Source: Streptomyces sp. GS7 (GTDB lineage Bacteria; Actinomycetota; Actinomycetes; Streptomycetales; Streptomycetaceae). From it: DNA of 64,000 bases. A program made the translations under genes and the position numbers. Where the stretch lies: positions 434,001 to 498,000 of the forward strand of contig NZ_CP047146.1 in NCBI RefSeq assembly GCF_009834125.1, given 5' to 3'. Numbering within the stretch: the stretch's first letter is position 1; every line of letters begins with the position of its first letter. The notes under the pieces are model-generated. The model worked only from the letters and a program-made list of their open reading frames with translations. It made no database searches and was not told the DNA's origin. Of this stretch, positions 1 through 64,000 are shown one piece after another.

Positions 1-492
1 CTTGCCGAGCTGCGCCTTGAGGAAGGAGACGAGGGCGGCGGCGCTGCCGGTCGCGCTGCTGGAGGTGGAGAGCGAGGTGCGGTCGTCGGAGCGCGAGGCG
101 CGGGTCTGCGCGGCGTCCTGGGCCTTGCGGGCCTCGTCGGCGGCCTTCTTCGCCTCGGCCTCGGCCTGGGCCTTCTTCTCGGCGGCGGCCTTCGCCTTGT
201 TCGCCGCCTTGTCGGCCTTGGCGGCCGCGGCGTCCTGGAGCGCCTGGCGCTCGTAGGCGAACGCGGCCTGCTGGGCGGCGTCCGCGCTCTCGGTGGCACT
301 GGTGGCCAGTGCTGCCGTGATGGTGGGCATCTCCTGGGTTTCGGAGACGGACTTCTCGAGGGCGTTGGCCGGCACGGTGGCGCCGGTTACCGCGAGGGTG
401 AGGAAGCCACCGGTCACGCCCGCACGCAGGGCCCGCGAGGACGCGGAACGGCGGGGCTTCCGGTGGCTGGGTATGAGTGCGTTCGGGGACAT
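1..492 (-). CDS. Secreted NlpC/P60-family cell-wall hydrolase, N-terminal part (cut by window edge)
   Basis: The gene runs off the left edge, so only about 164 N-terminal residues are visible. The protein starts MSPNALIPSHRK and has a basic, twin-Arg-containing stretch followed by a hydrophobic segment ending near VPANA, which looks like a signal peptide. An Ala/Lys/Glu-rich coiled coil of about 70 residues follows (AAKADKAANKAKAAAEKK), then a Ser/Thr linker. The last visible residues, ALVSFLKAQLGK, match the usual entry into an NlpC/P60 (C40) domain, whose catalytic Cys-His residues would lie outside the window. Such proteins cleave D-Glu-diaminopimelate bonds in peptidoglycan. The ATG at 492 is chosen because it precedes the signal peptide. 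The catalytic domain is inferred, since it is not visible. Confidence 0.75.
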   Translation of the reverse strand, partial: MSPNALIPSHRKPRRSASSRALRAGVTGGFLTLAVTGATVPANALEKSVSETQEMPTITAALATSATESADAAQQAAFAYERQALQDAAAAKADKAANKAKAAAEKKAQAEAEAKKAADEARKAQDAAQTRASRSDDRTSLSTSSSATGSAAALVSFLKAQLGK

Positions 493-944
493 GGCACCAC
501 GGCTATCAGGCCCCGCAGGTTGCTGCCAACAAAGGTGCAGTACGCCACACTTGACGCGTACGCGACGAATAAAACGGACTTTTGACTGCCCGTCGCCTCG
601 CCCGCGCGATGTCCGGAATTCGCGATCATGTTCCTACGCACGGCATTTGGCGCTTCGTGCGGGCCCTGGCGGCGCTTATCACTTCCTCATCCGCCACGCC
701 AAGGCTTCCCGGGCGTCAAGGACTTAGTGCTTCACGTCGCGTGGGATAGGTCACTTGTGAGTGTCCGTTATGTTCCCGTGACCGAGTGGCCGGCCGGTCG
801 CCCGGTCGGGAGTCGGCCATCCGTCCGCCGGCTCCGTCCGGCGCGCTCGTGAATCGAGGCACGTACCGACGATCACGGCCGGGTCACGAGCGGATCACGT
901 CTACGGGCCCGCCGCGTATATCAGTTGGTTTCGTCCGGGGCCAA

Positions 945-973
945 TTTGCCTGCACGGCACCTCATTTGATAAT
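945..973 (+). promoter_or_regulatory. Candidate sigma70-type promoter upstream of nuoA
   Basis: TTTGCC (945-950) is followed after 17 bp by GATAAT (968-973), which matches five of six bases of TATAAT. It lies about 290 bp before nuoA and would give a long leader that includes the Rex-like site. This is a match to consensus only. Confidence 0.3.
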
Positions 974-1164
974 GGGATGCCTGGCCTGACCAGCGGTAAC
1001 CTTGGCGAATATCACCTCTAGTGATCACCGGCGAGCGTCGTGTAAGGGGATCATCGGGCATCCGGTTCCATGATCCTTCGTCAGGTGGTGAAGATCACAA
1101 AGTCGTTGCCGCACCCCGTGTCGCAGATCACAGAGCGACGGGCATAAGATGCAGGCATTCGGGC

Positions 1165-1182
1165 TTGTGAACTGCCTCACAT
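1165..1182. promoter_or_regulatory. Rex-type operator (ROP) in front of nuoA-N
   Basis: TTGTGAACTGCCTCACAT contains TGTGA-N6-TCACA, close to the Rex consensus TTGTGAA-N4-TTCACAA. It lies 80-97 bp upstream of the nuoA start. Rex is the NADH/NAD+-sensing repressor of actinomycetes and is reported to control nuoA-N and cydABCD in Streptomyces coelicolor. A high NADH level would relieve repression of the NADH dehydrogenase. The inner positions deviate slightly from consensus. Confidence 0.65.
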
Positions 1183-1261
1183 AGGCACGATCTCCACGGG
1201 GCAGCCGGTAAGCCCGAGCGGACCGCCATCCAGTCATCGTCGACTGAAGGGAGCGAGGACG

Positions 1262-1621
1262 GTGAACGCTTACGCGCCCATCCTCGTACTGGGAGCCCTC
1301 GGGGCAGGCTTTGCGATCTTCTCCGTGGTCATGGCCACGCTCATCGGCCCCCGGCGCTACAACCGGGCCAAGCTCGAAGCGTACGAATGCGGAATCGAGC
1401 CGACGCCACACCCGTCCGGTGGCGGTCGCTTCCCGATCAAGTACTACCTGACGGCGATGCTCTTCATCGTCTTCGACATCGAGATCGTCTTCCTCTATCC
1501 CTGGGCCGTCACCTTCGACGCCCTGGGGCTTTTCGGGCTCGTCGAGATGCTCCTCTTCGCGCTCACCGTCTTCGTCGCCTACGCCTACGTCTGGCGTCGC
1601 GGCGGCCTGGAATGGGACTAG
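1262..1621 (+). CDS. nuoA: NADH-quinone oxidoreductase subunit A
   Basis: Small membrane subunit of complex I with three predicted TM helices, at about residues 6-28, 62-82 and 88-110. The loop motif YECG (Glu42) and the FDIEIVFLYPWA stretch (Asp72, Glu74) keep all the conserved carboxylates of the family, in contrast to the second copy at 39361. It sits at the interface of the membrane and peripheral arms near the quinone cavity. The GTG at 1262 follows GGGAGCGAGG at good spacing. It is the first gene of an uninterrupted 14-gene operon, and nuoB begins 9 bp later. Length 119 aa is normal. Confidence 0.97.
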   Translation: MNAYAPILVLGALGAGFAIFSVVMATLIGPRRYNRAKLEAYECGIEPTPHPSGGGRFPIKYYLTAMLFIVFDIEIVFLYPWAVTFDALGLFGLVEMLLFALTVFVAYAYVWRRGGLEWD

Positions 1622-1630
1622 GGGGCACCA

Positions 1631-2199
<569 letters not shown>

Positions 2200-2203
<4 letters not shown>

Positions 2204-2955
2204 GCGAGCCGAAGAACCCCGAGACCCCGGACCGGCCGGACGAGGCCGTCCCGGCGCAGCGCGCGGACACCGGCGAGGTGATCGGCACCCGCCACGGGAT
2301 GTTCGGCGCCAACAACGGAGGAGACACCTCCGGTTACGGCGGGCTGGTGCGCTCCGTCCGGCTGCCCGGCGCGAGCGCGCGGCCGTACGGCGGACCGTCC
2401 GGTGCGGGAGAGTACGGAGAGTTCGACGAGGTCGCCGACGAGCTGGAGGGCGCCCTGGACGAACAGGGCCTGGTGCCCGAGAACGTCATCGAGAAGACCG
2501 TCGTCGACCGCGGCGAGATCACCTTCCACATCGCCCGGGAGCATCTGCCGGCCGCCGCCAGGACGCTGCGCGACGACCCCGCGCTGCGCTTCGAGCTCTG
2601 CACGGGCGTGAGCGGCGTCCACTACCCCGGCGACCAGGGCCGCGAGCTGCACGCCGTCTACCACCTGCGTTCGATCACCCACAACCGGCTGATCCGGCTG
2701 GAGGTCTCGGCCCCGGACGCCGACCCGCACGTGCCCTCGCTCGTCGGGGTCTATCCGACCAACGACTGGCACGAGCGCGAGACCTACGACTTCTTCGGCC
2801 TCGTCTTCGACGGGCACCCGGCGCTCACGCGGATCATGATGCCGGACGACTGGCAGGGCTTCCCGCAGCGCAAGGACTACCCGCTCGGCGGCATTCCCGT
2901 CGAGTACAAGGGCGCCCGGATCCCGGCTCCCGACCAGCGGAGGTCGTACACCTGA
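2200..2955 (+). CDS. nuoC: NADH-quinone oxidoreductase subunit C (30 kDa)
   Basis: Hydrophilic connecting-module subunit that packs against NuoD and NuoB. The family signature around [18 protein letters not shown] is intact near residues 190-207, followed by RKDYPLGG. An N-terminal extension of about 80 polar residues precedes the core and is longer than in E. coli. NuoC and NuoD are separate here, not fused as in enterobacteria. The GTG start overlaps nuoB by 4 bp, and the stop TGA shares a base with the nuoD ATG. Confidence 0.96.
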
Positions 2956-4289
2956 TGAGCACTCCCAGCGAGGCGTCCCGCGCAACCCCCCGCGAGACCA
3001 CGGAAGGCACCGTCTACACGGTCACCGGCGGCGACTGGGACGAGGTCGCGGCGGGCGCCGCCAAGTCCGACGACGAGCGGATCATCGTCAACATGGGGCC
3101 GCAGCACCCGTCCACCCACGGCGTGCTCCGGCTGATCCTGGAGATCGACGGCGAGACCGTCACCGAGGCCCGCTGCGGCATCGGCTACCTGCACACCGGC
3201 ATCGAGAAGAACCTCGAATACCGGACCTGGACGCAGGGCACGACGTTCGTGACGCGGATGGACTACCTGACGCCCTTCTTCAACGAGACGGCCTACTGCC
3301 TGGCCGTGGAGAAGCTGCTCGGCATCACCGACCAGGTGCCCGACCGGGCCTCGGTCATCCGCGTGCTGCTGATGGAGCTCAACCGGCTCTCCTCCCACCT
3401 GGTGTGCATCGCCACCGGCGGCATGGAGCTGGGCGCCACCACGATCATGATCTACGGCTTCCGCGACCGGGAGATGATCCTCGACATCTTCGAGCTGATC
3501 ACCGGCCTGCGGATGAACCACGCCTACATCCGCCCCGGCGGCCTGGCCCAGGACCTGCCGCCGGGCGCCGTCGACCAGGTGCGCGCCTTCGTCAGGAAGA
3601 TGCGCAGGAACCTCGTCGAGTACGACAAGCTCGCCACCGGCAACCCCGTCTTCAAGGGCCGCATGGAGGGCATCGGCTACCTCGACCTGGCCGGCTGCAT
3701 GGCCACCGGAGCCACCGGGCCCATCGTCCGCTCCGCCGGACTGCCCCATGACCTGCGCAGGACGCGGCCGTACTGTGGATACGAGAACTACGACTTCGAG
3801 GTGCCGACAGCCGACACCTGCGATGCCTACGGCCGGTTCCTGATCCGGCTGGAGGAGATGCGCCAGTCGCTCGGCATCGTCGAGCAGTGCCTGGACCGGC
3901 TGGAGCCCGGGCCCGTGATGGTCGCGGACAAGAAGATCGCCTGGCCCGCCCAGCTGGCCCTGGGCCCCGACGGCCTCGGCAATTCCCTCGACCACATCAA
4001 GAAGATCATGGGCACCTCGATGGAGGCCCTGATCCACCACTTCAAGCTGGTGACGGAGGGCTTCCGGGTCCCGCCCGGCCAGGCGTACGCCGCCGTCGAG
4101 TCGCCCAAGGGCGAGCTGGGCGTCCACGCGGTCAGCGACGGTGGCACCCGCCCCTACCGGGTGCACTTCCGCGACCCGTCCTTCACCAACCTGCAGGCCA
4201 TGGCAGCGATGTGTGAAGGCGGCCAGGTCGCCGACGTCATCGTCGCCGTCGCGTCCATCGACCCCGTGATGGGAGGCGTCGACCGGTGA
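2955..4289 (+). CDS. nuoD: NADH-quinone oxidoreductase subunit D (49 kDa)
   Basis: Forms the quinone-reduction chamber with NuoB. The [10 protein letters not shown] motif near residue 50 carries the quinone-contacting His, and the MDYLTP segment carries the Tyr that hydrogen-bonds the quinone head group in this family. Other conserved segments are [11 protein letters not shown] and the DPSFTNLQ region near the C-terminus. It has 444 aa, a normal length with a modest N-terminal extension. It is the only NuoD in the window, because the second nuo cluster lacks one. Confidence 0.97.
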
Positions 4290-5134
4290 ACGCCACTCCG
4301 GCACGCAATGACGTCCAGCTGGGCATGCCCCAACTCCCGGCCCCGGACTACCCGGCCGACGTACGGGCCCGGCTGGAAGCGGACGCCAGGGAGGTGATCG
4401 CCCGCTACCCCGGCTCGCGCTCGGCGCTGCTGCCGCTGCTGCACCTCGTCCAGGCCGAGGAAGGGCACATCACGCGCACCGGCATCCGCTTCTGCGCCGA
4501 ACTGCTCGACCTGACCACCGCCGAGGTCACCGCGGTCTCGACCTTCTACTCCATGTACCGCCGCCGGCCGAGCGGCGACTACCAGGTCGGGGTCTGCACC
4601 AACACCCTGTGCGCGGTGATGGGCGGCGACGCCATCTTCGACGACCTCCAGCACCACCTCGGCATCGGCAACGGCGAGACCACCGAGGACGGCGCCATCA
4701 CCCTCGAACACATCGAGTGCAACGCCGCCTGCGACTTCGCCCCCGTCGTGATGGTCAACTGGGAGTTCTTCGACAACCAGACCCCGCAGTCCGCCCGGCA
4801 GCTCGTCGACGACCTGCGGGCCGGCCGGACCGTCCGGCCCACCCGCGGCGCCCCCCTCTGCACCTTCAAGGAGACCGCCCGGATGCTCGCCGGCTTCCCG
4901 GACCGGCGCCCGGGCGCCGTCGAGGCCACCGGCGGCGCCGGTCCCGCCTCCCTGATCGGACTGCGCCTGGCCAAGGGCGAGGTGGCCCCCGGCCACGCGG
5001 ACCACGTCGTCTCCCCGCGCACCACCGCGGACGGCCCGCCCGACGAGGCCGGCCCCTCTCCCACCACCCCGGACGGAGGGGCTCCGCCCCGCAGCGACGA
5101 TGCCGCCGGCCCGACGGGCGAGGAGGGGGAGTGA
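4286..5134 (+). CDS. nuoE: NADH-quinone oxidoreductase subunit E (24 kDa)
   Basis: Thioredoxin-fold [2Fe-2S] (N1a) subunit of the NADH-oxidising module. The cluster ligands are visible as CTNTLC and, about 35 residues later, CNAAC. The conserved N-terminal part includes [16 protein letters not shown]. At 282 aa it is about 100 residues longer than typical NuoE, because of a Pro/Gly/Asp-rich, probably disordered C-terminal tail (residues ~200-282). The GTG start overlaps nuoD by 4 bp, and the stop overlaps the nuoF ATG by one base. Confidence 0.95.
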
Positions 5135-6516
5135 TGACCGTGGCAGCCGAGTTCGGCGGCACCCCCCGGCCGCAGGCCGGAGGCGCGAACAGCCCCGAGA
5201 AGGTCCTCGCCCCCGTCCTCTCCGCCTTCTGGGACGAGCCCGAGTCCTGGACGCTGGAGACCTATCTGCGCCACGAGGGCTACGAGGGCATGCGCAAGGC
5301 CCTCGCGATGGCCCCGGACGACGTCATCGCCTACGTCAAGGACTCCGGGCTCCGCGGCCGTGGCGGCGCCGGCTTCCCGACCGGGATGAAATGGCAGTTC
5401 ATTCCGCAGGGCGACGGCAAACCGCACTATCTCGTTGTCAACGCCGACGAGTCGGAGCCCGGGACCTGCAAGGACATCCCGCTCCTCTTCGCGAACCCGC
5501 ATTCCCTCATCGAGGGGATCGTGATCGCCGCTCACGCGATCCGGTCGCACCATGCCTTCGTCTACCTGCGCGGTGAGGTCGTGCCCGTACTGCGCCGGCT
5601 GCACGAGGCCGTGCGCGAGGCGTATGCGGCGGGCTTCCTCGGAAAGGACATCCTGGGGTCGGGACTCGACCTGGACGTGATCGTGCACGCGGGCGCCGGC
5701 GCGTACATCTGCGGTGAGGAAACCGCGCTGCTGGATTCCCTGGAAGGCCGTCGCGGACAGCCCCGTCTGCGTCCCCCTTTCCCCGCGGTGGCCGGCCTGT
5801 ACGCCTGCCCCACTGTCGTGAACAACGTCGAATCCATCGCGTCGGTTCCCGCGATCCTGAACAAGGGCAAGGACTGGTTCAGGTCGATGGGCAGCGAGAA
5901 GTCCCCGGGCTTCACGCTCTACTCGCTCAGCGGCCATGTGGCCAACCCCGGCCAGTACGAAGCCCCGTTGGGCGTCACGCTGCGCCAGCTGCTCGACGTC
6001 AGCGGCGGGATGCGGCCCGGCCACCGGCTCAAGTTCTGGACGCCCGGCGGCTCTTCGACACCGATGTTCACCGACGAGCACCTCGACGTCCCGCTCGACT
6101 ACGAGGGCGTCGGCGCGGCCGGTTCGATGCTCGGCACCAAGGCGCTGCAGTGCTTCGACGAGACCACCTGCGTCGTCCGGGCGGTCACCCGCTGGACCGA
6201 GTTCTACGCGCACGAGTCCTGCGGCAAGTGCACACCCTGCCGCGAAGGGACCTACTGGCTGGTGCAGTTGCTGCGGGACATCGAAGCGGGCCGCGGCCGG
6301 CTCGGCGACCTCGACAAGATCGACGACATCGCCGACAACATCAACGGCAAGTCCTTCTGCGCCCTCGGCGACGGCGCCGCCTCGCCGATCTTCTCCTCGC
6401 TCAAGTACTTCCGCGAGGAGTACGAGCAGCACATCACCGGCAAGGGCTGCCCCTTCGACCCCGCCAAGTCGACCCTCTGGGCCGGCACCGACGCCCACCT
6501 GGGGGTGAATGCATGA
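5134..6516 (+). CDS. nuoF: NADH-quinone oxidoreductase subunit F (51 kDa, NADH/FMN-binding)
   Basis: Catalytic subunit that oxidises NADH through FMN. The nucleotide-binding motif [16 protein letters not shown], the ESEPGTCKD segment and the [19 protein letters not shown] region are intact. The N3 [4Fe-4S] ligands are in [12 protein letters not shown] and the later [10 protein letters not shown]. The ATG at 5134 was chosen over far-upstream in-frame codons because it overlaps the nuoE stop (TGATG) and gives the expected N-terminus. Length 460 aa. Confidence 0.97.
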
Positions 6517-9020
6517 CCGTCACGACTGATGCGCCCTCCGGGGGCGGCGAGGCGGCGGTACCGCCGGAGGACCTCGTCACCCTGACGATCGACGGCATCG
6601 AGATCTCCGTCCCGAAGGGGACGCTGGTCATCCGCGCCGCCGAACTCCTCGGCATCGAGATCCCGCGCTTCTGCGACCACCCGCTGCTGGACCCGGCGGG
6701 CGCCTGCCGGCAGTGCATCGTCGAGGTCGAGGGCCAGCGCAAGCCGATGGCCTCCTGCACCATCACCTGCACCGACGGCATGGTGGTCAGGTCGCAGCTG
6801 ACCTCGCCGGTGGCCGAGAAGGCCCAGCGCGGGGTGATGGAGCTGCTGCTGATCAACCATCCGCTGGACTGCCCGGTCTGCGACAAGGGCGGCGAGTGCC
6901 CGCTGCAGAACCAGGCGATGCAGGTCGGCGACCCGGACAGCCGCTTCGAGGGGAAGAAGCGCACCTACGAGAAGCCGGTGGCGATCTCCACGCAGGTGCT
7001 GCTGGACCGCGAGCGCTGCGTGCTGTGCGCGCGCTGCACCCGTTTCAGCAACCAGATCGCCGGCGACCCGATGATCGAGCTGATCGAGCGCGGCGCCCTC
7101 CAGCAGGTCGGTATCGGGGAGGGCGACCCCTTCGCGTCGTACTTCTCCGGGAACACCATCCAGATCTGCCCGGTGGGGGCGCTGACGTCGGCCGCGTACC
7201 GCTTCCGGTCCCGCCCGTTCGACCTGGTCTCCTCGCCGTCGGTGTGCGAGCACTGCGCCGGCGGCTGCGCGACGCGTACGGACCACCGCCGCGGCAAGGT
7301 CCTGCGGCGGCTGGCGGCCGACGACCCCGAGGTCAACGAGGAGTGGATCTGCGACAAGGGGCGGTTCGCCTTCCGGTACGCGCAGCAGCGGGACCGGCTG
7401 GAGCACCCCCTCGTGCGCGACCCGGAGTCCGGTGAACTGGAACCGGCGAGCTGGCCCGCCGCCCTGGCGGCCGCGGCCCGCGGACTGGCCGCCGCCCGGG
7501 GGCGCGCCGGGGTGCTGACCGGCGGCCGGCTGACCGTCGAGGACGCCTACGCCTACGCCAAGTTCGCCCGGATCGCGCTGCACACCAACGACATCGACTT
7601 CCGGGCCCGGCGGCACAGCGCCGAGGAGGCCGACTTCCTGGCCGCCAGGGTCGCCGGCCGCGGCCGGGATCTCGACGGCGGCGGCGTCACGTACACCGCG
7701 CTGGAGAAGGCACCGGCCGTGCTACTGGCCGGAGTCGAGGCGGAGGAGGAGGCGCCCGGCGTCTTCCTGCGGCTGCGCAAGGCGCACCGCAGGAGCGGCC
7801 AGCGCACGTACGGGCTGGCGAGCCACGCCACCCGCGGACTGATCAAGGCGGGCGGCACGCTGCTCCCGGCGGCGCCCGGTACGGAGACCGAATGGCTGGA
7901 CGCTCTCGCGGGCGGCGTCGGGCTGGACGGCGTGGGTCGGGCCGCGGCCGAGGCGCTGCGCGCGGACGGTGCGGTGATCATCGTCGGCGAGCGGCTGGCG
8001 GCGGTGCCCGGCGCGCTGACCGCCGCGATCCGCACCGCCTCCGCGACCGGCGCCTCCCTGGTGTGGATGCCGCGGCGGGCGGGCGAGCGGGGTGCCGTCG
8101 AGGCGGGCGCGCTGCCCGGTCTGCTGCCCGGTGGGCGGCCGGCCACCGATCCGCGGGCCCGCGATGAGGTCGCCGCCGCCTGGGGTGTGGCCGCGCTGCC
8201 GCACCGGCACGGGCGGGACACCGGCCAGATCGTCGAGGCCGCGGCGACCGGTGAGCTCGGCGCGCTCCTGGTGGCGGGCGTCGAGGTCGCCGATCTGCCC
8301 GATCCGGCACGGGCGTTGACCGCGCTGGACGAGGTCGGGTTCCTGGTCAGCCTGGAGCTGCGGCCCTCTCAGGTCACCGAGCGGGCGGATGTGGTGCTCC
8401 CGGTGGCGGCCGTGGTCGAGAAGGCCGGAACGTTTCTGAACTGGGAGGGCCGGGCCCGGCGGTTCGAGGCCGCGCTCAAGCCGGACCAGATGACCCGCCG
8501 GCTGCTCCAGCCGGACGCCCGGGTGCTCCAGATGCTCGCCGATGCCATGGACGTCCATCTGGCGCTGCCGGACCTGCGGGCGGTGCGCCGGGAGCTGGAC
8601 CAACTGGGCGGCTGGGGCGGCCCGTTCGCCGGTGATCCGCTGGAGACGGGGCGTCCGCTGCCCCGCCCGGACGTCGGCGAGGCCGTACTGGCGGGCCACC
8701 GGCTCCTCCTGGACCAGGGGCTGCTCCAGGAGGGCGACGAGGCGCTGGCCGGCACCCGGCACGCCGCACTCGCCCGGCTGTCGGCCACCACGGCCGAGGA
8801 GGCCGGCGTCAAGGACGGCGACCTGCTGGCGGTCACCGGGCCGGCCGGATCGGTGCAACTGCCGCTCCGCGTCACGCGGATGCCCGACCGGGTGGTGTGG
8901 CTGCCGCTGAATTCCGTGGGCGGCGGCGTGGCCGCCGACACCGGGGCGCTCCCCGGTGACCTGGTGAAGGTCTCCGCCGTCCCGGGTACGCCGGCGCCGG
9001 CCAAGGAGGTGGACGCATGA
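6513..9020 (+). CDS. nuoG: NADH-quinone oxidoreductase subunit G (75 kDa, iron-sulfur)
   Basis: Iron-sulfur conduit of the NADH module, 835 aa. The order seen is an N-terminal [2Fe-2S] ferredoxin fold ([10 protein letters not shown] region), the His-Cys3 cluster ([17 protein letters not shown]), two [4Fe-4S] clusters ([11 protein letters not shown] and QICPVGALT), then a molybdopterin-oxidoreductase-like C-terminal half. The extra N7 ligands are present (CEHCAGGC, then WICDKGRF), as in E. coli and Thermus. The ATG at 6513 overlaps the nuoF stop (ATGA). The C-terminal half has the low conservation typical of a molybdopterin fold that no longer binds molybdopterin. Confidence 0.96.
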
Positions 9021-10393
9021 TGCGGTTCGGTCATCCGGTGGCCGTGCTGGCCCAAGAGGACCTGTCGATGTTCGGGCGTGACCCGTGGTGGCTGGTCGTC
9101 GTCAAGGCGGTGTTCTGCTTCGCGTTCCTGATGCTGACGGTGCTGTTCTCGATCGTCTGGGAGCGCAAGGTCGTCGCCTGGATGCAGCTGCGGATCGGTC
9201 CCAACCGGCACGGCCCCTGGGGGATGCTCCAGTCGCTCGCCGACGGCATCAAGCTGATGCTGAAGGAGGACCTGGTCGTCCGGCGCGCGGACAAGGTGGT
9301 CTACGTCCTCGCGCCCATCGTGGCGGCCATCCCGGCGTTCATGGCGATCGCGGTGATCCCGTTCGGCCCGGCCGGCAACGAGATCTCGATCCTCGGCCAC
9401 CGCACCCCGATGCAGCTCACCGACCTCCCGATCGGCATCCTCTACATCCTGGCCACGGCCTCGGTCGGCATCTACGGCATCGTGCTGGCGGGCTGGTCCT
9501 CCGGGTCGACGTATCCGCTGCTCGGCGGCCTGCGGTCGTGCGCGCAGATGATCTCGTACGAGATCGCGATGGGGATGTCGTTCGCGGCGGTGTTCCTCTA
9601 CTCCGGGTCGATGTCGACGTCGACCATCGTGGAGTCGCAGCAGAGCAAGTGGTACGTCCTGCTGCTGCCGGTGTCCTTCGTCATCTACATCGTCGCGATG
9701 GTGGGGGAGACCAACCGGGCGCCGTTCGACATGCCGGAGTCCGAGGGCGACCTCGTCGGCGGCTTCAACACCGAGTACTCGTCGATCAAGTTCGCGATGT
9801 TCATGCTCGCCGAGTACATCAACATGGTCACCGTCTCGGCGGTCGCGGTCACCCTGTTCCTGGGCGGCTGGAAGGCGCCCTGGCCGATCTCGACGTTCTG
9901 GGCGGGCGCGAACCACGGCTGGTGGCCGATGCTCTGGTTCGTCATCAAGGTGCAGCTGTTCCTGTTCTTCTTCATCTGGCTGCGCGGCACCCTTCCCCGG
10001 GTGCGCTACGACCAGTTCATGAAGCTGGGCTGGAAGGTCCTGATCCCGGTCTCGATGGTCTGGCTGATGCTCGTCGCCACCGTCCGGGCGCTGAAGAACG
10101 AGGGCTACGACTTCTCCCGGATCGTGCTGTACGTCGCCGGCGGCGCGATCACGCTGCTGCTGATCTCGCTGCTCGTGGACTTCTTCCGGCGCGGCGAGGA
10201 GGAGGAGACGGACGGCGACGGCGCCTTCGACCCGATGGCGGGCGGGTTCCCGGTACCGCCGCTGCCCGGCCAGAGCCTGCCGCCGGTGCCGCGCAGGCGC
10301 CCGCGCCGGGACCGCGAGTTGATTGTCAGTGGTCGGGTGGACACTGTGAGTGACGGAAATGAGACCGACGGAAAGGGGGGCGACGGTGCCTGA
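9017..10393 (+). CDS. nuoH: NADH-quinone oxidoreductase subunit H
   Basis: Eight-TM subunit lining the quinone tunnel. The conserved [19 protein letters not shown] loop and KLMLKED are present, and the third cytoplasmic loop reads [19 protein letters not shown], keeping the acidic residues of the family. These serve as a reference for the altered second copy at 41872. A polar C-terminal tail of about 75 residues ([10 protein letters not shown], then Pro-rich) extends past the last helix. The start is ATG 9017, overlapping nuoG by 4 bp; the next codon is also ATG. Length 458 aa. Confidence 0.96.
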
Positions 10394-11042
10394 GTTCCAG
10401 AACCCCGTGGCCGGCTTCGGCGTGACCTTCAGGGCCATGTTCAAGAAGCGGCTGACCGAGCAGTATCCGGAGGAGAAGAAGCCGACGGCGCCGCGCTTCC
10501 ACGGCCGGCACCAGCTCAACCGGCATCCGGACGGGCTGGAGAAGTGCATCGGCTGCGAGCTGTGCGCCTGGGTCTGCCCGGCGGACGCGATCTACGTCGA
10601 GGGCGCGGACAACACCGACGAGGAGCGCTACTCCCCGGGTGAGCGGTACGGCCGCGTCTACCAGATCAACTACCTCCGCTGCATTCTGTGCGGCCTGTGC
10701 GTGGAAGCCTGCCCGACCCGCGCGCTGACCATGACCAACGAGTACGAACTCGCCGACCGGTCCCGCGAATCGCTCATCTACACCAAGGAGGAGCTGCTCG
10801 CGGGCCTGGACGACACGATGGTCGACACCCCGCACGCGATCTATCCGGGCATGACGGAGCGCGACTACTACAACGGGCTGGTGACCGGGGCCGCTCCGGG
10901 GACGGTCCGCCAGGTCGCGGTCTCCAAGGGCGAGAAGCCGGCGGACCCGGACCCGGATGCGGATGCGGATGCGGATGCGCAAGCGGCGGCGGATGCGGCA
11001 GCGGCCGGGTCGGACGCCCGGGAGAAGGGGGCCCGCGCATGA
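10386..11042 (+). CDS. nuoI: NADH-quinone oxidoreductase subunit I (23 kDa ferredoxin-type)
   Basis: Carries the two [4Fe-4S] clusters N6a/N6b that link NuoG to NuoB. Both CxxCxxCxxxCP motifs are intact: [12 protein letters not shown] and [12 protein letters not shown]. The GTG at 10386 (protein [10 protein letters not shown]) is preferred over the in-frame GTG at 10350, because it has a strong AAAGGGGGG ribosome site a few bases upstream and gives the usual N-terminus. The 218-aa protein ends in an Asp/Ala-rich tail encoded by a GGATGC hexamer repeat (10955-10978). It overlaps nuoH by 8 bp. Confidence 0.95.
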
Positions 11043-11905
11043 CCGGTCTCGCCGCCACCACGACCTCCTCGGGGGAGGCCGTGCAGTTCTGGCTCCTGGG
11101 CATCGTCGCCGTCGCCGGCGCCCTGTCCACGATCTTGATGAAACGGGCCGTGCACAGCGCCCTTTCGCTCGCCGGGACCATGATCGTCCTGGCGGTCTTC
11201 TATCTGGCCAACGGCGCCTACTTCCTCGGCGTCGTGCAGATCGTGGTCTACACGGGCGCGATCATGATGCTGTTCCTGTTCGTCGTGATGCTGGTCGGCG
11301 TCACCGCCGCGGACTCCCTCAAGGAGACCCTCAAGGGCCAGCGCTGGCTCGCCGCCGGCCTGGGCCTGGGCTTCGGCGTCCTGCTGGTCGCCGGTATCGG
11401 CAACGCCTCGCTCCGGCAGTTCAACGGCCTGGGCGAGGCCAACGCAGGCGGCAATGTGCAGGGCCTGGCCGCGCTCATCTTCACCAAGTACGTCTTCGCC
11501 TTCGAAATCACCGGCGCGCTGCTGATCACGGCGGCCGTCGGCGCGATGGTGCTCACCCACCGGGAGCGTACGGAGCGCGCCAAGTCCCAGCGGGAGCAGT
11601 CCGAGGCGCGGATCCGCGAGGGCAAGCAGGTGCCGCCGCTGCCCGCCCCCGGTGTCTACGCCCGGCACAACGCCGTCGACATCCCCGGCCTGCTGCCCGA
11701 CGGCACCGCGTCCGAGCTGACCGTCAGCCCGACGCTGCGGGAGCGCGGCCAGGTCCGCGACGTCTCCGGTGAGTCGCTGGCCGAGCTGAAGGCGCTGGAG
11801 CAGCGCTCCGAGGACTGGCTGGGGCGGGGCTCCGGCGAGGCGAAGAAACCCAGGCCGTCGGGTCCCGCGGCGCCAAGGGAACCGAAAGAGGGTGCCCAGA
11901 AGTGA
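11039..11905 (+). CDS. nuoJ: NADH-quinone oxidoreductase subunit J
   Basis: Membrane subunit with five predicted TM helices in residues ~15-180, including the conserved [20 protein letters not shown] helix, which contains the pi-bulge segment important for coupling. At 288 aa it carries a tail of about 105 residues that is hydrophilic and rich in Arg, Glu and Pro, beyond the usual NuoJ. The ATG overlaps the nuoI stop (ATGA), and its own stop overlaps the nuoK GTG. Confidence 0.95.
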
Positions 11906-12201
11906 ACCCGGTCAACTACCTCTACCTCGCCGCCCTGTTGTTCACCATCGGCGCGGCCGGAGTGCTGATCAGGCGGAACGCCATCGTGGTGTTCATGTGC
12001 ATCGAACTGATGCTGAACGCCTGCAATCTGGCCTTCGTCACCTTCTCGCGGATGCACGGGAATCTGGACGGCCAGATCATCGCCTTCTTCACGATGGTCG
12101 TCGCCGCGGCCGAGGTCGTGGTCGGCCTGGCGATCATCGTGTCGATCTTCCGCACCCGTCACACGGCCTCGGTCGACGACGCCAGCCTGATGAAGCTGTA
12201 A
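11902..12201 (+). CDS. nuoK: NADH-quinone oxidoreductase subunit K
   Basis: Three-helix membrane subunit of 99 aa, the standard length. The two proton-path glutamates are present in [11 protein letters not shown] and [11 protein letters not shown]. The GTG start overlaps the nuoJ stop by 4 bp. It forms a half-channel with NuoJ and NuoN in the membrane arm. Confidence 0.96.
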
Positions 12202-12214
12202 GGGGTCGCACAAA

Positions 12215-14098
12215 GTGGAGAACTTGATCGCGCTGCTCGTCGCGGCACCGCTGGTCGGTGCGGCCCTGCTGCTGTGCGGCGGCCGGCGCCTGGACCGCGC
12301 CGGCCACTGGATCGGCTCGCTCTTCGCGGTGGCCTCGTTCGCCGTCGCGGTGGTGCTCTTCGCCGACATGCTCGGCAGGAGCGCCGAGCACCGCGCCCTG
12401 CACCAGCACCTGTTCAGCTGGATCCCGGTCGGCGGCTTCCGGGCCGATCTGGCCTTCCAGCTCGACCAGTTGTCGATGACCTTCGCCCTATTGATCACCG
12501 GTGTCGGATCGCTGATCCACATCTACTCGATCGGCTATATGGAGCACGATGAGCGGCGCCGCCGCTTCTTCGGCTATCTCAATCTCTTCCTGGCGGCGAT
12601 GCTGCTGCTGGTCCTCGCCGACAACTACCTTCTGCTGTACGTCGGTTGGGAGGGCGTCGGCCTCGCCTCGTATCTCCTGATCGGATTCTGGCAGCACAAG
12701 CCGAGCGCGGCCACCGCCGCCAAGAAGGCGTTCCTGGTCAACCGCGTCGGCGACATGGGCCTGTCCATCGCCGTCATGCTGATGTTCACGACGTTCGGGA
12801 CCTTCGCCTTCGGCCCGGTGCTCGCCTCGACGGGCGCCACGAGCGAGGGCAGGCTGACCGCCATCGGGCTGCTGTTGCTGCTGGCCGCCTGCGGCAAGTC
12901 GGCGCAGGTGCCGCTCCAGTCCTGGCTGGGCGACGCGATGGAGGGCCCGACGCCGGTGTCCGCGCTGATCCACGCCGCCACGATGGTCACCGCCGGCGTG
13001 TATCTGATCACCCGCTCCGGGGCGATCTTCAATGCCGCGCCGGACGCCAGGACGGCGGTGGTCGCGGTCGGTGCGGTCACCCTCCTGTTCGGTGCGATCG
13101 TCGGTTGCGCCAAGGACGACATCAAGAAGGCGCTGGCCGGTTCGACGATGTCCCAGATCGGCTACATGGTCCTGGCCGCCGGCCTCGGCCCCGTCGGCTA
13201 CGCCTTCGCGATCATGCACCTGGTCACCCACGGCTTCTTCAAGGCGGGCCTCTTCCTCGGCGCCGGCTCGGTGATGCACGGGATGAACGACGAGGTGGAC
13301 ATGCGCCGATACGGCGGTCTGCGCAGGCACATGCCGATCACCTTCGTCACCTTCGGCCTCGGCTATCTGGCGATCATCGGCTTCCCCGGGCTGTCCGGCT
13401 TCTTCTCCAAGGACAAGATCATCGAGGCGGCGTTCGCCCAGGGCGGCACCGAGGGCTGGATCCTCGGCGGCGCGGCCCTGCTGGGCGCCGCGATCACCGC
13501 GTTCTACATGACCCGGGTGATGCTGATGACGTTCTTCGGCGAGCGGCGCTGGGATCCGCAAGAGTTCCATCCGCACGAGTCGCCGAAGGTGATGACGCTC
13601 CCGATGATCGTGCTGGCCGTCGGATCGGTCTTCGCGGGCGGGCTGTTCAGCATCAACGACGCCTTCGTCACCTGGCTGGAGCCGGTCACCTCCTTCGCGC
13701 ACGGCGACTCCCCGGTGAGCGCCGGCGTGGTCACCGCCGCCACGATGGTGGTGCTGGTCGTCGGCGTGGGCATCGCCTGGCTGATGTACGGCCGCAAGGA
13801 GGTCCCGGCGGTCGCCCCGCACGGTTCGCCGCTGACCCGGGCGGCCCGCCGCGATCTGCTCCAGGACGACTTCAACCACGTCGTCCTGGTGCGCGGCGGT
13901 GAGCATCTGACCCGCACGCTGGTCTATCTCGACCACTCCCTGGTGGACGGCGCGGTCAACGGCACGGCGGCCTCGGTGGGCGGACTCTCCGGCCGGCTGC
14001 GCCGGTTGCAGACCGGCTTCGTCCGCTCGTACGCGGTCCAGATGCTGGGCGGGGCCGCCGTTCTCGTCGCCGCGACCCTGCTGATGAGGGGTGTCTGA
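12215..14098 (+). CDS. nuoL: NADH-quinone oxidoreductase subunit L (antiporter-like)
   Basis: Distal Mrp-antiporter-like proton pump, 627 aa with about 16 TM helices. Key residues are in place: Glu of [16 protein letters not shown], Lys of [20 protein letters not shown], and Lys of GFFSKDKII. The C-terminal region includes the amphipathic lateral helix and ends at MRGV. The GTG start follows AAGGGGTCG with a 13-bp gap after nuoK. Confidence 0.96.
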
Positions 14099-14101
14099 GC
14101 C

Positions 14102-15769
14102 ATGGCAGCCTTTTCCTTCCCCCTGCTGACGGTCACCGCCGCGGTCCCGGCGATCGGTGCGATCGCCACCGCCGCGGTGCCCGCCGCCAGGCGCACCGCC
14201 GCCAAGTGGCTGGCGCTGCTGTTCTCGCTGGCCACCCTGGCGCTGGCGCTGGTGATCGCCGTCCGCTTCCGGCCCGGCGCCAAGGGCCCGTTCCAGCTGA
14301 CCGAATCCCACGCCTGGATCCGGGACTTCGGGGTCCGCTACGACCTCGGGGTGGACGGCATCGCGGTCGCCCTGATCGGGCTGACCGCGCTGCTGATCCC
14401 GTTCGTCATCCTGGCGGGCTGGCACGACGCCGACCCCCTGGAGGGCGCGACGCCGAACCGCCGGTGGCGGCCCACCCAGGGCTTCTTCGCGCTGATCCTG
14501 GCCGTCGAGGCGATGGTGGTCGTCTCCTTCGAGGCCACCGACGTCTTCCTCTTCTACATCTTCTTCGAAGCCATGCTGATCCCGATGTACTTCCTCATCG
14601 GCGGCTTCGGGGACCGGGCCGGCCCGCACGGCGAGGAGCAGGCCGCCGTCCAGCGGTCGTACGCCGCGGTGAAGTTCCTGCTCTACAACCTCGTCGGCGG
14701 CCTGATCATGCTGGCCGCGGTGATCGGGCTGTACGCCGTCACCGCGCACCAGTTGGGTGCCGGCACCTTCTCGCTCCAGCAGATCGTCGAGGCGCGGGCG
14801 TCCGGCCGGCTGACCCTCGGCACGGGTACCGAACGGCTGCTGTTCCTCGGCTTCTTCTTCGCCTTCGCAGTCAAGGCCCCGCTGTGGCCGCTGCACACCT
14901 GGCTGCCCAACGCCATGGGCGAGGCGACCTCGCCGGTCGCGGTGCTGATCACCGCGGTCGTCGACAAGGTCGGCACGTTCGCGATGCTCCGCTTCTGCCT
15001 CCAGCTCTTCCCGCAGGCCAGCAGCTGGGCCACCCCGGCCATCCTGGTGCTGTCGCTGATCAGCATCCTCTACGGCGCGCTGCTCGCGGTCGGCCAGCGG
15101 GACATCAAGCGGCTGATCGCCTACGCCTCGATCTCCCACTTCGGCTTCATCATCCTGGGCATCTTCGCGATGACCTCCCAGGGCCAGGGCGGCGCGACGC
15201 TCTACATGGTCAACCACGGCATCTCGACCGCCGCGCTGATGCTGGTCGCCGGGTTCCTGATCAGCCGCCGCGGCTCGCGGCTGATCGCGGACTACGGCGG
15301 CGTCCAGAAGGTCGCCCCGGTCCTCGCCGGCACCTTCCTCGTCGGCGGTCTGGCGACCCTCTCGCTGCCCGGACTGGCCCCGTTCATCAGCGAGTTCCTG
15401 GTCCTGGTCGGCACGTTCAGCCGCTATCCGGCCATCGGTGTCGTCGCCACCCTCGGCATCGTGCTGGCCGCCCTCTACGTCCTCGTCCTCTACCAGCGGA
15501 CGATGACCGGCCCGGTCAGGGCGGAGGTCGGCGGGATGCGCGATCTCAGGGCCCGGGAGCTGGTGGTGGCCGCGCCGCTGATCGCGCTGCTGCTCTTCCT
15601 CGGGGTGTATCCCAAGCCGCTGACCGACATCGTCAATCCGGCCGTCGGCCACACCCTGTCCGTCGTGGACAAGAAGGACCCCAAGCCCACCGTGCAGGTG
15701 ACCGCCGTGCCCGGCCATGGCCGACCCGGCCAAGCCGTGCGTGATCAAGACGTGGAGGCCGCGAAGTGA
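14102..15769 (+). CDS. nuoM: NADH-quinone oxidoreductase subunit M (antiporter-like)
   Basis: Second antiporter-like pump, 555 aa with 14 predicted helices. The conserved Glu lies in FFEAMLIPMYFLIGG and the Lys in FAVKAPLWPLHTWLPNAMGEA. The GQRDIKRLIAYASISH segment is typical of NuoM/NuoN. A polar tail follows the last helix. ATG at 14102, 3 bp after the nuoL stop; its stop overlaps nuoN. Confidence 0.96.
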   Translation: MAAFSFPLLTVTAAVPAIGAIATAAVPAARRTAAKWLALLFSLATLALALVIAVRFRPGAKGPFQLTESHAWIRDFGVRYDLGVDGIAVALIGLTALLIPFVILAGWHDADPLEGATPNRRWRPTQGFFALILAVEAMVVVSFEATDVFLFYIFFEAMLIPMYFLIGGFGDRAGPHGEEQAAVQRSYAAVKFLLYNLVGGLIMLAAVIGLYAVTAHQLGAGTFSLQQIVEARASGRLTLGTGTERLLFLGFFFAFAVKAPLWPLHTWLPNAMGEATSPVAVLITAVVDKVGTFAMLRFCLQLFPQASSWATPAILVLSLISILYGALLAVGQRDIKRLIAYASISHFGFIILGIFAMTSQGQGGATLYMVNHGISTAALMLVAGFLISRRGSRLIADYGGVQKVAPVLAGTFLVGGLATLSLPGLAPFISEFLVLVGTFSRYPAIGVVATLGIVLAALYVLVLYQRTMTGPVRAEVGGMRDLRARELVVAAPLIALLLFLGVYPKPLTDIVNPAVGHTLSVVDKKDPKPTVQVTAVPGHGRPGQAVRDQDVEAAK

Positions 15770-17418
15770 GTCCCGTGGCAAGTGTCCACAGCCTGTGGAC
15801 AACGGCGGCCGGCACGCCGGGCAGGATCCCGGCGCCGCACATCGAGTACGCCCAGCTGTCGCCGACGCTCATCGTCCTCGGCGCCGCGGTGGCCGGCATC
15901 GTGATCGAGGCGTTCCTGCCGCGCCGCAGCCGCTACTACGCCCAGCTGCTGCTGTCCGTGGTGTCGCTGGCCGCCGCGTTCGCCGCGGTGATCGGCCTGG
16001 CGGCCGGCGGCTTCGGATCGTCCAGGGCGCATCTGGCCGCGATGGGCGCCCTCGCCGTCGACGGCCCCGCGCTCTTCCTCCAGGGCACGATCCTGCTGGT
16101 GTCGCTGATCGCGGTCTTCACCTTCGCCGAGCGCCGGCTCGACCCCGCAGCGCACGGCAACCACATCGACTCCTTCGCCGCGCAGCCCGCGGCCGTCCCC
16201 GGCGGCGCCGCCGAACAGGCCGCGGTCAAGGCCGGGTTCACCACCACCGAGGTCTTCCCGATCCTGCTCTTCGCGGTCGGCGGCATGCTGATCTTCCCCG
16301 CGGCCAACGACCTGCTGACCCTCTTCATCGCCCTGGAGGTCTTCTCCCTCCCGCTGTACGTCCTGTGCGCGCTGGCCCGCCGGCAGCGGCTGCTCTCGCA
16401 GGAGTCCGCGGTCAAGTACTTCCTCCTCGGCGCCTTCTCGTCCGCCTTCCTGCTGTTCGGCGTGGCGCTGCTCTACGGCTACGCCGGCACGGTGACGTAC
16501 GCCGGGATCGCCGAGGTGGTCTCGGACGGCGCCAAGCAGGTCGACCCGGCGCTGGCCGGGACGATGGGCAATGACGCGCTGCTGCTGATCGGCGGGGCCC
16601 TGCTGCTGATGGGCCTGCTGTTCAAGGTCGGCGCGGTGCCCTTCCACATGTGGACACCGGACGTCTATCAGGGCGCCCCCACGCCGGTGACGGGCTTCAT
16701 GGCCGCCGCCACCAAGGTCGCCGCCTTCGGCGCGCTGCTGCGGCTGCTGTACGTCGTGCTGCCGGGGATGCGCTGGGACTGGCGGCCGGTGATGTGGGGC
16801 GTCGCGATCGTCACGATGCTGGGCGGTGCGGTCATCGCCATCACCCAGACCGACATCAAGCGGCTGCTGGCCTACTCCTCCATCGCGCACGCCGGTTTCA
16901 TCCTCGCCGGTGTCATCGCGGCCAGCAAGGACGGCATCTCCTCGGTGCTCTTCTACCTCGCCGCGTACTCCTTCGTGACGCTCGGCGCGTTCGCCGTGGT
17001 CACCCTGGTGCGGGACGCCGGCGGCGAGGCCACCCACCTGTCCAAGTGGGCCGGTCTGGGCCGCCGTTCACCGCTGGTGGCCGCGGTCTTCGCGGTCTTC
17101 CTGCTGGCCTTCGCGGGCATTCCGCTGACGTCCGGGTTCGCCGGGAAGTTCGCGGTGTTCAAGGCGGCGGCGGAGAGCGGCGCGGGCTGGCTGGTGGTGG
17201 TCGGTGTGATCTCGTCGGCCATCGCGGCGTTCTTCTACATCCGGGTGATCGTGCTGATGTTCTTCAGCGAGCCCAAGACGGACGGCCCGACGGTCGCGGT
17301 GCCCAGCGCGCTGACGTCCACGGCCATCGCGGTCGGGGTCGCGGCCACCCTGGTGCTCGGCCTGGCGCCCCAGTACTTCCTCGACCTGGCGGGCCAGGCG
17401 GGGGTGTTCATCCGCTGA
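15766..17418 (+). CDS. nuoN: NADH-quinone oxidoreductase subunit N (antiporter-like)
   Basis: Proximal antiporter-like pump and last gene of the operon, 550 aa. It has the conserved Glu in FIALEVFSLPLYVLCALARR and Lys in LLFKVGAVPFHMWTPDVYQG. The GTG start overlaps the nuoM stop by 4 bp. The operon ends here: a 16-bp stem hairpin begins 26 bp after the stop codon. Confidence 0.96.
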   Translation: MSPVASVHSLWTTAAGTPGRIPAPHIEYAQLSPTLIVLGAAVAGIVIEAFLPRRSRYYAQLLLSVVSLAAAFAAVIGLAAGGFGSSRAHLAAMGALAVDGPALFLQGTILLVSLIAVFTFAERRLDPAAHGNHIDSFAAQPAAVPGGAAEQAAVKAGFTTTEVFPILLFAVGGMLIFPAANDLLTLFIALEVFSLPLYVLCALARRQRLLSQESAVKYFLLGAFSSAFLLFGVALLYGYAGTVTYAGIAEVVSDGAKQVDPALAGTMGNDALLLIGGALLLMGLLFKVGAVPFHMWTPDVYQGAPTPVTGFMAAATKVAAFGALLRLLYVVLPGMRWDWRPVMWGVAIVTMLGGAVIAITQTDIKRLLAYSSIAHAGFILAGVIAASKDGISSVLFYLAAYSFVTLGAFAVVTLVRDAGGEATHLSKWAGLGRRSPLVAAVFAVFLLAFAGIPLTSGFAGKFAVFKAAAESGAGWLVVVGVISSAIAAFFYIRVIVLMFFSEPKTDGPTVAVPSALTSTAIAVGVAATLVLGLAPQYFLDLAGQAGVFIR

Positions 17419-17444
17419 GGGCCCCGCGGCCCGCCGGCGAACGT

Positions 17445-17482
17445 CCGCCGCCCGGTACCCCGTCGCGGGTACCGGGCGGCGG
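17445..17482. terminator. Strong hairpin terminator after nuoN
   Basis: CCGCCGCCCGGTACCC (17445-17460) is exactly complementary to 17467-17482, with a 6-nt loop CGTCGC. It lies between convergent nuoN (plus) and the lipoprotein gene (minus) and can serve both. There is no U-tract, as is common in streptomycetes. Confidence 0.85.
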
Positions 17483-17501
17483 CCGTTGTGCGGCGCGCCG
17501 G

Positions 17502-17987
17502 TCAGCTCTTCGGCAGGTCCGGGAGGCTCGGCATGTCGGGGATCTTCACGCTGCCGTCCTCGCTCTTGGTGTACTTCTCGGTCGGGCCGCCCTTCCAGGA
17601 GACGGTCAGCGTCTTGCCGTCCGCGCCCGGCTTGAGGGTGCCCATGGTGCGGGTGGTGTCCCCGTCGGTGCACTTGAGGACGGCCATGGTCGTCCCGGCC
17701 ATCTTCTCGACCTTGCCCATGCAGGCGGACTTGTGGCCGTTGCTGAACGCGATGGTGCCCTTGGCGACCACGAGGACCAGCGGGCCGGCGGCGGTGCCGC
17801 CCTTCCACGCGCCCTCGACCGCGGTGGCGCCCGCGGCCTTGCCGTCGCCGCCGCCCGGAGTCGACGGGGCGGCCTCCGGCGTCTTGCTGGGGGTGCTGCT
17901 GTCCTTGCTGCCGCCGCTGCTGCCGCAACCGCTGAGCAGCAGCGCGGCGACGGCGACCGCCCCGGCGAACTGCGCTGCCTTGCGCAC
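17502..17987 (-). CDS. Small secreted lipoprotein of unknown function
   Basis: 161 aa. The N-terminus MRKAAQFAGAVAVAALLLSG runs into a lipobox LLSGC, so the mature protein should start at Cys21 and be lipidated outside the membrane. A Ser/Gly/Pro linker (about 30 residues) follows, then a small beta-rich domain with two further Cys residues (SACMGK and LKCTDG), which may form a disulfide. The GTG start at 17987 has GGAGGAG upstream. I do not recognise a catalytic motif. It may be a substrate-sensing or structural envelope lipoprotein; function unassigned. Confidence 0.8.
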   Translation of the reverse strand: MRKAAQFAGAVAVAALLLSGCGSSGGSKDSSTPSKTPEAAPSTPGGGDGKAAGATAVEGAWKGGTAAGPLVLVVAKGTIAFSNGHKSACMGKVEKMAGTTMAVLKCTDGDTTRTMGTLKPGADGKTLTVSWKGGPTEKYTKSEDGSVKIPDMPSLPDLPKS

Positions 17988-18310
17988 GTACGTCTCCTCC
18001 GTTGTGGGACAGGGACCCGTGAGGCTAGCAGCGGGCCGGGGCGGCCGACACCGGTCGCCGTGGAGAGGACCTGGCCCCCGCTCGCCGCGGCCTTAATCCA
18101 AGCTCTCCACTCCGTTCGAGCGGCCGGCCCACCGCGGCCCGGCCGCACGGTGCGGCGGTGATCCGCCCGGCCGCCTCCGGGGCGGCGAGGGCCGCCCGGC
18201 CACCCCGTACCGCACGAACCGGCGGGTGACCGGGGGCCGGCCGCGCGCCGGGGCGAGGGCGGGCGGCAGCAGCTCCTCGGGGAGGGTGGGCTACGGGCCG
18301 GTGCGGTGCG
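17988..18310. other. Non-coding stretch between fumarylacetoacetase and the lipoprotein gene
   Basis: 323 bp, very GC-rich (Pro/Arg-coding in every frame), with no convincing reading frame. It must hold the promoter of the lipoprotein gene and the 3' end of the fumarylacetoacetase transcript. I see no distinctive motif. Confidence 0.4.
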
Positions 18311-19552
18311 TCACGCCGGGCCGCCGGCCGGGACCTCACGGGCCGGCAGCACCCGGCCGGTGACCTCGCCCAGGCCGATCCGGGAGCCGTCCGGCCCCGG
18401 CGCCCAGGCGGTGAGGGTGATCTCGTCGCCGTCCTGGAGGTAGGGGCCCTTGCCCTGGGTCAGTTCCAGCAGGCAGCCGAGCTGGTCGGGCTCGGGCCCG
18501 GAGACGGTGCCGGAGGCGTACAGGTCGCCGGTGCGCAGCGAGGCGCCGTTGACGGTCATGTGGGCGAGCTGCTGGGCCGCCGTCCAGTACATCGCGGCGA
18601 ACGGCGGGCGGGAGATCACCTCGCCGTTGTGGGCCACCTCGATCCGCAGGTCGATGCCGCCCGGCTCGGCCGCCGCGTCGTCGAGGTAGGGCAGCGCCGC
18701 GGTGTCCCGGGCGGGCGGCGGGGTCCGGGACGCGTCGAAGGCGTCCAGCGGCGTGATCCAGGCGGAGACGGAGGTGGCGAAGGACTTGCCGAGGAACGGG
18801 CCGAGCGGGACGTACTCCCACGCCTGGATGTCGCGCGCGGACCAGTCGTTGACCAGGCAGACGCCGAAGACGTGGTCGCGGAAGCCGGCCAGGTCCACCG
18901 GCTCGTGGAGTGCGGAGGGGGTGCCGACGACGAAGCCGACCTCGGCTTCGATGTCGAGGCGGGTGGACGGGCCGAAGACCGGCGCGGCGTCCTCGGGGGT
19001 CTTGCGCTGGCCGTTGGGCCGGACCACCGGGGTGCCGGAGACGACGACGGTGCCCGCCCGGCCGTGGTAACCGATCGGCAGGTGCTTCCAGTTGGGCGGC
19101 AGCGCGGCGCCGTTCGGACGGAAGATCTTGCCGACGTTGGTGGCGTGGTGCTCGCTGGAGTAGAAGTCGACGTAGTCGGCGACCTCGAAGGGGAGGTGCA
19201 GGGTGACGCCGTCCAGCGGGTGCAGCAGCGGGGTCACCGCGGTGCGGTGCGCGGGGTCGGTCAGGGCGGTGCGGACGGCCGCGCGGACCTGCTGCCATAC
19301 GGGGCGGCCGGCGGCCAGCAGCGGGTTGAGGGTGGCGGCGGCGAGCAGTTCGCCGTGCGGCGCGGGGACGACGGAGGGCAGTGCGCCGGGCAGTGCGCTC
19401 AGGTCCAGGACCCGGCTGCCGTAGCGGACGCCGATCCGGCGCCGGTCGGGCGCGTCGGCGGTGCTGAAGACGCCGTAGGGAAGGGTGTGCGGGCCGAAGG
19501 GGTCGCCTTCCGCCAGGTCGAACGGGCTCTGCTCCGGGCTCTGCTCGGGCAT
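18311..19552 (-). CDS. fahA: Fumarylacetoacetase
   Basis: Hydrolyses fumarylacetoacetate to fumarate and acetoacetate, the last step of tyrosine/homogentisate breakdown. Full-length 413 aa. Family motifs include YVDFYSSEHHATNVGKIFRP (catalytic His region), WKHLPIGYHGRAGTVV, LDIEAEVGFVVG (metal-binding acidic residues) and VNDWSARDIQAWEYVPLGPF. The ATG at 19552 is chosen over upstream in-frame codons because GAGGAG lies at the right spacing and the protein then starts at the conserved region (MPEQSPEQSPFDLAEG). It stands alone, with no other tyrosine-catabolic gene nearby. Confidence 0.93.
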   Translation of the reverse strand: MPEQSPEQSPFDLAEGDPFGPHTLPYGVFSTADAPDRRRIGVRYGSRVLDLSALPGALPSVVPAPHGELLAAATLNPLLAAGRPVWQQVRAAVRTALTDPAHRTAVTPLLHPLDGVTLHLPFEVADYVDFYSSEHHATNVGKIFRPNGAALPPNWKHLPIGYHGRAGTVVVSGTPVVRPNGQRKTPEDAAPVFGPSTRLDIEAEVGFVVGTPSALHEPVDLAGFRDHVFGVCLVNDWSARDIQAWEYVPLGPFLGKSFATSVSAWITPLDAFDASRTPPPARDTAALPYLDDAAAEPGGIDLRIEVAHNGEVISRPPFAAMYWTAAQQLAHMTVNGASLRTGDLYASGTVSGPEPDQLGCLLELTQGKGPYLQDGDEITLTAWAPGPDGSRIGLGEVTGRVLPAREVPAGGPA

Positions 19553-19712
19553 GGACGCTGCTCCTCGCGTTCGTCGTGGTCGCCGGTGGGCGGCCGGTGG
19601 TCCGTCGATCAGGGTACGGCCGGGGGCGCGCGGCGGGGCGGTCCGCGCCCGGGAATCGGACGGTGTGCCGATGGGGGGCAACCCTCCGGTTTTGGCAATG
19701 TCCGGAAAAGCC

Positions 19713-19742
19713 TTGCTGCACTGCGCAATTCGGTCCTAGCGT
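19713..19742 (+). promoter_or_regulatory. Candidate vegetative promoter for the ATP-grasp/oxidoreductase pair
   Basis: TTGCTG (19713-19718) and TAGCGT (19737-19742) are separated by 18 bp, a good match to the streptomycete HrdB pattern. Transcription would start near 19750, about 50 bp before the ATP-grasp start codon. Confidence 0.45.
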
Positions 19743-19802
19743 CCTTTGCGGGCACGGGCCGGGGGGCGTCCCGTCGGGGCCGTTCCGTTGGGGGGACATG
19801 TG

Positions 19803-21062
19803 GTGCGCAGGGGCGTACGGCTCGGGGCCGATCGGACCGTGCCGGGACTGATCGTGAAGATCGGCCGGTATCCGCTGCACCACGGCGGTGTCGGCGCGAT
19901 CCGCAGCCTGGGGCGTCTCGGGGTGCCCGTGTACGCCGTCACCGAGGACCGTTTCACGCCCGCGGCGGCCTCCCGCCATCTGGCGGGCCGGTTCGTCTGG
20001 CCCACCACCGGGCGGGAGGATCCGGCGCGGCTGGTCGAGGGGCTGCTGCGGATCGGTCGCCGGATCGGCCGGCCCGCGGTGCTGTTCCCGACCGACGAGG
20101 AGGCGGCGGTGCTGATCGCGGAGCACGCCGCGGATCTCGCCGGATCGTTTCTGTTCCCCCGCGTCGATCCCGCGCTGCCCCGCCGACTCGCCAGCAAGCA
20201 GGGCCTGCACGAACTCTGCGCCGCGCACGGGGTGCCCACGCCGGCCGCCGCCTTCCCCCGCTCGTACGCGGAGATCGCGGCGTACGCGGACCGGGCCCGC
20301 TTCCCCGTGGTGGCCAAGAACCGGGAGGCGTTCGTCCGGCGCAGCCGGCCCGCGGTCGCCGGGACGACCCGGATCGGTGGACCGGACCGGCTGCTGGACC
20401 TGGCGCGCGACTGGGGCCCGCGGCCGGCGGTGATCCTCCAGGAGTACCTGCCGGGCGAGCAGGCCGAGGACTGGATCGTGCATGCCTACTGCGCGGAACA
20501 CGGCGCGGTACGGGTGCTGTTCACCGGGGTCAAGGTGCGCTCCTGGCCGCCGTACGCGGGGATGACGGCCTGTGCGCACGTCGTCGACAACCCCCAACTC
20601 GCCTCCATGACCGGCGACTTCGTGCGGCGTATCGGCTTCGCCGGGATCGCCGACCTGGACTGGCGGCTCGACCGCCGGGACGGCCGCTACAAGCTGCTGG
20701 ACTTCAACCCGCGGATGGGCGCCCAGTTCCGGCTCTTCGAGAGCACCGCCGGGGTGGACGTCGTCCGCGCCCAGCACCTCGCGCTCACCGGGCGGCCGGT
20801 GCCCGAGGGCGTGCAGCGGGCCGGGCGCCGCTTCGTCGCCGAGAACATCGATCTGCCCGCGCGGCTCGCCTACGGGCGCGACCGTACGGGACCGCGCGGA
20901 CCGGCACGGGCCGCCGGAACCGAACTGGCGTGGTTCGCCGGCGATGACCCGCTGCCGTTCTTCACCATGCTCGCGCGCAGCGTCGGGCCGGGCGCCCGGC
21001 ATCTGGTGCAGCTGCGGCGGGTGGGCCGCCGCGCCGGTACGGCCGGGGGCCGTTTCACGTGA
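19803..21062 (+). CDS. ATP-grasp family carboligase-like protein, substrate unknown
   Basis: About 419 aa. An N-terminal Rossmann-like preATP-grasp domain (IVKIGRYPLHHGGVGAIRSL, then LFPTDEEAAVLI) is followed by an ATP-grasp domain: PVVAKNREAF (ATP-binding Lys), VILQEYLPGEQ, and GIADLDWRLD...LLDFNPRMGAQF, where DFNPR corresponds to the metal-binding motif. These enzymes ligate a carboxylate to an amine via acyl phosphate; the substrate cannot be read from sequence. GTG codons at 19800 and 19803 both follow GGGGGGA; the second has better spacing. The stop codon lies within a parS site. An FAD oxidoreductase starts 26 bp downstream and is probably co-transcribed. Confidence 0.85.
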   Translation: MRRGVRLGADRTVPGLIVKIGRYPLHHGGVGAIRSLGRLGVPVYAVTEDRFTPAAASRHLAGRFVWPTTGREDPARLVEGLLRIGRRIGRPAVLFPTDEEAAVLIAEHAADLAGSFLFPRVDPALPRRLASKQGLHELCAAHGVPTPAAAFPRSYAEIAAYADRARFPVVAKNREAFVRRSRPAVAGTTRIGGPDRLLDLARDWGPRPAVILQEYLPGEQAEDWIVHAYCAEHGAVRVLFTGVKVRSWPPYAGMTACAHVVDNPQLASMTGDFVRRIGFAGIADLDWRLDRRDGRYKLLDFNPRMGAQFRLFESTAGVDVVRAQHLALTGRPVPEGVQRAGRRFVAENIDLPARLAYGRDRTGPRGPARAAGTELAWFAGDDPLPFFTMLARSVGPGARHLVQLRRVGRRAGTAGGRFT

Positions 21063-21065
21063 AAC
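21052..21065. promoter_or_regulatory. parS site (ParB-binding, chromosome segregation)
   Basis: GTTTCACGTGAAAC is a perfect 14-bp palindrome identical to the Streptomyces parS consensus. It includes the stop codon of the ATP-grasp gene, so the last residues (GRF-T) are encoded by parS itself. ParB loads at such sites to organise the origin region. Clusters near oriC are typical, and this is the only copy in the window. Confidence 0.88.
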
Positions 21066-21087
21066 TCCGCCGTGGGGAGGGACCGAA

Positions 21088-22290
21088 GTGAGCACTCCGG
21101 TAGCGGTCATAGGGGCCGGGCCGTTCGGGCTGGCGACGGCCGCGCATCTGCGGGCCCGCGGCCTGCCGGTACGGGTTTTCGGGCAACCGATGGACAGTTG
21201 GGAGGAGCGGATGCCCTCGGGCATGCTGCTCAAGTCGACCCCGGCCGCGTCCAGCATCGCCGTCCCGCACACCGGGCACACCCTGGGCGACTTCTGCGCG
21301 GCGGTGGGGGAGCGGCGCCATGCCTCCGACTGGGACGTCATCCCCGTCGAGACCTTCGTCCGCTACGGCCGGTGGGTGCAGCGGCGGCTGGTCCCGGAGT
21401 TGGAGCGGGTCCGGGTGGTCTCGGTCGACCGGCGGGCGGACGGCTTCGAGCTGAAACTGGACAGCGGTGAGCAGTTCGGCGCGCGGGCGGTGGTCGTCGC
21501 CACCGGACTGAGCGGGCTGGCGCACCTGCCGCCCGTACTGGCCGCCGCCGTCCCCGCAGGGCCGTCGGCCGCCGGGCCCGTCTCGCACAGCTCCCAGCAC
21601 CGCGACCTCGCCGCGCTGGCCGGCCGCGAGGTGGTGGTCGTCGGCGCCGGGCAGTCGGCCCTGGAGAGCGCGGTGCTGCTCGCGGAGGCGGGCGCGGCGT
21701 CCGTGCGGGTGGTGGCGCGCGGGCGGGCCGCGGTGGGCTTCGGCGCGCCCCCGGACCGCCAGCCGCGGCTGCGTCCGTCCTCGCCGTTCGGCAACGCCTG
21801 GTCGCTGTGGGCGCTGACCCAGTACGCGGGCGGCTTCCGCCATCTCCCGGTGCCCGCCCGGCGGTTCCTGGTGCGCCGGGTGCTCGGCCCACTGGGCGCG
21901 TGGTGGCTGCGGGACCGCTTCGTGGGACGGGTGCGGGTGACCCAGGGGCGGGCGATCGACCGGGCCGAGGTGCGCGACGGCCGCCCGGTGCTGTCGCTGC
22001 GCGGCCCCGACGGGCGCGGCGGCGAGCTGGCCGCCGACCACGTACTGGCCGCGACCGGCTACCGGGTGGCGCTGGGCGCGCTGGACTTCCTGGGCCCGGG
22101 ACTGCGGACCGGGATCACCGTGCGGGCGGGCGGGCCGCTGCTGGACGCCGGTTTCGGCTCGTCCGTACCGGGGTTGTACTTCACCGGCCTTACGGCCGCC
22201 GCGTCCTTCGGGCCGCTGATGCGCTTCGTGTGCGGCACGGACTTCGCCGCGCCCCGGCTGGCGCGGGCGGTGGCGCGGACCTACGGGTGA
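21088..22290 (+). CDS. FAD/NAD(P)-binding oxidoreductase (flavoprotein monooxygenase-like)
   Basis: 400 aa. An N-terminal FAD-binding GxGxxG motif (VAVIGAGPFGLATAAHL) and a second dinucleotide motif VVVVGAGQSALESAVLL near residue 190 give the two-Rossmann layout of flavin monooxygenases and lysine/ornithine N-hydroxylases. The later VLAATGYRVAL motif also fits this superfamily. The GTG at 21088 follows GGGGAGGGACC; further upstream the frame overlaps the ATP-grasp gene. It is paired with that gene, so the two may act on the same small molecule. Substrate unknown. Confidence 0.85.
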   Translation: MSTPVAVIGAGPFGLATAAHLRARGLPVRVFGQPMDSWEERMPSGMLLKSTPAASSIAVPHTGHTLGDFCAAVGERRHASDWDVIPVETFVRYGRWVQRRLVPELERVRVVSVDRRADGFELKLDSGEQFGARAVVVATGLSGLAHLPPVLAAAVPAGPSAAGPVSHSSQHRDLAALAGREVVVVGAGQSALESAVLLAEAGAASVRVVARGRAAVGFGAPPDRQPRLRPSSPFGNAWSLWALTQYAGGFRHLPVPARRFLVRRVLGPLGAWWLRDRFVGRVRVTQGRAIDRAEVRDGRPVLSLRGPDGRGGELAADHVLAATGYRVALGALDFLGPGLRTGITVRAGGPLLDAGFGSSVPGLYFTGLTAAASFGPLMRFVCGTDFAAPRLARAVARTYG

Positions 22291-22748
22291 GGCGGCGGGG
22301 CACCCGGCGGTACCGGAGCGCGCCGTGAGCGGCCAGGCCGGCCGCGCGGCCGGCCGGAACGACCTGCGTGTCGAGGAGATCGGGGCGGCCGGGGGCACCG
22401 GGGGACACCGTTGCGGTCGGGGAAGGGGCCGGCCGCCCGGCGCCTGGTGCTCGCGGGTGCGCCGATTCCGGTCGACACCGCGGCGGGGCCGCTGGCCGGG
22501 ACGGTGGTGCGCCTGCGCCGCAAGGGGCGTTCGGGGGCTCGTACGCCTCTCTCACCCCCTCCCTCTCAGGGGTGATGCGTGCCGGGAGGTGATCCGGGAC
22601 GCGGCTGCGGGGCGGCTTCTGTGCTGGCCGAGTGGTTCGGGGGGCGGGCGCTCACGGTGATCCAAGTGCGACCGGATACGCTGGCCAATGGTGAAGACAG
22701 CGACAGATCGACATTCCGTTTGATCGTCAGCAGACAGGAGTACCCCTC
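22291..22748. other. 458-bp intergenic region before the polyprenyl synthase gene
   Basis: No convincing gene: the reading frames present are Arg/Gly-rich and lack ribosome sites. It holds a 20-bp perfect palindrome at 22336-22355 and a relatively AT-rich last 80 bp, where the promoter and the GGAG ribosome site of the next gene should lie. Confidence 0.4.
22336..22355. repeat. 20-bp perfect palindrome, possible terminator
   Basis: GGCCGGCCGCGCGGCCGGCC is fully self-complementary. It begins 46 bp after the stop of the FAD oxidoreductase, so it could end that transcript, though without a loop it would fold as a tight hairpin or cruciform. Confidence 0.4.
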
Positions 22749-23762
22749 GTGACCGTCGTCGGGCCCATTGGGCTGAGCGTGCGGGACCAGGCTCTTGAGG
22801 CCGATGTCCAGGCCGGGTTGGCGGCTGTCGAGGAGGGCCTTCTGGAGGCCACCAAGAGCGACGTGCCGTTCATCACCGAAGCCGCGCAGCATCTCGTGCG
22901 GGCCGGGGGCAAGCGGTTCCGCCCGATGCTCTCGATGCTGGCGGCCCAGTTCGGCGACCCGTACAGCCCCGGTGTGGTGCCCTCGGCGGTCGTCGTGGAG
23001 CTGACGCACCTGGCGACGCTCTACCACGACGACGTGATGGACGAGGCCGATGTGCGCCGCGGGGTGGCCAGCGCCAACGCCCGCTGGGGCAACTCCGTCG
23101 CGGTGCTGACCGGTGACTTCCTCTTCGCCCGCGCCTCGCACATCCTCGCCGACCTCGGGCCCGAGGCGGTCCGGATCCAGGCAGAGGCGTTCGAGCGCCT
23201 GGTGACCGGGCAGATCCTGGAGACCGCGGGGCCGCGCGACGGCCGCGACCCGGTCGACCACTATCTGGACGTCATCGCGGGCAAGACCGGCTCGCTGATC
23301 GCGGTCGCCTGCCGCTTCGGCGCGATGATGTCGGGGGCCGACGAGTCGACGGTCAACATCCTCACCCAGTACGGCGAGCGGCTGGGCACCGCCTTCCAGC
23401 TGGCGGACGACGTTCTGGACATCGCCAGCGACTCGCACGAGTCGGGCAAGACGCCCGGTACGGACCTGCGCGAGGGCATTCCGACGCTGCCCGTGCTGCG
23501 GCTGCGGGCGCTCGCCGAGAGCAGCGCCGGCACCCCCGAGGACCGCGCGCTGTGCGAGCTGCTGGCCGGCGATCTCACGGACGACGCCCGGCACGCCGAG
23601 GCGCTGGCCGGGCTGCGCGCCCACCCGGCGCTGGAGCAGGCCCGCCGGGACACGGTGCGCTACGCCGAGGACGCCCGCGCGACGCTGGCGCCGCTGCCCG
23701 AGTGCATGGCGAAGTCGGCGTTGGAGGGGCTCTGCGACACGGTGGTGCACCGCGCGGGGTGA
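22749..23762 (+). CDS. Long-chain trans-polyprenyl diphosphate synthase
   Basis: 337 aa. Condenses isopentenyl diphosphate units onto an allylic starter. The first Asp-rich motif is seen as LYHDDVMDEAD and the second as QLADDVLD, with GGKRFRP and KTGSL also conserved. The class is all-trans long-chain (C30-C40). The residues before the first motif (VVELTHLATLY) are small enough to allow a long product, so I infer a role in the menaquinone side chain, consistent with the nearby complex I. GTG start with a GGAG ribosome site 8 bp upstream. Exact chain length not determinable. Confidence 0.9.
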   Translation: MTVVGPIGLSVRDQALEADVQAGLAAVEEGLLEATKSDVPFITEAAQHLVRAGGKRFRPMLSMLAAQFGDPYSPGVVPSAVVVELTHLATLYHDDVMDEADVRRGVASANARWGNSVAVLTGDFLFARASHILADLGPEAVRIQAEAFERLVTGQILETAGPRDGRDPVDHYLDVIAGKTGSLIAVACRFGAMMSGADESTVNILTQYGERLGTAFQLADDVLDIASDSHESGKTPGTDLREGIPTLPVLRLRALAESSAGTPEDRALCELLAGDLTDDARHAEALAGLRAHPALEQARRDTVRYAEDARATLAPLPECMAKSALEGLCDTVVHRAG

Positions 23763-24084
23763 GGCCGGGGTGTGGTGCCGGCGGAGGTCCGGGCGGTCCT
23801 GCCCGGTTGCCGCGTCCGGCTCCTCCCTCGATGTCCCCTGACGCTCCCTGACGTCCCCCGGGCTTTCCCCTAGTGCGAGATCAACCCGCGGTCGTACGGG
23901 GGTGGGCGTGCGGTGCCCCGGCGTCATCCCACAGCAGTAGGCGGAGTTGGCCCTGCGGGTTGACGACCGCGGTTCCGGGATTTGGTGGGATGGGGGGCAC
24001 CAGAAAGCGGTGGGCGGGCCACAATGAGCCAGGGGTGGACGCGTGGAGGACGTAAGCCCGCCGCACACGACGGAGGTACGCCAG

Positions 24085-25356
24085 ATGCCACGGAACGAAC
24101 CGACCGAGGTCACCGAGGAATGGGACGGGGGGCGCTCGTCGAAGCGCCGTAAGGCGGTGCGCTACGCCGTACCGGTCGCGGTGGCGGGGGTGACGGCGGC
24201 GACGATCGGGCTGGTCCCGGCGTTCGCCGGATCCGGTTCCCCGGACCTGCCCAAGATCTCCGCGCAGGACCTGATAGCCAAGATCGCCAAATCCGATGTC
24301 CAGCAGCTCTCCGGCACGGTCCAGGTCACCACGGACCTCGGACTGCCGTCCCTGCCGGGCGGCATGGGCGGGGCCGGCGGCTTCGGCGGCGGCCCGGGCG
24401 GCGGCGGGCACGGTGGGCACGGCGGGTCCGGCGCCTCCGCGTCGCCGCAGAGCAAGCTCACCGAGCTCGCGTCCGGTACGCACACGCTGCGCGTCGCCGC
24501 CGACGGCCCCGAGAAGCAGCGGGTGTCGATCGTCGACAAGACCGCCGACTACACCCTCGTCCACAACGGCAAGGACGTCTGGGCGTACGACAGCGGCAGC
24601 AACACCGTCGTGCACAACACCGCCCGCGAGGACGGCCGTCACGGCAAGCCCGGCAAGCAGGGCAAGCACCACGAAGGCCCCGAGGACCTCCCCCAGGGCC
24701 TGCAGAACGCCACTCCGCAGGAGCTCGCCCAGCAGGCCCTGAAGGCGGCCGGCGACACCACCTCCGTCACGGTCGGCGACACCGCCAAGGTGGCCGGGCG
24801 GGACGCCTACCAGCTCGTCATCAAGCCCAGGCAGTCCGGCTCCACGATCGGCTCGATCCGGGTCGCGGTGGACGCCGCCAACGGCGTCCCGCTGAAGTTC
24901 ACCCTCACCCCCAAGAGCGGAGGCCCGGCGGCCATCGACGTCGGCTACACCAGCGTCGACTTCGCCAAGCCCGCCGCGAGCACCTTCTCCTTCACCCCGC
25001 CCAAGGGCGCCAAGGTCGTCAACGGCGACCAGCAGCGGGCGAAGGAGCAGCACGGCAAGGGCGCCAAGGACCGCAAGGGCCTGAAGGACTTCGGTGGACT
25101 GAACGTCATCGGCAAGGACTGGACGTCCATCGCCAAGATCAAGGGAGCGGCCGGCGCCGGCGGCAAGGACCAGGCCGCCAAGGGCCAGGCCGGCAAGATG
25201 CTGGACAGCCTGGGCAGCAAGGTGACCGGCTCCTTCGGCTCCGGCCACCTCTTCAGCACCCGGCTGGTCAACGCCCTGATCACGGACAACGGCACGGTCT
25301 ACGTCGGCGCCGTCGACAAGCAGGCCCTGATAGACGCGGCCAACGCCGCGAAGTAG
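24085..25356 (+). CDS. LolA-like exported protein (DUF2092-type) with Gly/His-rich insert
   Basis: 423 aa. A cytoplasmic basic start (SSKRRKAVRYAVP) leads into one hydrophobic segment ending AFAGSG, a signal peptide or anchor. The mature part looks like an unclosed beta-barrel of the LolA/LppX type: VQQLSGTVQVTTDLGL, later DAYQLVIKPRQSGSTIGSIRVAVDA and GYTSVDFAKPAASTFSFTPPKGAKV. A Gly/His-rich segment (residues ~92-115) and a Lys/His-rich loop interrupt it. Gram-positives lack an outer membrane, so a lipid or lipoprotein handling role is inferred. Start ATG 24085, after GGAGG. A terminator follows; an ABC exporter is next. Confidence 0.8.
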   Translation: MPRNEPTEVTEEWDGGRSSKRRKAVRYAVPVAVAGVTAATIGLVPAFAGSGSPDLPKISAQDLIAKIAKSDVQQLSGTVQVTTDLGLPSLPGGMGGAGGFGGGPGGGGHGGHGGSGASASPQSKLTELASGTHTLRVAADGPEKQRVSIVDKTADYTLVHNGKDVWAYDSGSNTVVHNTAREDGRHGKPGKQGKHHEGPEDLPQGLQNATPQELAQQALKAAGDTTSVTVGDTAKVAGRDAYQLVIKPRQSGSTIGSIRVAVDAANGVPLKFTLTPKSGGPAAIDVGYTSVDFAKPAASTFSFTPPKGAKVVNGDQQRAKEQHGKGAKDRKGLKDFGGLNVIGKDWTSIAKIKGAAGAGGKDQAAKGQAGKMLDSLGSKVTGSFGSGHLFSTRLVNALITDNGTVYVGAVDKQALIDAANAAK

Positions 25357-25415
25357 CGGGCCGGTCTCGGCGGTCGTGGAGAGCCGCCGTACCATCCGCC
25401 GTACGCGCGGGGCCC

Positions 25416-25443
25416 GCCGCGCCTCCCGCCCGGGAGGCGCGGC
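25416..25443. terminator. Hairpin terminator after the LolA-like gene
   Basis: GCCGCGCCTCCCG (25416-25428) pairs with 25431-25443. It lies 60 bp after the stop codon and before the ABC transporter genes, so these are probably separate transcripts. Confidence 0.6.
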
Positions 25444-25534
25444 GCGCCCAGCACACCGGCGGGAGGTGCGCCGTGCCGTCCGCCGGCGTCATGCGTCCCA
25501 GCAGCCATGCCGTACGCCATGAGGTGAGGGAGCC

Positions 25535-26548
25535 ATGCCACCGCCATCCGCCGCGGATTCCGGGCGCGCGGTGCCGCGCGACGCGGACCACGTGATCGAG
25601 ACCCGCGGGCTGACCAAGGCGTACCGCGGCGGCCAGCTCGCCGTCGACCGCCTCGACCTCGCCGTACCGCGCGGCAGCGTCTTCGGCTTCCTCGGCCCCA
25701 ACGGCTCCGGCAAGACCACCACCATCCGGATGCTGATGGGCCTGATCGAGCCGACCGCCGGCAGCGCCCGGGTGCTCGGCCGGCCCATGCCGGCCGCGAG
25801 CCGCCGGGTGCTCCCCGCGGTGGGCGCGCTCATCGAGGGCCCGGCGCTCTACGGCTTCCTCAACGGCCGGGACAACCTGCGGCGCTTCGACGCCGCCGAC
25901 CCGGCCGCCGACCCGCGCACCCGCGACGCGCGGGTGGACCGGGCGCTGGAGCGGGTGGGCCTCGGTGCCGCCGCCGGCAAGAAGGCGCGCGCCTACTCCC
26001 TCGGGATGAAGCAGCGCCTCGGCCTGGCCGCCGCGCTGCTCCAGCCCCGTGAGCTGCTGGTCCTGGACGAGCCGACCAACGGCCTGGACCCGCAGGGCAT
26101 GCGGGAGATCCGCAGCCTGGTCCGGGAGCTGGCCGCGGACGGCACCACGGTCTTCCTCTCCTCCCACCTCCTCGACGAGATCGAGCAGGTCTGCACCCAT
26201 GCCGCGGTGATGGCTCGCGGCCGGCTGATCACCCAGGGCACGGTCGCCGAACTCTCCGCCACCGTCCTCGACTCGGGCGGCCACGGCCGGCTGGCGGTGA
26301 CCACCCCGGACCCGTCCGACGCGGTCCGCGTCCTGAAGGAGCACGGGGTGACCGACCTCCGGGTCGCCGGCGACCGGGTGACCGGCGACCTCCCCGCGCC
26401 GGTGGACGGGCAGCCGGCGGAGCCGGCGGATCTGAACGCGGCGCTGGTCCGGGCCGGCGTCCGGGTCCGCGCCTTCGGCGCCGAGCGGGCGTCACTGGAG
26501 GACGTCTTCGTGCATCTCACCGGGGAGGGCTTCGATGTCGCAGGCTGA
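25535..26548 (+). CDS. ABC transporter ATP-binding protein
   Basis: 337 aa ATPase of the DRA/CcmA export type. Walker A is GPNGSGKTTT, the signature is YSLGMKQRLGLAAALL, Walker B is LLVLDEPTNGLDPQG and the H-loop is LSSHLL. A C-terminal accessory domain of about 110 residues (from RLITQGTVAEL) is typical of exporters for drugs, lipids or antimicrobial peptides. The permease gene overlaps its last 14 bp. The substrate is unknown. Confidence 0.92.
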   Translation: MPPPSAADSGRAVPRDADHVIETRGLTKAYRGGQLAVDRLDLAVPRGSVFGFLGPNGSGKTTTIRMLMGLIEPTAGSARVLGRPMPAASRRVLPAVGALIEGPALYGFLNGRDNLRRFDAADPAADPRTRDARVDRALERVGLGAAAGKKARAYSLGMKQRLGLAAALLQPRELLVLDEPTNGLDPQGMREIRSLVRELAADGTTVFLSSHLLDEIEQVCTHAAVMARGRLITQGTVAELSATVLDSGGHGRLAVTTPDPSDAVRVLKEHGVTDLRVAGDRVTGDLPAPVDGQPAEPADLNAALVRAGVRVRAFGAERASLEDVFVHLTGEGFDVAG

Positions 26549-27401
26549 GACGGTGCCGCGCGCGCCCCGCCGGCTGTGGTCGCTGGGTCTGCTGCGCAGC
26601 GAGATCGGTACGACCTTCCGGCGCTGGCGCACCCTCGCGCTGCTTGCCGTGCTCGCCGGCGTCCCGGTCCTGGTCGGCGTCGCCGTCAAGATCGAGACCG
26701 GCAGTCGCGGTCCGGGTGGCGGGGACGGCGGCCCGGCGTTCATCTCCCAGGTCACCAACAACGGCCTCTTCCTGGTCTTCACCTCCCTCGCGGTGACGCT
26801 GCCGTTCTTCCTGCCGATGGCCATCGGGGTCATCGCGGGCGACGCCATCGCCGGCGAGGCCAACGCGGGGACGCTGCGCTATCTCCTCGTCGCCCCCGCG
26901 GGCCGCACCCGCCTGCTGCTCGCCAAGTACGCGACGAGCATGGCGTTCTGCCTGGTCGGCACCCTGGTCGTGGCGCTCTCGGCGCTGGCGACCGGCGCGG
27001 CGCTGTTCCCCCTCGGCAAGGTCACCCTGCTCTCCGGTACGTCCATATCCTTCGGCGAGGGGTTGCTGCGGGCGCTGGCGATCGCCGCCGTGGTGGCGCT
27101 GTCCCTCCTCGGGGTGGCGGCGCTGGGCCTGTTCATCTCGACGCTCACCAACAGCGGGATCGCGGCGATGGCGACCACGGTCGGCCTGCTGATCACCGTG
27201 CAGATCCTGGACACCATCCCGCAGCTGCACGCCATCCAGCCGTATCTCTTCTCGCACTACTGGCTGTCCTTCGCGGACCTGCTCCGCGACCCCGTCTACT
27301 GGGACCAGTTGCAGAAGAACCTCGGCCTTCAGGCGCTGTACGCGGTGGTGTTCGGCTCGGCGGCCTGGGCGCGGTTCACCACCCGCGACATCACTGCCTG
27401 A
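26535..27401 (+). CDS. ABC transporter permease (ABC-2 type)
   Basis: 288 aa, with an N-terminal cytoplasmic stretch then six predicted TM helices (for example LALLAVLAGVPVLVGVAV). The GEANAGTLRYLLVAPAGRTRLLLAKY segment is the coupling region typical of ABC-2 permeases. ATG 26535 overlaps the ATPase gene by 14 bp, so the two form one exporter. The 3' end overlaps the convergent rarD gene by 11 bp. Confidence 0.9.
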   Translation: MSQAETVPRAPRRLWSLGLLRSEIGTTFRRWRTLALLAVLAGVPVLVGVAVKIETGSRGPGGGDGGPAFISQVTNNGLFLVFTSLAVTLPFFLPMAIGVIAGDAIAGEANAGTLRYLLVAPAGRTRLLLAKYATSMAFCLVGTLVVALSALATGAALFPLGKVTLLSGTSISFGEGLLRALAIAAVVALSLLGVAALGLFISTLTNSGIAAMATTVGLLITVQILDTIPQLHAIQPYLFSHYWLSFADLLRDPVYWDQLQKNLGLQALYAVVFGSAAWARFTTRDITA

Positions 27402-28413
27402 CGGGCCCGGGGGCGGCCTGCGGCCCGGCCTCGGGCCCGGCCGGGTCCGAGGCGGTCCGGGTGGCCCGCGCCGCCTCGGCCGCGGCCGTCTCGCCGGCCC
27501 GTGCCGCGGCCCGGGCCAGCTCCGTCCGGCCCTGCCGGGCGGTGCGCAGCGCGTCCCAGGTCAGTACCGCCAGCGCGGCCCACACGAGCGCGAAGCCGGC
27601 CCAGCGCTCCGCCGGCATCTTCTCGTGAAAGACCGTCAGGCCGAGCAGGAACTGGAAGGTCGGCGCCAGGTACTGCAGCATGCCGATCGTCGTCAGCGGC
27701 AGCCGTACCGCCGAGGCGCCGAAGCAGATCAGCGGCACCGCGGTGGCGATACCGCACGCCGACAGAAGCAGCGCCTGGCCCACCCCGCCGGTGGTGAAGC
27801 TGGACTCACCGTGGATCCCGAGGAAGACCAGATACCCCAGCGCCGGCAGCGCCTGGAGCGCCGTCTCGGCGCTGAACCCCTCGATGCCGTCGAGCTTGAT
27901 GCCCTTCTTGACCAGCCCGTACGTCGCGAACGACAGGGCCAGCCCGAGCGCGATCCAGGGCATCTTGCCGTAGGCGATGGTCATCACCACGACGGCCAGC
28001 GCGCCGACGCCCACCGCCGTCCACTGGAGCGGCCGGAGCCGCTCCCGCAGTACCAGCACCCCGAAGGCGATGCTGACCAGCGGGTTGATGAAGTAGCCCA
28101 GTGAGGCTTCCAGCACGTGCCCGGTGTTGACCGCCCAGATGTACAGGAACCAGTTCAGCGAGATGACGACGGCGCAGACCAGGATCAGCCCGAGCCTCCG
28201 TGGCTGCCGCAGCAGCGGGCGTATCCAGGACCAGCGGCGCAGCACGGCCAGGATGGCGACGGCGACGGGCAGCGACCAGACCATGCGGTGGGCCAGGATC
28301 TCGGCGGGTGCTGCGGCACTGAGGAGATGCCAGTAGAGCGGCAGCAGACCCCACATGGTGTAGGCGGCGAGGCCGTAGGCGAGTCCGGTGCGCTGGTCGC
28401 TTCGAGGCTGCAA
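27391..28413 (-). CDS. rarD: RarD-like EamA-family permease
   Basis: About 340 aa with ten predicted TM helices and two EamA repeats, beginning GLAYGLAAYTMWGLLPLYWHLL, a hallmark of RarD proteins. Such proteins are predicted small-molecule (possibly chloramphenicol or amino-acid) exporters. A TTG at 28413 is preferred as start because AGGAGG lies 5 bp upstream and the protein then begins just before the first helix. An ATG at 28497 would add 28 residues without a ribosome site. Its end overlaps the ABC permease gene tail-to-tail. Confidence 0.85.
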   Translation of the reverse strand: MQPRSDQRTGLAYGLAAYTMWGLLPLYWHLLSAAAPAEILAHRMVWSLPVAVAILAVLRRWSWIRPLLRQPRRLGLILVCAVVISLNWFLYIWAVNTGHVLEASLGYFINPLVSIAFGVLVLRERLRPLQWTAVGVGALAVVVMTIAYGKMPWIALGLALSFATYGLVKKGIKLDGIEGFSAETALQALPALGYLVFLGIHGESSFTTGGVGQALLLSACGIATAVPLICFGASAVRLPLTTIGMLQYLAPTFQFLLGLTVFHEKMPAERWAGFALVWAALAVLTWDALRTARQGRTELARAAARAGETAAAEAARATRTASDPAGPEAGPQAAPGPVRQ

Positions 28414-28546
28414 GGGGCCCTCCTGATGTGCTGCGTCGATCTGTGAAAGGTAGCGCCGCCGGGGCCGCATGTCATGTCCGTTCTGAAATACGGTCATGAC
28501 GGCGGCCGCCGGCCCCCCACCGCGCCCGCCGGGTCCCGTCCCGGAC

Positions 28547-28582
28547 CTCTCCCCAGCCCTCTCCCCAGCCCTCTCCCCAGCC
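28547..28582. repeat. Tandem 12-bp repeat, three perfect copies
   Basis: CTCTCCCCAGCC is repeated exactly three times, followed by a degenerate fourth copy. It lies in non-coding DNA between the korAB terminator and rarD. Confidence 0.8.
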
Positions 28583-28674
28583 CCTCCCCAGAGCCCTCCC
28601 GGCCCTTCCCGGATCCGTCGGACAGGCCCCCTGGCCGGCCGTCCATCGCCGTCCCCGGGCCGCCCGGAACGAGT

Positions 28675-28730
28675 CGAGCGGGTGCCCGTACGGAAGCGCC
28701 GTCAGACGCTCCCGTACGGGCACCCGCTCG
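28675..28730 (-). terminator. Long hairpin terminator of korAB
   Basis: CGAGCGGGTGCCCGTACGG (28675-28693) is exactly complementary to 28712-28730. Inner AGCG/CGCT pairs extend the stem. It starts 25 bp past the korB stop on the minus strand. Confidence 0.85.
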
Positions 28731-28754
28731 CTTCCGGCAGGTGGCGGCGGTCCG

Positions 28755-29841
<1,087 letters not shown>

Positions 29842-29849
<8 letters not shown>

Positions 29850-31794
29850 TGATGGCCTCCTTAAAGACCTCCGCGAGCTGCTCGGCCTTGAACGGCATTC
29901 CGCTGACCTGGGTGTGCGAGCGCGCGTCGACCAGATACCTGGCGCGCAGCAGGGTGGCGAGCTGCCCGAGGTTCATCTCCGGCACGATCACCTTGTCGTA
30001 ACGCCCGAGGACCTCGCCGAGATTCCGCGGGAAGGGGTTGAGGTGGCGCAGATGCACCTGTGCGATGCGCTCCCCGGCGCCCCGCACGCGCCGTACCGCG
30101 GCGGTGATCGGGCCGTACGTCGAACCCCAGCCCACCACCAGCGTGCCGGCGCCCCGGCCGCTCTCGTCCACCGGGTCGTCGACCTCGGCGTCCGGGACGT
30201 CGATGCCGTCCACCTTGGCCTGGCGGGTGCGCACCATGAAGTCGTGGTTGGCCGGGGCGTACGAGATGTTGCCGGTGCCGTCCTGCTTCTCGATGCCGCC
30301 GATCCGGTGCTCCAGACCGGGCGTGCCGGGGACGGCCCACGGGCGCGCCAGCGTCTGCGGGTCGCGCTTGTAGGGCCAGAACACCTCGGTGCCGTCCGTC
30401 AGCTCGTGGTTGGGGCCGGCGGCGAACTGCACGCGCAGGTCGGGGAGTTCGTCCACCTCGGGGATGCGCCAGGGCTCCGAGCCGTTGGCCAGGTAGCCGT
30501 CGGAGAGCAGGAGGACCGGGGTGCGGTAGGTGAGCGCGATCCGGGCCGCCTCCAGCGCCGCGTCGAAGCAGTCGGCGGGCGTCTTCGGTGCCACGATCGG
30601 CACCGGAGCCTCGCCGTTGCGCCCGTACATCGCCTGGAGCAGGTCGGCCTGCTCGGTCTTGGTGGGCAGGCCCGTCGAGGGGCCGCCGCGCTGGATGTCC
30701 ACGATCAGCAGCGGGAGTTCGAGGCTGACCGCGAGGCCGATGGTCTCCGACTTCAGCGCCACACCGGGGCCCGAGGTCGTGGTCACGGCCAGCGAGCCGC
30801 CGAAGGCCGCGCCCAGCGCCGCGCCGATGCCGGCGATCTCGTCCTCCGCCTGGAACGTCCGCACACCGAAGTTCTTGTGCTTGGACAGCTCGTGCAGGAT
30901 GTCGGAGGCCGGGGTGATCGGGTACGAGCCCAGGTACAGCGGCAGGTCGGCCTGCCGGCTCGCCGCGACCAGCCCGTAGGACAGCGCGAGGTTCCCGGAG
31001 ATGTTGCGGTACGTGCCGGTCGGGAAGGCGGTGGTGGCCGGGGCGACCTCGTAGGACGTCGCGAAGTCCTCGGTGGTCTCGCCGAAGTTCCAGCCGGCAC
31101 GGAAGGCGGTGACGTTCGCCTCCGCGATGTCCGGCTTCTTGGCGAACTTGGCGCGCAGGAACTTCTCGGTGCCCTCGGTCGGGCGGTGGTACATCCAGGA
31201 GAGCAGCCCCAGCGCGAACATGTTCTTGCTGCGCTCGGCCTCCTTGCGGGAGAGCCCGAACTCCTTCAGCGCCTCGATGGTCAGCGTCGTCAGCGGCACC
31301 GGGTGGACGTTGTACGCCTCCAGCGAGCCGTCCTCCAGCGGGCTGGTGGCATAGCCCACCTTCGCCATCGGGCGCTTGGTGAACTCGTCGGTGTTGACGA
31401 TGATCTCCGCGCCGCGCGGCACGTCGCCGATGTTCGCCTTCAGGGCGGCCGGGTTCATCGCCACGAGCACGTTCGGCGCGTCACCGGGGGTGAGGATGTC
31501 GTGGTCGGCGAAGTGCAGCTGGAAGCTGGAGACGCCCGGGAGGGTGCCGGCGGGGGCCCGGATCTCGGCGGGGAAGTTCGGCAGCGTCGACAGGTCGTTG
31601 CCGAAGGACGCCGTCTCGGACGTGAACCGGTCACCGGTGAGCTGCATACCGTCACCGGAGTCGCCGGCGAACCGGATGATCACCCGGTCCAGGCGCCGGA
31701 CTTCCTTGCCCGGGTCCCCGCTGCCGGGGCTGCGCTGTTCCCCGACAAGCGCTCCGTCGGCCTGCTCGGCTGTGCTACTGACCTGGCTGGTCAC
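29842..31794 (-). CDS. korA: 2-oxoglutarate:ferredoxin oxidoreductase, alpha subunit (gamma-alpha fusion)
   Basis: 650 aa. The N-terminal gamma domain has VIIRFAGDSGDGMQLTGDRF, and residues ~210 onward are the alpha/pyrimidine-binding part (GSYPITPASDILHELSKHK, TTTSGPGVALKSETIGLA). This gamma-alpha fusion is standard for actinobacterial KOR. GTG start at 31794 preceded by GGGAGGT. First gene of the korAB transcript. The reduced ferredoxin it makes is a candidate electron source for the second nuo cluster, an inference from proximity only. Confidence 0.92.
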
Positions 31795-32088
31795 TGCTTC
31801 GGACCTCCCTCAAGGGGTGCGGCATCCCCGCCGGAGGCAGGGCTCGGGACGTATCGGACCGACCGGTTGTCCCATATCCATCGTACTTGGGTAAGGGTGT
31901 CCTTCCCTGGGTCGGTCACATCGTGGACACCGAGGTGAGACGCCGTTCTGACCTGTTTTGTCATCGAATCATTGCCCCCGTGGCCCTGTTCTCCGCACGC
32001 TCCGGTCTCGTCTATTGGTTCTACGTCCAAGGTCCCGGTTTTGGATGGGTGCCGCCCCGGCCTGCACATCTGACAGAGTGTCAGGTGT

Positions 32089-32748
32089 TCAGGAGTCGAG
32101 ATAGGTGAGTACCGCAAGCACCCGGCGGTGATCCCCGTCACTCGGAGCCAGGCCCAGCTTCAGGAAGATGTTGCTGACGTGCTTCTCGACGGCGCCGTCG
32201 CTCACCACCAGCTGCCGGGCGATCGCGGAGTTCGTCCGGCCCTCGGCCATCAGCCCGAGCACCTCCCGCTCCCGCGGCGTCAGGTGGGCCAGCACGTCCT
32301 GCTTGCGGCTGCGGCCCAGCAGCTGGGCCACCACCTCCGGGTCCAGCGCCGTACCGCCGCGCGCCACCCGCACCACCGCGTCCACGAACTCCCGCACCTC
32401 GGCGACCCGGTCCTTGAGCAGATAGCCGACGCCCCGGCTCGAACCGGCCAGCAACTCGGTCGCGTACTGCTCCTCCACGTACTGCGACAGCACCAGCACC
32501 CCCAGCTCGGGGTGGTCCCGGCGCAGCCGGACCGCGGCCCGTACGCCCTCGTCGGTGTGGGTCGGCGGCATCCGCACATCCGCCACCACCACGTCCGGCA
32601 GCGTGCCCCCGTCCGCCAGCTCCCCGATCACCTTGATCAACGCCTCGGCGTCGCCGACCCCGGCCACGACCTCGTGCCCGCGGTCGGTCAGCAACCGCGT
32701 CAGGCCCTCCCGCAGCAGCACCGAATCCTCGGCGATGACCACCTGCAC
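32089..32748 (-). CDS. NarL/LuxR-type response regulator
   Basis: 219 aa. N-terminal receiver domain with IAEDS (acidic pocket), VVVADVRMPP (phospho-Asp) and the Lys of YLLKDRV; C-terminal helix-turn-helix LTPREREVLGLMAEGRTNSAIARQL of the LuxR class. GTG at 32748 is chosen because GGAGG lies 5 bp upstream and it gives the usual start VQVVIAEDS; a longer frame to 32811 has no ribosome site. Two sensor kinases lie upstream on the same strand but a terminator separates them, so it likely has its own promoter. Confidence 0.9.
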   Translation of the reverse strand: MQVVIAEDSVLLREGLTRLLTDRGHEVVAGVGDAEALIKVIGELADGGTLPDVVVADVRMPPTHTDEGVRAAVRLRRDHPELGVLVLSQYVEEQYATELLAGSSRGVGYLLKDRVAEVREFVDAVVRVARGGTALDPEVVAQLLGRSRKQDVLAHLTPREREVLGLMAEGRTNSAIARQLVVSDGAVEKHVSNIFLKLGLAPSDGDHRRVLAVLTYLDS

Positions 32749-32825
32749 CTTGTCCTCCACGACTACACGTCCCCCAGCTCCGTACGGTCCCACCCTGCCA
32801 GCCCCCAGCATTCCAGCATCCGGAC

Positions 32826-32890
32826 GGGGGCGGGCGGGTGAGGCGGAACGTAGGGGGAGGGGGACGAAAGGGAGGGGGACGAGGGGGAGG
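32826..32890 (+). repeat. G-run array, potential G-quadruplex
   Basis: Eight or more runs of three to five G lie on the plus strand between the regulator and the first kinase gene, with a short GGGAGGGGGACGA-like unit repeated. The antisense RNA is C-rich, so any effect would be at the DNA level. Confidence 0.5.
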
Positions 32891-32896
32891 CGGACG

Positions 32897-32937
32897 GCGC
32901 GGCCGGAGCCGGACCCCCGTCCCGGCTCCGGCCGCGC
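32897..32937 (-). terminator. Hairpin terminator after the first sensor kinase gene
   Basis: GCGCGGCCGGAGCCGG (32897-32912) pairs exactly with 32922-32937 around a 9-nt loop. It begins 28 bp after the kinase stop and separates it from the response regulator gene. Confidence 0.75.
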
Positions 32938-32964
32938 GGCTTCAGGAGCGCGGCCCGGCTGCGG

Positions 32965-34287
32965 TCAGCCGCGCCACGGCAGCTCGGCGGTGACGGCGGT
33001 CGGGCCGCCCTCGGGGGACTCCACGACCAGCAGGCCGTCGACCGAGTCCAGCCGCTCGGCGAGACCGGCCAGCCCGCTGCCCGCCTCGGTGTGCGCACCG
33101 CCCCGGCCGTCGTCCGACACCAGCAGCATCAGCCGGTCCGCGGTGCGCCAGACGTCCACCGTCGCGCGGCCGGCCCGGGCGTGCTTGGAGACGTTCTGCA
33201 GCAGCTCGGAGACGGTGAAGTACGCGATGCCCTCGATCGCCGCGGCCGGGCGCCGGTCCAGGTCGACCTGGACCGCCACCGGAACCGTGCAGCGCGCGGC
33301 CAGCGCGGACAGCGCCGGGCCCAGACCGCGGTCGGTCAGGATCGCCGGGTGGATCCCGCGGGCCAGGTCCCGCAGCTCCTGGAGGGCGGTCTTCACCTCG
33401 CCGTGCGCCTCGCCCACCATGCGCGCCGCGGCCTGCGGGTCCTCGGCCAGCTTCTCCTTCGCCAGGCCCAGATCCATCGCCAGCGCGACCAGCCGGGCCT
33501 GCGCGCCGTCGTGCAGGTCCCGCTCGATACGCCGCAGATCGGCGGCGGCGGTGTCCACCACCACCCCGCGGTCCGACTCCAGCTCCGAGACCCGGGTGGC
33601 CAGCGGCGACGGCCCCAGCAGGCCGCGGACCAGGACCCGGTCCACCTGCGTCAGCCCGTGGATCACCCACGGCCCGGCCAGGACCAGCAGCAGCCCGACG
33701 CCGCTGGTGAGCCCGATCGCCAGGGGGGAGTCGAGGTAGAGGCCGTGGCCGTAGCCGTCGCCCCAGAGCTGGAGGCCGGGCTGGGCGGTGTACTGGGGGA
33801 ACGTCCACGCCCACAGCGGATAGACCAGCAGCGCCCAGCCCACCGCCCAGAACGTCGTCGCGAAGACGAACGCGAAGAGCGCCCACGGGAAGTGCAGCAG
33901 CGAGTAGAGCAGATGCCGCCAGGACACACCGCTCTTGAGCACCGCCCCGACCCACCCCATCAGGCCCGGCTTCGGCGGGCGGACCGGCGCCGGATCGGCC
34001 ACGTCCACGTCCAGCAGGGCCCGGGCCCGGAGGCGTTCCAAAGTGCCCAGCCCCCGGGCACCGACGAGGCCGCCGGCCAGTACCGGGATGCCCACGAACG
34101 TGATCAGCAGACCGGCCGACAGCGAGACCACCGCGATCGCGTAGCAGAACATCAGGCTCGCCATCGGGACGCTGAGGAAGAGGTGCAGGAACTCCCGCCA
34201 GGTGCGCCCGGAGAAGGGGGCGCGCAGCCCCACGGGCACCCGGGGACCGCGGGCGTGCTGGGGGTAAGCGGAGTGCGCGGTATCCAT
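32965..34287 (-). CDS. NarL-partner sensor histidine kinase (HisKA_3)
   Basis: 440 aa. An N-terminal putative-sensor domain with four to five TM helices (for example LMFCYAIAVVSLSAGLLITF) leads into the phospho-acceptor box ADLRRIERDLHDGAQARLVA (His of DLHDGAQ). A HATPase_c domain follows, with N-box ELLQNVSKHA and G-box SDDGRGG and GSGLAGLAERL. It is a close paralogue of the next kinase, consistent with a tandem duplication. Both probably phosphorylate the adjacent regulator. The signal is unknown. ATG at 34287 has only a weak GA-rich ribosome site. Confidence 0.92.
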   Translation of the reverse strand: MDTAHSAYPQHARGPRVPVGLRAPFSGRTWREFLHLFLSVPMASLMFCYAIAVVSLSAGLLITFVGIPVLAGGLVGARGLGTLERLRARALLDVDVADPAPVRPPKPGLMGWVGAVLKSGVSWRHLLYSLLHFPWALFAFVFATTFWAVGWALLVYPLWAWTFPQYTAQPGLQLWGDGYGHGLYLDSPLAIGLTSGVGLLLVLAGPWVIHGLTQVDRVLVRGLLGPSPLATRVSELESDRGVVVDTAAADLRRIERDLHDGAQARLVALAMDLGLAKEKLAEDPQAAARMVGEAHGEVKTALQELRDLARGIHPAILTDRGLGPALSALAARCTVPVAVQVDLDRRPAAAIEGIAYFTVSELLQNVSKHARAGRATVDVWRTADRLMLLVSDDGRGGAHTEAGSGLAGLAERLDSVDGLLVVESPEGGPTAVTAELPWRG

Positions 34288-34454
34288 GCTCTCGTCGTCC
34301 GTTTCTGCCGTGGCGGCCCGTGCCGTACCCGGCTCCGATTCCGGCCGGCTCCGATACCCGCCGGCCCATTACCAGGTTCCGCCACCGCCGGCGCCCGGAC
34401 CATGAGGCTGCTCGCAGTCTTCCCCGGGGGTTTTCCCCACCCCCGCGCGGCCGG

Positions 34455-35690
34455 TCAGCGGCGCCCGTGCCCGCCCTTCCCCCGGTCGCCCTGCGCACGC
34501 CCCCCGGGCCGCGGCCGCCACGGGACCTCCGCCGTCACCCGCGTCGGCCCGCCCGCCGGCGAATCCAGGACGAACAGCCCGTCCACCGACCCCAGCCGCT
34601 CGGCGAGGCCGGCCATCCCGCTGCCGCCGTCCAGCCGCGCGCCGCCCTTCCCGTCGTCCCGCACCTGGAGCAGCAGCCGGTCCCGGGACCGCCACACCTC
34701 CACGGACGCCTGCCGCGCGGCGCTGTGCTTGGAGACGTTCTGGAGCAGCTCGGAGACGGTGAAGTAGACGATGCCCTCGATGGCGGGGGCGGGCCGCTCG
34801 GCCAGATCCACGGACGTGGTCACCGGCACCGTGCAGCGCCCGGCCAGTGACGCCAGCGCGGGCCCCAGACCGCGGTCGGTCAGGATCGCCGGATGGATGC
34901 CCCGGGCCAGGTCCCGCAGCTCCTGGAGCGCCAGCTTCACCTCGCCGTGCGCCTCGTCCACCATTGCCGCCACGCTCTCGTCGGCCCGGCCCTCCAGCAG
35001 CTTCTCCTTGGCCAGCCCCAGTCCCATGGCGAGCGCCACCAGCCGGGCCTGCGCGCCGTCGTGCAGGTCCCGCTCGATACGCCGCAGATCGGCCGCCGCG
35101 GTGTCGGTGACCACCACCCGGTCCGACTCCAGCTCGGCGATCCGCCGCTCCAGTTCGTCGGACGGCGACAGCAGCCCGCGCACCATCGCCCGGTCCGCGT
35201 TGGACAGCCAGCGCGCCACCCAGGGCAGCACCGGCCAGCCCACGACGAGCGAGACGAGGACGACCGAGAACGTGAGGATGCCCCACGGCAGCCGGACGAA
35301 CGCGAACAGCGCGTGCCGCCAGGCGACCGGGTCCTTCAGACACGTCCACAGCCACCCGAAGAACCCGCGCTCCCGAGGCCGCAGCCGGCTCGGCTCGTCC
35401 ACCGCCACCCCCAGCCATGAGCGCGCCCGGGCCCGCTCCAGCCTCCCGTACTGCCGACAGGCCGTCAGCCCCGTCGCCAGCAGCGGCAGTCCGACCACCG
35501 TGACGGACAGCGCCAGCCCCGCCACCAGCCACACCGCCAGCACCACGAACGCCACCACGTCCAGCGGGAAGTTGACCAGCAGATACCCGATCTCCCGCCA
35601 GGTCCAGCCGCTGAGCGGCGCCCTGGGCGGCGGCAGTGAGACACCGTCACGGGCGTCGGCGGGGTCGGTGAGCTGGGAACTTTCCGTCAT
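34455..35690 (-). CDS. Second paralogous sensor histidine kinase (HisKA_3)
   Basis: 411 aa with the same layout as its neighbour: short polar N-terminus, sensor domain with four TM helices (WREIGYLLVNFPLDVVAFVV), H-box RRIERDLHDGAQARLVALAM, N-box ELLQNVSKHS and G-box RDDGKGG. It lacks the insert that the first kinase has between its third and fourth helices. The ATG at 35690 lies almost directly after GGGAGG, an unusually short spacing, so the start could be a few codons further in. A basic C-terminal tail ends GGHGRR. Confidence 0.9.
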   Translation of the reverse strand: MTESSQLTDPADARDGVSLPPPRAPLSGWTWREIGYLLVNFPLDVVAFVVLAVWLVAGLALSVTVVGLPLLATGLTACRQYGRLERARARSWLGVAVDEPSRLRPRERGFFGWLWTCLKDPVAWRHALFAFVRLPWGILTFSVVLVSLVVGWPVLPWVARWLSNADRAMVRGLLSPSDELERRIAELESDRVVVTDTAAADLRRIERDLHDGAQARLVALAMGLGLAKEKLLEGRADESVAAMVDEAHGEVKLALQELRDLARGIHPAILTDRGLGPALASLAGRCTVPVTTSVDLAERPAPAIEGIVYFTVSELLQNVSKHSAARQASVEVWRSRDRLLLQVRDDGKGGARLDGGSGMAGLAERLGSVDGLFVLDSPAGGPTRVTAEVPWRPRPGGRAQGDRGKGGHGRR

Positions 35691-35873
35691 ACCTCCCAGC
35701 TTGCCGGTCCCGCGACCGGCGTGCCATGGGGTTCGTGGGGTGGCGGGGGTGGGGTTTGCCCCACCACCCGCCGTATCGGCGCGGGTTGGTGCCGCTCCGT
35801 TACGCGACCGGTGTGGACAGGGCTCCGCGGCGGGACCGTATGGTGTTGCGGTGCAGAACGGGGCCGCGTGGAC

Positions 35874-37007
35874 ATGACGAGTGTGAATACGGGCGTGGGC
35901 GCGGGGGCCGGGCAGCGCGGCAGCGGCCGGACGGTACCCGCGACGGCCCCGGCCGGCAGGGACCTCACCGGTGACGCGGCCGACCCCCTGGACGTCCACG
36001 GCTGGGGGTGGGGCGAGCCGAGCCGGACCTGGACCGCGGTGACGGCGAGCGTGCTGCTCGCCGCGGTCGCCGGGGTGTGCGCGGGCGCCTGGTACGGGGA
36101 CGGCGCCGCCGCCCGCTGGCTCGGCGGCGTCGCCGTCGTGGCCGCCGGCGCCGGCGCCGCCCTCGCCGCCCCGGCCCGCACCGGGCGGCCCGCCCCCGGC
36201 ACCGCCCTGCTGCTGTCCGGCGGCACCCTCGGCGCCGTCGCCGCCTGGCAGGCCGCCCCGGCGGGCGCCGCCCGGCTCGCCGCCGTCGGACTCACCGCCG
36301 CCGCCGTCCTCGCACTCCTCGGACTCCGCACCGGCCTCGGGCGTGGCGGCCTCACGGGAGCGGCGGCGCTCGCGCTCGCCGTGGGCGCCTGGGAGGCGGG
36401 CCTGGCCCTGACCGGCCCCACCCCTACGGGAGCCGCCCTCGGCTTCCTCTCCGTACTCGCCCTCGGGGCGCTGCCCCGGCTGGCCCTGACCGCGGCCGGT
36501 CTGACCCGGCTGGACGACCGGCACTCCGGTGGCACCCCGGTCAGCCGGCACCAGGTGGCCGCCGCGCTGGGTGCCACCCACCGGGGGCTGGCCCCGGCCA
36601 CGGTGGCCATGGCGGCCTCGGCCGGCGCGGCCGGCGTCCTCGTGGCGGGCGACGGCGGCATCTGGTCGGTGCTCACCGCCGTCCTGCTGTCCGTGGTCCT
36701 GTTCTCCCGGGCCCGCGCCTACCCCCTCGCCATCGAGGTGGTCGCGCTGCTCGCGGCCGGCGCGGCCGTCTGCGTACGGCTCGTCCTCCTCTGCGCCACG
36801 GCCGGCGGGGCCCCGGGCCTCGCCCTGGCCGCGCTGTGCGTCCTGGCCGCGGTGCCGGCGGCGGTGCTCGCCGTACGGGTGCCGGAACCGCTCCGGGCCC
36901 GGCTGTGGCGCTGGTTGGACCTCGTCGAGTCGGTGAGCATGGTGGCGCTGATCCCGGTGGGCCTGGGCGCCTGCGGGCTCTACGGGCTCCTGTGGGGCGG
37001 GTCCTGA
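35874..37007 (+). CDS. EccD-like 11-TM integral membrane protein (type VII secretion-related)
   Basis: 377 aa. After about 50 polar residues, 11 hydrophobic segments can be counted (WTAVTASVLLAAVAGV to GLGACGLYGLLWG), the number typical of EccD, the channel component of type VII secretion. The ALPRLALTAAGLTRLDD stretch and FSRARAYPLAIEVVALLAAG resemble EccD segments. The N-terminal ubiquitin-like domain of EccD appears to be missing. The next gene is an EspI-like ATPase, the same neighbour as in the ESX-1 locus. ATG at 35874 is the likely start; ribosome site weak. No EccC or WXG100 gene is in the window. Confidence 0.7.
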   Translation: MTSVNTGVGAGAGQRGSGRTVPATAPAGRDLTGDAADPLDVHGWGWGEPSRTWTAVTASVLLAAVAGVCAGAWYGDGAAARWLGGVAVVAAGAGAALAAPARTGRPAPGTALLLSGGTLGAVAAWQAAPAGAARLAAVGLTAAAVLALLGLRTGLGRGGLTGAAALALAVGAWEAGLALTGPTPTGAALGFLSVLALGALPRLALTAAGLTRLDDRHSGGTPVSRHQVAAALGATHRGLAPATVAMAASAGAAGVLVAGDGGIWSVLTAVLLSVVLFSRARAYPLAIEVVALLAAGAAVCVRLVLLCATAGGAPGLALAALCVLAAVPAAVLAVRVPEPLRARLWRWLDLVESVSMVALIPVGLGACGLYGLLWGGS

Positions 37008-37157
37008 CCGGGCAGGCGGGAACGGCGGGAGGGGTGAGGGGTGAGGGGGGTGGTGCCGGCGGAGACGAGGGCTGCCCCGGCGGGGATCCGCGGGGGAAAT
37101 CCTGTGAAGACCCGGCGCCACCGGAACTTCCGCAGGGCGCGGAGCAGTTCGGAATGC

Positions 37158-37193
37158 AGGAACGGCAGGAACGGCAGGAACGGCAGGAACGGC
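37158..37193. repeat. 9-bp tandem repeat, four copies
   Basis: AGGAACGGC is repeated exactly four times in the gap (37008-37273) between the EccD-like and EspI-like genes. Confidence 0.8.
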
Positions 37194-37273
37194 GCGGTCG
37201 GCAGGAAGGCCGGGCGGGCGGAGAGACGGGTGAGCCGCGCGACCGCGAGGCGCGGGGAGGGGGTGCGGGTCCG

Positions 37274-39091
37274 GTGAGTACGAAGGGTGTGGAGATGGCG
37301 AGCGGTGCGGCGGCGGACGCCGGGAACGCGCCGGGCGCGCTGCCGGCGGTGGTACCGATGCCGGCAGCGGTCCCTGCGGTGCCGGAGCCGGCACCTGCGG
37401 TGTCGGCCCCCGCGCCGGCGACTCCCGTTGCGCCGGCGGCTGTTGAGGCGTCGCCGTTCGACCCCAAGCCCGTGGCGGCGCCCTCGGCGCCGATGCCCCC
37501 CGAGGCGATGCCGGCCGCACGGCCGATACCTGCGGCGGCTCCCGGAGGAGCGCCGCCGGCCCCCGGCACGCCGTGGACCGGCCCCGCGGCACCGGCGCCG
37601 CCTGCCGGGCGCGTCGCGCCTGCCGCTCCCGCCGCGCCTGCCGCGCCGGGCCCGGCTGCCCCGCACCCGACGGCTGCCACCGCCCCGATGCCGGTGCCCG
37701 CCGTGGCCCCCGGCGCCGCTCCCTCACCCCCCTTGGCTCCCTCGGCTCCCTCGGCCCCCGATCCCGGTCGCTACGGTCGTGCCGGGCTGCCCGCCCGGAC
37801 CCCGGTGTCCGTGCCGCTGCTGCCGCCCGAATTGGCCGACGGGCAGCCCCGGCCCCGGCGCGGCGACCCGCTGACCCGGCGCGCGGGCCGGGCCCTGCGC
37901 CGGGTGTTCGCGTCGTCCCCGGCCGCCGAGACCGCCGCCGTCACCCAGGCCGCGTACGCCATCCAGCAACCGGTGTCCACGGGCCGGCAGATCGCCGTCT
38001 CCAGCATCCGCGGCGGCGCCGGCAAGTCCACCGTGGCCGCCCTCCTGGCGCTGACCTTCGCGCACTACCGCTCCGATCCGGTGCTCGCCGTCGAGGCCGA
38101 CCCGGCGCTGGGCACGCTCCCGCACCGGCTCGGCGCCCGTGAAGTGCGCTGGTCCGGCAGCGATCTGGCGCAGATCGTCGATCCGTCGATGCTCATCACG
38201 GACCTGACCGGCTATCTCCTCCCCTTCGCCGGGGGCGGCTGGCTGCTGCCCGGCAGTCAGGGCTCCATCGGGGCGCGGCTGGACATCGACGCGTACCGCG
38301 TGGTGATGACCTCCCTGCGCCGCCACTTCGCGGCCACGGTCGTGGACTGCGAGACGCTGCCCGCCGAGGTGGCGCGCACCGCGCTGGTGACGACCCAGGC
38401 CCGGGTCCTGGTCACCCCGGCGACCCCGGAGGGCGTCGCGGCCACCCGCTCCGTGCTGGACTGGGTCGGCGGTCTGCACCCGGGCCTCCTGCCGACCACG
38501 GTCGTGGTGCTCACCCACTCCTCGCCCGACAGCGGCGTCGACGTCCGCAAGGCCGCCGGCCATCTGGGCGCCGGGGGAGCGGCGGTGCTGCCGCTGCCGT
38601 ACGACCGCCATCTGGCGGCCGGCGGCGCCATCCGCCCGGAGCTGCTGGGGGAGCGGACGCGGGAGGCCGCGGCGCGGATCGCGGCCGAGGCCATGGACCG
38701 CGCGGTCTCCCGCGACCCGCACCGCCGCCGGCAGCAGCCCACGCCCCACCAGGAATCCCCGCAGCCGCGGCTGCAGCCGCAGCCGACACCGCAGCAGCAT
38801 CCGACGATGCAGCAGCCGACACCTCAGCCGCGGGCGACGACGCGGCAGCAGACATCGCACCAGCCGCAGCACCAGGCGCCGCAGAGCCACCCCCGGACGC
38901 ATGCGGCGCACCGGCCCCAGCCGGTTGCCCAGCCGGCAGCGCAGCCGTACCCGCCGCAGCCGTACCCGCCGCAGCCGTACCCGCCGCAGGCCCCGGCGTC
39001 CGCCGCGCCGCCGGCCCACCCCCGGCCCCCGTCGGCGCCCCCGCCCCCGCAGGCCGATCCCCGCACCCCCTATGGCGGCTCTCGGAGCTGA
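37274..39091 (+). CDS. EspI-like protein: Pro/Ala-rich N-terminus plus MinD/ParA-type ATPase
   Basis: 605 aa. Residues 1 to ~165 are Ala/Pro-rich and probably disordered. Residues ~235-475 form a P-loop ATPase of the MinD/ParA/SIMIBI class, with deviant Walker A SSIRGGAGKST near residues 245-252 (Arg where KGG usually has Lys), AVEADPALGTLPHRLG and VVDCETLP. The tail is Gln/Pro-rich with three PPQPY units. This mirrors EspI (Pro-rich region, then MinD-like ATPase), encoded next to eccD1 in mycobacterial ESX-1. GTG at 37274 follows GGGGAGGGGG at long spacing; ATG 37295 is an alternative. Confidence 0.75.
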   Translation: MSTKGVEMASGAAADAGNAPGALPAVVPMPAAVPAVPEPAPAVSAPAPATPVAPAAVEASPFDPKPVAAPSAPMPPEAMPAARPIPAAAPGGAPPAPGTPWTGPAAPAPPAGRVAPAAPAAPAAPGPAAPHPTAATAPMPVPAVAPGAAPSPPLAPSAPSAPDPGRYGRAGLPARTPVSVPLLPPELADGQPRPRRGDPLTRRAGRALRRVFASSPAAETAAVTQAAYAIQQPVSTGRQIAVSSIRGGAGKSTVAALLALTFAHYRSDPVLAVEADPALGTLPHRLGAREVRWSGSDLAQIVDPSMLITDLTGYLLPFAGGGWLLPGSQGSIGARLDIDAYRVVMTSLRRHFAATVVDCETLPAEVARTALVTTQARVLVTPATPEGVAATRSVLDWVGGLHPGLLPTTVVVLTHSSPDSGVDVRKAAGHLGAGGAAVLPLPYDRHLAAGGAIRPELLGERTREAAARIAAEAMDRAVSRDPHRRRQQPTPHQESPQPRLQPQPTPQQHPTMQQPTPQPRATTRQQTSHQPQHQAPQSHPRTHAAHRPQPVAQPAAQPYPPQPYPPQPYPPQAPASAAPPAHPRPPSAPPPPQADPRTPYGGSRS

Positions 39092-39360
39092 CCCGGACCG
39101 GCCGTGACGGAGTCCGGCCGCCACCGCCCTGCCCGGCCCCATCCCGCCATGCAGACCCCCGCCGTCCGCTCTGTGAGACACCTTCTGAGACAAGCGGAGC
39201 GGCCGTCTACGCTGCCGGCCACCCAGGAAGGGCGAAGTGGGGACAACCAGGCCATCCGCCGCGACGCGGCTGCTCAGCGCGGCCGGGGCAGGGCCTAGAC
39301 TCCGTCCGTACAGATCGTCGAAGTCGTTGAACAAGCGCAGTCAGGGAGCGAGGGGCGGAC

Positions 39361-39762
39361 GTGCTGGACGCGACCGTACGCACCACCGTCGCCGCGGACT
39401 ACTTCCAGGGCTACTCGGTCGTCGGGATCATCGCCGTGGTCGGGGTGCTGTTCGTCGCCGTGGCCTTCGGGGCCGGGCGGCTGCTGCGGCCTGTGGTGCC
39501 GACGCCCGAGAAGCTGCTGACGTATGAATGTGGTGTGGACCCGGTCGGCGAGGGCTGGGCGCACACCCAGGTCCGCTACTACGTCTACGCGTTCCTCTAT
39601 GTCATCTTCGCCGTCGACTCGATCTTCCTGTTCCCCTGGGCGACGGTCTTCGCCGCCCCCGGATTCGGCGGCGTGACGCTGGCGGAGATGTTCGTCTTCC
39701 TCGGCTTCCTGACCGTCGGCCTGCTCTACGCATGGAAGAAGGGCGTCCTGGAATGGACGTGA
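39361..39762 (+). CDS. nuoA2: Second complex I-like cluster: subunit A
   Basis: 133 aa, three TM helices. It has the YECG motif (Glu56), but the third-helix motif reads [12 protein letters not shown]: Ala84 and Asp86 stand where the first copy has Asp72 and Glu74 (FDIE). Those carboxylates are highly conserved in NuoA, so this copy is functionally altered or relaxed. GTG at 39361 follows GGGAGCGAGGGG. It is the first of ten overlapping genes, and nuoB2 begins 10 bp before its stop. Confidence 0.9.
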
Positions 39763-40490
39763 TCCCCGTTCCCGCCGGCTCCGCCGCCGCGTCCGAGAGC
39801 GCCGGCCCCGAGTTCCTGCCGGAGCCGCGTCGGCTGGGCGCGCTCGCCCGGCTCGCGCCCGAACCGATGAAGGTGGTCCTCAACTGGGGCCGCCGCTACA
39901 GCCTGTGGGTATTCAACTTCGGGCTGGCCTGCTGCGCCATCGAGTTCATCGCGGCGTCCATGGCCCGGCACGACTTCATCCGGCTCGGCGTGATCCCGTT
40001 CGCGCCCGGCCCGCGCCAGGCCGACCTGATGGTCGTCTCCGGCACCGTCACCGACAAGATGGCGCCCGCGGTCAAGCGGCTCTACGAGCAGATGCCGGAG
40101 CCGAAGTACGTCATCTCCTTCGGTGCGTGCTCCAACTGCGGCGGCCCCTACTGGGACTCGTACTCGGTCACCAAGGGCGTCGACCAGATCATCCCGGTGG
40201 ACGTGTACGTGCCGGGCTGCCCGCCCCGCCCTGAGGCGCTGCTCCAGGGCATCCTCAAGCTCCAGGAGAAGATCGCCCGCGAGTCGCTGGGCGAGCGCTA
40301 CCCGCGCACCGGCCGGCCGTCCGCCGCCGCGCTGCGCAGCGGGCTCGTCGCACCCCCGGCGGCGCCCCCGGCAGCCAAGGATGCCGGTCCGGCACAGGAG
40401 GCCGGTGCGACCGAGGGGGCAGGTGAGGCCGACGAAGCCGGCGCGGCCAAGGAGCCGGTGGACACCGCGGCGGGGGAGGGCCCCCGATGA
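39753..40490 (+). CDS. nuoB2: Second complex I-like cluster: subunit B
   Basis: 245 aa. The N2-cluster ligands are all present: LACCAIEF, the Cys of GACSNCGG (which has an extra Cys) and VPGCPPRPE. The N-terminus is about 35 residues longer than NuoB1, and an Ala/Glu-rich tail of about 65 residues is added. ATG at 39753 lies inside the end of nuoA2. It should bind a functional N2 cluster, but no partner NuoD is encoded in this cluster. Confidence 0.93.
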
Positions 40491-41875
40491 GCGAGCAGCC
40501 CGACCAGAAGCCTGAGCCGCAGCCGGCGCAGCAGCCCGAGGAGCAAGCGGGGCAGCCCGTAGCGGACGGGCAGTCCCTCGCGAGCGTCCCCGGTCCCGTC
40601 GCGGAGGCGCCCGAGCCCGCCGTCGGCTGGCTGCCGCGCCCGGCGAGCGAGATCTTCGGTACGGGCGCCACGGCGGAGCTGGCGTACGACCTGCTGACCG
40701 TGGACGTCCCGGCGGGCGAATGGATCGACGCGCTCACCGCCGCCCGCGACGACCTCGGCTGCACCTACTTCGACTGGCTGAGCGCCGTCGACGAGCCCGG
40801 TACCGGCTTCCGGATCTGCGCCCACCTCGCGGAGGTGGCGCACCCCGGCACCGTCCGCCGGCTGCTCGTCCGGACGACCGTGCCGCACGACGCGCCCGCG
40901 CTGCCCACCGCCGTCGGCGTGTACGCGGGTGCCGCCTGGCACGAGCGCGAGACGCACGAGATGTTCGGCGTGGACTTCACCGGTCATCCGCACCTCGTCC
41001 CGCTGCTGCTCCCGGACGAGTTCGAGGGACATCCGCTGCGCAAGGACTTCGTGCTCGCGGCACGGGTCGCCAAGGCGTGGCCGGGTGCCAAGGAGCCGGG
41101 GGAGTCCGAGCACGGCGGGCCCAAGCGGCGGCAGATGCTGCCGCCCGGTGTGCCCGACCCCAACGAGTGGGGCCCGCTCAAGGGCCAGTTGCCGCCGGCG
41201 CCGGCGCGCCCGGCGCGTGGTGCGCGTGCGGCGGGCGCCGCGCGGGGCGCGGGTGCCGCCGCCGGCGAGCGCCCGGCCCGGCGTACCCGCAGCGCGAGCG
41301 CGGGCTCGGCCAGCCAGCAGACCGCGGGGACGGAGGCTGCCGCGGGGACGGAGGCCGCCGAGGGGACCGCGACCGGGGCCGGCACCGTGACGGGGCGCCC
41401 GGACCGGCCCGCCCGGCGGATGCGTTCGGCGAGCGAGGGATCGGCGAGCCAGCAGGCCGCCACGGGCAAGGACATCGCCGCGGGCGAGGACACGGCGGCG
41501 GGCAAGGACGCCGCGGTGGGCAAGGACACCGCCGCGCCTGAGGAAGCCCCGGCCGTTCCGGCCGCCCCGCCCGCCGAGGAGACCCCCGCGACCCCGCGTT
41601 CCTCCGACGCGCCCTGGCACCACGCCCGCCCGGCCTTCGACGAATCCCGGCCGGAGCGGAAGCCGGAACCGGAGCGGAAGCCCGAGCCGGACCGCACGCT
41701 TGAGCCGGAATCGAAGCCCGCGCCCGAGCCGGAACCGCAATCGAAGCCCGAGCCCGCGCCCCAGCCCGAACCAGGCCCCAGCCCCGGACCCGGGCCCGCC
41801 CCCAGCCCAGGCCCCGCCCCGAAGCCCGACTCCGCCCACCACCGGCCCGGTGAAGAAGGAGGCGACACCCCGTGA
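40487..41875 (+). CDS. nuoC2: Second complex I-like cluster: subunit C with long disordered tail
   Basis: 462 aa. The 30-kDa fold occupies residues ~50-230 and keeps the signature [18 protein letters not shown] and RKDFVLAA. From residue ~234 to the end is a low-complexity tail: an Ala/Arg-rich part in which RPARRxRSASxGSASQQ occurs twice, then Lys/Glu/Asp repeats (AAGKD-type), then Pro/Glu/Lys-rich repeats. No NuoD domain is fused to it: the PQHPSTHG motif is absent. ATGA overlap with nuoB2; its stop overlaps the nuoH2 GTG. Confidence 0.92.
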
Positions 41876-42837
41876 GCGACACCCTCGCCATCGCGCTGCG
41901 GCTGCTCGCCGTCTTCGTCGTCTTCCTGGTCTTCCCGCTGGTCATCGGCCAGACCGAGCACAAGGTCATGGCCCACATGCAGGGCCGCCTCGGACCGATG
42001 TACGCGGGCGGCTTCCACGGCTGGGCGCAACTGGTCGCCGACGGCGTCAAGTTCGCGCAGAAGGAGGACATCGTCCCGGCCGGCGCCGACCGGCGGATCT
42101 TCCAACTCGCGCCGGCCGTCGCCCTGTTGCCGTACCTCCTGGTCCTTGTCGCCATCCCGATAGGGCCGCACAACGCCGTCGGGCAGGCCCTCGACGCGGG
42201 CATCTTCTTCGTGCTCGCCGTCATGGGCGTCGGCGTGCTCGGCTCCCTGATGGCGGGCTGGGCGTCGGCGAACAAGTTCTCGCTGCTCGGCGGTCTGCGG
42301 ACGGCCGCGCAGCTGCTCGCGTACGAGCTGCCGATGCTGCTGGCCGCCGCGTCCGTCGCGATGGCCGCCGGCACGCTCTCGCTGCCCGGCATCCTCGACG
42401 CCTTCCACTGGTGGTGGGTGCCGTGGCAGATCGTCGGCGGCGTGGTCTTCTTCACCGCGGGGCTCGCCGAGCTGCAGCGACCGCCGTTCGACATGCCGGT
42501 CGCCGACTCGGAGATCATCTTCGGTGCGTACACCGAGTACACGGGGCTGCGCTTCGCGCTCTTCCTGCTCGCCGAGTACGCCGGCATCGTCGTCCTCTGC
42601 GCGCTGACCTCGGTCCTCTTCCTGGGCGGCTGGCACGGCCCGTTCGGCGCCGACGGCCTGGGCTGGCTGTGGACGCTGCTGAAGACCGTGGTGCTCGCCT
42701 TCGGCGTCATCTGGCTGCGGGTCACCTACCCGCGGCTCCGCGAGGACCAGCTCCAGAAGCTCGCCTGGACCGTCCTGATCCCGCTCGCCCTCGCCCAGAT
42801 CGCCCTTACGGGCATCGTCAAGGTGGTGATCTCCTGA
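41872..42837 (+). CDS. nuoH2: Second complex I-like cluster: subunit H
   Basis: 321 aa, eight TM helices, without the C-terminal tail of NuoH1. The first loop reads [20 protein letters not shown], a divergent form of ERKV..QxRxGPN. The third cytoplasmic loop is [19 protein letters not shown]: Val210 and Asp212 stand where the family has the glutamates of P-E-A-E. These residues line the entry to the quinone site in NuoH, so the copy may handle quinone differently. GTG start with 4-bp overlap to nuoC2. Confidence 0.92.
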
Positions 42838-43520
42838 TGGGTATCCCCGGCAGCGGCCTCGCCAAGGGTCTGGCCGTCACCCTGCGCACGATGACCCGGC
42901 GTTCGGTCACCGCCCAGTACCCGGACGTCCAGCCCGACCTCGCGCCCCGTACGCGCGGCGTCATCGGGCTGTTCGAGGAGAACTGCACGGTCTGCATGCT
43001 GTGCGCCCGTGAGTGCCCGGACTGGTGCATCTACATCGACTCCCACAAGGAGACGGTGCCGCCGGCCGCGCCCGGGGGCCGGGAGCGCAGCCGGAACGTC
43101 CTCGACCGCTTCGCCATCGACTTCGCACTGTGCATGTACTGCGGTATCTGCATCGAGGTCTGCCCGTTCGACGCGCTCTTCTGGTCACCGGAGTTCGAGT
43201 ACGCGGAGACGGACATCCGCGAGCTGACCCACGAGCGCGACAAGCTGCGCGAGTGGATGTGGACGGTGCCCGAGCCGCCCGCGCTGGACCCGGCGGCCGA
43301 GGAGCCCAAGGAGATCGCCGCCGCCCGCAAGGCCGCGGACAAACTCGCCGCCCAGCAGGCAGCCGAGGCGGAGGCCGAAGCCGCTGCCGAAGCCGCTGCC
43401 GGAGCCGGAGCCGAAGCGGCGGCCGAAGCGCCCGCCGGGGCGCCGGAGACACCGGACCGGGATGCCAAGGGCATCAAGGACACCAAGGACGTCAAGGACA
43501 CCAAGGAGGAGGGAACGTGA
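42837..43520 (+). CDS. nuoI2: Second complex I-like cluster: subunit I (2x[4Fe-4S])
   Basis: 227 aa. Both ferredoxin motifs are intact: [12 protein letters not shown] and [12 protein letters not shown], so electrons can be relayed to NuoB2. The tail from residue ~165 is Ala/Glu-rich coiled-coil-like sequence ending in Lys/Asp repeats ([12 protein letters not shown]). TGATG overlap with nuoH2. Without NuoG, this subunit is the likely electron entry point, as in ferredoxin-linked complex I relatives. Confidence 0.93.
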
Positions 43521-44134
43521 CGCTCGCCGCCGCAAGCCACGGCTTCCTCTCGCCCACGGGTGTCGAGATCGCCTTCGTCCTCGTCGGTATCGCCACCCTC
43601 GGGGCGGCGATCGTGACCGTCAGCTCCCGCCAGCTGGTGCACGCCGCGCTGTGGCTGGTGGTCGCCCTCGGCGGGATCGCCGTGGAATACCTCCTGCTCA
43701 CCGCCGAGTTCATCGCGTGGGTGCAGGTGCTGATCTACGTCGGCTCCGTCGTCGTCCTGCTGCTCTTCGGGCTGATGCTCACCAAGGCGCCCATCGGCCG
43801 CTCCCCGGACGCCGATTCGGGCAACCGCTGGGCCGCGCTCGCGGTGGCCCTCGCCTCCGCCGCGGCCCTGGTCTGGGTCGTGGTCGACGCGTTCCGCACC
43901 ACCTGGATCACCCTCGACGGCGTCCAGGGCTCCGCAGCAGTCTCCGGGCGCAGCCTCTTCCAGTACTGGGTGCTGCCCTTCGAGGCGCTGTCCGTCCTGC
44001 TGCTCGCCGCGCTCGTCGGGGCGATCGTGCTCTCCCGCAAGGGCGGCGGCGCGACGGGCGCGGCGGAGGGCTCCGCGAAGGGCGCCGTGCGCCGCACCCC
44101 GGACGCCCCCGTCGCCCGGGAGGGGCAGCGCTGA
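43517..44134 (+). CDS. nuoJ2: Second complex I-like cluster: subunit J
   Basis: 205 aa, five TM helices, including [21 protein letters not shown], the counterpart of the VYTGAIM helix in NuoJ1 with Ser-Val-Val in place of Ala-Ile-Met. A short polar tail follows. GTG overlaps nuoI2 by 4 bp; the stop overlaps the nuoK2 ATG by one base. Confidence 0.9.
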
Positions 44135-44508
44135 TGCATCTCGCCTACCCGGCCGTCCTCGCCGTCCTCCTCTTCTGCACCGGCCTGTACGGCGTGCTCG
44201 CCCGCCGCAACGCGATCCTGGTGCTGATGTCCGTCGAGCTGATGCTCAACGCCGTCAACCTCAACCTCGTCGCCTTCGACGTCTGGCTGCGCGACACCCT
44301 GCACGCCGGCCAGGCGCTCACCCTCTTCACCATCGCCGTCGCCGCCGCCGAGATCGGCATCGGCCTGGCGATCGTGCTGCTCGTCTACCGCAACCGCGGC
44401 AGCTCCGACATCGACCGGCTCCGCGACCTCGCCGAGCGGCCGGCCGGGCCGGATGCCGCGGACGGCGACCACCAGCAGCCGGACACCAAGGCGGAGGCCG
44501 CCGCGTGA
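44134..44508 (+). CDS. nuoK2: Second complex I-like cluster: subunit K
   Basis: 124 aa. The two conserved intramembrane glutamates are present ([14 protein letters not shown] and [14 protein letters not shown]), so the half-channel should work. A hydrophilic extension of about 28 residues ([17 protein letters not shown]) is added at the C-terminus relative to NuoK1. Stop overlaps nuoL2. Confidence 0.93.
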
Positions 44509-46502
44509 CGCTCACGACCACCGCCGTACTCGTCCCCCTCCTGCCCTTCCTCGGAGCCGTCGCCGGCCTCCTCCTGGGGCGGAGCGCACCCGGCTTCGTC
44601 CGCCCGCTGGCCGTGCTGCCGACGCTCGCCGCGGCCGTGCTCGCGGTGACCGTCGCCATCGGCCAGGGCACCGGCCCGGCCACCGACGTCGCCACCCGGC
44701 TCACCCCGACCGGCTCGCTCCCCGTCGACCTGGCCCTGCACCTCGACGGCTTCGCCGTGCTGATCGCCGTGCTCGTCGGCGTCGTGGCGACCTGTGTGCA
44801 GATCTACTCCACCGGCTATCTGCGCGACGACCCGCGCTACGCCTCCTACACCGCGCTGGTCTCCCTCTTCACCTCCGCGATGCTGCTGGTCGTCTACACC
44901 GGCGATCTGATGGTGCTGCTGGTCGGCTGGGAAGTCATGGGCATCTGCTCGTACTTCCTCGTCGGCCACTACTGGGAGACCGAGGCCGCCCGCAGCGCCT
45001 CCCTCAAGGCGTTCCTGGTCACCAAGCTCGGCGACGTCCCCTTCCTCTTCGGCATCTTCGCGCTGGCCGCCGAGACCGGTACGTTCCGGATCACCGGCAT
45101 CCTCGGCCACGTCACCCGGGACGGCCTGGACCACCCGACGCTGATCGCGCTGCTGCTGCTGGCCGGCGTCGCGGGCAAGTCCGCGCAGTTCCCACTGCAC
45201 ACCTGGCTCCCGGACGCGATGGCCGGCCCGACGCCCGTCTCGGCGCTCATCCACGCCGCGACGATGGTCGCCGCCGGTGTCTACGTCGTGGCCCGCCTCC
45301 TCCCCGTCTTCGCCGCCTCCGCGGCGGCGCTGGTGGTGCTCGCGGTGATGGCCGCGATCACCATGGTCGGCTCCGCGCTTGCCGCGCTCGCCCAGGACGA
45401 CATCAAGCGCGTACTGGCCTACTCGACCGTCGGGCAGCTCGGCTACATGACCGGTGCGCTGGCCGTCGGCGACCGCGGCGCCGCCGTCTTCCACCTCCTG
45501 TCCCACGGTGCGTTCAAGGCCCTCCTCTTCCTCGGAGCGGGCGTGATCATCCACGCCGCGGGCACCAACTCGCTGGCCGCCATGTCCCGTATGGGCGGCC
45601 TCGCCCAGCGCATCCCGGACGCCTTCTGGACGGTCACCGTCGCGCTGCTCGCGCTCGCCGCCATCCCACCGTTCGCCGGCTTCTTCTCCAAGGAAGCCGT
45701 CCTGGGCGCCGCCGAGCACGCCGCCACCGGTCACGCGGCCGGTATCCCCGGCGCCGCCGGCTGGACCGTGCTGGTCTCCGGACTGCTCACCGCCCTCCTC
45801 ACCGCCGCCTACGCCACCCGTCTGTGGCTGCTGGTCTTCAGGGGCAGGGGCGCCGAGGTCCCGGACCACGGTCCGCAGCCGTTCGCCATGACCTCCGTCC
45901 TGTGGGTCCTCTTCATCCCCACGGTCGGCTTCGGCCTCACCGCCCCCTTCCTGCCCGCCTGGTTCGACGGGCGCTCGCTCGCACCGACCCTGACCACCTC
46001 CGTCCTGGGCACCGGCGCCGCCCTCGTCGGCGGCCTGGTCACCTACGCCGCCTGGCGCCACACCAGCGCCCTGGCCGCTCGCACCCCCCTCCTCGAGCCC
46101 GCCGTCGCCGCCGACGCCGCCCCCGCGCTCGCCGAGGAACTGGCCATCGTCACCCACCCCGCGGCCTACGCGGGCGCCGCCGAGGCCCCGGACCCGGCCG
46201 ACCCCGGCCGCCTCCTGCTCGGCCCGCTGCACCGCCACGCGGCCCTCGGCTTCCACCTGGACGCCGTCTACGCCGCGCTGTTCGTACGGCCCGTCCGCGG
46301 CGCCGCGGAGCTGGTCCGCTTCCTCGACCGCGAGGTCGTCGACACCTACGTCCGCGGCGCCGGCACCGCCCCCCGCTGGCTGGGCGCCGCCGTCCGCCGC
46401 GCCCAGACCGGGAACGTGCAGACCTACCTCGGCGCCCTGCTCGCCGGCTCGCTCGTGCTGGCCGTCGCCGCCGTCCTCGTCGCCACGGCCACGGGGGCCT
46501 GA
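44505..46502 (+). CDS. nuoL2: Second complex I-like cluster: subunit L (antiporter-like)
   Basis: 665 aa. Pump residues are retained: Glu in [20 protein letters not shown], Lys in [20 protein letters not shown] and Lys in [12 protein letters not shown]. The C-terminal part includes the lateral-helix region and ends in a TM segment ([14 protein letters not shown]). GTG start overlaps nuoK2 by 4 bp. A 97-bp gap before nuoM2 is the only real gap in the cluster and holds a short CCGGCTTCGCCGG hairpin. Confidence 0.94.
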
Positions 46503-46599
46503 CGTGCTGCCATCCCCCGGGGGCCGACCCCCGCACCACCGGCCGACAGCCCTCGCAGCCGGCTTCGCCGGAGCCGAAACCCTGAGGTGGGCCTGACCC

Positions 46600-48210
46600 G
46601 TGAATCACACCGCCATGCAGATCCTCCTCGCGGCCGCCGTCGTCCTCCCCCTCGTCGGCGCGCTGGCCGCCCTGCTGCCGGCGCCGCCCGGCCTGAAGGG
46701 CAAGAACCCCGACCAGGCCGTACTGCGCCACGGCGTGACCGTCACCGCGGTCGTGCTCGCCGCGACCCTCGCGCTGGCCGCCGGCTTCGACCGCGGCCAC
46801 CCGGCCCGTATGCAGGCCACCACCGACCTCAGCTGGATCCCGGCGCTCGGCATCCGCATCCACCTCGGCGTCGACGGCATCTCGCTCCCCCTCCTCGTCC
46901 TGACCGCGCTGCTGACCTTCCTCTGCGCCCTCTACAGCTACTTCAAGATGCCAACGGGCCCGTCACCCAAGGCATTTGTGGCGCTGCTGCTCGTCCTGGA
47001 GTCCGGCACCCTCGCGACCTTCGCCGTCCTCGACCTGATGCTGTTCTTCCTCGCCTTCGAGATGGTCCTCATCCCGATGTACTTCCTCATCGCCCGCTGG
47101 GGCGGTGCGCAGAAGCAGGCGGCGGCATGGAAGTTCATCCTCTACACGCTGCTCGGCTCGGTCGTCATGCTGCTCGGCCTCCTCCTCATCGGCCTGAAAT
47201 CCGGCACGTTCGACATGGTCGCACTCGCCACTGACAACGGTCCGAAAGCCCAGCTCAGCCACACGGTCCAGCTGATCGCGGTGCTCGCGGTCGGCATCGG
47301 ACTGGCCGTCAAGTCCCCGCTGTGGCCGCTGCACAGCTGGCTGCCCGACGCCCACACCGCCGCCCCCACCGTCGGCTCGGTGCTGCTGGCCGGCGTCCTG
47401 CTGAAGATGGGCACCTACGGCTTCGTGCGGATCGCGCTGCCCATCACCCCCGACGGCATGCACACCGTCGCGCCCTACCTCGCCGCGTTCGCCGCCGTGG
47501 GCATCATCTACGGATCCCTCGCCTGCCTCGCCCTCGTCCGCAAGGGCGCCAAGGGCGACCTCAAGCGCCTGATCGCCTACAGCTCCGTCGGCCACATGGG
47601 CTTCGTCCTGCTGGGCATCGCCAGCATGACCCCCACCGGGATCAACGGCGCGCTGTTCGCCAACATCGCGCACGGCCTGATCACCGGCCTGCTGTTCTTC
47701 CTCGTCGGCGCCCTCAAGGACCGCTGCGGCAGCACCGACCTCGACACCCTGGCGGGCGCCACCGGCGCCGCTCTCTACGGCAGGGCGCCCCGCTTCGGCG
47801 GACTGCTCGCCTTCGGGGCCGTCGCCTCCCTGGGCCTGCCCGGACTGGCCGGCTTCTGGGGCGAGATGCTGGCGATGTTCGGCGCCTTCCGCCCGGCCGC
47901 GGGACTGAGCCGCCCCGCCTTCCTGACGTTCATGGCACTGGCCGGCCTCGGCACCCTGCTGACCGCGGCCTACCTGCTGCTCGTCGTCCGCCGGGTCTGC
48001 ATGGGCGGCACCCTGACCGCGGAGCCGGCACCCGGGGACGGCACCACGGCGCCGCGCCCCGCCGCCCTCGCCATCCCCGACCTCGCGCGCTACGAATACG
48101 CGGCCTGGAGCCCCCTCGCCGCCCTCACCGTCCTCGCCGGACTGTGGCCCGCGGCCCTCCTCGGCCTCACGAACCCGGCCGTCCAGCAGCTCCTCGGAGG
48201 CGGTAAGTGA
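46600..48210 (+). CDS. nuoM2: Second complex I-like cluster: subunit M (antiporter-like)
   Basis: 536 aa, 14 TM helices. Conserved Glu in FFLAFEMVLIPMYFLIARWG and Lys in LAVKSPLWPLHSWLPDAHTA, followed by APTVGSVLLAGVLLKMGTYG, a segment closer to the canonical NuoM family than NuoM1's. GTG at 46600 with GAGGTGGG upstream. Its stop overlaps nuoN2. Confidence 0.94.
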   Translation: MNHTAMQILLAAAVVLPLVGALAALLPAPPGLKGKNPDQAVLRHGVTVTAVVLAATLALAAGFDRGHPARMQATTDLSWIPALGIRIHLGVDGISLPLLVLTALLTFLCALYSYFKMPTGPSPKAFVALLLVLESGTLATFAVLDLMLFFLAFEMVLIPMYFLIARWGGAQKQAAAWKFILYTLLGSVVMLLGLLLIGLKSGTFDMVALATDNGPKAQLSHTVQLIAVLAVGIGLAVKSPLWPLHSWLPDAHTAAPTVGSVLLAGVLLKMGTYGFVRIALPITPDGMHTVAPYLAAFAAVGIIYGSLACLALVRKGAKGDLKRLIAYSSVGHMGFVLLGIASMTPTGINGALFANIAHGLITGLLFFLVGALKDRCGSTDLDTLAGATGAALYGRAPRFGGLLAFGAVASLGLPGLAGFWGEMLAMFGAFRPAAGLSRPAFLTFMALAGLGTLLTAAYLLLVVRRVCMGGTLTAEPAPGDGTTAPRPAALAIPDLARYEYAAWSPLAALTVLAGLWPAALLGLTNPAVQQLLGGGK

Positions 48211-49724
48211 TGAGCCCGGTCACCTCTCTGGTCCAGTCCGTCGACTGGCTCGCCATCGCCCCGCCCACCATCGCCGCGGCCGTCGCCCTGGCGGTGCTGG
48301 TCGCCGACCTCTTCCTGCCCGCCGCCCGGAAGCCGCTGCTCGGCTGGATCGCGACCGCGGGCCTGGCCCTCGCCGCGCTGTCCCTGCTGCCCCTCCTGGA
48401 CGGCCACCGCCGCACCTTCTGCCTCACCGGCCGGCCGGACGTGTGCAGTTACGCGGCCGACCACTTCGCGCTGGTCATCCAGTTCCTGGTGCTGGCCGGC
48501 GCGCTGCTGACCGCCCTGCTGTCCATCGACACCATCAAGGACCACGACCTGCCCACCGGCGAGTACTGGTTCCTGCTGCTCTCCTCCGCGGCCGGCGCCG
48601 CCCTGCTGCCCGCCTCCCGGGACCTCGCCACCCTGGTCATCGCCCTCGAAGTCGCCTCCCTGCCCGCCTTCGCCCTCGTAGGGCTGCGGCGCGGCGACCG
48701 GCTCTCCTCCGAGGCGGCCCTGAAGTTCTTCCTGTCCTCCGTGGCCGCCACCGCCGTGATGCTGCTCGGCGTCAGCTTCCTGTACGCGGCCACCGGGAGC
48801 CTGCACCTCTCCCAGGTGGCGCACGCCCTCACCGCCCTCCCGGACCCCCGCCTGGCCACCCTCGCGAGCGCCGGAGTCGCGCTCACCCTCGTCGGCTTCG
48901 CCTTCAAGACCGCCGCCGTCCCGTTCCACTTCTGGGTGCCGGACACCTACGTCGGCGCGCCGCTGCCGATCGCCGCGTACCTCTCCGTGGTCGGCAAGGC
49001 CGTCGGCTTCTCCGGCCTGATCCTGGTCACCGTGCGGGGCTTCCCCTCGTACGCGAACGTCTGGGGCCCGGCGCTGGCCGTCCTCGCCGCGCTCACCATG
49101 ACCGTCGGCAACGTCGCCGCCCTCCGCCAGGACCCGTACCGGACCCACAGCGCGGTCCGCCTGCTCGCCTGGTCCTCGGTGGGCCAGGCCGGCTACCTCC
49201 TGGTCCCGATCGCCGCCGCCGGCTACGCCCACGACCCGGCGCACGCCATCGGCTCCACCGTCGCCTACGCCCTCATGTACGGCGCGGTGAACCTCGGTGC
49301 CTTCGCCGTCGCCGCCCTGGTGGCCCGCACCAGCCCCGCCCACCGCATCGCCGACTACCGGGGCCTCTACGCCCGCCGCCCCCTGGTGGCGCTCGCCCTC
49401 GGCTTCTTCCTGCTCTGCCTCGCCGGTCTGCCGCCGGGCATCATCGGCCTCTTCGCCAAGGTGACGGTCTTCTCCGCGGCCGTCGACGCCGGCCTGGGCT
49501 GGCTCGCCGTCGTGATGGCCGTCAACGTCGTGATCGCGCTCTACTACTACCTCCAGTGGACGGCGGTCCTCTTCCGCGGCGACGGAGCCCCGGCCGCCGA
49601 AACGCCCCGCGCCCGGATCCCGGCCGCCCTCACCACCGCCATCACCCTGGCCGCGGCCCTCGGCATCGCCCTGTCCGGAGCCCCCCAACTGGTCCTCCGC
49701 TTCGCCTCCGGGGCACTCCTCTAG
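48207..49724 (+). CDS. nuoN2: Second complex I-like cluster: subunit N (antiporter-like)
   Basis: 505 aa. Conserved Glu in VIALEVASLPAFALVGLRRG and Lys in FAFKTAAVPFHFWVPDTYVG. GTG 48207 has GGAGG 6 bp upstream; the adjacent ATG at 48210 is an alternative. Last gene of the cluster, followed after about 20 bp by a hairpin. All three antiporter-like subunits of this cluster keep their charged pump residues, so proton or cation translocation is plausible. Confidence 0.94.
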   Translation: MMSPVTSLVQSVDWLAIAPPTIAAAVALAVLVADLFLPAARKPLLGWIATAGLALAALSLLPLLDGHRRTFCLTGRPDVCSYAADHFALVIQFLVLAGALLTALLSIDTIKDHDLPTGEYWFLLLSSAAGAALLPASRDLATLVIALEVASLPAFALVGLRRGDRLSSEAALKFFLSSVAATAVMLLGVSFLYAATGSLHLSQVAHALTALPDPRLATLASAGVALTLVGFAFKTAAVPFHFWVPDTYVGAPLPIAAYLSVVGKAVGFSGLILVTVRGFPSYANVWGPALAVLAALTMTVGNVAALRQDPYRTHSAVRLLAWSSVGQAGYLLVPIAAAGYAHDPAHAIGSTVAYALMYGAVNLGAFAVAALVARTSPAHRIADYRGLYARRPLVALALGFFLLCLAGLPPGIIGLFAKVTVFSAAVDAGLGWLAVVMAVNVVIALYYYLQWTAVLFRGDGAPAAETPRARIPAALTTAITLAAALGIALSGAPQLVLRFASGALL

Positions 49725-49745
49725 CCGTACGGCAGCCGGATCCCC

Positions 49746-49780
49746 GCGCGTGGCCGTACGGCGGCCCGTACGGCCGCGCG
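49746..49780. terminator. Hairpin terminator after nuoN2
   Basis: GCGCG(T)GGCCGTACGG (49746-49761) pairs with CCGTACGGCCGCGCG (49766-49780), with one bulged T and a CGGC loop. It begins 22 bp after the nuoN2 stop. Confidence 0.75.
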
Positions 49781-49914
49781 CCCGCCCGGCACCTCCCCGC
49801 CGCGCCAGGGGAACCACCCCACCCCCTCTCGCGTTGACCAGTGAGTAAGGGTCCACTGGAGAGTGGAGAAACGAAGCAAAGGGTTCCCCTGCCGCACCAC
49901 TTGGAGGGCGTACC

Positions 49915-50781
49915 GTGCACCGCCGGCACAACGGGCTCAGGACCGCCGTACTCCTCGGGGGACTGTCCGCACTCATCATCGTCATCGGCAGCCTTTTCGG
50001 CCGTACGGGCCTGATCGTCGCCGTCCTCGTAGCCGTGGGCACCAACGCCTACGCGTACTGGAACAGCGACAAGCTCGCGCTGCGCGCCATGCGCGCCCGC
50101 CCGGTCAGCGAGTTCGAGGCACCACAGCTCTACCGCATGGTGCGGGAGCTCTCGACGACCGCCCGCCAGCCCATGCCGCGGCTGTACATCTCCCCGACCC
50201 AGGCGCCCAACGCCTTCGCCACCGGCCGCAACCCCCGCAACGCCGCGGTCTGCTGCACCGACGGCATCCTCCAGCTCCTCGACGAACGCGAACTGCGCGG
50301 CGTCATCGGCCATGAGCTCAGCCACGTCTACAACCGCGACATCCTCATCTCCTCCGTCGCGGGCGCCCTGGCCTCCGTCGTGATGTTCCTGGTCAACTTC
50401 GCCTGGCTGATCCCCGTGGGACGCTCGGACGACGACGAGGGCCCCGGCATCGTCGGCATGCTGCTGATCATGATCCTCGGCCCGGTCGCGGCCTCCCTGA
50501 TCCAGCTCGCCGTCAGCCGCTCCCGCGAATACCAGGCCGACGCTTCAGGCGCCCAGCTCACCGGCGACCCGCTCGCCCTGGCCTCCGCCCTGCGCAAGCT
50601 CGAAACGGGCACCCAGCAACTCCCGCTCCCGCCCGAGCCCCGCCTGGAGACCGCCAGTCACATGATGATCGCCAATCCCTTCCGCCCCGGCGAGGGCCTC
50701 TCCCGCCTCTTCTCCACCCACCCCCCGATGCACGACCGCATCACCCGCCTGGAACAGATGGCCGGCCACCACCGCCCCTGA
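49915..50781 (+). CDS. htpX: HtpX-type membrane zinc metalloprotease
   Basis: 288 aa M48-family protease acting in the cytoplasmic membrane, usually in quality control of misfolded membrane proteins. The zinc motif HELSH is in [14 protein letters not shown], and the third ligand is in [11 protein letters not shown]. Two N-terminal TM helices ([20 protein letters not shown]) and two central ones are predicted. GTG at 49915 has GGAGGG upstream. A short CCAGTG...CACTGG dyad at 49836-49857 might be an operator. It follows nuoN2 but a terminator intervenes. Confidence 0.93.
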
Positions 50782-50897
50782 ACCCCGGCCGCTGGCGCCG
50801 CCGCCCGCCTCCGCGCAAGATTGAAGCAACGTTTCGCACGGTCCGGCGCGTCTAGCACGGCGGAAACACTCGCCGTGCCCGTGGAAGGCTGCCGATC

Positions 50898-51290
50898 ATG
50901 AAGTTCATCCTCAACATTCTCTGGCTGATCCTCTGCGGCTTCTGGATGGCGCTCGGCTACGTACTCGCCGGAATCGTCTGCTGCATCCTGATCATCACGA
51001 TCCCGTTCGGCATCGCGTCGTTCCGTATCGCCGGCTACGCGCTCTGGCCGTTCGGCCGCACCACCGTGGAGCGGCGGGATGCCGGTGCGGGTTCGGTGAT
51101 CGGCAACATCATCTGGATCGTCTTCGCGGGCTGGTGGCTGGCCCTGGGCCATATAGTCACCGGTATCGCGCTGTGCGTGACGATCATCGGGATCCCGTTC
51201 GGCATCGCCAACTTCAAGATGATCCCGATCTCCCTGCTGCCGCTCGGCCGCGAGATCGTCCCCACCGACCAGCCCTTCGCGACGCGCTGA
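50898..51290 (+). CDS. yccF: YccF-family small membrane protein
   Basis: 130 aa with two copies of an inner-membrane YccF domain: ILNILWLILCGFWMALGYVL...ITIPFGIASFRIAGYALWPFG and IGNIIWIVFAGWWLALGHIV...IIGIPFGIANFKMIPISLLPLG. About four TM helices. Function unknown in the family. ATG at 50898 gives the expected full-length start. Two 3' fragments of closely related sequence lie downstream (51860 and 52618), showing local duplication. Confidence 0.9.
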   Translation: MKFILNILWLILCGFWMALGYVLAGIVCCILIITIPFGIASFRIAGYALWPFGRTTVERRDAGAGSVIGNIIWIVFAGWWLALGHIVTGIALCVTIIGIPFGIANFKMIPISLLPLGREIVPTDQPFATR

Positions 51291-51391
51291 AACGCAAGCC
51301 GCTGAAACGCAACGCGCCGAACGCGACGCGCAGATGCCCCATGCATGACGCCGCACCCCGGAGCAACGCGCTCCGGGGTGCGGTGGTGGTG

Positions 51392-51739
51392 TCAGCGGCC
51401 GCCTCGGCCGCCTCCGCCGCCCAGGGCACCCCGTCCGCCCAGGAAGCCCCGGCCGCCCCGGCCGATCGGGTCCGTCACGACGGTGCCGGAAATGCTGCCC
51501 CCGGCGTTCTGGGCGATGCTGGCGATGTTCTTCTGGTTGTCGATGAGGATGTTCGTGCGGCAACCGCCTCCGGGTGTGAGGGTCGGCAGCAGGCTCAAAA
51601 AGCTGGATGACGGCGCGCAGTGAATGTGCTGACCGAAGTACTCGCCACCCCGGCCCCCGGCGTCGGCCGTGCCTGCCGCCGACAGCAGCAGCGCACCGGT
51701 CCCGAGGGTGCCCGCGACCACACGCAATGTCTTACCCAC
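51392..51739 (-). CDS. Small secreted Gly-rich protein, copy 1
   Basis: 115 aa. The N-terminus MGKTLRVVAGTLGTGALLLS and AAGTADA|GG form a clear signal peptide with an AxA cleavage site near residue 27. The mature part has two Cys (HCAPSS and GGCRTN), which could form a disulfide, a middle region NQKNIASIAQNAGGSISGTV and a Gly/Arg-rich tail (GRGGRGFLGGRG). Not a chaplin (no chaplin hydrophobic pattern) and no family recognised. GTG start at 51739, GGAAGG upstream. Paralogue at 53010. Nothing in the sequence fixes the function. Confidence 0.75.
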   Translation of the reverse strand: MGKTLRVVAGTLGTGALLLSAAGTADAGGRGGEYFGQHIHCAPSSSFLSLLPTLTPGGGCRTNILIDNQKNIASIAQNAGGSISGTVVTDPIGRGGRGFLGGRGALGGGGGRGGR

Positions 51740-52066
51740 GACGGAACGTCCTTCCTGTCCTGGTCCCGGTCTGCGCCGGGATCACCGCGCTAACGATGCA
51801 GTAACGCCGCGATCACGCTGCGCTACTCCGTCGTGGTGACGGCGCCTGGAGGTGATCCTCTGCTGCCGCTCGGCCGCGAGATCGTGCCTACGGACCGGCC
51901 TTTCGCGACTCGCTGAACAGGAGGGGCGGGTGTCCCGAGCGCCTGCCCTGACCAGCTGGGACTCCGGGGGACGTCGCGTCCTGAGCCGGCTTTTCATGGA
52001 AAGGCATGGGTGGTGACAGCGCTCGTGTGGTGTGCCTGATCGCCCACCAGGCGCATACTGGCGCTA
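51740..52066. other. Intergenic region with yccF-tail fragment, no other gene
   Basis: 327 bp. Apart from the yccF-tail fragment, it holds the upstream region of the small secreted gene (minus) and of the CarD-like gene (plus). No clear promoter boxes or other genes. Confidence 0.4.
51860..51916 (+). pseudogene. Fragment: last 18 codons of a second yccF gene
   Basis: The 57 bases, including a stop codon, match the end of yccF (51234-51290) without gaps and encode LLPLGREIVPTDRPFATR. Of six differences, five are silent third-position changes and one is Gln to Arg. That pattern suggests the piece came from a once-functional paralogue rather than a fresh copy of the neighbour. Confidence 0.75.
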
Positions 52067-52288
52067 ATGACAAAGCCAGCCGTAACCCGGCGCCATCTAC
52101 CGTCAAGCCCCTTCAAGCCCCCGGCCACGCCGCCTCTCAAGGAGTTCGCGATGGGTGACCGGGTCACCCACGATGAGCACGGCCTCGGCCGCGTCATCGG
52201 TACCGAGGCTGACATCGCGGTACTCGTCGACTTCGGATCGCTAACGGTGCGGATCGCCAGTCCGTACGGCAAGTTGACCAAGCTCTGA
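52067..52288 (+). CDS. Small CarD/CdnL-like domain protein
   Basis: 73 aa. After about 28 Pro-rich residues comes FAMGDRVTHDEHGLGRVIGTEADIAVLVDF (conserved core), then IASPYGKLTKL. The GDRV.H..HGLGRV pattern resembles the Tudor-like RNA-polymerase-binding domain of CarD/CdnL/TRCF, but the protein lacks the DNA-binding C-terminal half of CarD. ATG at 52067; an internal ATG at 52151 would give a shorter product starting at the core. No clear ribosome site. Small proteins of this type are common in streptomycetes; function unproven. Confidence 0.7.
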   Translation: MTKPAVTRRHLPSSPFKPPATPPLKEFAMGDRVTHDEHGLGRVIGTEADIAVLVDFGSLTVRIASPYGKLTKL

Positions 52289-52617
52289 GAGCCTTGCGGT
52301 GGTCGGGGCGCCTGCGGATGAGCCTCCGGCCGGAACCGATTTCCGCACGCTGCCACCACGCCCGCAACCGAGAGAAGACGACTCATCGACGCGACTTCGC
52401 TGTTCTCCGCACCCGAAACGGTGCTCCCGCACATCACGACGGCCTTGCCACGTCCGACGACCGATCCCTTCCGGACCCCGGACTTCGACGAGGCCACCGC
52501 CGGACCTCCTACTACCGCGGCTCTACCCCCGAGCCCCGGGCCCGGCCGCAACGCCTGGGGAGATGGCTAGCCGGAACCGGATCGGCTTCGATGGTCGAAG
52601 CCGCCCCTCGGTGAGCG
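52289..52617. other. Non-coding stretch before the truncated yccF copy
   Basis: 329 bp of mixed sequence, lower in coding character than its surroundings. Frames here are short and unlike known proteins. It may be decayed sequence from the event that duplicated the yccF module. No repeats or boxes noted. Confidence 0.35.
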
Positions 52618-52908
52618 ATCCCGTTCGGCGTCGCGTCGTTCCGTATCGCCGGCTGCGCGCTCTGGCCATCCCGCCGCACCACCGTGGAGCGGCGGGATGC
52701 CGGTGCGGGTTCGGTGATCGGCAACATCATCTGGATCGTCTTCGCGGGCTGGTGGCTGGCCCTGGGCCATATAGTCACCGGTATCGCGCTGCGCGTGACG
52801 ATCATCGGGATCCCGTTCGGCATCGCCAACTTCAAGATGATCCCGATCTCCCTGCTGCCGCTCGGCCGCGAGATCGTCCCCACCGACCAGCCCTTCGCGA
52901 CGCGCTGA
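52618..52908 (+). pseudogene. 5'-truncated yccF copy
   Basis: Encodes IPFGVASFRIAGCALWP and then the whole second half of YccF to FATR and stop, nearly identical to 51000-51290. The first ~34 codons, including the start and the first TM helix, are missing. An in-frame TGA lies two codons upstream of the homology. Two changes near the break (Tyr to Cys, Phe-Gly to Ser-Arg) and one later (Cys to Arg) have accumulated. Translation could only begin internally, so it is considered a pseudogene. Confidence 0.8.
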
Positions 52909-53009
52909 AACGCAAGCCGCTGAAACGCAACGCGCCAAACGCGACGCGCGGATACGCCATGCATGACGCCGCACCCCGGAGCAACGCGCTCCGGGGTGCG
53001 GTGGTGGTG

Positions 53010-53354
53010 TCAGCGGCCGCCTCGGCCACCTCCGCCGCCCAGGGCACCCCGTCCGCCCAGGAAGCCCCGGCCGCCCCGGCCGATCGGGTCCGTCACGACG
53101 GTGCCGGAAATGCTGCCCCCGGCGTTCTGGACGATGCTGGCGATCCTCTTCTGGTTGTCGATGAAGATGTTCGTGCGGCAACCGTCCCCGGGCGTGAGGG
53201 ACGGCAGCAGGCTGAAGCTGAATGACGGCGCGCAGTGAATGTGCTGATCGAAGTACTCGCCACCCTGGCCTCCGGCGCTGGCCGTGCCTGCCGCCGACAG
53301 CAGCAGGGCACCGGTCCCGAGGGTGCCCGCGACCACACGCATTGTCTTACCCAC
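53010..53354 (-). CDS. Small secreted Gly-rich protein, copy 2
   Basis: 114 aa paralogue of the gene at 51392, about 87 % identical by eye. Signal peptide MGKTMRVVAGTLGTGALLLS, AGTASA|GG cleavage, two Cys, and the same Gly-rich tail. Differences cluster in the centre of the mature part (FSFSLLPSLTPGDG against SSFLSLLPTLTPGGG) and the upstream region is also conserved, so it is probably expressed. Reading frame intact, unlike the yccF copy beside it, suggesting selection for this gene. Confidence 0.75.
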   Translation of the reverse strand: MGKTMRVVAGTLGTGALLLSAAGTASAGGQGGEYFDQHIHCAPSFSFSLLPSLTPGDGCRTNIFIDNQKRIASIVQNAGGSISGTVVTDPIGRGGRGFLGGRGALGGGGGRGGR

Positions 53355-53535
53355 GACGGAACGTCCTTCCTGTCCTGGTCCCGGTCCTGAGCCGGGATCA
53401 CCGCGCTAACGAAGCAGTAACGCCATGATCACGCTGTGCTACTCCGTCGTGGTGATGACGCCCGGAGATGACACCCTGCTGCCGCTCGGCCGTGAAATCG
53501 CGCCCCGGATCAGCCGTTCACCGCCTGATGCCGCC

Positions 53536-54309
53536 TCAGGCGCGTACCAGCCCGCGAGGAGCCGTGTACCGGCGGAATCCGAGCGTCTCGACGCCCGCCA
53601 CGCCCGCGATGAAGCGCTTCACCACCCCGCCGTCCTGCAACTGGGTACCGACCACCCGCTCGTGGGACCGCGCGTCGGTCCACTCGCTGTAGTTCACGAC
53701 CCGGGTGCCGTCCTCGCTGATGTGGAAGTGCGAGGCGATCCCGCCGTCCCCGCTCTGCCGCCCGCCGAACATCTCCAGCAGCCCGTCCACGAGCCGCCGG
53801 GCGGGCTCGTGCCCCGCCGTGCGGAACGCGACCCGTACGACGCAGCCCGGTGCCGGCGCCTCGCCTTCCGGCAGGAGCAGGCTGCCGTGGAGCCGGAACC
53901 GGCCGGGCCCGTAACCACCGACGTTCCCGACGCGGTCCAGCACGGCCGCGATCCGATCCGCGAGCCCGGTGCCCTCGGTGCGCACGAACTCCTGGTGCGC
54001 CGAACCGCTCACCCACTGGCCGTAGTTGAGCACACTGCGCCCGTCCGTCCCGGCGAACAGCACCTGCGAGAGGAACCCGTACGGCAGCGGCGTTTCCTCC
54101 CAGGCCCGCGCGACGCCGTCCAGCACGGCCCGCTGTCCCTCGGGGTTCCCCGCGTCCCATTCGCCGATCAGTACGGCACCGGCATCCGCCCGCCGTATCT
54201 CCGGAAAGACGTCGGCACGAAAGCCGCCGGAAGAAGGCGAAAAGGGGGAAGGGGAGGCGGGAGACAGGGAAGAGGTGGAAGGCGAGGGGGTGGAAGGCGA
54301 AGAGGTCAT
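53536..54309 (-). CDS. Tandem antibiotic-biosynthesis-monooxygenase (ABM)-domain protein
   Basis: 257 aa. After a Ser/Pro-rich start of about 30 residues come two dimeric alpha/beta-barrel (ABM-like) repeats: AGAVLIGEWDAGNPEGQRAV...FLSQVLFAGTDGRSVLNYGQW and RVAFRTAG...ASHFHISEDGTRVVNYSEWTD. The WxS/Y.SEW-like endings of both repeats are typical. Such domains act as small oxygenases or haem- or quinone-handling proteins; the exact substrate is unknown. The ATG at 54309 coincides with the predicted transcription start of a MerR-type promoter. A GGGTGAGGG stretch is also present upstream. Confidence 0.8.
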   Translation of the reverse strand: MTSSPSTPSPSTSSLSPASPSPFSPSSGGFRADVFPEIRRADAGAVLIGEWDAGNPEGQRAVLDGVARAWEETPLPYGFLSQVLFAGTDGRSVLNYGQWVSGSAHQEFVRTEGTGLADRIAAVLDRVGNVGGYGPGRFRLHGSLLLPEGEAPAPGCVVRVAFRTAGHEPARRLVDGLLEMFGGRQSGDGGIASHFHISEDGTRVVNYSEWTDARSHERVVGTQLQDGGVVKRFIAGVAGVETLGFRRYTAPRGLVRA

Positions 54310-54315
54310 GCCCTC

Positions 54316-54346
54316 ACCCTGCAATCTCAACCAATGTTGAGGTCAA
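54316..54346 (-). promoter_or_regulatory. MerR-type promoter with 19-bp spacer, possibly leaderless
   Basis: On the minus strand, TTGACC (54346-54341) and CAGGGT (54321-54316) are 19 bp apart, and the spacer carries the dyad CTCAAC-N4-GTTGAG (54326-54341). Over-long spacing with a dyad in the spacer is the hallmark of MerR-family activation. Transcription would begin at about 54309, the start codon itself. No merR gene is in the window. Confidence 0.5.
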
Positions 54347-54385
54347 GGCGGACCGGTGCGCCCCGGCCGCGGCCCGAAATGCCGG

Positions 54386-54418
54386 TGGGGCGGTGCGCCC
54401 CCGTGTCGCACCGCCCCA
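54386..54418. terminator. Hairpin terminator after yajQ
   Basis: TGGGGCGGTGCG (54386-54397) pairs exactly with 54407-54418. It lies 39 bp past the yajQ stop on the minus strand and isolates the ABM gene. Confidence 0.7.
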
Positions 54419-54456
54419 TCCGCTCAACCGCGCAAGGTACCCCGAATCCGGGGTTC

Positions 54457-54945
54457 TCAGCGGTAGTTCACAAACTGAATCGCGAAGTCCAGGTCCTTGC
54501 CCTTCAGCAGCTGCTGCACCGACTGGAGGTCGTCGCGGCTCTTGGAGCTGACCCGCAGCTCGTCGCCCTGCACCTGCGCCTTGACGCCCTTCGGGCCCTC
54601 GTCGCGGATGATCTTGGCGACCTTCTTCGCGTTCTCCTGCGAGATCCCCTCCTCGATCGAGGCGACGATCTTGTACTCCTTGCCCGACGCCTGCGGCTCG
54701 CCGGCGTCCAGGGCCTTCAGCGAGATCCCGCGCTTGACCAGCTTGGACTGGAAGATGTCCAGTACGGCCTTCACCCGCTCCTCGGCGTTGGCGCGCATTT
54801 CGATCTTCTCGCCCGACCACGCGATCGACGCGTCCACGCCCTTGAAGTCGTAGCGCTGCGAGATCTCCTTGGCGGCCTGGTTGAGGGCGTTGTCGACCTC
54901 CTGCCGCTCGACCTTCGAGACGATGTCGAAACTGGAGTCGGCCAT
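54457..54945 (-). CDS. yajQ: YajQ family nucleotide-binding protein
   Basis: 162 aa, full length. The N-terminus [20 protein letters not shown] and the [15 protein letters not shown] and [21 protein letters not shown] segments are typical of the family, which has two RNP-like folds. Members bind cyclic-di-GMP or RNA/tRNA; which applies in actinomycetes is not known from this sequence. ATG at 54945 with AGGAG nine bases upstream. Single gene, minus strand. Confidence 0.93.
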
Positions 54946-55134
54946 GTTGAGTTGGCTCCTCGTACGTAGATCCATCAGAGGCGCGGTCCTTCCCGGACCG
55001 CCTGCCAAGCCTAGCCACCCGGCCAAGATCCAGCGCTCCGCAATCGAGTGGCGAAGCACCCCCAGCCATCGGGTATGGTTTACGTCGTTGCCACGGAGCA
55101 TCGCCCCACAGCGAAACTCCCGGCGGCAAACCCT

Positions 55135-55216
55135 GGCGGTGTGCCCGAGCGGCCAAAGGGAGCAGACTGTAAATCTGCCGGCTTCGCCTTCCCAGGTTCG
55201 AATCCTGGCGCCGCCA
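55135..55216 (+). tRNA. tRNA-Tyr (GTA)
   Basis: Cloverleaf with acceptor GGCGGTG/CGCCGCC plus discriminator A. The anticodon arm AGACTGTAAATCT has anticodon GTA. A long variable arm (class II) and T-arm CCAGGTTCGAATCCTGG are present. CCA is not encoded. Confidence 0.95.
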
Positions 55217-55224
55217 CAGGTGTG

Positions 55225-55264
55225 AAGGGGCCCTGAATCGTAGGAATACGATTCAGGGCCCCTT
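55225..55264. terminator. 18-bp stem terminator after tRNA-Tyr
   Basis: AAGGGGCCCTGAATCGTA (55225-55242) pairs exactly with 55247-55264 around a GGAA loop and is followed by TTTCGTGTG. It can terminate both the tRNA and the convergent tetR gene. Confidence 0.9.
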
Positions 55265-55321
55265 TCGTGTGTCCCGATTTCGTGTGTCCCGACGCGGCAC
55301 CCCCGTGTCACCCGCGGCGCG

Positions 55322-55951
55322 TCACGCCCCCGTGCGGGCTTCCGTGTCCGCGGCCGGCGGGGCGTCGAGCGTGGCGGTCACCAGGGTGCGCAGCGAGGCC
55401 GCCAGGCGGGCGCTCTCGCCCCGCTCCAGCAGGCGCAGCACCGCGTCGCTCTGCAGGCCGCCGAGGAGGAGGTGGGCCAGCAGGTCGGCGTCCAGGTCGG
55501 GGCGCTGGGCGGCGATCAGCGTGCTGATGTGGGCGTGCCAGAACGCGTGGACGGGGTGGGTGCCGGGTCGCTCGTCCGGGGGCTGCTGGGAGGTCGTCAC
55601 GGCATGGCCGAGGGCGGCCAGCAGGCCCTTGTTGCGGGCGATGACGTCGACGGTGGCGTCCAGGAAGGCCAGCAGCCGCTCGCGTGGGCAGGTGCCCGGG
55701 CCCAGCGGGGGCGGGCCGTCGGTGACCGCCTCGCGCAGTGTGTGGGCCCGTTCCTCCATCAGGGCCCGCATCAGCCCCATGCGGTTGCCGAAGCGGTGGA
55801 ACACCGTCCCCTTGCCGACGCCGGCCGCCGCCGCGACCTGCTCCATCGAGATCTTCTCGGGGCGGTGGTGAGCAAGCAGCTCCTCGGTCGCCAGCAGGAT
55901 GGCGCGCCGGTTGCGTACCGCGTCGGCGCGTTCGGGACGGCCTTGTGTCAT
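55322..55951 (-). CDS. TetR-family transcriptional repressor
   Basis: 209 aa. The N-terminal helix-turn-helix lies in [22 protein letters not shown] (residues ~36-55). The C-terminal ligand domain is all-helical and Leu/Ala-rich. ATG at 55951. It is divergent from a quinone-oxidoreductase gene, with two inverted 20-bp operator copies in the gap, so it likely represses both genes until an electrophilic or quinone-like ligand binds. The inducer is inferred from the neighbour's family only. Confidence 0.9.
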
Positions 55952-56035
55952 CGGATCCTCGGGTCCTCACTCGCTCCGCGCCGCTGCGGGCGGCGCCACT
56001 CCACGCCCCATCATTTCGCAGGATGTCGCCGAGAT

Positions 56036-56055
56036 AACTGGACCGACGGTCAGGT
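56036..56055. promoter_or_regulatory. TetR operator, site 1
   Basis: AACTGGACCGACGGTCAGGT contains the dyad GACCG-A-CGGTC. An inverted copy with 18 of 20 bases identical lies at 56075-56094. Confidence 0.7.
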
Positions 56056-56074
56056 AAGAGCTACGTTCGAGGCA

Positions 56075-56094
56075 ACCTGACCGGTGGTCCAGTT
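56075..56094. promoter_or_regulatory. TetR operator, site 2
   Basis: ACCTGACCGGTGGTCCAGTT is the reverse-complement version of site 1 with two central changes. It lies 54 bp before the oxidoreductase start. Site centres are 39 bp apart, nearly four helical turns, which would suit cooperative binding of two dimers. Confidence 0.7.
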
Positions 56095-56147
56095 AAGTCG
56101 CCGGTCCGGGCTTCGTTGTGCCCCAGTGACCCCTGAGGAGACCCGGT

Positions 56148-57122
56148 ATGCGACGCGTCCGCTACTACGAGTACGGCGACCCCGACGTCCTGACGGTCGA
56201 GGAGGCCGACATCCCCGCCCCGGGCCCCGGCGAGGTGCTCATCAGGACCGAGGCGATCGGGGCCAACTACGTGGACACCCAGATGCGGCGCGGCCCGGCC
56301 GCCCTGTCCGTCTTCCGGCGCCCGCTGCCCGGCAAGGTCACCGGCGATGTGGTCGGCACCGTCGAAGCCGTCGGCCCCGGAGGCGACCCGGGGCGGGTCG
56401 GGCAGCGGGTCGCGGCGCTGACCGAGGACGCGTTCGCCGACCACGCCGTCGCCGACGCGCAGTGGCTCGCCCCGGTGCCCGCCGGACTCGACCCCGGTAT
56501 GGCCAGCATGCTGCCCATGGGCGCCCCGGTCGCCCTGCGGGCGCTGCGCACCGGCCGCCTCGCCGAGGGGGAGACCGTCCTGATCCACTCCGCCGCCGGC
56601 GGCATCGGCCATCTCGCGGTCCAGCTCGCCGGGCTCCTCGGCGCCGGCACCGTCATCGCCACCGTCGGCTCACCGGCCAAGGCCGACTTCGTCCGCTCCC
56701 TGGGCGCCGACGTCGCCGTCGACTACTCGGCCGCCGACTGGCCCGACCGGGTCCGCGCCGCCGCGCCGAGGGGCGTCGACGTCGTCCTGGACTCCGTCGG
56801 CGGCGAGGTCCTGCGGCGGAGCCTGGACGTCCTCGCGCCGTTCGGCCGCGCCGTCGTCTACGGAGTCGCCGCGGGCGAACTGCTCGACGTCCCGGTGACC
56901 GGGCTGTTCGGCCTGAAGACGGTGGCCGGGTTCTCGCTGCTCGCCTGGCGCGCGGCGGCCCCCGAACGGGCCCGCGCGGAGATGACCGAACTGGCCGGCC
57001 ACGCGTCCGCCGGGCGGCTGCGCACCGCCGTGCACGCCACCTTCCCGCTCACCGAGGCGCCCGCCGTGCACCGGCTCTTCGAGGAGCGGACCCACCTCGG
57101 CCGGATCCTCGTCCTCCCGTAG
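56148..57122 (+). CDS. Quinone oxidoreductase-like zinc-independent MDR protein
   Basis: 324 aa medium-chain reductase of the QOR type. GroES-like N-terminal domain (GANYVDTQMRRGP, then GDVVGTVEAVGPGG) and NADPH-binding AAGGIGHLAVQLAGLLGA near residue 150. The structural and catalytic zinc Cys residues of alcohol dehydrogenases are absent. It probably reduces quinones or enones with NADPH. ATG at 56148 with GAGGAG upstream. Divergent from tetR, probably its target. Confidence 0.9.
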   Translation: MRRVRYYEYGDPDVLTVEEADIPAPGPGEVLIRTEAIGANYVDTQMRRGPAALSVFRRPLPGKVTGDVVGTVEAVGPGGDPGRVGQRVAALTEDAFADHAVADAQWLAPVPAGLDPGMASMLPMGAPVALRALRTGRLAEGETVLIHSAAGGIGHLAVQLAGLLGAGTVIATVGSPAKADFVRSLGADVAVDYSAADWPDRVRAAAPRGVDVVLDSVGGEVLRRSLDVLAPFGRAVVYGVAAGELLDVPVTGLFGLKTVAGFSLLAWRAAAPERARAEMTELAGHASAGRLRTAVHATFPLTEAPAVHRLFEERTHLGRILVLP

Positions 57123-57125
57123 GGC

Positions 57126-57158
57126 GGCCCCGGCGCGCGACGTCAACGCACCGGGGCC
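57126..57158. terminator. Bidirectional terminator between convergent genes
   Basis: GGCCCCGG (57126-57133) pairs with CCGGGGCC (57151-57158), placed between the QOR-like gene and the convergent NAD(P)-binding gene. Confidence 0.5.
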
Positions 57159-57174
57159 CATGGGGAGTTCACGC

Positions 57175-57837
57175 TCAGTGCGCCGCCACGTTCCGCACCG
57201 CCTCGACCGCCGGCACGTCCCCGTCGATCAGCTCCAACGTCCGCCCGCTCGTGCCCGGTTCGTCCAGCAGCGCCACCAGCACGGCCGCCACGTCGTCCCG
57301 CGACACCGGCCCGCGCCCGGTCGCGTCGGCCAGCGTCACCTGGCCCGTACCGGGGTCGTCGGTGAGGCGGCCGGGCCGCAGGATCGTCCAGTCCAGCCCG
57401 GCGCGGGCCCGTACGTCCGCGTCCGCGGCGCCCTTCGCCCGCAGGTACGCCGCGAAGACCGGGTCGGTGCCCTCCGGGGGCTCGCGGTCCGCGCCCATCG
57501 ACGAGACGACCACGAAGCGCCGTACCCCGGCCGCCTCGGCCGCGTCCGCGAAGAGCGCCGCGGCGCCCCGGTCCACGCTGTCCTTGCGTTCGGCGCCGCT
57601 GCCCGGCCCGGCGCCCGCCGCGAAGACCGCCGCGTCCGCTCCCTCCAGATGCCGGGCGACATCGCCCACCGACGCCGACTCCAGGTCGCAGACGACCGGT
57701 TCGGCACCCGCGGCCAGCAAGTCGCCGGCCTGTTCCGGCCGCCGGACGATCCCGGCGACCTCGTCCCCGCGCGCATGCAGCAACCGCTCCAGCCGCAGCG
57801 CGATCTGACCATGTCCACCTGCGATGACAATGCGCAT
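57175..57837 (-). CDS. NAD(P)-binding atypical SDR protein (NmrA/YhfK-like)
   Basis: 220 aa. N-terminal dinucleotide motif MRIVIAGGHGQIALRLERLL, then VVSSMGAD and WTILRPGRLTDDPGTG, the pattern of atypical short-chain dehydrogenases without a full Tyr-x3-Lys triad. Members act as redox sensors or reduce small quinones or flavins; no substrate evident. ATG at 57837. A hairpin (57864-57893) separates it from the amidohydrolase upstream. Confidence 0.88.
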   Translation of the reverse strand: MRIVIAGGHGQIALRLERLLHARGDEVAGIVRRPEQAGDLLAAGAEPVVCDLESASVGDVARHLEGADAAVFAAGAGPGSGAERKDSVDRGAAALFADAAEAAGVRRFVVVSSMGADREPPEGTDPVFAAYLRAKGAADADVRARAGLDWTILRPGRLTDDPGTGQVTLADATGRGPVSRDDVAAVLVALLDEPGTSGRTLELIDGDVPAVEAVRNVAAH

Positions 57838-57863
57838 GAAGCCGACCGTACGCCGAACCGCCC

Positions 57864-57893
57864 CGCCGCACCGCCGGACCGGCCGGTGCGGCG
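57864..57893 (-). terminator. Hairpin terminator after the amidohydrolase gene
   Basis: CGCCGCACCG (57864-57873) pairs with CGGTGCGGCG (57884-57893) around a 10-nt loop, 34 bp past the stop of the gene at 57927. Confidence 0.6.
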
Positions 57894-57926
57894 CCGAGCC
57901 CGTCCGGCCGTCGCCCCGCCCGGCCC

Positions 57927-59201
57927 TCAGCGCTGCGACTGCCGGGGCAGCTCCAGCGCCACGTCCACCGCCGAGTCGCAGTACTCGCGCACCGCGCTGG
58001 TCCGGGCCACAACCCGCCCCCGGTGCACCACGATCCGGCTGTACGCCAGCGAGAGCACCCCGGCGATCCGCTCCCCGCGCACCGCCAGCAGCTCCGCCGG
58101 AAAGCCCGCCTCCACCCGCACCTCCGGCAGCCCCAGCGTCGCCCGCGCGGCCGCGCTCACCGTCTCGTACGCGGCCTCCGGCGTGGCCTCCCCGAGGGAC
58201 GCCAGCAGATACGCGGCCTCCAGCGGGTCCCCGCGCCCCACCGGGTTCGCCACGTCCCGCAGCGCCCCGCTGCCCGCCGCCACCCGCACACCGGCCGCCC
58301 GCAGCAGCCGTACGGGCGCCGGCCGCGACACCCGCGAGCCGAACCGCTCCAGACCCGTGCAGTCGCCCTGCGGCAGGCACACCACCGCGACGTCCGCGGC
58401 GGCCAGCTGCTCCGCGACCCGGGCCGCCACACTCCGCGGCATCCGCGCCATCCCGGCGCACGGCCCGATGGCCACCCCCGGCCGCAGCCCGCCGGACATC
58501 GCCGCGAACCGCGCCAGCCGCGCCGGATCGTCCCCGTCGGTGTGCAGGTCCACCGGGCAGCCGTGCTCGCCGGCCACCTCCAGGACCGTCTCGACGTACC
58601 CGGCCGGATCGGGATCGAGGTCCGGGCAGCCCCCGATGACCGTGGCGCCCATCTTCACGGCGTCGTGCAGCATCGCCAGCCCGTCCGCGCCGGCCACCCC
58701 GGTCAGCACCCGCGGCACCGCCACCGCCGCCAGGTCCGCCAGCCCGCGCAGCGACCTGCGGGCCTGGAGCACCGCCTCCAGCGACCGCAGCCCCTGGACG
58801 TCGCCGACCCGGACGTGGCTCCGGGAGGCGGTCGCCCCGTGCCCGAGCTGGAGCAGCGCCGCCTCGGTCGTACGGCGCTGGACGTCCTCGGCGGAGTCGG
58901 AGGCGGGGCCGTCGGAGTCGGCCGTCAGGGCCGTGTCGCAGTGCGCGTGCGGCTCGGCGGGGGCCGGGAGCAGCAGATAGCCGGCGAGGTCCACCCGGGC
59001 GCCCTGCGGGGCGAGGCTGCCGGCCGTGCCCACCGCCTCGATGCGCCCGCCGCCCAGCCGTACGTCCACGGTGCGGCCGTCGGCGAGCCGGGCCCCGCAC
59101 AGTACGAGAGCGCCGGATTCCGACCTGGCGTACCGGCCGGCGCCTCCGGACTTTCCCGGCTGCGGTTGGGGCTGGGGCTGCGGTGAACTGCTGTCGGACA
59201 T
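57927..59201 (-). CDS. Amidohydrolase of the cytosine-deaminase family with degenerate active site
   Basis: 424 aa, TIM-barrel type. PAEPHAHCDTAL (His85, His87) matches the HxH metal motif of CodA, and the LHTD motif near residue 220 keeps the third His. However, the segment equivalent to E. coli HCDE has Gly where the catalytic Glu should be. The SHTTAM equivalent reads IGPCAGM, without His, and the GHDD metal Asp is replaced in AGSGALRDVANP. It therefore seems unable to deaminate by the CodA mechanism. ATG at 59201 with GAGGAG. A longer start at 59246 has no support. Confidence 0.85.
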   Translation of the reverse strand: MSDSSSPQPQPQPQPGKSGGAGRYARSESGALVLCGARLADGRTVDVRLGGGRIEAVGTAGSLAPQGARVDLAGYLLLPAPAEPHAHCDTALTADSDGPASDSAEDVQRRTTEAALLQLGHGATASRSHVRVGDVQGLRSLEAVLQARRSLRGLADLAAVAVPRVLTGVAGADGLAMLHDAVKMGATVIGGCPDLDPDPAGYVETVLEVAGEHGCPVDLHTDGDDPARLARFAAMSGGLRPGVAIGPCAGMARMPRSVAARVAEQLAAADVAVVCLPQGDCTGLERFGSRVSRPAPVRLLRAAGVRVAAGSGALRDVANPVGRGDPLEAAYLLASLGEATPEAAYETVSAAARATLGLPEVRVEAGFPAELLAVRGERIAGVLSLAYSRIVVHRGRVVARTSAVREYCDSAVDVALELPRQSQR

Positions 59202-59342
59202 CGCGCTCCTCGAAGGCACGGCGTGCAAGATCACGCAGCGTTCCACCGAGCCTAGGCGCCTGCCCGGAGAGCTTCGCGCAGGCGCGAAATAGTCGTACCG
59301 GTGTGGTGCGCGGGGCCGTTGGGGTGCGAACCGGATACGGAT

Positions 59343-59371
59343 TTCACGTTTGGCGGCGGGCCGTGTAATGT
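59343..59371 (+). promoter_or_regulatory. Candidate promoter of the tRNA-Thr/tRNA-Met cluster
   Basis: TTCACG (59343-59348) and TAATGT (59366-59371) lie 17 bp apart. The start would be near 59378, just upstream of tRNA-Thr. Confidence 0.45.
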
Positions 59372-59382
59372 CTTCATCGCTC

Positions 59383-59455
59383 GCCCCAATAGCTCAGTCG
59401 GCAGAGCGTCTCCATGGTAAGGAGAAGGTCTACGGTTCGATTCCGTATTGGGGCT
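59383..59455 (+). tRNA. tRNA-Thr (GGT)
   Basis: Acceptor GCCCCAA/TTGGGGC with discriminator T. Anticodon arm TCTCC-ATGGTAA-GGAGA has anticodon GGT. T-arm ACGGTTCGATTCCGT. An 8-bp hairpin CCCCGTCC/GGACGGGG at 59471-59488 follows before tRNA-Met. Confidence 0.95.
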
Positions 59456-59502
59456 CTGATGTGTGGGGGACCCCGTCCTCGGACGGGGAACTCTCGCATC
59501 AC

Positions 59503-59575
59503 AGCGGTGTAGCTCAGTCGGTAGAGCAAGCGGCTCATAATCGCTGTGTCACCGGTTCAAGTCCGGTCACCGCTA
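59503..59575 (+). tRNA. tRNA-Met (CAT), elongator type
   Basis: Acceptor AGCGGTG/CACCGCT with discriminator A. Anticodon arm AGCGG-CTCATAA-TCGCT has anticodon CAT. The paired first base (A-T) and standard arms indicate elongator rather than initiator. Confidence 0.93.
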
Positions 59576-59580
59576 CTGAC

Positions 59581-59618
59581 AGTAGCCGATTGTGGGGTCG
59601 GTCCTCCGATCGGCTACT
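59581..59618 (+). terminator. Hairpin between tRNA-Met and rpmG
   Basis: AGTAGCCGAT (59581-59590) pairs with ATCGGCTACT (59609-59618), followed by CTTCTAT. It may end tRNA transcription or regulate read-through into rpmG. Confidence 0.6.
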
Positions 59619-59664
59619 CTTCTATGCGTTCTATTCGACCATCCGTCCGTCAAGGAGCACTCAC

Positions 59665-59829
59665 GTGGCTGCCACCGACGTCCGCCCGAAGATCACGCTG
59701 GCCTGCGTGGAGTGCAAGGAGCGGAACTACATCACCAAGAAGAACCGGCGTAACGACCCGGACCGTCTTGAGATGAAGAAGCACTGCCCTCGTTGCAACT
59801 CGCACACCGCGCACCGCGAGACGCGATAA
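59665..59829 (+). CDS. rpmG: 50S ribosomal protein L33 (zinc-binding form)
   Basis: 54 aa. The four-Cys zinc ribbon is present (CVECKERN and CPRCNSHT), so this is the C+ paralogue used when zinc is plentiful. GTG at 59665 follows AAGGAG. A strong terminator comes after it. Location directly behind tRNA genes and before the MaoC genes is common in actinomycetes. Confidence 0.96.
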
Positions 59830-59840
59830 CACAGGCTCGT

Positions 59841-59877
59841 CCGTGAGGCCGTCCCCGATCTGGGGGCGGCCTCACGG
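59841..59877 (+). terminator. Terminator after rpmG
   Basis: CCGTGAGGCCG plus TCCCC (59841-59856) pairs with GGGGG plus CGGCCTCACGG (59862-59877) around a GATCT loop. It separates rpmG from the dehydratase genes. Confidence 0.8.
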
Positions 59878-59912
59878 CGTTATCACCATCAGTACAGGGA
59901 GGTTGCGAGCCC

Positions 59913-60365
59913 ATGGCGCTCGACCAGTCTTTTGTCGGACGCACGTACCCGCCCACCGACCCGTACGAGGTCGGCCGGGAAAAGATCCGCGAATTCACCG
60001 AGGCGATCGGTGACGGCAACCCCGCTTACACGGACACCGAGGCAGCCAAGGCGCTCGGCCACCCCGATGTGATCGCGCCGCCGACCTTTGTGTTCGCCAT
60101 CACGTTCAAGGCCGCGGGTCAGGTCGTGGAGGACCCGCAACTGGGGCTGGATTACAGCCGGGTGGTGCACGGTGACCAGAAGTTCGCCTACAACCGGCCG
60201 GTGCGCGCCGGGGACCGGCTGACCGTCACCTCCACCATCGAGGCCGTCAAGACCATGGCCGGCAACGACATCGTCGACATCCGCGGCGAGGTGCACGACG
60301 AGGCGGGCGAGCACGTGGTGACCGCCTTCACCAAACTCGTCGCCCGGCGCGCTGAGGAGGCGTGA
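59913..60365 (+). CDS. HadA/HadC-like MaoC-type dehydratase subunit (UPF0336)
   Basis: 150 aa hot-dog-fold protein: LDQSFVGRTYPPTDPYEVGREK, DGNPAYTD and APPTFVFAIT, typical of the UPF0336 N-terminal MaoC family. It has the NPAY version of the motif and lacks the full hydratase triad, so it likely forms a heterodimer with the next gene, which carries the catalytic residues, as in (3R)-hydroxyacyl-ACP dehydratase HadAB. ATG 59913 with GGGAGG. The next gene starts 1 bp after its stop. Confidence 0.9.
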   Translation: MALDQSFVGRTYPPTDPYEVGREKIREFTEAIGDGNPAYTDTEAAKALGHPDVIAPPTFVFAITFKAAGQVVEDPQLGLDYSRVVHGDQKFAYNRPVRAGDRLTVTSTIEAVKTMAGNDIVDIRGEVHDEAGEHVVTAFTKLVARRAEEA

Positions 60366-60366
60366 G

Positions 60367-60801
60367 ATGACCGCGAAGATTTCCTACGACGACGTCGAGG
60401 TCGGCACCGAACTCCCGGCGCAGTCCTTCCCCGTGAGCCGCGCCACGCTCGTCCGGTACGCCGGCGCCTCCGGTGACTTCAACCCGATCCACTGGAACGA
60501 GAAGTTCGCCAAGGAGGTCGGCCTCCCGGACGTCATCGCCCACGGCATGTTCACCATGGCCTCGGCGATCCGGGTGGTCACCGACTGGGTCGGCGACCCC
60601 GGCGCGGTCGCCGAGTACGGCGTGCGCTTCACCAAGCCCGTCGTCGTCCCGAACGACGAGAACGGCGCGCTGATCGAGGTCAGCGCCAAGGTCGCCGCCA
60701 AGCTGGACGACGACGCCCGCACGGTCCGCGTCGACCTCCTCGCGACGAGCGCGGGCCAGAAGGTGCTGGGCATGTCCCGCGCCGTGGTCCGCCTCGCCTG
60801 A
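60367..60801 (+). CDS. HadB-like MaoC-type dehydratase, catalytic subunit
   Basis: 144 aa hot-dog-fold hydratase. The R-hydratase motif is intact: YAGASGDFNPIHWNEKFAKEV (catalytic Asp and His), then VIAHGMFTMA. With its neighbour it probably dehydrates (3R)-hydroxyacyl thioesters. Streptomycetes lack mycolic acids, so the physiological acyl chain is uncertain. Start ATG 60367, immediately after the previous stop. Confidence 0.9.
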   Translation: MTAKISYDDVEVGTELPAQSFPVSRATLVRYAGASGDFNPIHWNEKFAKEVGLPDVIAHGMFTMASAIRVVTDWVGDPGAVAEYGVRFTKPVVVPNDENGALIEVSAKVAAKLDDDARTVRVDLLATSAGQKVLGMSRAVVRLA

Positions 60802-60859
60802 GGCGGCCGCGAGGCGGGGCCGGCCGGCCCCGCCGGACCGCCCCCGTACCCTGGGGGGC

Positions 60860-61939
60860 GTGCTGGAACAGGAACGACACGTCGCGACCGTAGTAGACAA
60901 CGCCCCCCTCGCCCCGCTGACCACCTTCCGGCTCGGCGGACCGGCGACCCGCCTCGTCACGGCCACCACGGACGAGGAGGTCATCGCCGCCGTCCGCGCG
61001 GCCGACGACACCGGCACCCCGCTGCTGGTCATCGGTGGCGGCAGCAACCTCGTCATCGGCGACAAGGGCTTCGACGGCACCGCCCTGCACATCGCCACCC
61101 GCGGCTTCCGGCTGGACGGCACGGCCCTGGAACTCGCCGCGGGCGAGAACTGGTCCGACGCCGTCGCGCACACCGTCGAGGCCGGACTCGCGGGCGTGGA
61201 GTGCCTGGCCGGCATCCCCGGCTCGGCCGGCGCCACCCCGATCCAGAACGTCGGCGCCTACGGCCAGGACGTCTCCGCCACCATCACCGAGGTCGTCGCC
61301 TACGACCGCCGCGCCCGCGAGACGGTCACGCTCACCAACGACGCGTGCGCCTTCTCATACCGCCACAGCCGCTTCAAGCAGCACCCCGACCGGTTCGTCG
61401 TCCTGCGGGTGCGCTTCGCCCTGGAGGACGCGGGCGGCCTCTCCGCGCCGCTGAAGTACGCCGAGACGGCCCGCGCCCTCGGCGTCGCGCCCGGAGACCG
61501 GGTCCCGGCCGCGGCCGCCCGTGAGACCGTCCTGGCGCTCCGCGCCGGCAAGGGCATGGTGCTGGACCCCGCGGACCACGACACCTGGTCGGCCGGCTCC
61601 TTCTTCACCAACCCGATCCTCACCGAGGCCGAGCACGCCGCCTTCCTCCGGCGCGTCGGGGACCGCCTCGGCCCGGACGCCGCGCCGCCCGCCTTCCCCG
61701 ACGGCGACGGCCGGGTGAAGACCTCCGCGGCCTGGCTCATCGACCGGGCCGGCTTCACCAAGGGCTACGGCAGCGGCCCCGCCCGGATCTCCACCAAGCA
61801 CACCCTCGCCCTCACCAACCGCGGCGAGGCCACCACCGAGGACCTGCTCGCCCTGGCCCGCGAGGTCCGCGACGGCGTCCGGGCCGCCTTCGGCGTCACC
61901 CTCGTCAACGAACCGGTGACGGTCGGCGTCAGCCTGTAG
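60860..61939 (+). CDS. murB: UDP-N-acetylenolpyruvoylglucosamine reductase
   Basis: 359 aa. Reduces UDP-GlcNAc-enolpyruvate to UDP-MurNAc with NADPH and FAD, the second step of peptidoglycan synthesis. FAD-binding PLLVIGGGSNLVIGDKGFDG, GIPGSAGATPIQNVGAYGQ, the Tyr/Arg motif SYRHSRFK and AGSFFTNP with the catalytic Ser are present; type I MurB. GTG at 60860 (VLEQERHV). The 3' end overlaps the convergent add gene by 11 bp. Confidence 0.95.
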   Translation: MLEQERHVATVVDNAPLAPLTTFRLGGPATRLVTATTDEEVIAAVRAADDTGTPLLVIGGGSNLVIGDKGFDGTALHIATRGFRLDGTALELAAGENWSDAVAHTVEAGLAGVECLAGIPGSAGATPIQNVGAYGQDVSATITEVVAYDRRARETVTLTNDACAFSYRHSRFKQHPDRFVVLRVRFALEDAGGLSAPLKYAETARALGVAPGDRVPAAAARETVLALRAGKGMVLDPADHDTWSAGSFFTNPILTEAEHAAFLRRVGDRLGPDAAPPAFPDGDGRVKTSAAWLIDRAGFTKGYGSGPARISTKHTLALTNRGEATTEDLLALAREVRDGVRAAFGVTLVNEPVTVGVSL

Positions 61940-63008
61940 AGCAGCCGGGGCGGGCCTGCGCGGACGGGCCCGGGGGCTCCTGCGGCGGCGGGGCGGCCAG
62001 CCAGGCGTCGATGTCCGCCAGGAGCCGCTGCCGGACGTCCTGGGGGGCGCGGGAGGCGCGTACGGACTGCCGGGCCAGCTCGGCCAGCTCGGCGTCCGTG
62101 AAGCCGTGCGCACCGCGGGCGATCTCGTACTGCGCGGCCAGCCGCGCGCCGAACAGCAGCGGATCGTCCGCGCCCAGCGCCATCGGCACCCCCGCCTCGT
62201 AGAACGTCCGCAGCGGTACGTCCTCCGGCTTCTCGTAGACGCCCAGCGCCACGTTCGACGCCGGGCACACCTCGCAGGTCACCCCGCGCGCGGCCAGCCG
62301 CCGCAGCAGCACGGGATCCTCCGCGGCCCGTACGCCGTGCCCGATCCGCCCGGCGTGCAGATCGTCCAGGCAGTCCCGTACGCTCGCCGGCCCCGACAGC
62401 TCGCCGCCGTGCGGGGCCGCCAGCAGACCGCCGTCCCGGGCGATGGCGAAGGCCCGGTCGAAGTCCCGGGCGAAACCCCGGCGTTCGTCGTTGGACAGCC
62501 CGAAGCCGACCACGCCGCGGTCGGCGTAGCGCACCGCGAGCCGGGCCAGCGTGCGGGCGTCCAGGGGGTGCTTCATGCGGTTCGCGGCGACCAGCACGCG
62601 GATGCCCAGCCCGGTGTCGCGGGAGGCGCGCCGCACCGCGTCCAGGATGATCTCCAGCGCGGGGATCAGCCCGCCCAGCCGCGGGGCGTACGAGGTCGGG
62701 TCGACCTGGATCTCCAGCCAGTGCGACCCGTCCCGGACGTCCTCCTCGGCGGCCTCGCGCACCAGCCGCTGGATGTCCTCGGGGGACCGCAGGCACGACC
62801 GCGCGATGTCGTAGAGCCGCTGGAAGCGGAACCAGCCGCGCTCGTCCGTGGCCCTCAGCCGGGGCGGCTCACCGCCCCTGAGCGCGTCGGGCAGGTGGAC
62901 GCCGTACTTGTCGGCGAGATCGAGCAGGGTCGCCGGCCGCATCGAGCCGGTGAAGTGCAGGTGCAGGTGGGCCTTCGGCAGTTGACGCAGATCACGAACA
63001 CGCTTCAT
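61929..63008 (-). CDS. add: Adenosine deaminase
   Basis: 359 aa. Hydrolytic deamination of adenosine, zinc-dependent. Metal and catalytic motifs: KAHLHLHFTGSMRP (HxH), AAPHGGELSGP (His and catalytic Glu), GRIGHGVRAAED (His) and MALGADDPLLFG (Asp-Asp). The SNVALG and CEVCPAS segments fit the ADA rather than ADGF branch. ATG at 63008 is chosen over 63026 because the conserved start MKRVRDLRQLPKAHLH begins there. Confidence 0.92.
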   Translation of the reverse strand: MKRVRDLRQLPKAHLHLHFTGSMRPATLLDLADKYGVHLPDALRGGEPPRLRATDERGWFRFQRLYDIARSCLRSPEDIQRLVREAAEEDVRDGSHWLEIQVDPTSYAPRLGGLIPALEIILDAVRRASRDTGLGIRVLVAANRMKHPLDARTLARLAVRYADRGVVGFGLSNDERRGFARDFDRAFAIARDGGLLAAPHGGELSGPASVRDCLDDLHAGRIGHGVRAAEDPVLLRRLAARGVTCEVCPASNVALGVYEKPEDVPLRTFYEAGVPMALGADDPLLFGARLAAQYEIARGAHGFTDAELAELARQSVRASRAPQDVRQRLLADIDAWLAAPPPQEPPGPSAQARPGCSTG

Positions 63009-63080
63009 CTGGCGATACTGCCGCACCCTCGCGCCGCAGGCATAGGCCCCGCCGCGAACGAAGGCACCACCGGAAAAGCG

Positions 63081-63110
63081 TGCGGGGCCGGAACGCGCTC
63101 CGGCCCCGCA
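63081..63110 (-). terminator. Hairpin terminator after the aminotransferase gene
   Basis: TGCGGGGCCGGA (63081-63092) pairs with TCCGGCCCCGCA (63099-63110) around ACGCGC, 18 bp past the stop codon on the minus strand. Confidence 0.8.
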
Positions 63111-63128
63111 ATCACCCGCGCGCGGGCG

Positions 63129-64000
63129 CTACTTCGCCTCCGCCAGCAGCTTCTGGATCCGGGAGACGCCCTCGACCAGGTCCTCGTCGCCCAGCGCGTA
63201 CGAGAGCCGCAGGTAGCCGGGGGTGCCGAAGGCTTCGCCCGGGACGACGGCGACCTCCGCCTCCTCCAGGATCAGCTCGGCCAGCTCGACGCTGGACTGC
63301 GGGCGCCTGCCGCGGATCTCCCTGCCCAGCAGGCCCTTCACCGACGGGTACGCGTAGAACGCGCCCTCCGGCTCCGGGCACAGCACACCGTCGATCTCGT
63401 TGAGCATCCGCACGATCGTCCTGCGGCGCCGGTCGAAGGCCACCTTCATCTCCTCGACGGCCGTGAGGTCGCTGCTGACGGCCGCGATGGCCGCCGCCTG
63501 CGCCACGTTGGAGACGTTGGAGGTGGCGTGCGACTGGAGGTTCGTGGCGGCCTTGATGACGTCCTTCGGGCCGATCGCCCAGCCCACCCGCCAGCCGGTC
63601 ATCGCGTACGTCTTCGCGACGCCGTTGACGACGATGCACTTGTCGCGCAGCTCCGGCACGACCACCGGCAGCGACGAGCTGAGTCCTTCGGCGCCGGCGC
63701 GCGCGGCCGCGTCGCCGTAGACCAGGTGCTCGTAGATCTCGTCGGTCAGCACCCACAGGCCGTGCTCGGCGGCCCAGCGGCCGACCGCCTCGACCTGCTC
63801 GCGGGGGTAGACCGCGCCGGTCGGGTTCGACGGCGAGACGAACAGCAGGACCTTGGTGCGCTCGGTGCGGGCCGCCTCCAGCTGCTCGACCGTCACGCGG
63901 TAGCCGGTGGTCTCGTCGGCGACCACGTCGACCGGCACACCGCCCGCGAGCCGGATCGACTCGGGGTAGGTGGTCCAGTACGGCGCCGGCACGATGACCT
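63129..64000 (-). CDS. aspC: Aspartate aminotransferase, C-terminal part (cut by window edge)
   Basis: About 290 C-terminal residues are visible. Conserved PLP-fold elements: [48 protein letters not shown], the Schiff-base Lys in [21 protein letters not shown], and [14 protein letters not shown] (substrate-carboxylate Arg). This is the class I, subgroup I-gamma aminotransferase. The start lies beyond the right edge. In streptomycetes this gene lies upstream of the secE-nusG-rplK region, which may come next. Confidence 0.93.

Follow-up and report, generated by a model that had tools for sequence, protein, structure and literature searches.

A complex I-like gene set without an NADH module and its separately located nuoD2 in a Streptomyces genome

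Introduction

The second nuo gene set of Streptomyces has been described before. Streptomyces have nuoA2, B2, D2 and H2–N2, all of which are contiguous except nuoD2; the RNA-seq data are suggestive of one nuo2 operon, and an antisense RNA running from nuoM2 to nuoL2 is conserved (PMC3765725). The same nuo2 layout with an unlinked nuoD2 was reported for S. ambofaciens (PMC8388888). In PMC9239103, nuo2 is given without NuoC, D, E, F, G and L, and a possible hybrid with the canonical subunits is considered.

Three features of better studied complexes I are needed to compare this gene set with them. The arginine that packs against cluster N2 is subject to an intersubunit residue switch: Yarrowia has it in NDUFS2 (R121) and a Thr in NDUFS7, and Thermus has it in Nqo6 (R83) and a Thr in Nqo4; this switch was proposed to act as a key and lock in assembly (PMC8042128). 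In human complex I, Arg85 of NDUFS2, which is the switch arginine, is dimethylated by NDUFAF7 (PMC3829151, PMC8042128), and the arginine at this site is unmethylated in the E. coli complex I (PMC8042128). A tyrosine of the quinone site has been called strictly conserved; it binds the quinone head group and has been proposed to donate a proton (review, PMC8119997).

Results

Organization of the nuo2 Cluster

The window is the whole analyzed stretch of 64,000 bp (bases 434001–498000 of a 9.07-Mb single-contig genome). The nuo2 cluster consists of ten intact frames in the order A2-B2-C2-H2-I2-J2-K2-L2-M2-N2 (39361–49724), all on the + strand. Eight of the nine junctions are overlaps of 1–7 bp, including the 4-bp overlap of the nuoH2 start (41872) with the nuoC2 stop (41875), and nuoL2 and nuoM2 are separated by a 97-bp gap. 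The initial annotation of this DNA had described a tight ten-gene cluster without nuoD–G, with nuoC2 ending within the start of nuoH2, and this was confirmed. The window also contains a 14-gene nuo cluster, which by our reading extends from nuoA1 (from 1262) to the end of nuoN1 (17418) and in which family matches confirm NuoD1 and NuoF1.

Five of the ten nuo2 products were assigned by the Pfam scan, with NuoA2, B2, C2 and H2 matching their own nuo families and NuoI2 matching a 4Fe-4S family above the cut-off. These genes are nuoA2 (39361–39762; PF00507, 110 bits), nuoB2 for the N2-cluster subunit (39756–40490; PF01058; the GTG start at 39756 was our choice), nuoC2 (40487–41875; PF00329 at residues 72–193, with a 257-residue Ala/Pro-rich C-terminal tail), nuoH2 (41872–42837; PF00146, 335 bits) and nuoI2 (42837–43520; two 4Fe-4S motifs, found by the Pfam match and as CxxCxxCxxxC). 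Similarity to the cluster-1 subunits identified the remaining five, namely nuoJ2 (43517–44134; 34% identity to NuoJ1), nuoK2 (44134–44508; 48% to NuoK1) and the genes of the antiporter-like subunits nuoL2 (44505–46502; 36% to NuoL1), nuoM2 (46600–48210; 37% to NuoM1) and nuoN2 (48207–49724; 37% to NuoN1). Over all ten subunits the identity between the clusters is 33–48%, so nuo2 is an old paralogue of cluster 1 and not a recent copy. Note that NuoC2 and NuoL2 are clearly present in this window, contrary to the gene list in PMC9239103.

The N2 cysteines are kept in NuoB2 and both CxxCxxCxxxC motifs in NuoI2, in agreement with the annotation, according to which the complex should pass electrons. 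In the motifs searched in NuoL2, M2 and N2, which we take to be the Glu/Lys motifs of the pump, the charged positions are kept with one exception: NuoN2 has Arg (AVRLL) where NuoN1 has Lys (DIKRL). In addition, Streptomyces NuoA2 has FAVD where NuoA1 and the in-operon NuoA2 of relatives have FDIE or FDVE, and NuoH2 has PVADSE where NuoH1 has PESEGD; therefore, the charged residues of the proton path are not all kept in nuo2.

The NADH module is absent from the cluster, as had been annotated, and nuo2 thus lacks the NuoEFG that accompany a 14-subunit NADH complex I. The only other match to PF01512 (NuoF) genome-wide is, on reading, a NuoF-like protein with a fused ferredoxin-like domain, and on this NuoF search a second NADH module was rejected.

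Location and Origin of nuoD2

A search of the genome with PF00346 revealed two genes, nuoD1 in the window and nuoD2, which is located 8.04 Mb further along the contig, outside the window (8528544–8529686, + strand; 163.8 and 74 bits, one 436-aa frame). Its closest named relative among the best 80 of 592 candidates is a Streptomyces NuoD2 (96%). NuoD had been considered missing, with NuoD1 or a distant NuoD-like protein as a substitute; both proposals fall, since the second NuoD is a bona fide one. The search for a second nuoD that the annotation proposed thus gave one half of the finding named there as speaking against its own reading. The puzzle is solved, and the answer is largely in print already: the subunits of a proposed complex I-like enzyme without an NADH module are encoded by the ten genes in the window and by nuoD2 elsewhere. 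Two genes with PF00374, located at 4.08 and 5.67 Mb, were considered as a hydrogenase large subunit replacing NuoD and were set aside.

In four relatives from the phylum (L023–L026), the order is A2-B2-C2-D2-H2-I2-J2-K2-L2-M2-N2, with no E-F-G between C and H. The same order with nuoD between C and H was found in many named loci, including those of Acidimicrobiia, among the 80 that scored best by similarity out of 592 candidates, several being truncated by the end of a contig. The most parsimonious interpretation is an original position of nuoD2 between nuoC2 and nuoH2, which it left on the branch that gave rise to Streptomyces and other families of the class. The earlier statement that no gene has been lost between the nuo2 genes is therefore misleading. 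The unrooted trees of NuoD, NuoB and NuoH place cluster 2 together with the in-operon sequences of L023, L024, L025 and L122 apart from the rest (support 0.989, 1.0 and 0.977, respectively); this concordance indicates that nuoD2 shares its ancestry with the other nuo2 genes. Upstream of nuoA2, the end of a cluster-1-like operon was seen in L023–L025 (about 3 kb away), L122, L126, L133 and L136, which may explain the nearness of the two clusters in Streptomyces.

Arginine Switch at N2

In this genome, the two NuoD/NuoB pairs are in opposite switch states. NuoD1 (2955–4289, + strand) has Thr (LHTGIEK) and NuoB1 (1631–2203, + strand) has Arg (GRVSQKM), and NuoD2 has Arg (Arg55) and NuoB2 has Thr (GTVTDKM). 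A total of 82 NuoD/NuoB pairs was compared, of which 26 were Thr/Arg and 56 Arg/Thr, the latter comprising 40 pairs encoded at one locus, in which the quinone-site residue is Trp in one half and Tyr in the other, and 16 unlinked pairs, each from a different genome. Pairs with two arginines or none were not found (0/82). The rule is consistent in the sample and does not amount to 82 independent events, because the pairs are phylogenetically related and the named loci were the 80 most similar out of 592. On this rule, NuoB2 should require NuoD2: the arginine at N2 would be Arg55 of NuoD2, since NuoB2 has Thr. From this switch and the published key/lock idea, we infer that NuoD2, and not NuoD1, pairs with NuoB2. 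Sharing of NuoD1 was rejected, because the genome encodes NuoD2 and because N2 would have no arginine in a NuoB2/NuoD1 pair. The use of NuoD1 by nuo2 is unlikely, judging from the in-operon nuoD of relatives, the arginine switch and the linkage of nuoD2 to midA.

The same evidence bears on the proposal that nuo2 subunits make up no enzyme of their own and replace canonical ones in complex I (NuoL2/NuoM2 for NuoL/NuoM, for instance), giving hybrids with NuoD1 and NuoEFG. Such swapping has been proposed for NuoL2/NuoM2 (PMC3765725), and a nuo/nuo2 hybrid has been proposed for a gbn mutant (PMC9239103). However, this genome has a complete second set with NuoC2, NuoL2 and NuoD2, contrary to the list in the latter paper; NuoB2 with NuoD1 would have no N2 arginine and NuoB1 with NuoD2 would have two, both states being absent from the 82 pairs; and other lineages hold nuo2 as a self-contained operon with its own nuoD. 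Hybrids are thus considered improbable. The N2 argument speaks to NuoB and NuoD only and leaves room for swaps of membrane-arm subunits.

Linkage of nuoD2 to midA

PF02636 matched a single gene in the genome. It shares the strand of nuoD2, lies about 80 bp upstream of it (8527316–8528464, +, outside the window) and encodes MidA, an NDUFAF7-type methyltransferase (Methyltransf_28, 68.8 bits against a cut-off of 23.3). A profile of 11 MidA relatives matched the solved NDUFAF7 homologue 5ztz (E 2.5e-10). Then, 344 genomes of the class were surveyed for NuoD2 (E ≤ 1e-110) and MidA (E ≤ 1e-3). NuoD2 was found in 110 genomes and MidA in 126; both were present in 108, NuoD2 only in 2, MidA only in 18 and neither in 216, these counts coming from related genomes and not being independent events. 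In one of the two genomes with NuoD2 only (G585), nuoD2 lies at a contig end. All 106 pairs located on one contig were less than 11 kb apart (44 of them less than 1 kb), and two further pairs were on different contigs.

Both NuoD2 and MidA were present in all 37 sampled genomes of the genus. Their genes occur there in four relative orientations, so that proximity is conserved and arrangement is not. The named loci, which are the 80 most similar of 592 candidates, include 35 in which nuoD2 is unlinked; the fetched flank contains midA in 32 of these, and the genomes of the remaining three had one midA match each. Nine named loci from the same 80 carry nuoB, nuoD and midA together, with midA 57–319 bp after nuoN2, and midA follows nuoN2 in L026 as well. 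Thus, midA belongs to the nuo2 gene run in one lineage and lies beside nuoD2 in another. No PF02636 match was found in three genomes of a sister lineage with in-operon nuoD2 (G010, G207 and G028); this profile also missed the midA of G260, which was found by another search, so that midA is either not always needed or was missed there. At the HRG-type NuoD loci of other phyla (L139–L141, L143–L167), no midA was found in the fetched flanks with actinobacterial queries only. Nor is an arginine in this position modified in every complex I, as the E. coli enzyme shows (PMC8042128). Taken together, the protein family, the linkage and the lack of the arginine in NuoD1 make it most likely that MidA methylates Arg55 of NuoD2 during assembly.

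The kept neighbourhood is also relevant to the view that nuo2 is a relic under loss and nuoD2 a stray paralogue. Decay can be seen in single genomes: nuoH2 is in pieces in G060, yet its nuoD2 and midA frames are open, and nuo2 of G192 is interrupted by other genes that look unrelated on reading. Against this stand the presence of NuoD2 and MidA in 37/37 genus genomes, the ten intact frames here and the published operon transcription (PMC3765725), which make a relic very improbable.

Tryptophan at the Quinone Site

Trp78 of NuoD2 aligns without gaps with position 87 of Thermus Nqo4, which is the quinone tyrosine, and His29 aligns with His38. This position was Trp in all 92 NuoD2 analyzed (71 unlinked, 21 in operons) and Tyr in all 54 other sampled NuoD; NuoD1 of the present genome likewise retains the tyrosine. 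The NuoD2 were all actinobacterial apart from that of L126, a record labelled as an Acidobacteria MAG. The other NuoD comprised 26/26 actinobacterial cluster-1 sequences and 28/28 from other phyla, the latter being 24 sequences and four (L152, L159, L160 and L163) that were under the length filter and, when inspected later, each had Arg and Tyr. A hydrogenase-like large subunit (L043; VHKGIEK, neither Tyr nor Trp) was left out of the NuoD counts. In a scan for positions separating NuoD2 from other NuoD, only this Trp/Tyr position and a Met/Leu position next to the switch arginine were found.

Two further sequence features were considered as markers. NuoB Tyr117 versus Trp looked separating in the sample and was dropped, because mitochondrial NDUFS7 has Tyr there. 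An IHHF segment was seen in 24 cluster-1 NuoD and was absent from all 92 NuoD2. As a general marker of the NADH module it was rejected, since L144 and L146 have E-F-G genes without the pattern; it matched only 27/50 NuoD other than NuoD2.

The tryptophan gives partial and unexpected support to a suggestion of the initial annotation that, as written, was not right, namely that the complex uses another electron acceptor. A pump of the complex I type with a different acceptor, or with a strongly altered quinone reaction, would fit the 92/92 Trp in NuoD2 against 54/54 Tyr elsewhere, given that the tyrosine is described as strictly conserved, a quinone ligand and a possible proton donor in PMC8119997. 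On the other hand, no more than one or two NuoD2 sequences lack the equivalents of Thermus His34 and His38, the arginine three residues before Trp78 is present in 92/92, the tunnel subunit NuoH2 is kept, and Trp is still able to stack and hydrogen-bond. This possibility, which overlaps the explanation preferred here, is a minority one, with perhaps a modest chance of being right. As the His is kept and the Tyr is replaced, we named the enzyme a complex I-like variant, in which quinone reduction is presumed.

Electron Donor

On reading, no linked electron-donor gene was noticed, and the ORFs between midA and nuoD2 vary among five relatives. F420H2 as a donor through FpoF was rejected, as PF04432 (FrhB/FpoF) had no match in the genome. 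F420H2 dehydrogenases and energy-converting hydrogenases share much of the complex I core, and this is the ground on which nuo2 could be taken for an Fpo-like F420H2 dehydrogenase or a hydrogenase. However, besides the lack of PF04432, NuoD2 has no CxxC, two pairs of which are needed for Ni-Fe in a group 4 energy-converting hydrogenase, and both PF00374 genes are far from nuo2 and nuoD2. Such an assignment is hardly credible.

Discussion

All these characteristics allow us to propose, with good confidence, that nuoA2–N2 and nuoD2 encode a dedicated 11-subunit complex I-like enzyme without an NADH module, in which NuoB2 pairs with NuoD2, MidA methylates NuoD2, electrons enter at NuoI2 and Trp78 forms part of the acceptor site. 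The gene content, the in-operon order in relatives and the co-occurrence were observed, and the assembly of the enzyme is deduced from them. NuoB2, with its Thr, would assemble with NuoD2, which would supply Arg55 against N2, and MidA would methylate this arginine during assembly. Electrons probably enter at NuoI2 from a soluble carrier, for which ferredoxin might be a candidate; according to PMC11238625, attempts to find one donor shared by such complexes did not succeed, and ferredoxin is discussed there for the organism studied. From NuoI2, electrons would pass to N2 in NuoB2 and then to an acceptor in the NuoB2/NuoD2/NuoH2 pocket, where Trp78 takes the place of the quinone tyrosine. The acceptor is probably (mena)quinone, and the antiporter-like subunits of the membrane arm would pump protons. 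Of these steps, electron transfer to quinone is the least certain, given Trp78 and the differences at acidic positions of NuoA2 and NuoH2. Judging from these residues, Trp78 and the changed NuoA2/NuoH2 positions cast doubt on canonical quinone-driven pumping.

More tentatively, and with somewhat less than an even chance in our estimation, Actinobacteria may possess a distinct complex I-like class without the quinone tyrosine. In this class, Trp would stand there beside an arginine methylated by a linked NDUFAF7-type enzyme, menaquinone would be reduced by a different protonation route or another acceptor would be used, and the enzyme would coexist with a canonical complex I of the opposite switch type.

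The debate on coupling in complex I centres on exactly the residues that differ in nuo2 and NuoD2. A natural family with Trp for Tyr in a well-studied genus would make it possible to test the tyrosine as a proton donor without crippling mutants. The presence of both switch states in one bacterium, with the NuoD arginine in only one of them, offers a clean system for studying the role of the NDUFAF7-type modification, and the idea of hybrids in Streptomyces is turned into a testable prediction on NuoD/NuoB pairing. In the literature searched at the level of titles and abstracts, we found neither the use of switch states to argue against hybrids at N2 nor the linkage of nuoD2 to an NDUFAF7-type methyltransferase, and no title or abstract opening pointed to a natural Trp at the quinone-tyrosine site.

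A comparison with known systems places the Streptomyces enzyme as follows. The published accounts of Streptomyces nuo2 (PMC3765725, PMC8388888 and PMC9239103), as far as their available text goes, concern the same genes, and the unlinked nuoD2 is named in the first two; the N2 arginine switch, the midA linkage, the Trp and the in-operon nuoD of relatives are additions made here. Cluster 1 has the same switch state as the complex I of Thermus thermophilus (Nqo4 Thr/Nqo6 Arg83), whereas cluster 2 has the opposite, mitochondrial-type state, and both states are found in one genome. As with NDUFAF7/MidA and Arg85 of NDUFS2, a gene for a methyltransferase of the same family is associated with a NuoD homologue carrying the target arginine; here, however, the two are neighbouring or operon genes of a bacterium, and the methylation is predicted from the genes alone. 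The complex of Desulfitobacterium hafniense (PMC11238625) has the same subunit set without NuoEFG. In contrast to it, nuoD has left the operon in Streptomyces, a MidA/NDUFAF7 gene is linked to it and the genome contains a second, 14-gene complex I; the Trp of Streptomyces NuoD2 at the quinone tyrosine may be a further difference from this system, which was compared at the level of its subunit composition.

NuoC2 tail and surroundings of the cluster

In Streptomyces sp. GS7, the NuoC2 protein (gene position 40487–41875) contains a 257-residue tail rich in alanine, proline and glutamate, located C-terminally to the 30-kDa domain. In the genome G082, the match to nuoC2 stops near nuoH2, and for this reason the tail may be restricted to the Streptomyces side. 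Downstream of the second complex I-like cluster (nuo2), the stretches at about 51100–51620 and 52700–53240 have near-identical encoded frames; apparently, these stretches are a local duplication. Outside the window, midA, the methyltransferase gene upstream of nuoD2, adjoins a two-component pair on the opposite strand (L004:5508–7567), namely a DUF7134 histidine kinase and a LuxR-type regulator.

Apart from nuoF1, the only gene of the NuoF family (PF01512) in the genome is located at the locus L007. The C-terminal end of the encoded NuoF-like protein was read as a ferredoxin-like domain, and a small membrane protein adjoins it.

Related loci in other genomes

At the G060 locus (L041), nuoH2 is split into short pieces and nuoI2 is followed by a gene, HtpX-like by reading, at the place expected for nuoJ2–nuoN2, while open frames are present for nuoD2 and midA. 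Judging by this sequence, decay of nuo2 appears to be under way in G060. In G192 (L042), nuoB2 is separated from nuoC2, and nuoH2 from nuoI2, by about 5 kb of other genes. At the G315 locus (L076:5252–10000), antiporter genes of the L- and M-like types come after nuoD2, and no further nuo2 gene was found in the retrieved stretch. An additional cluster was observed in G172 (L043:248–7206); its large subunit carries the motif VHKGIEK, and by sequence the cluster looks like a relative of group-4 hydrogenases.
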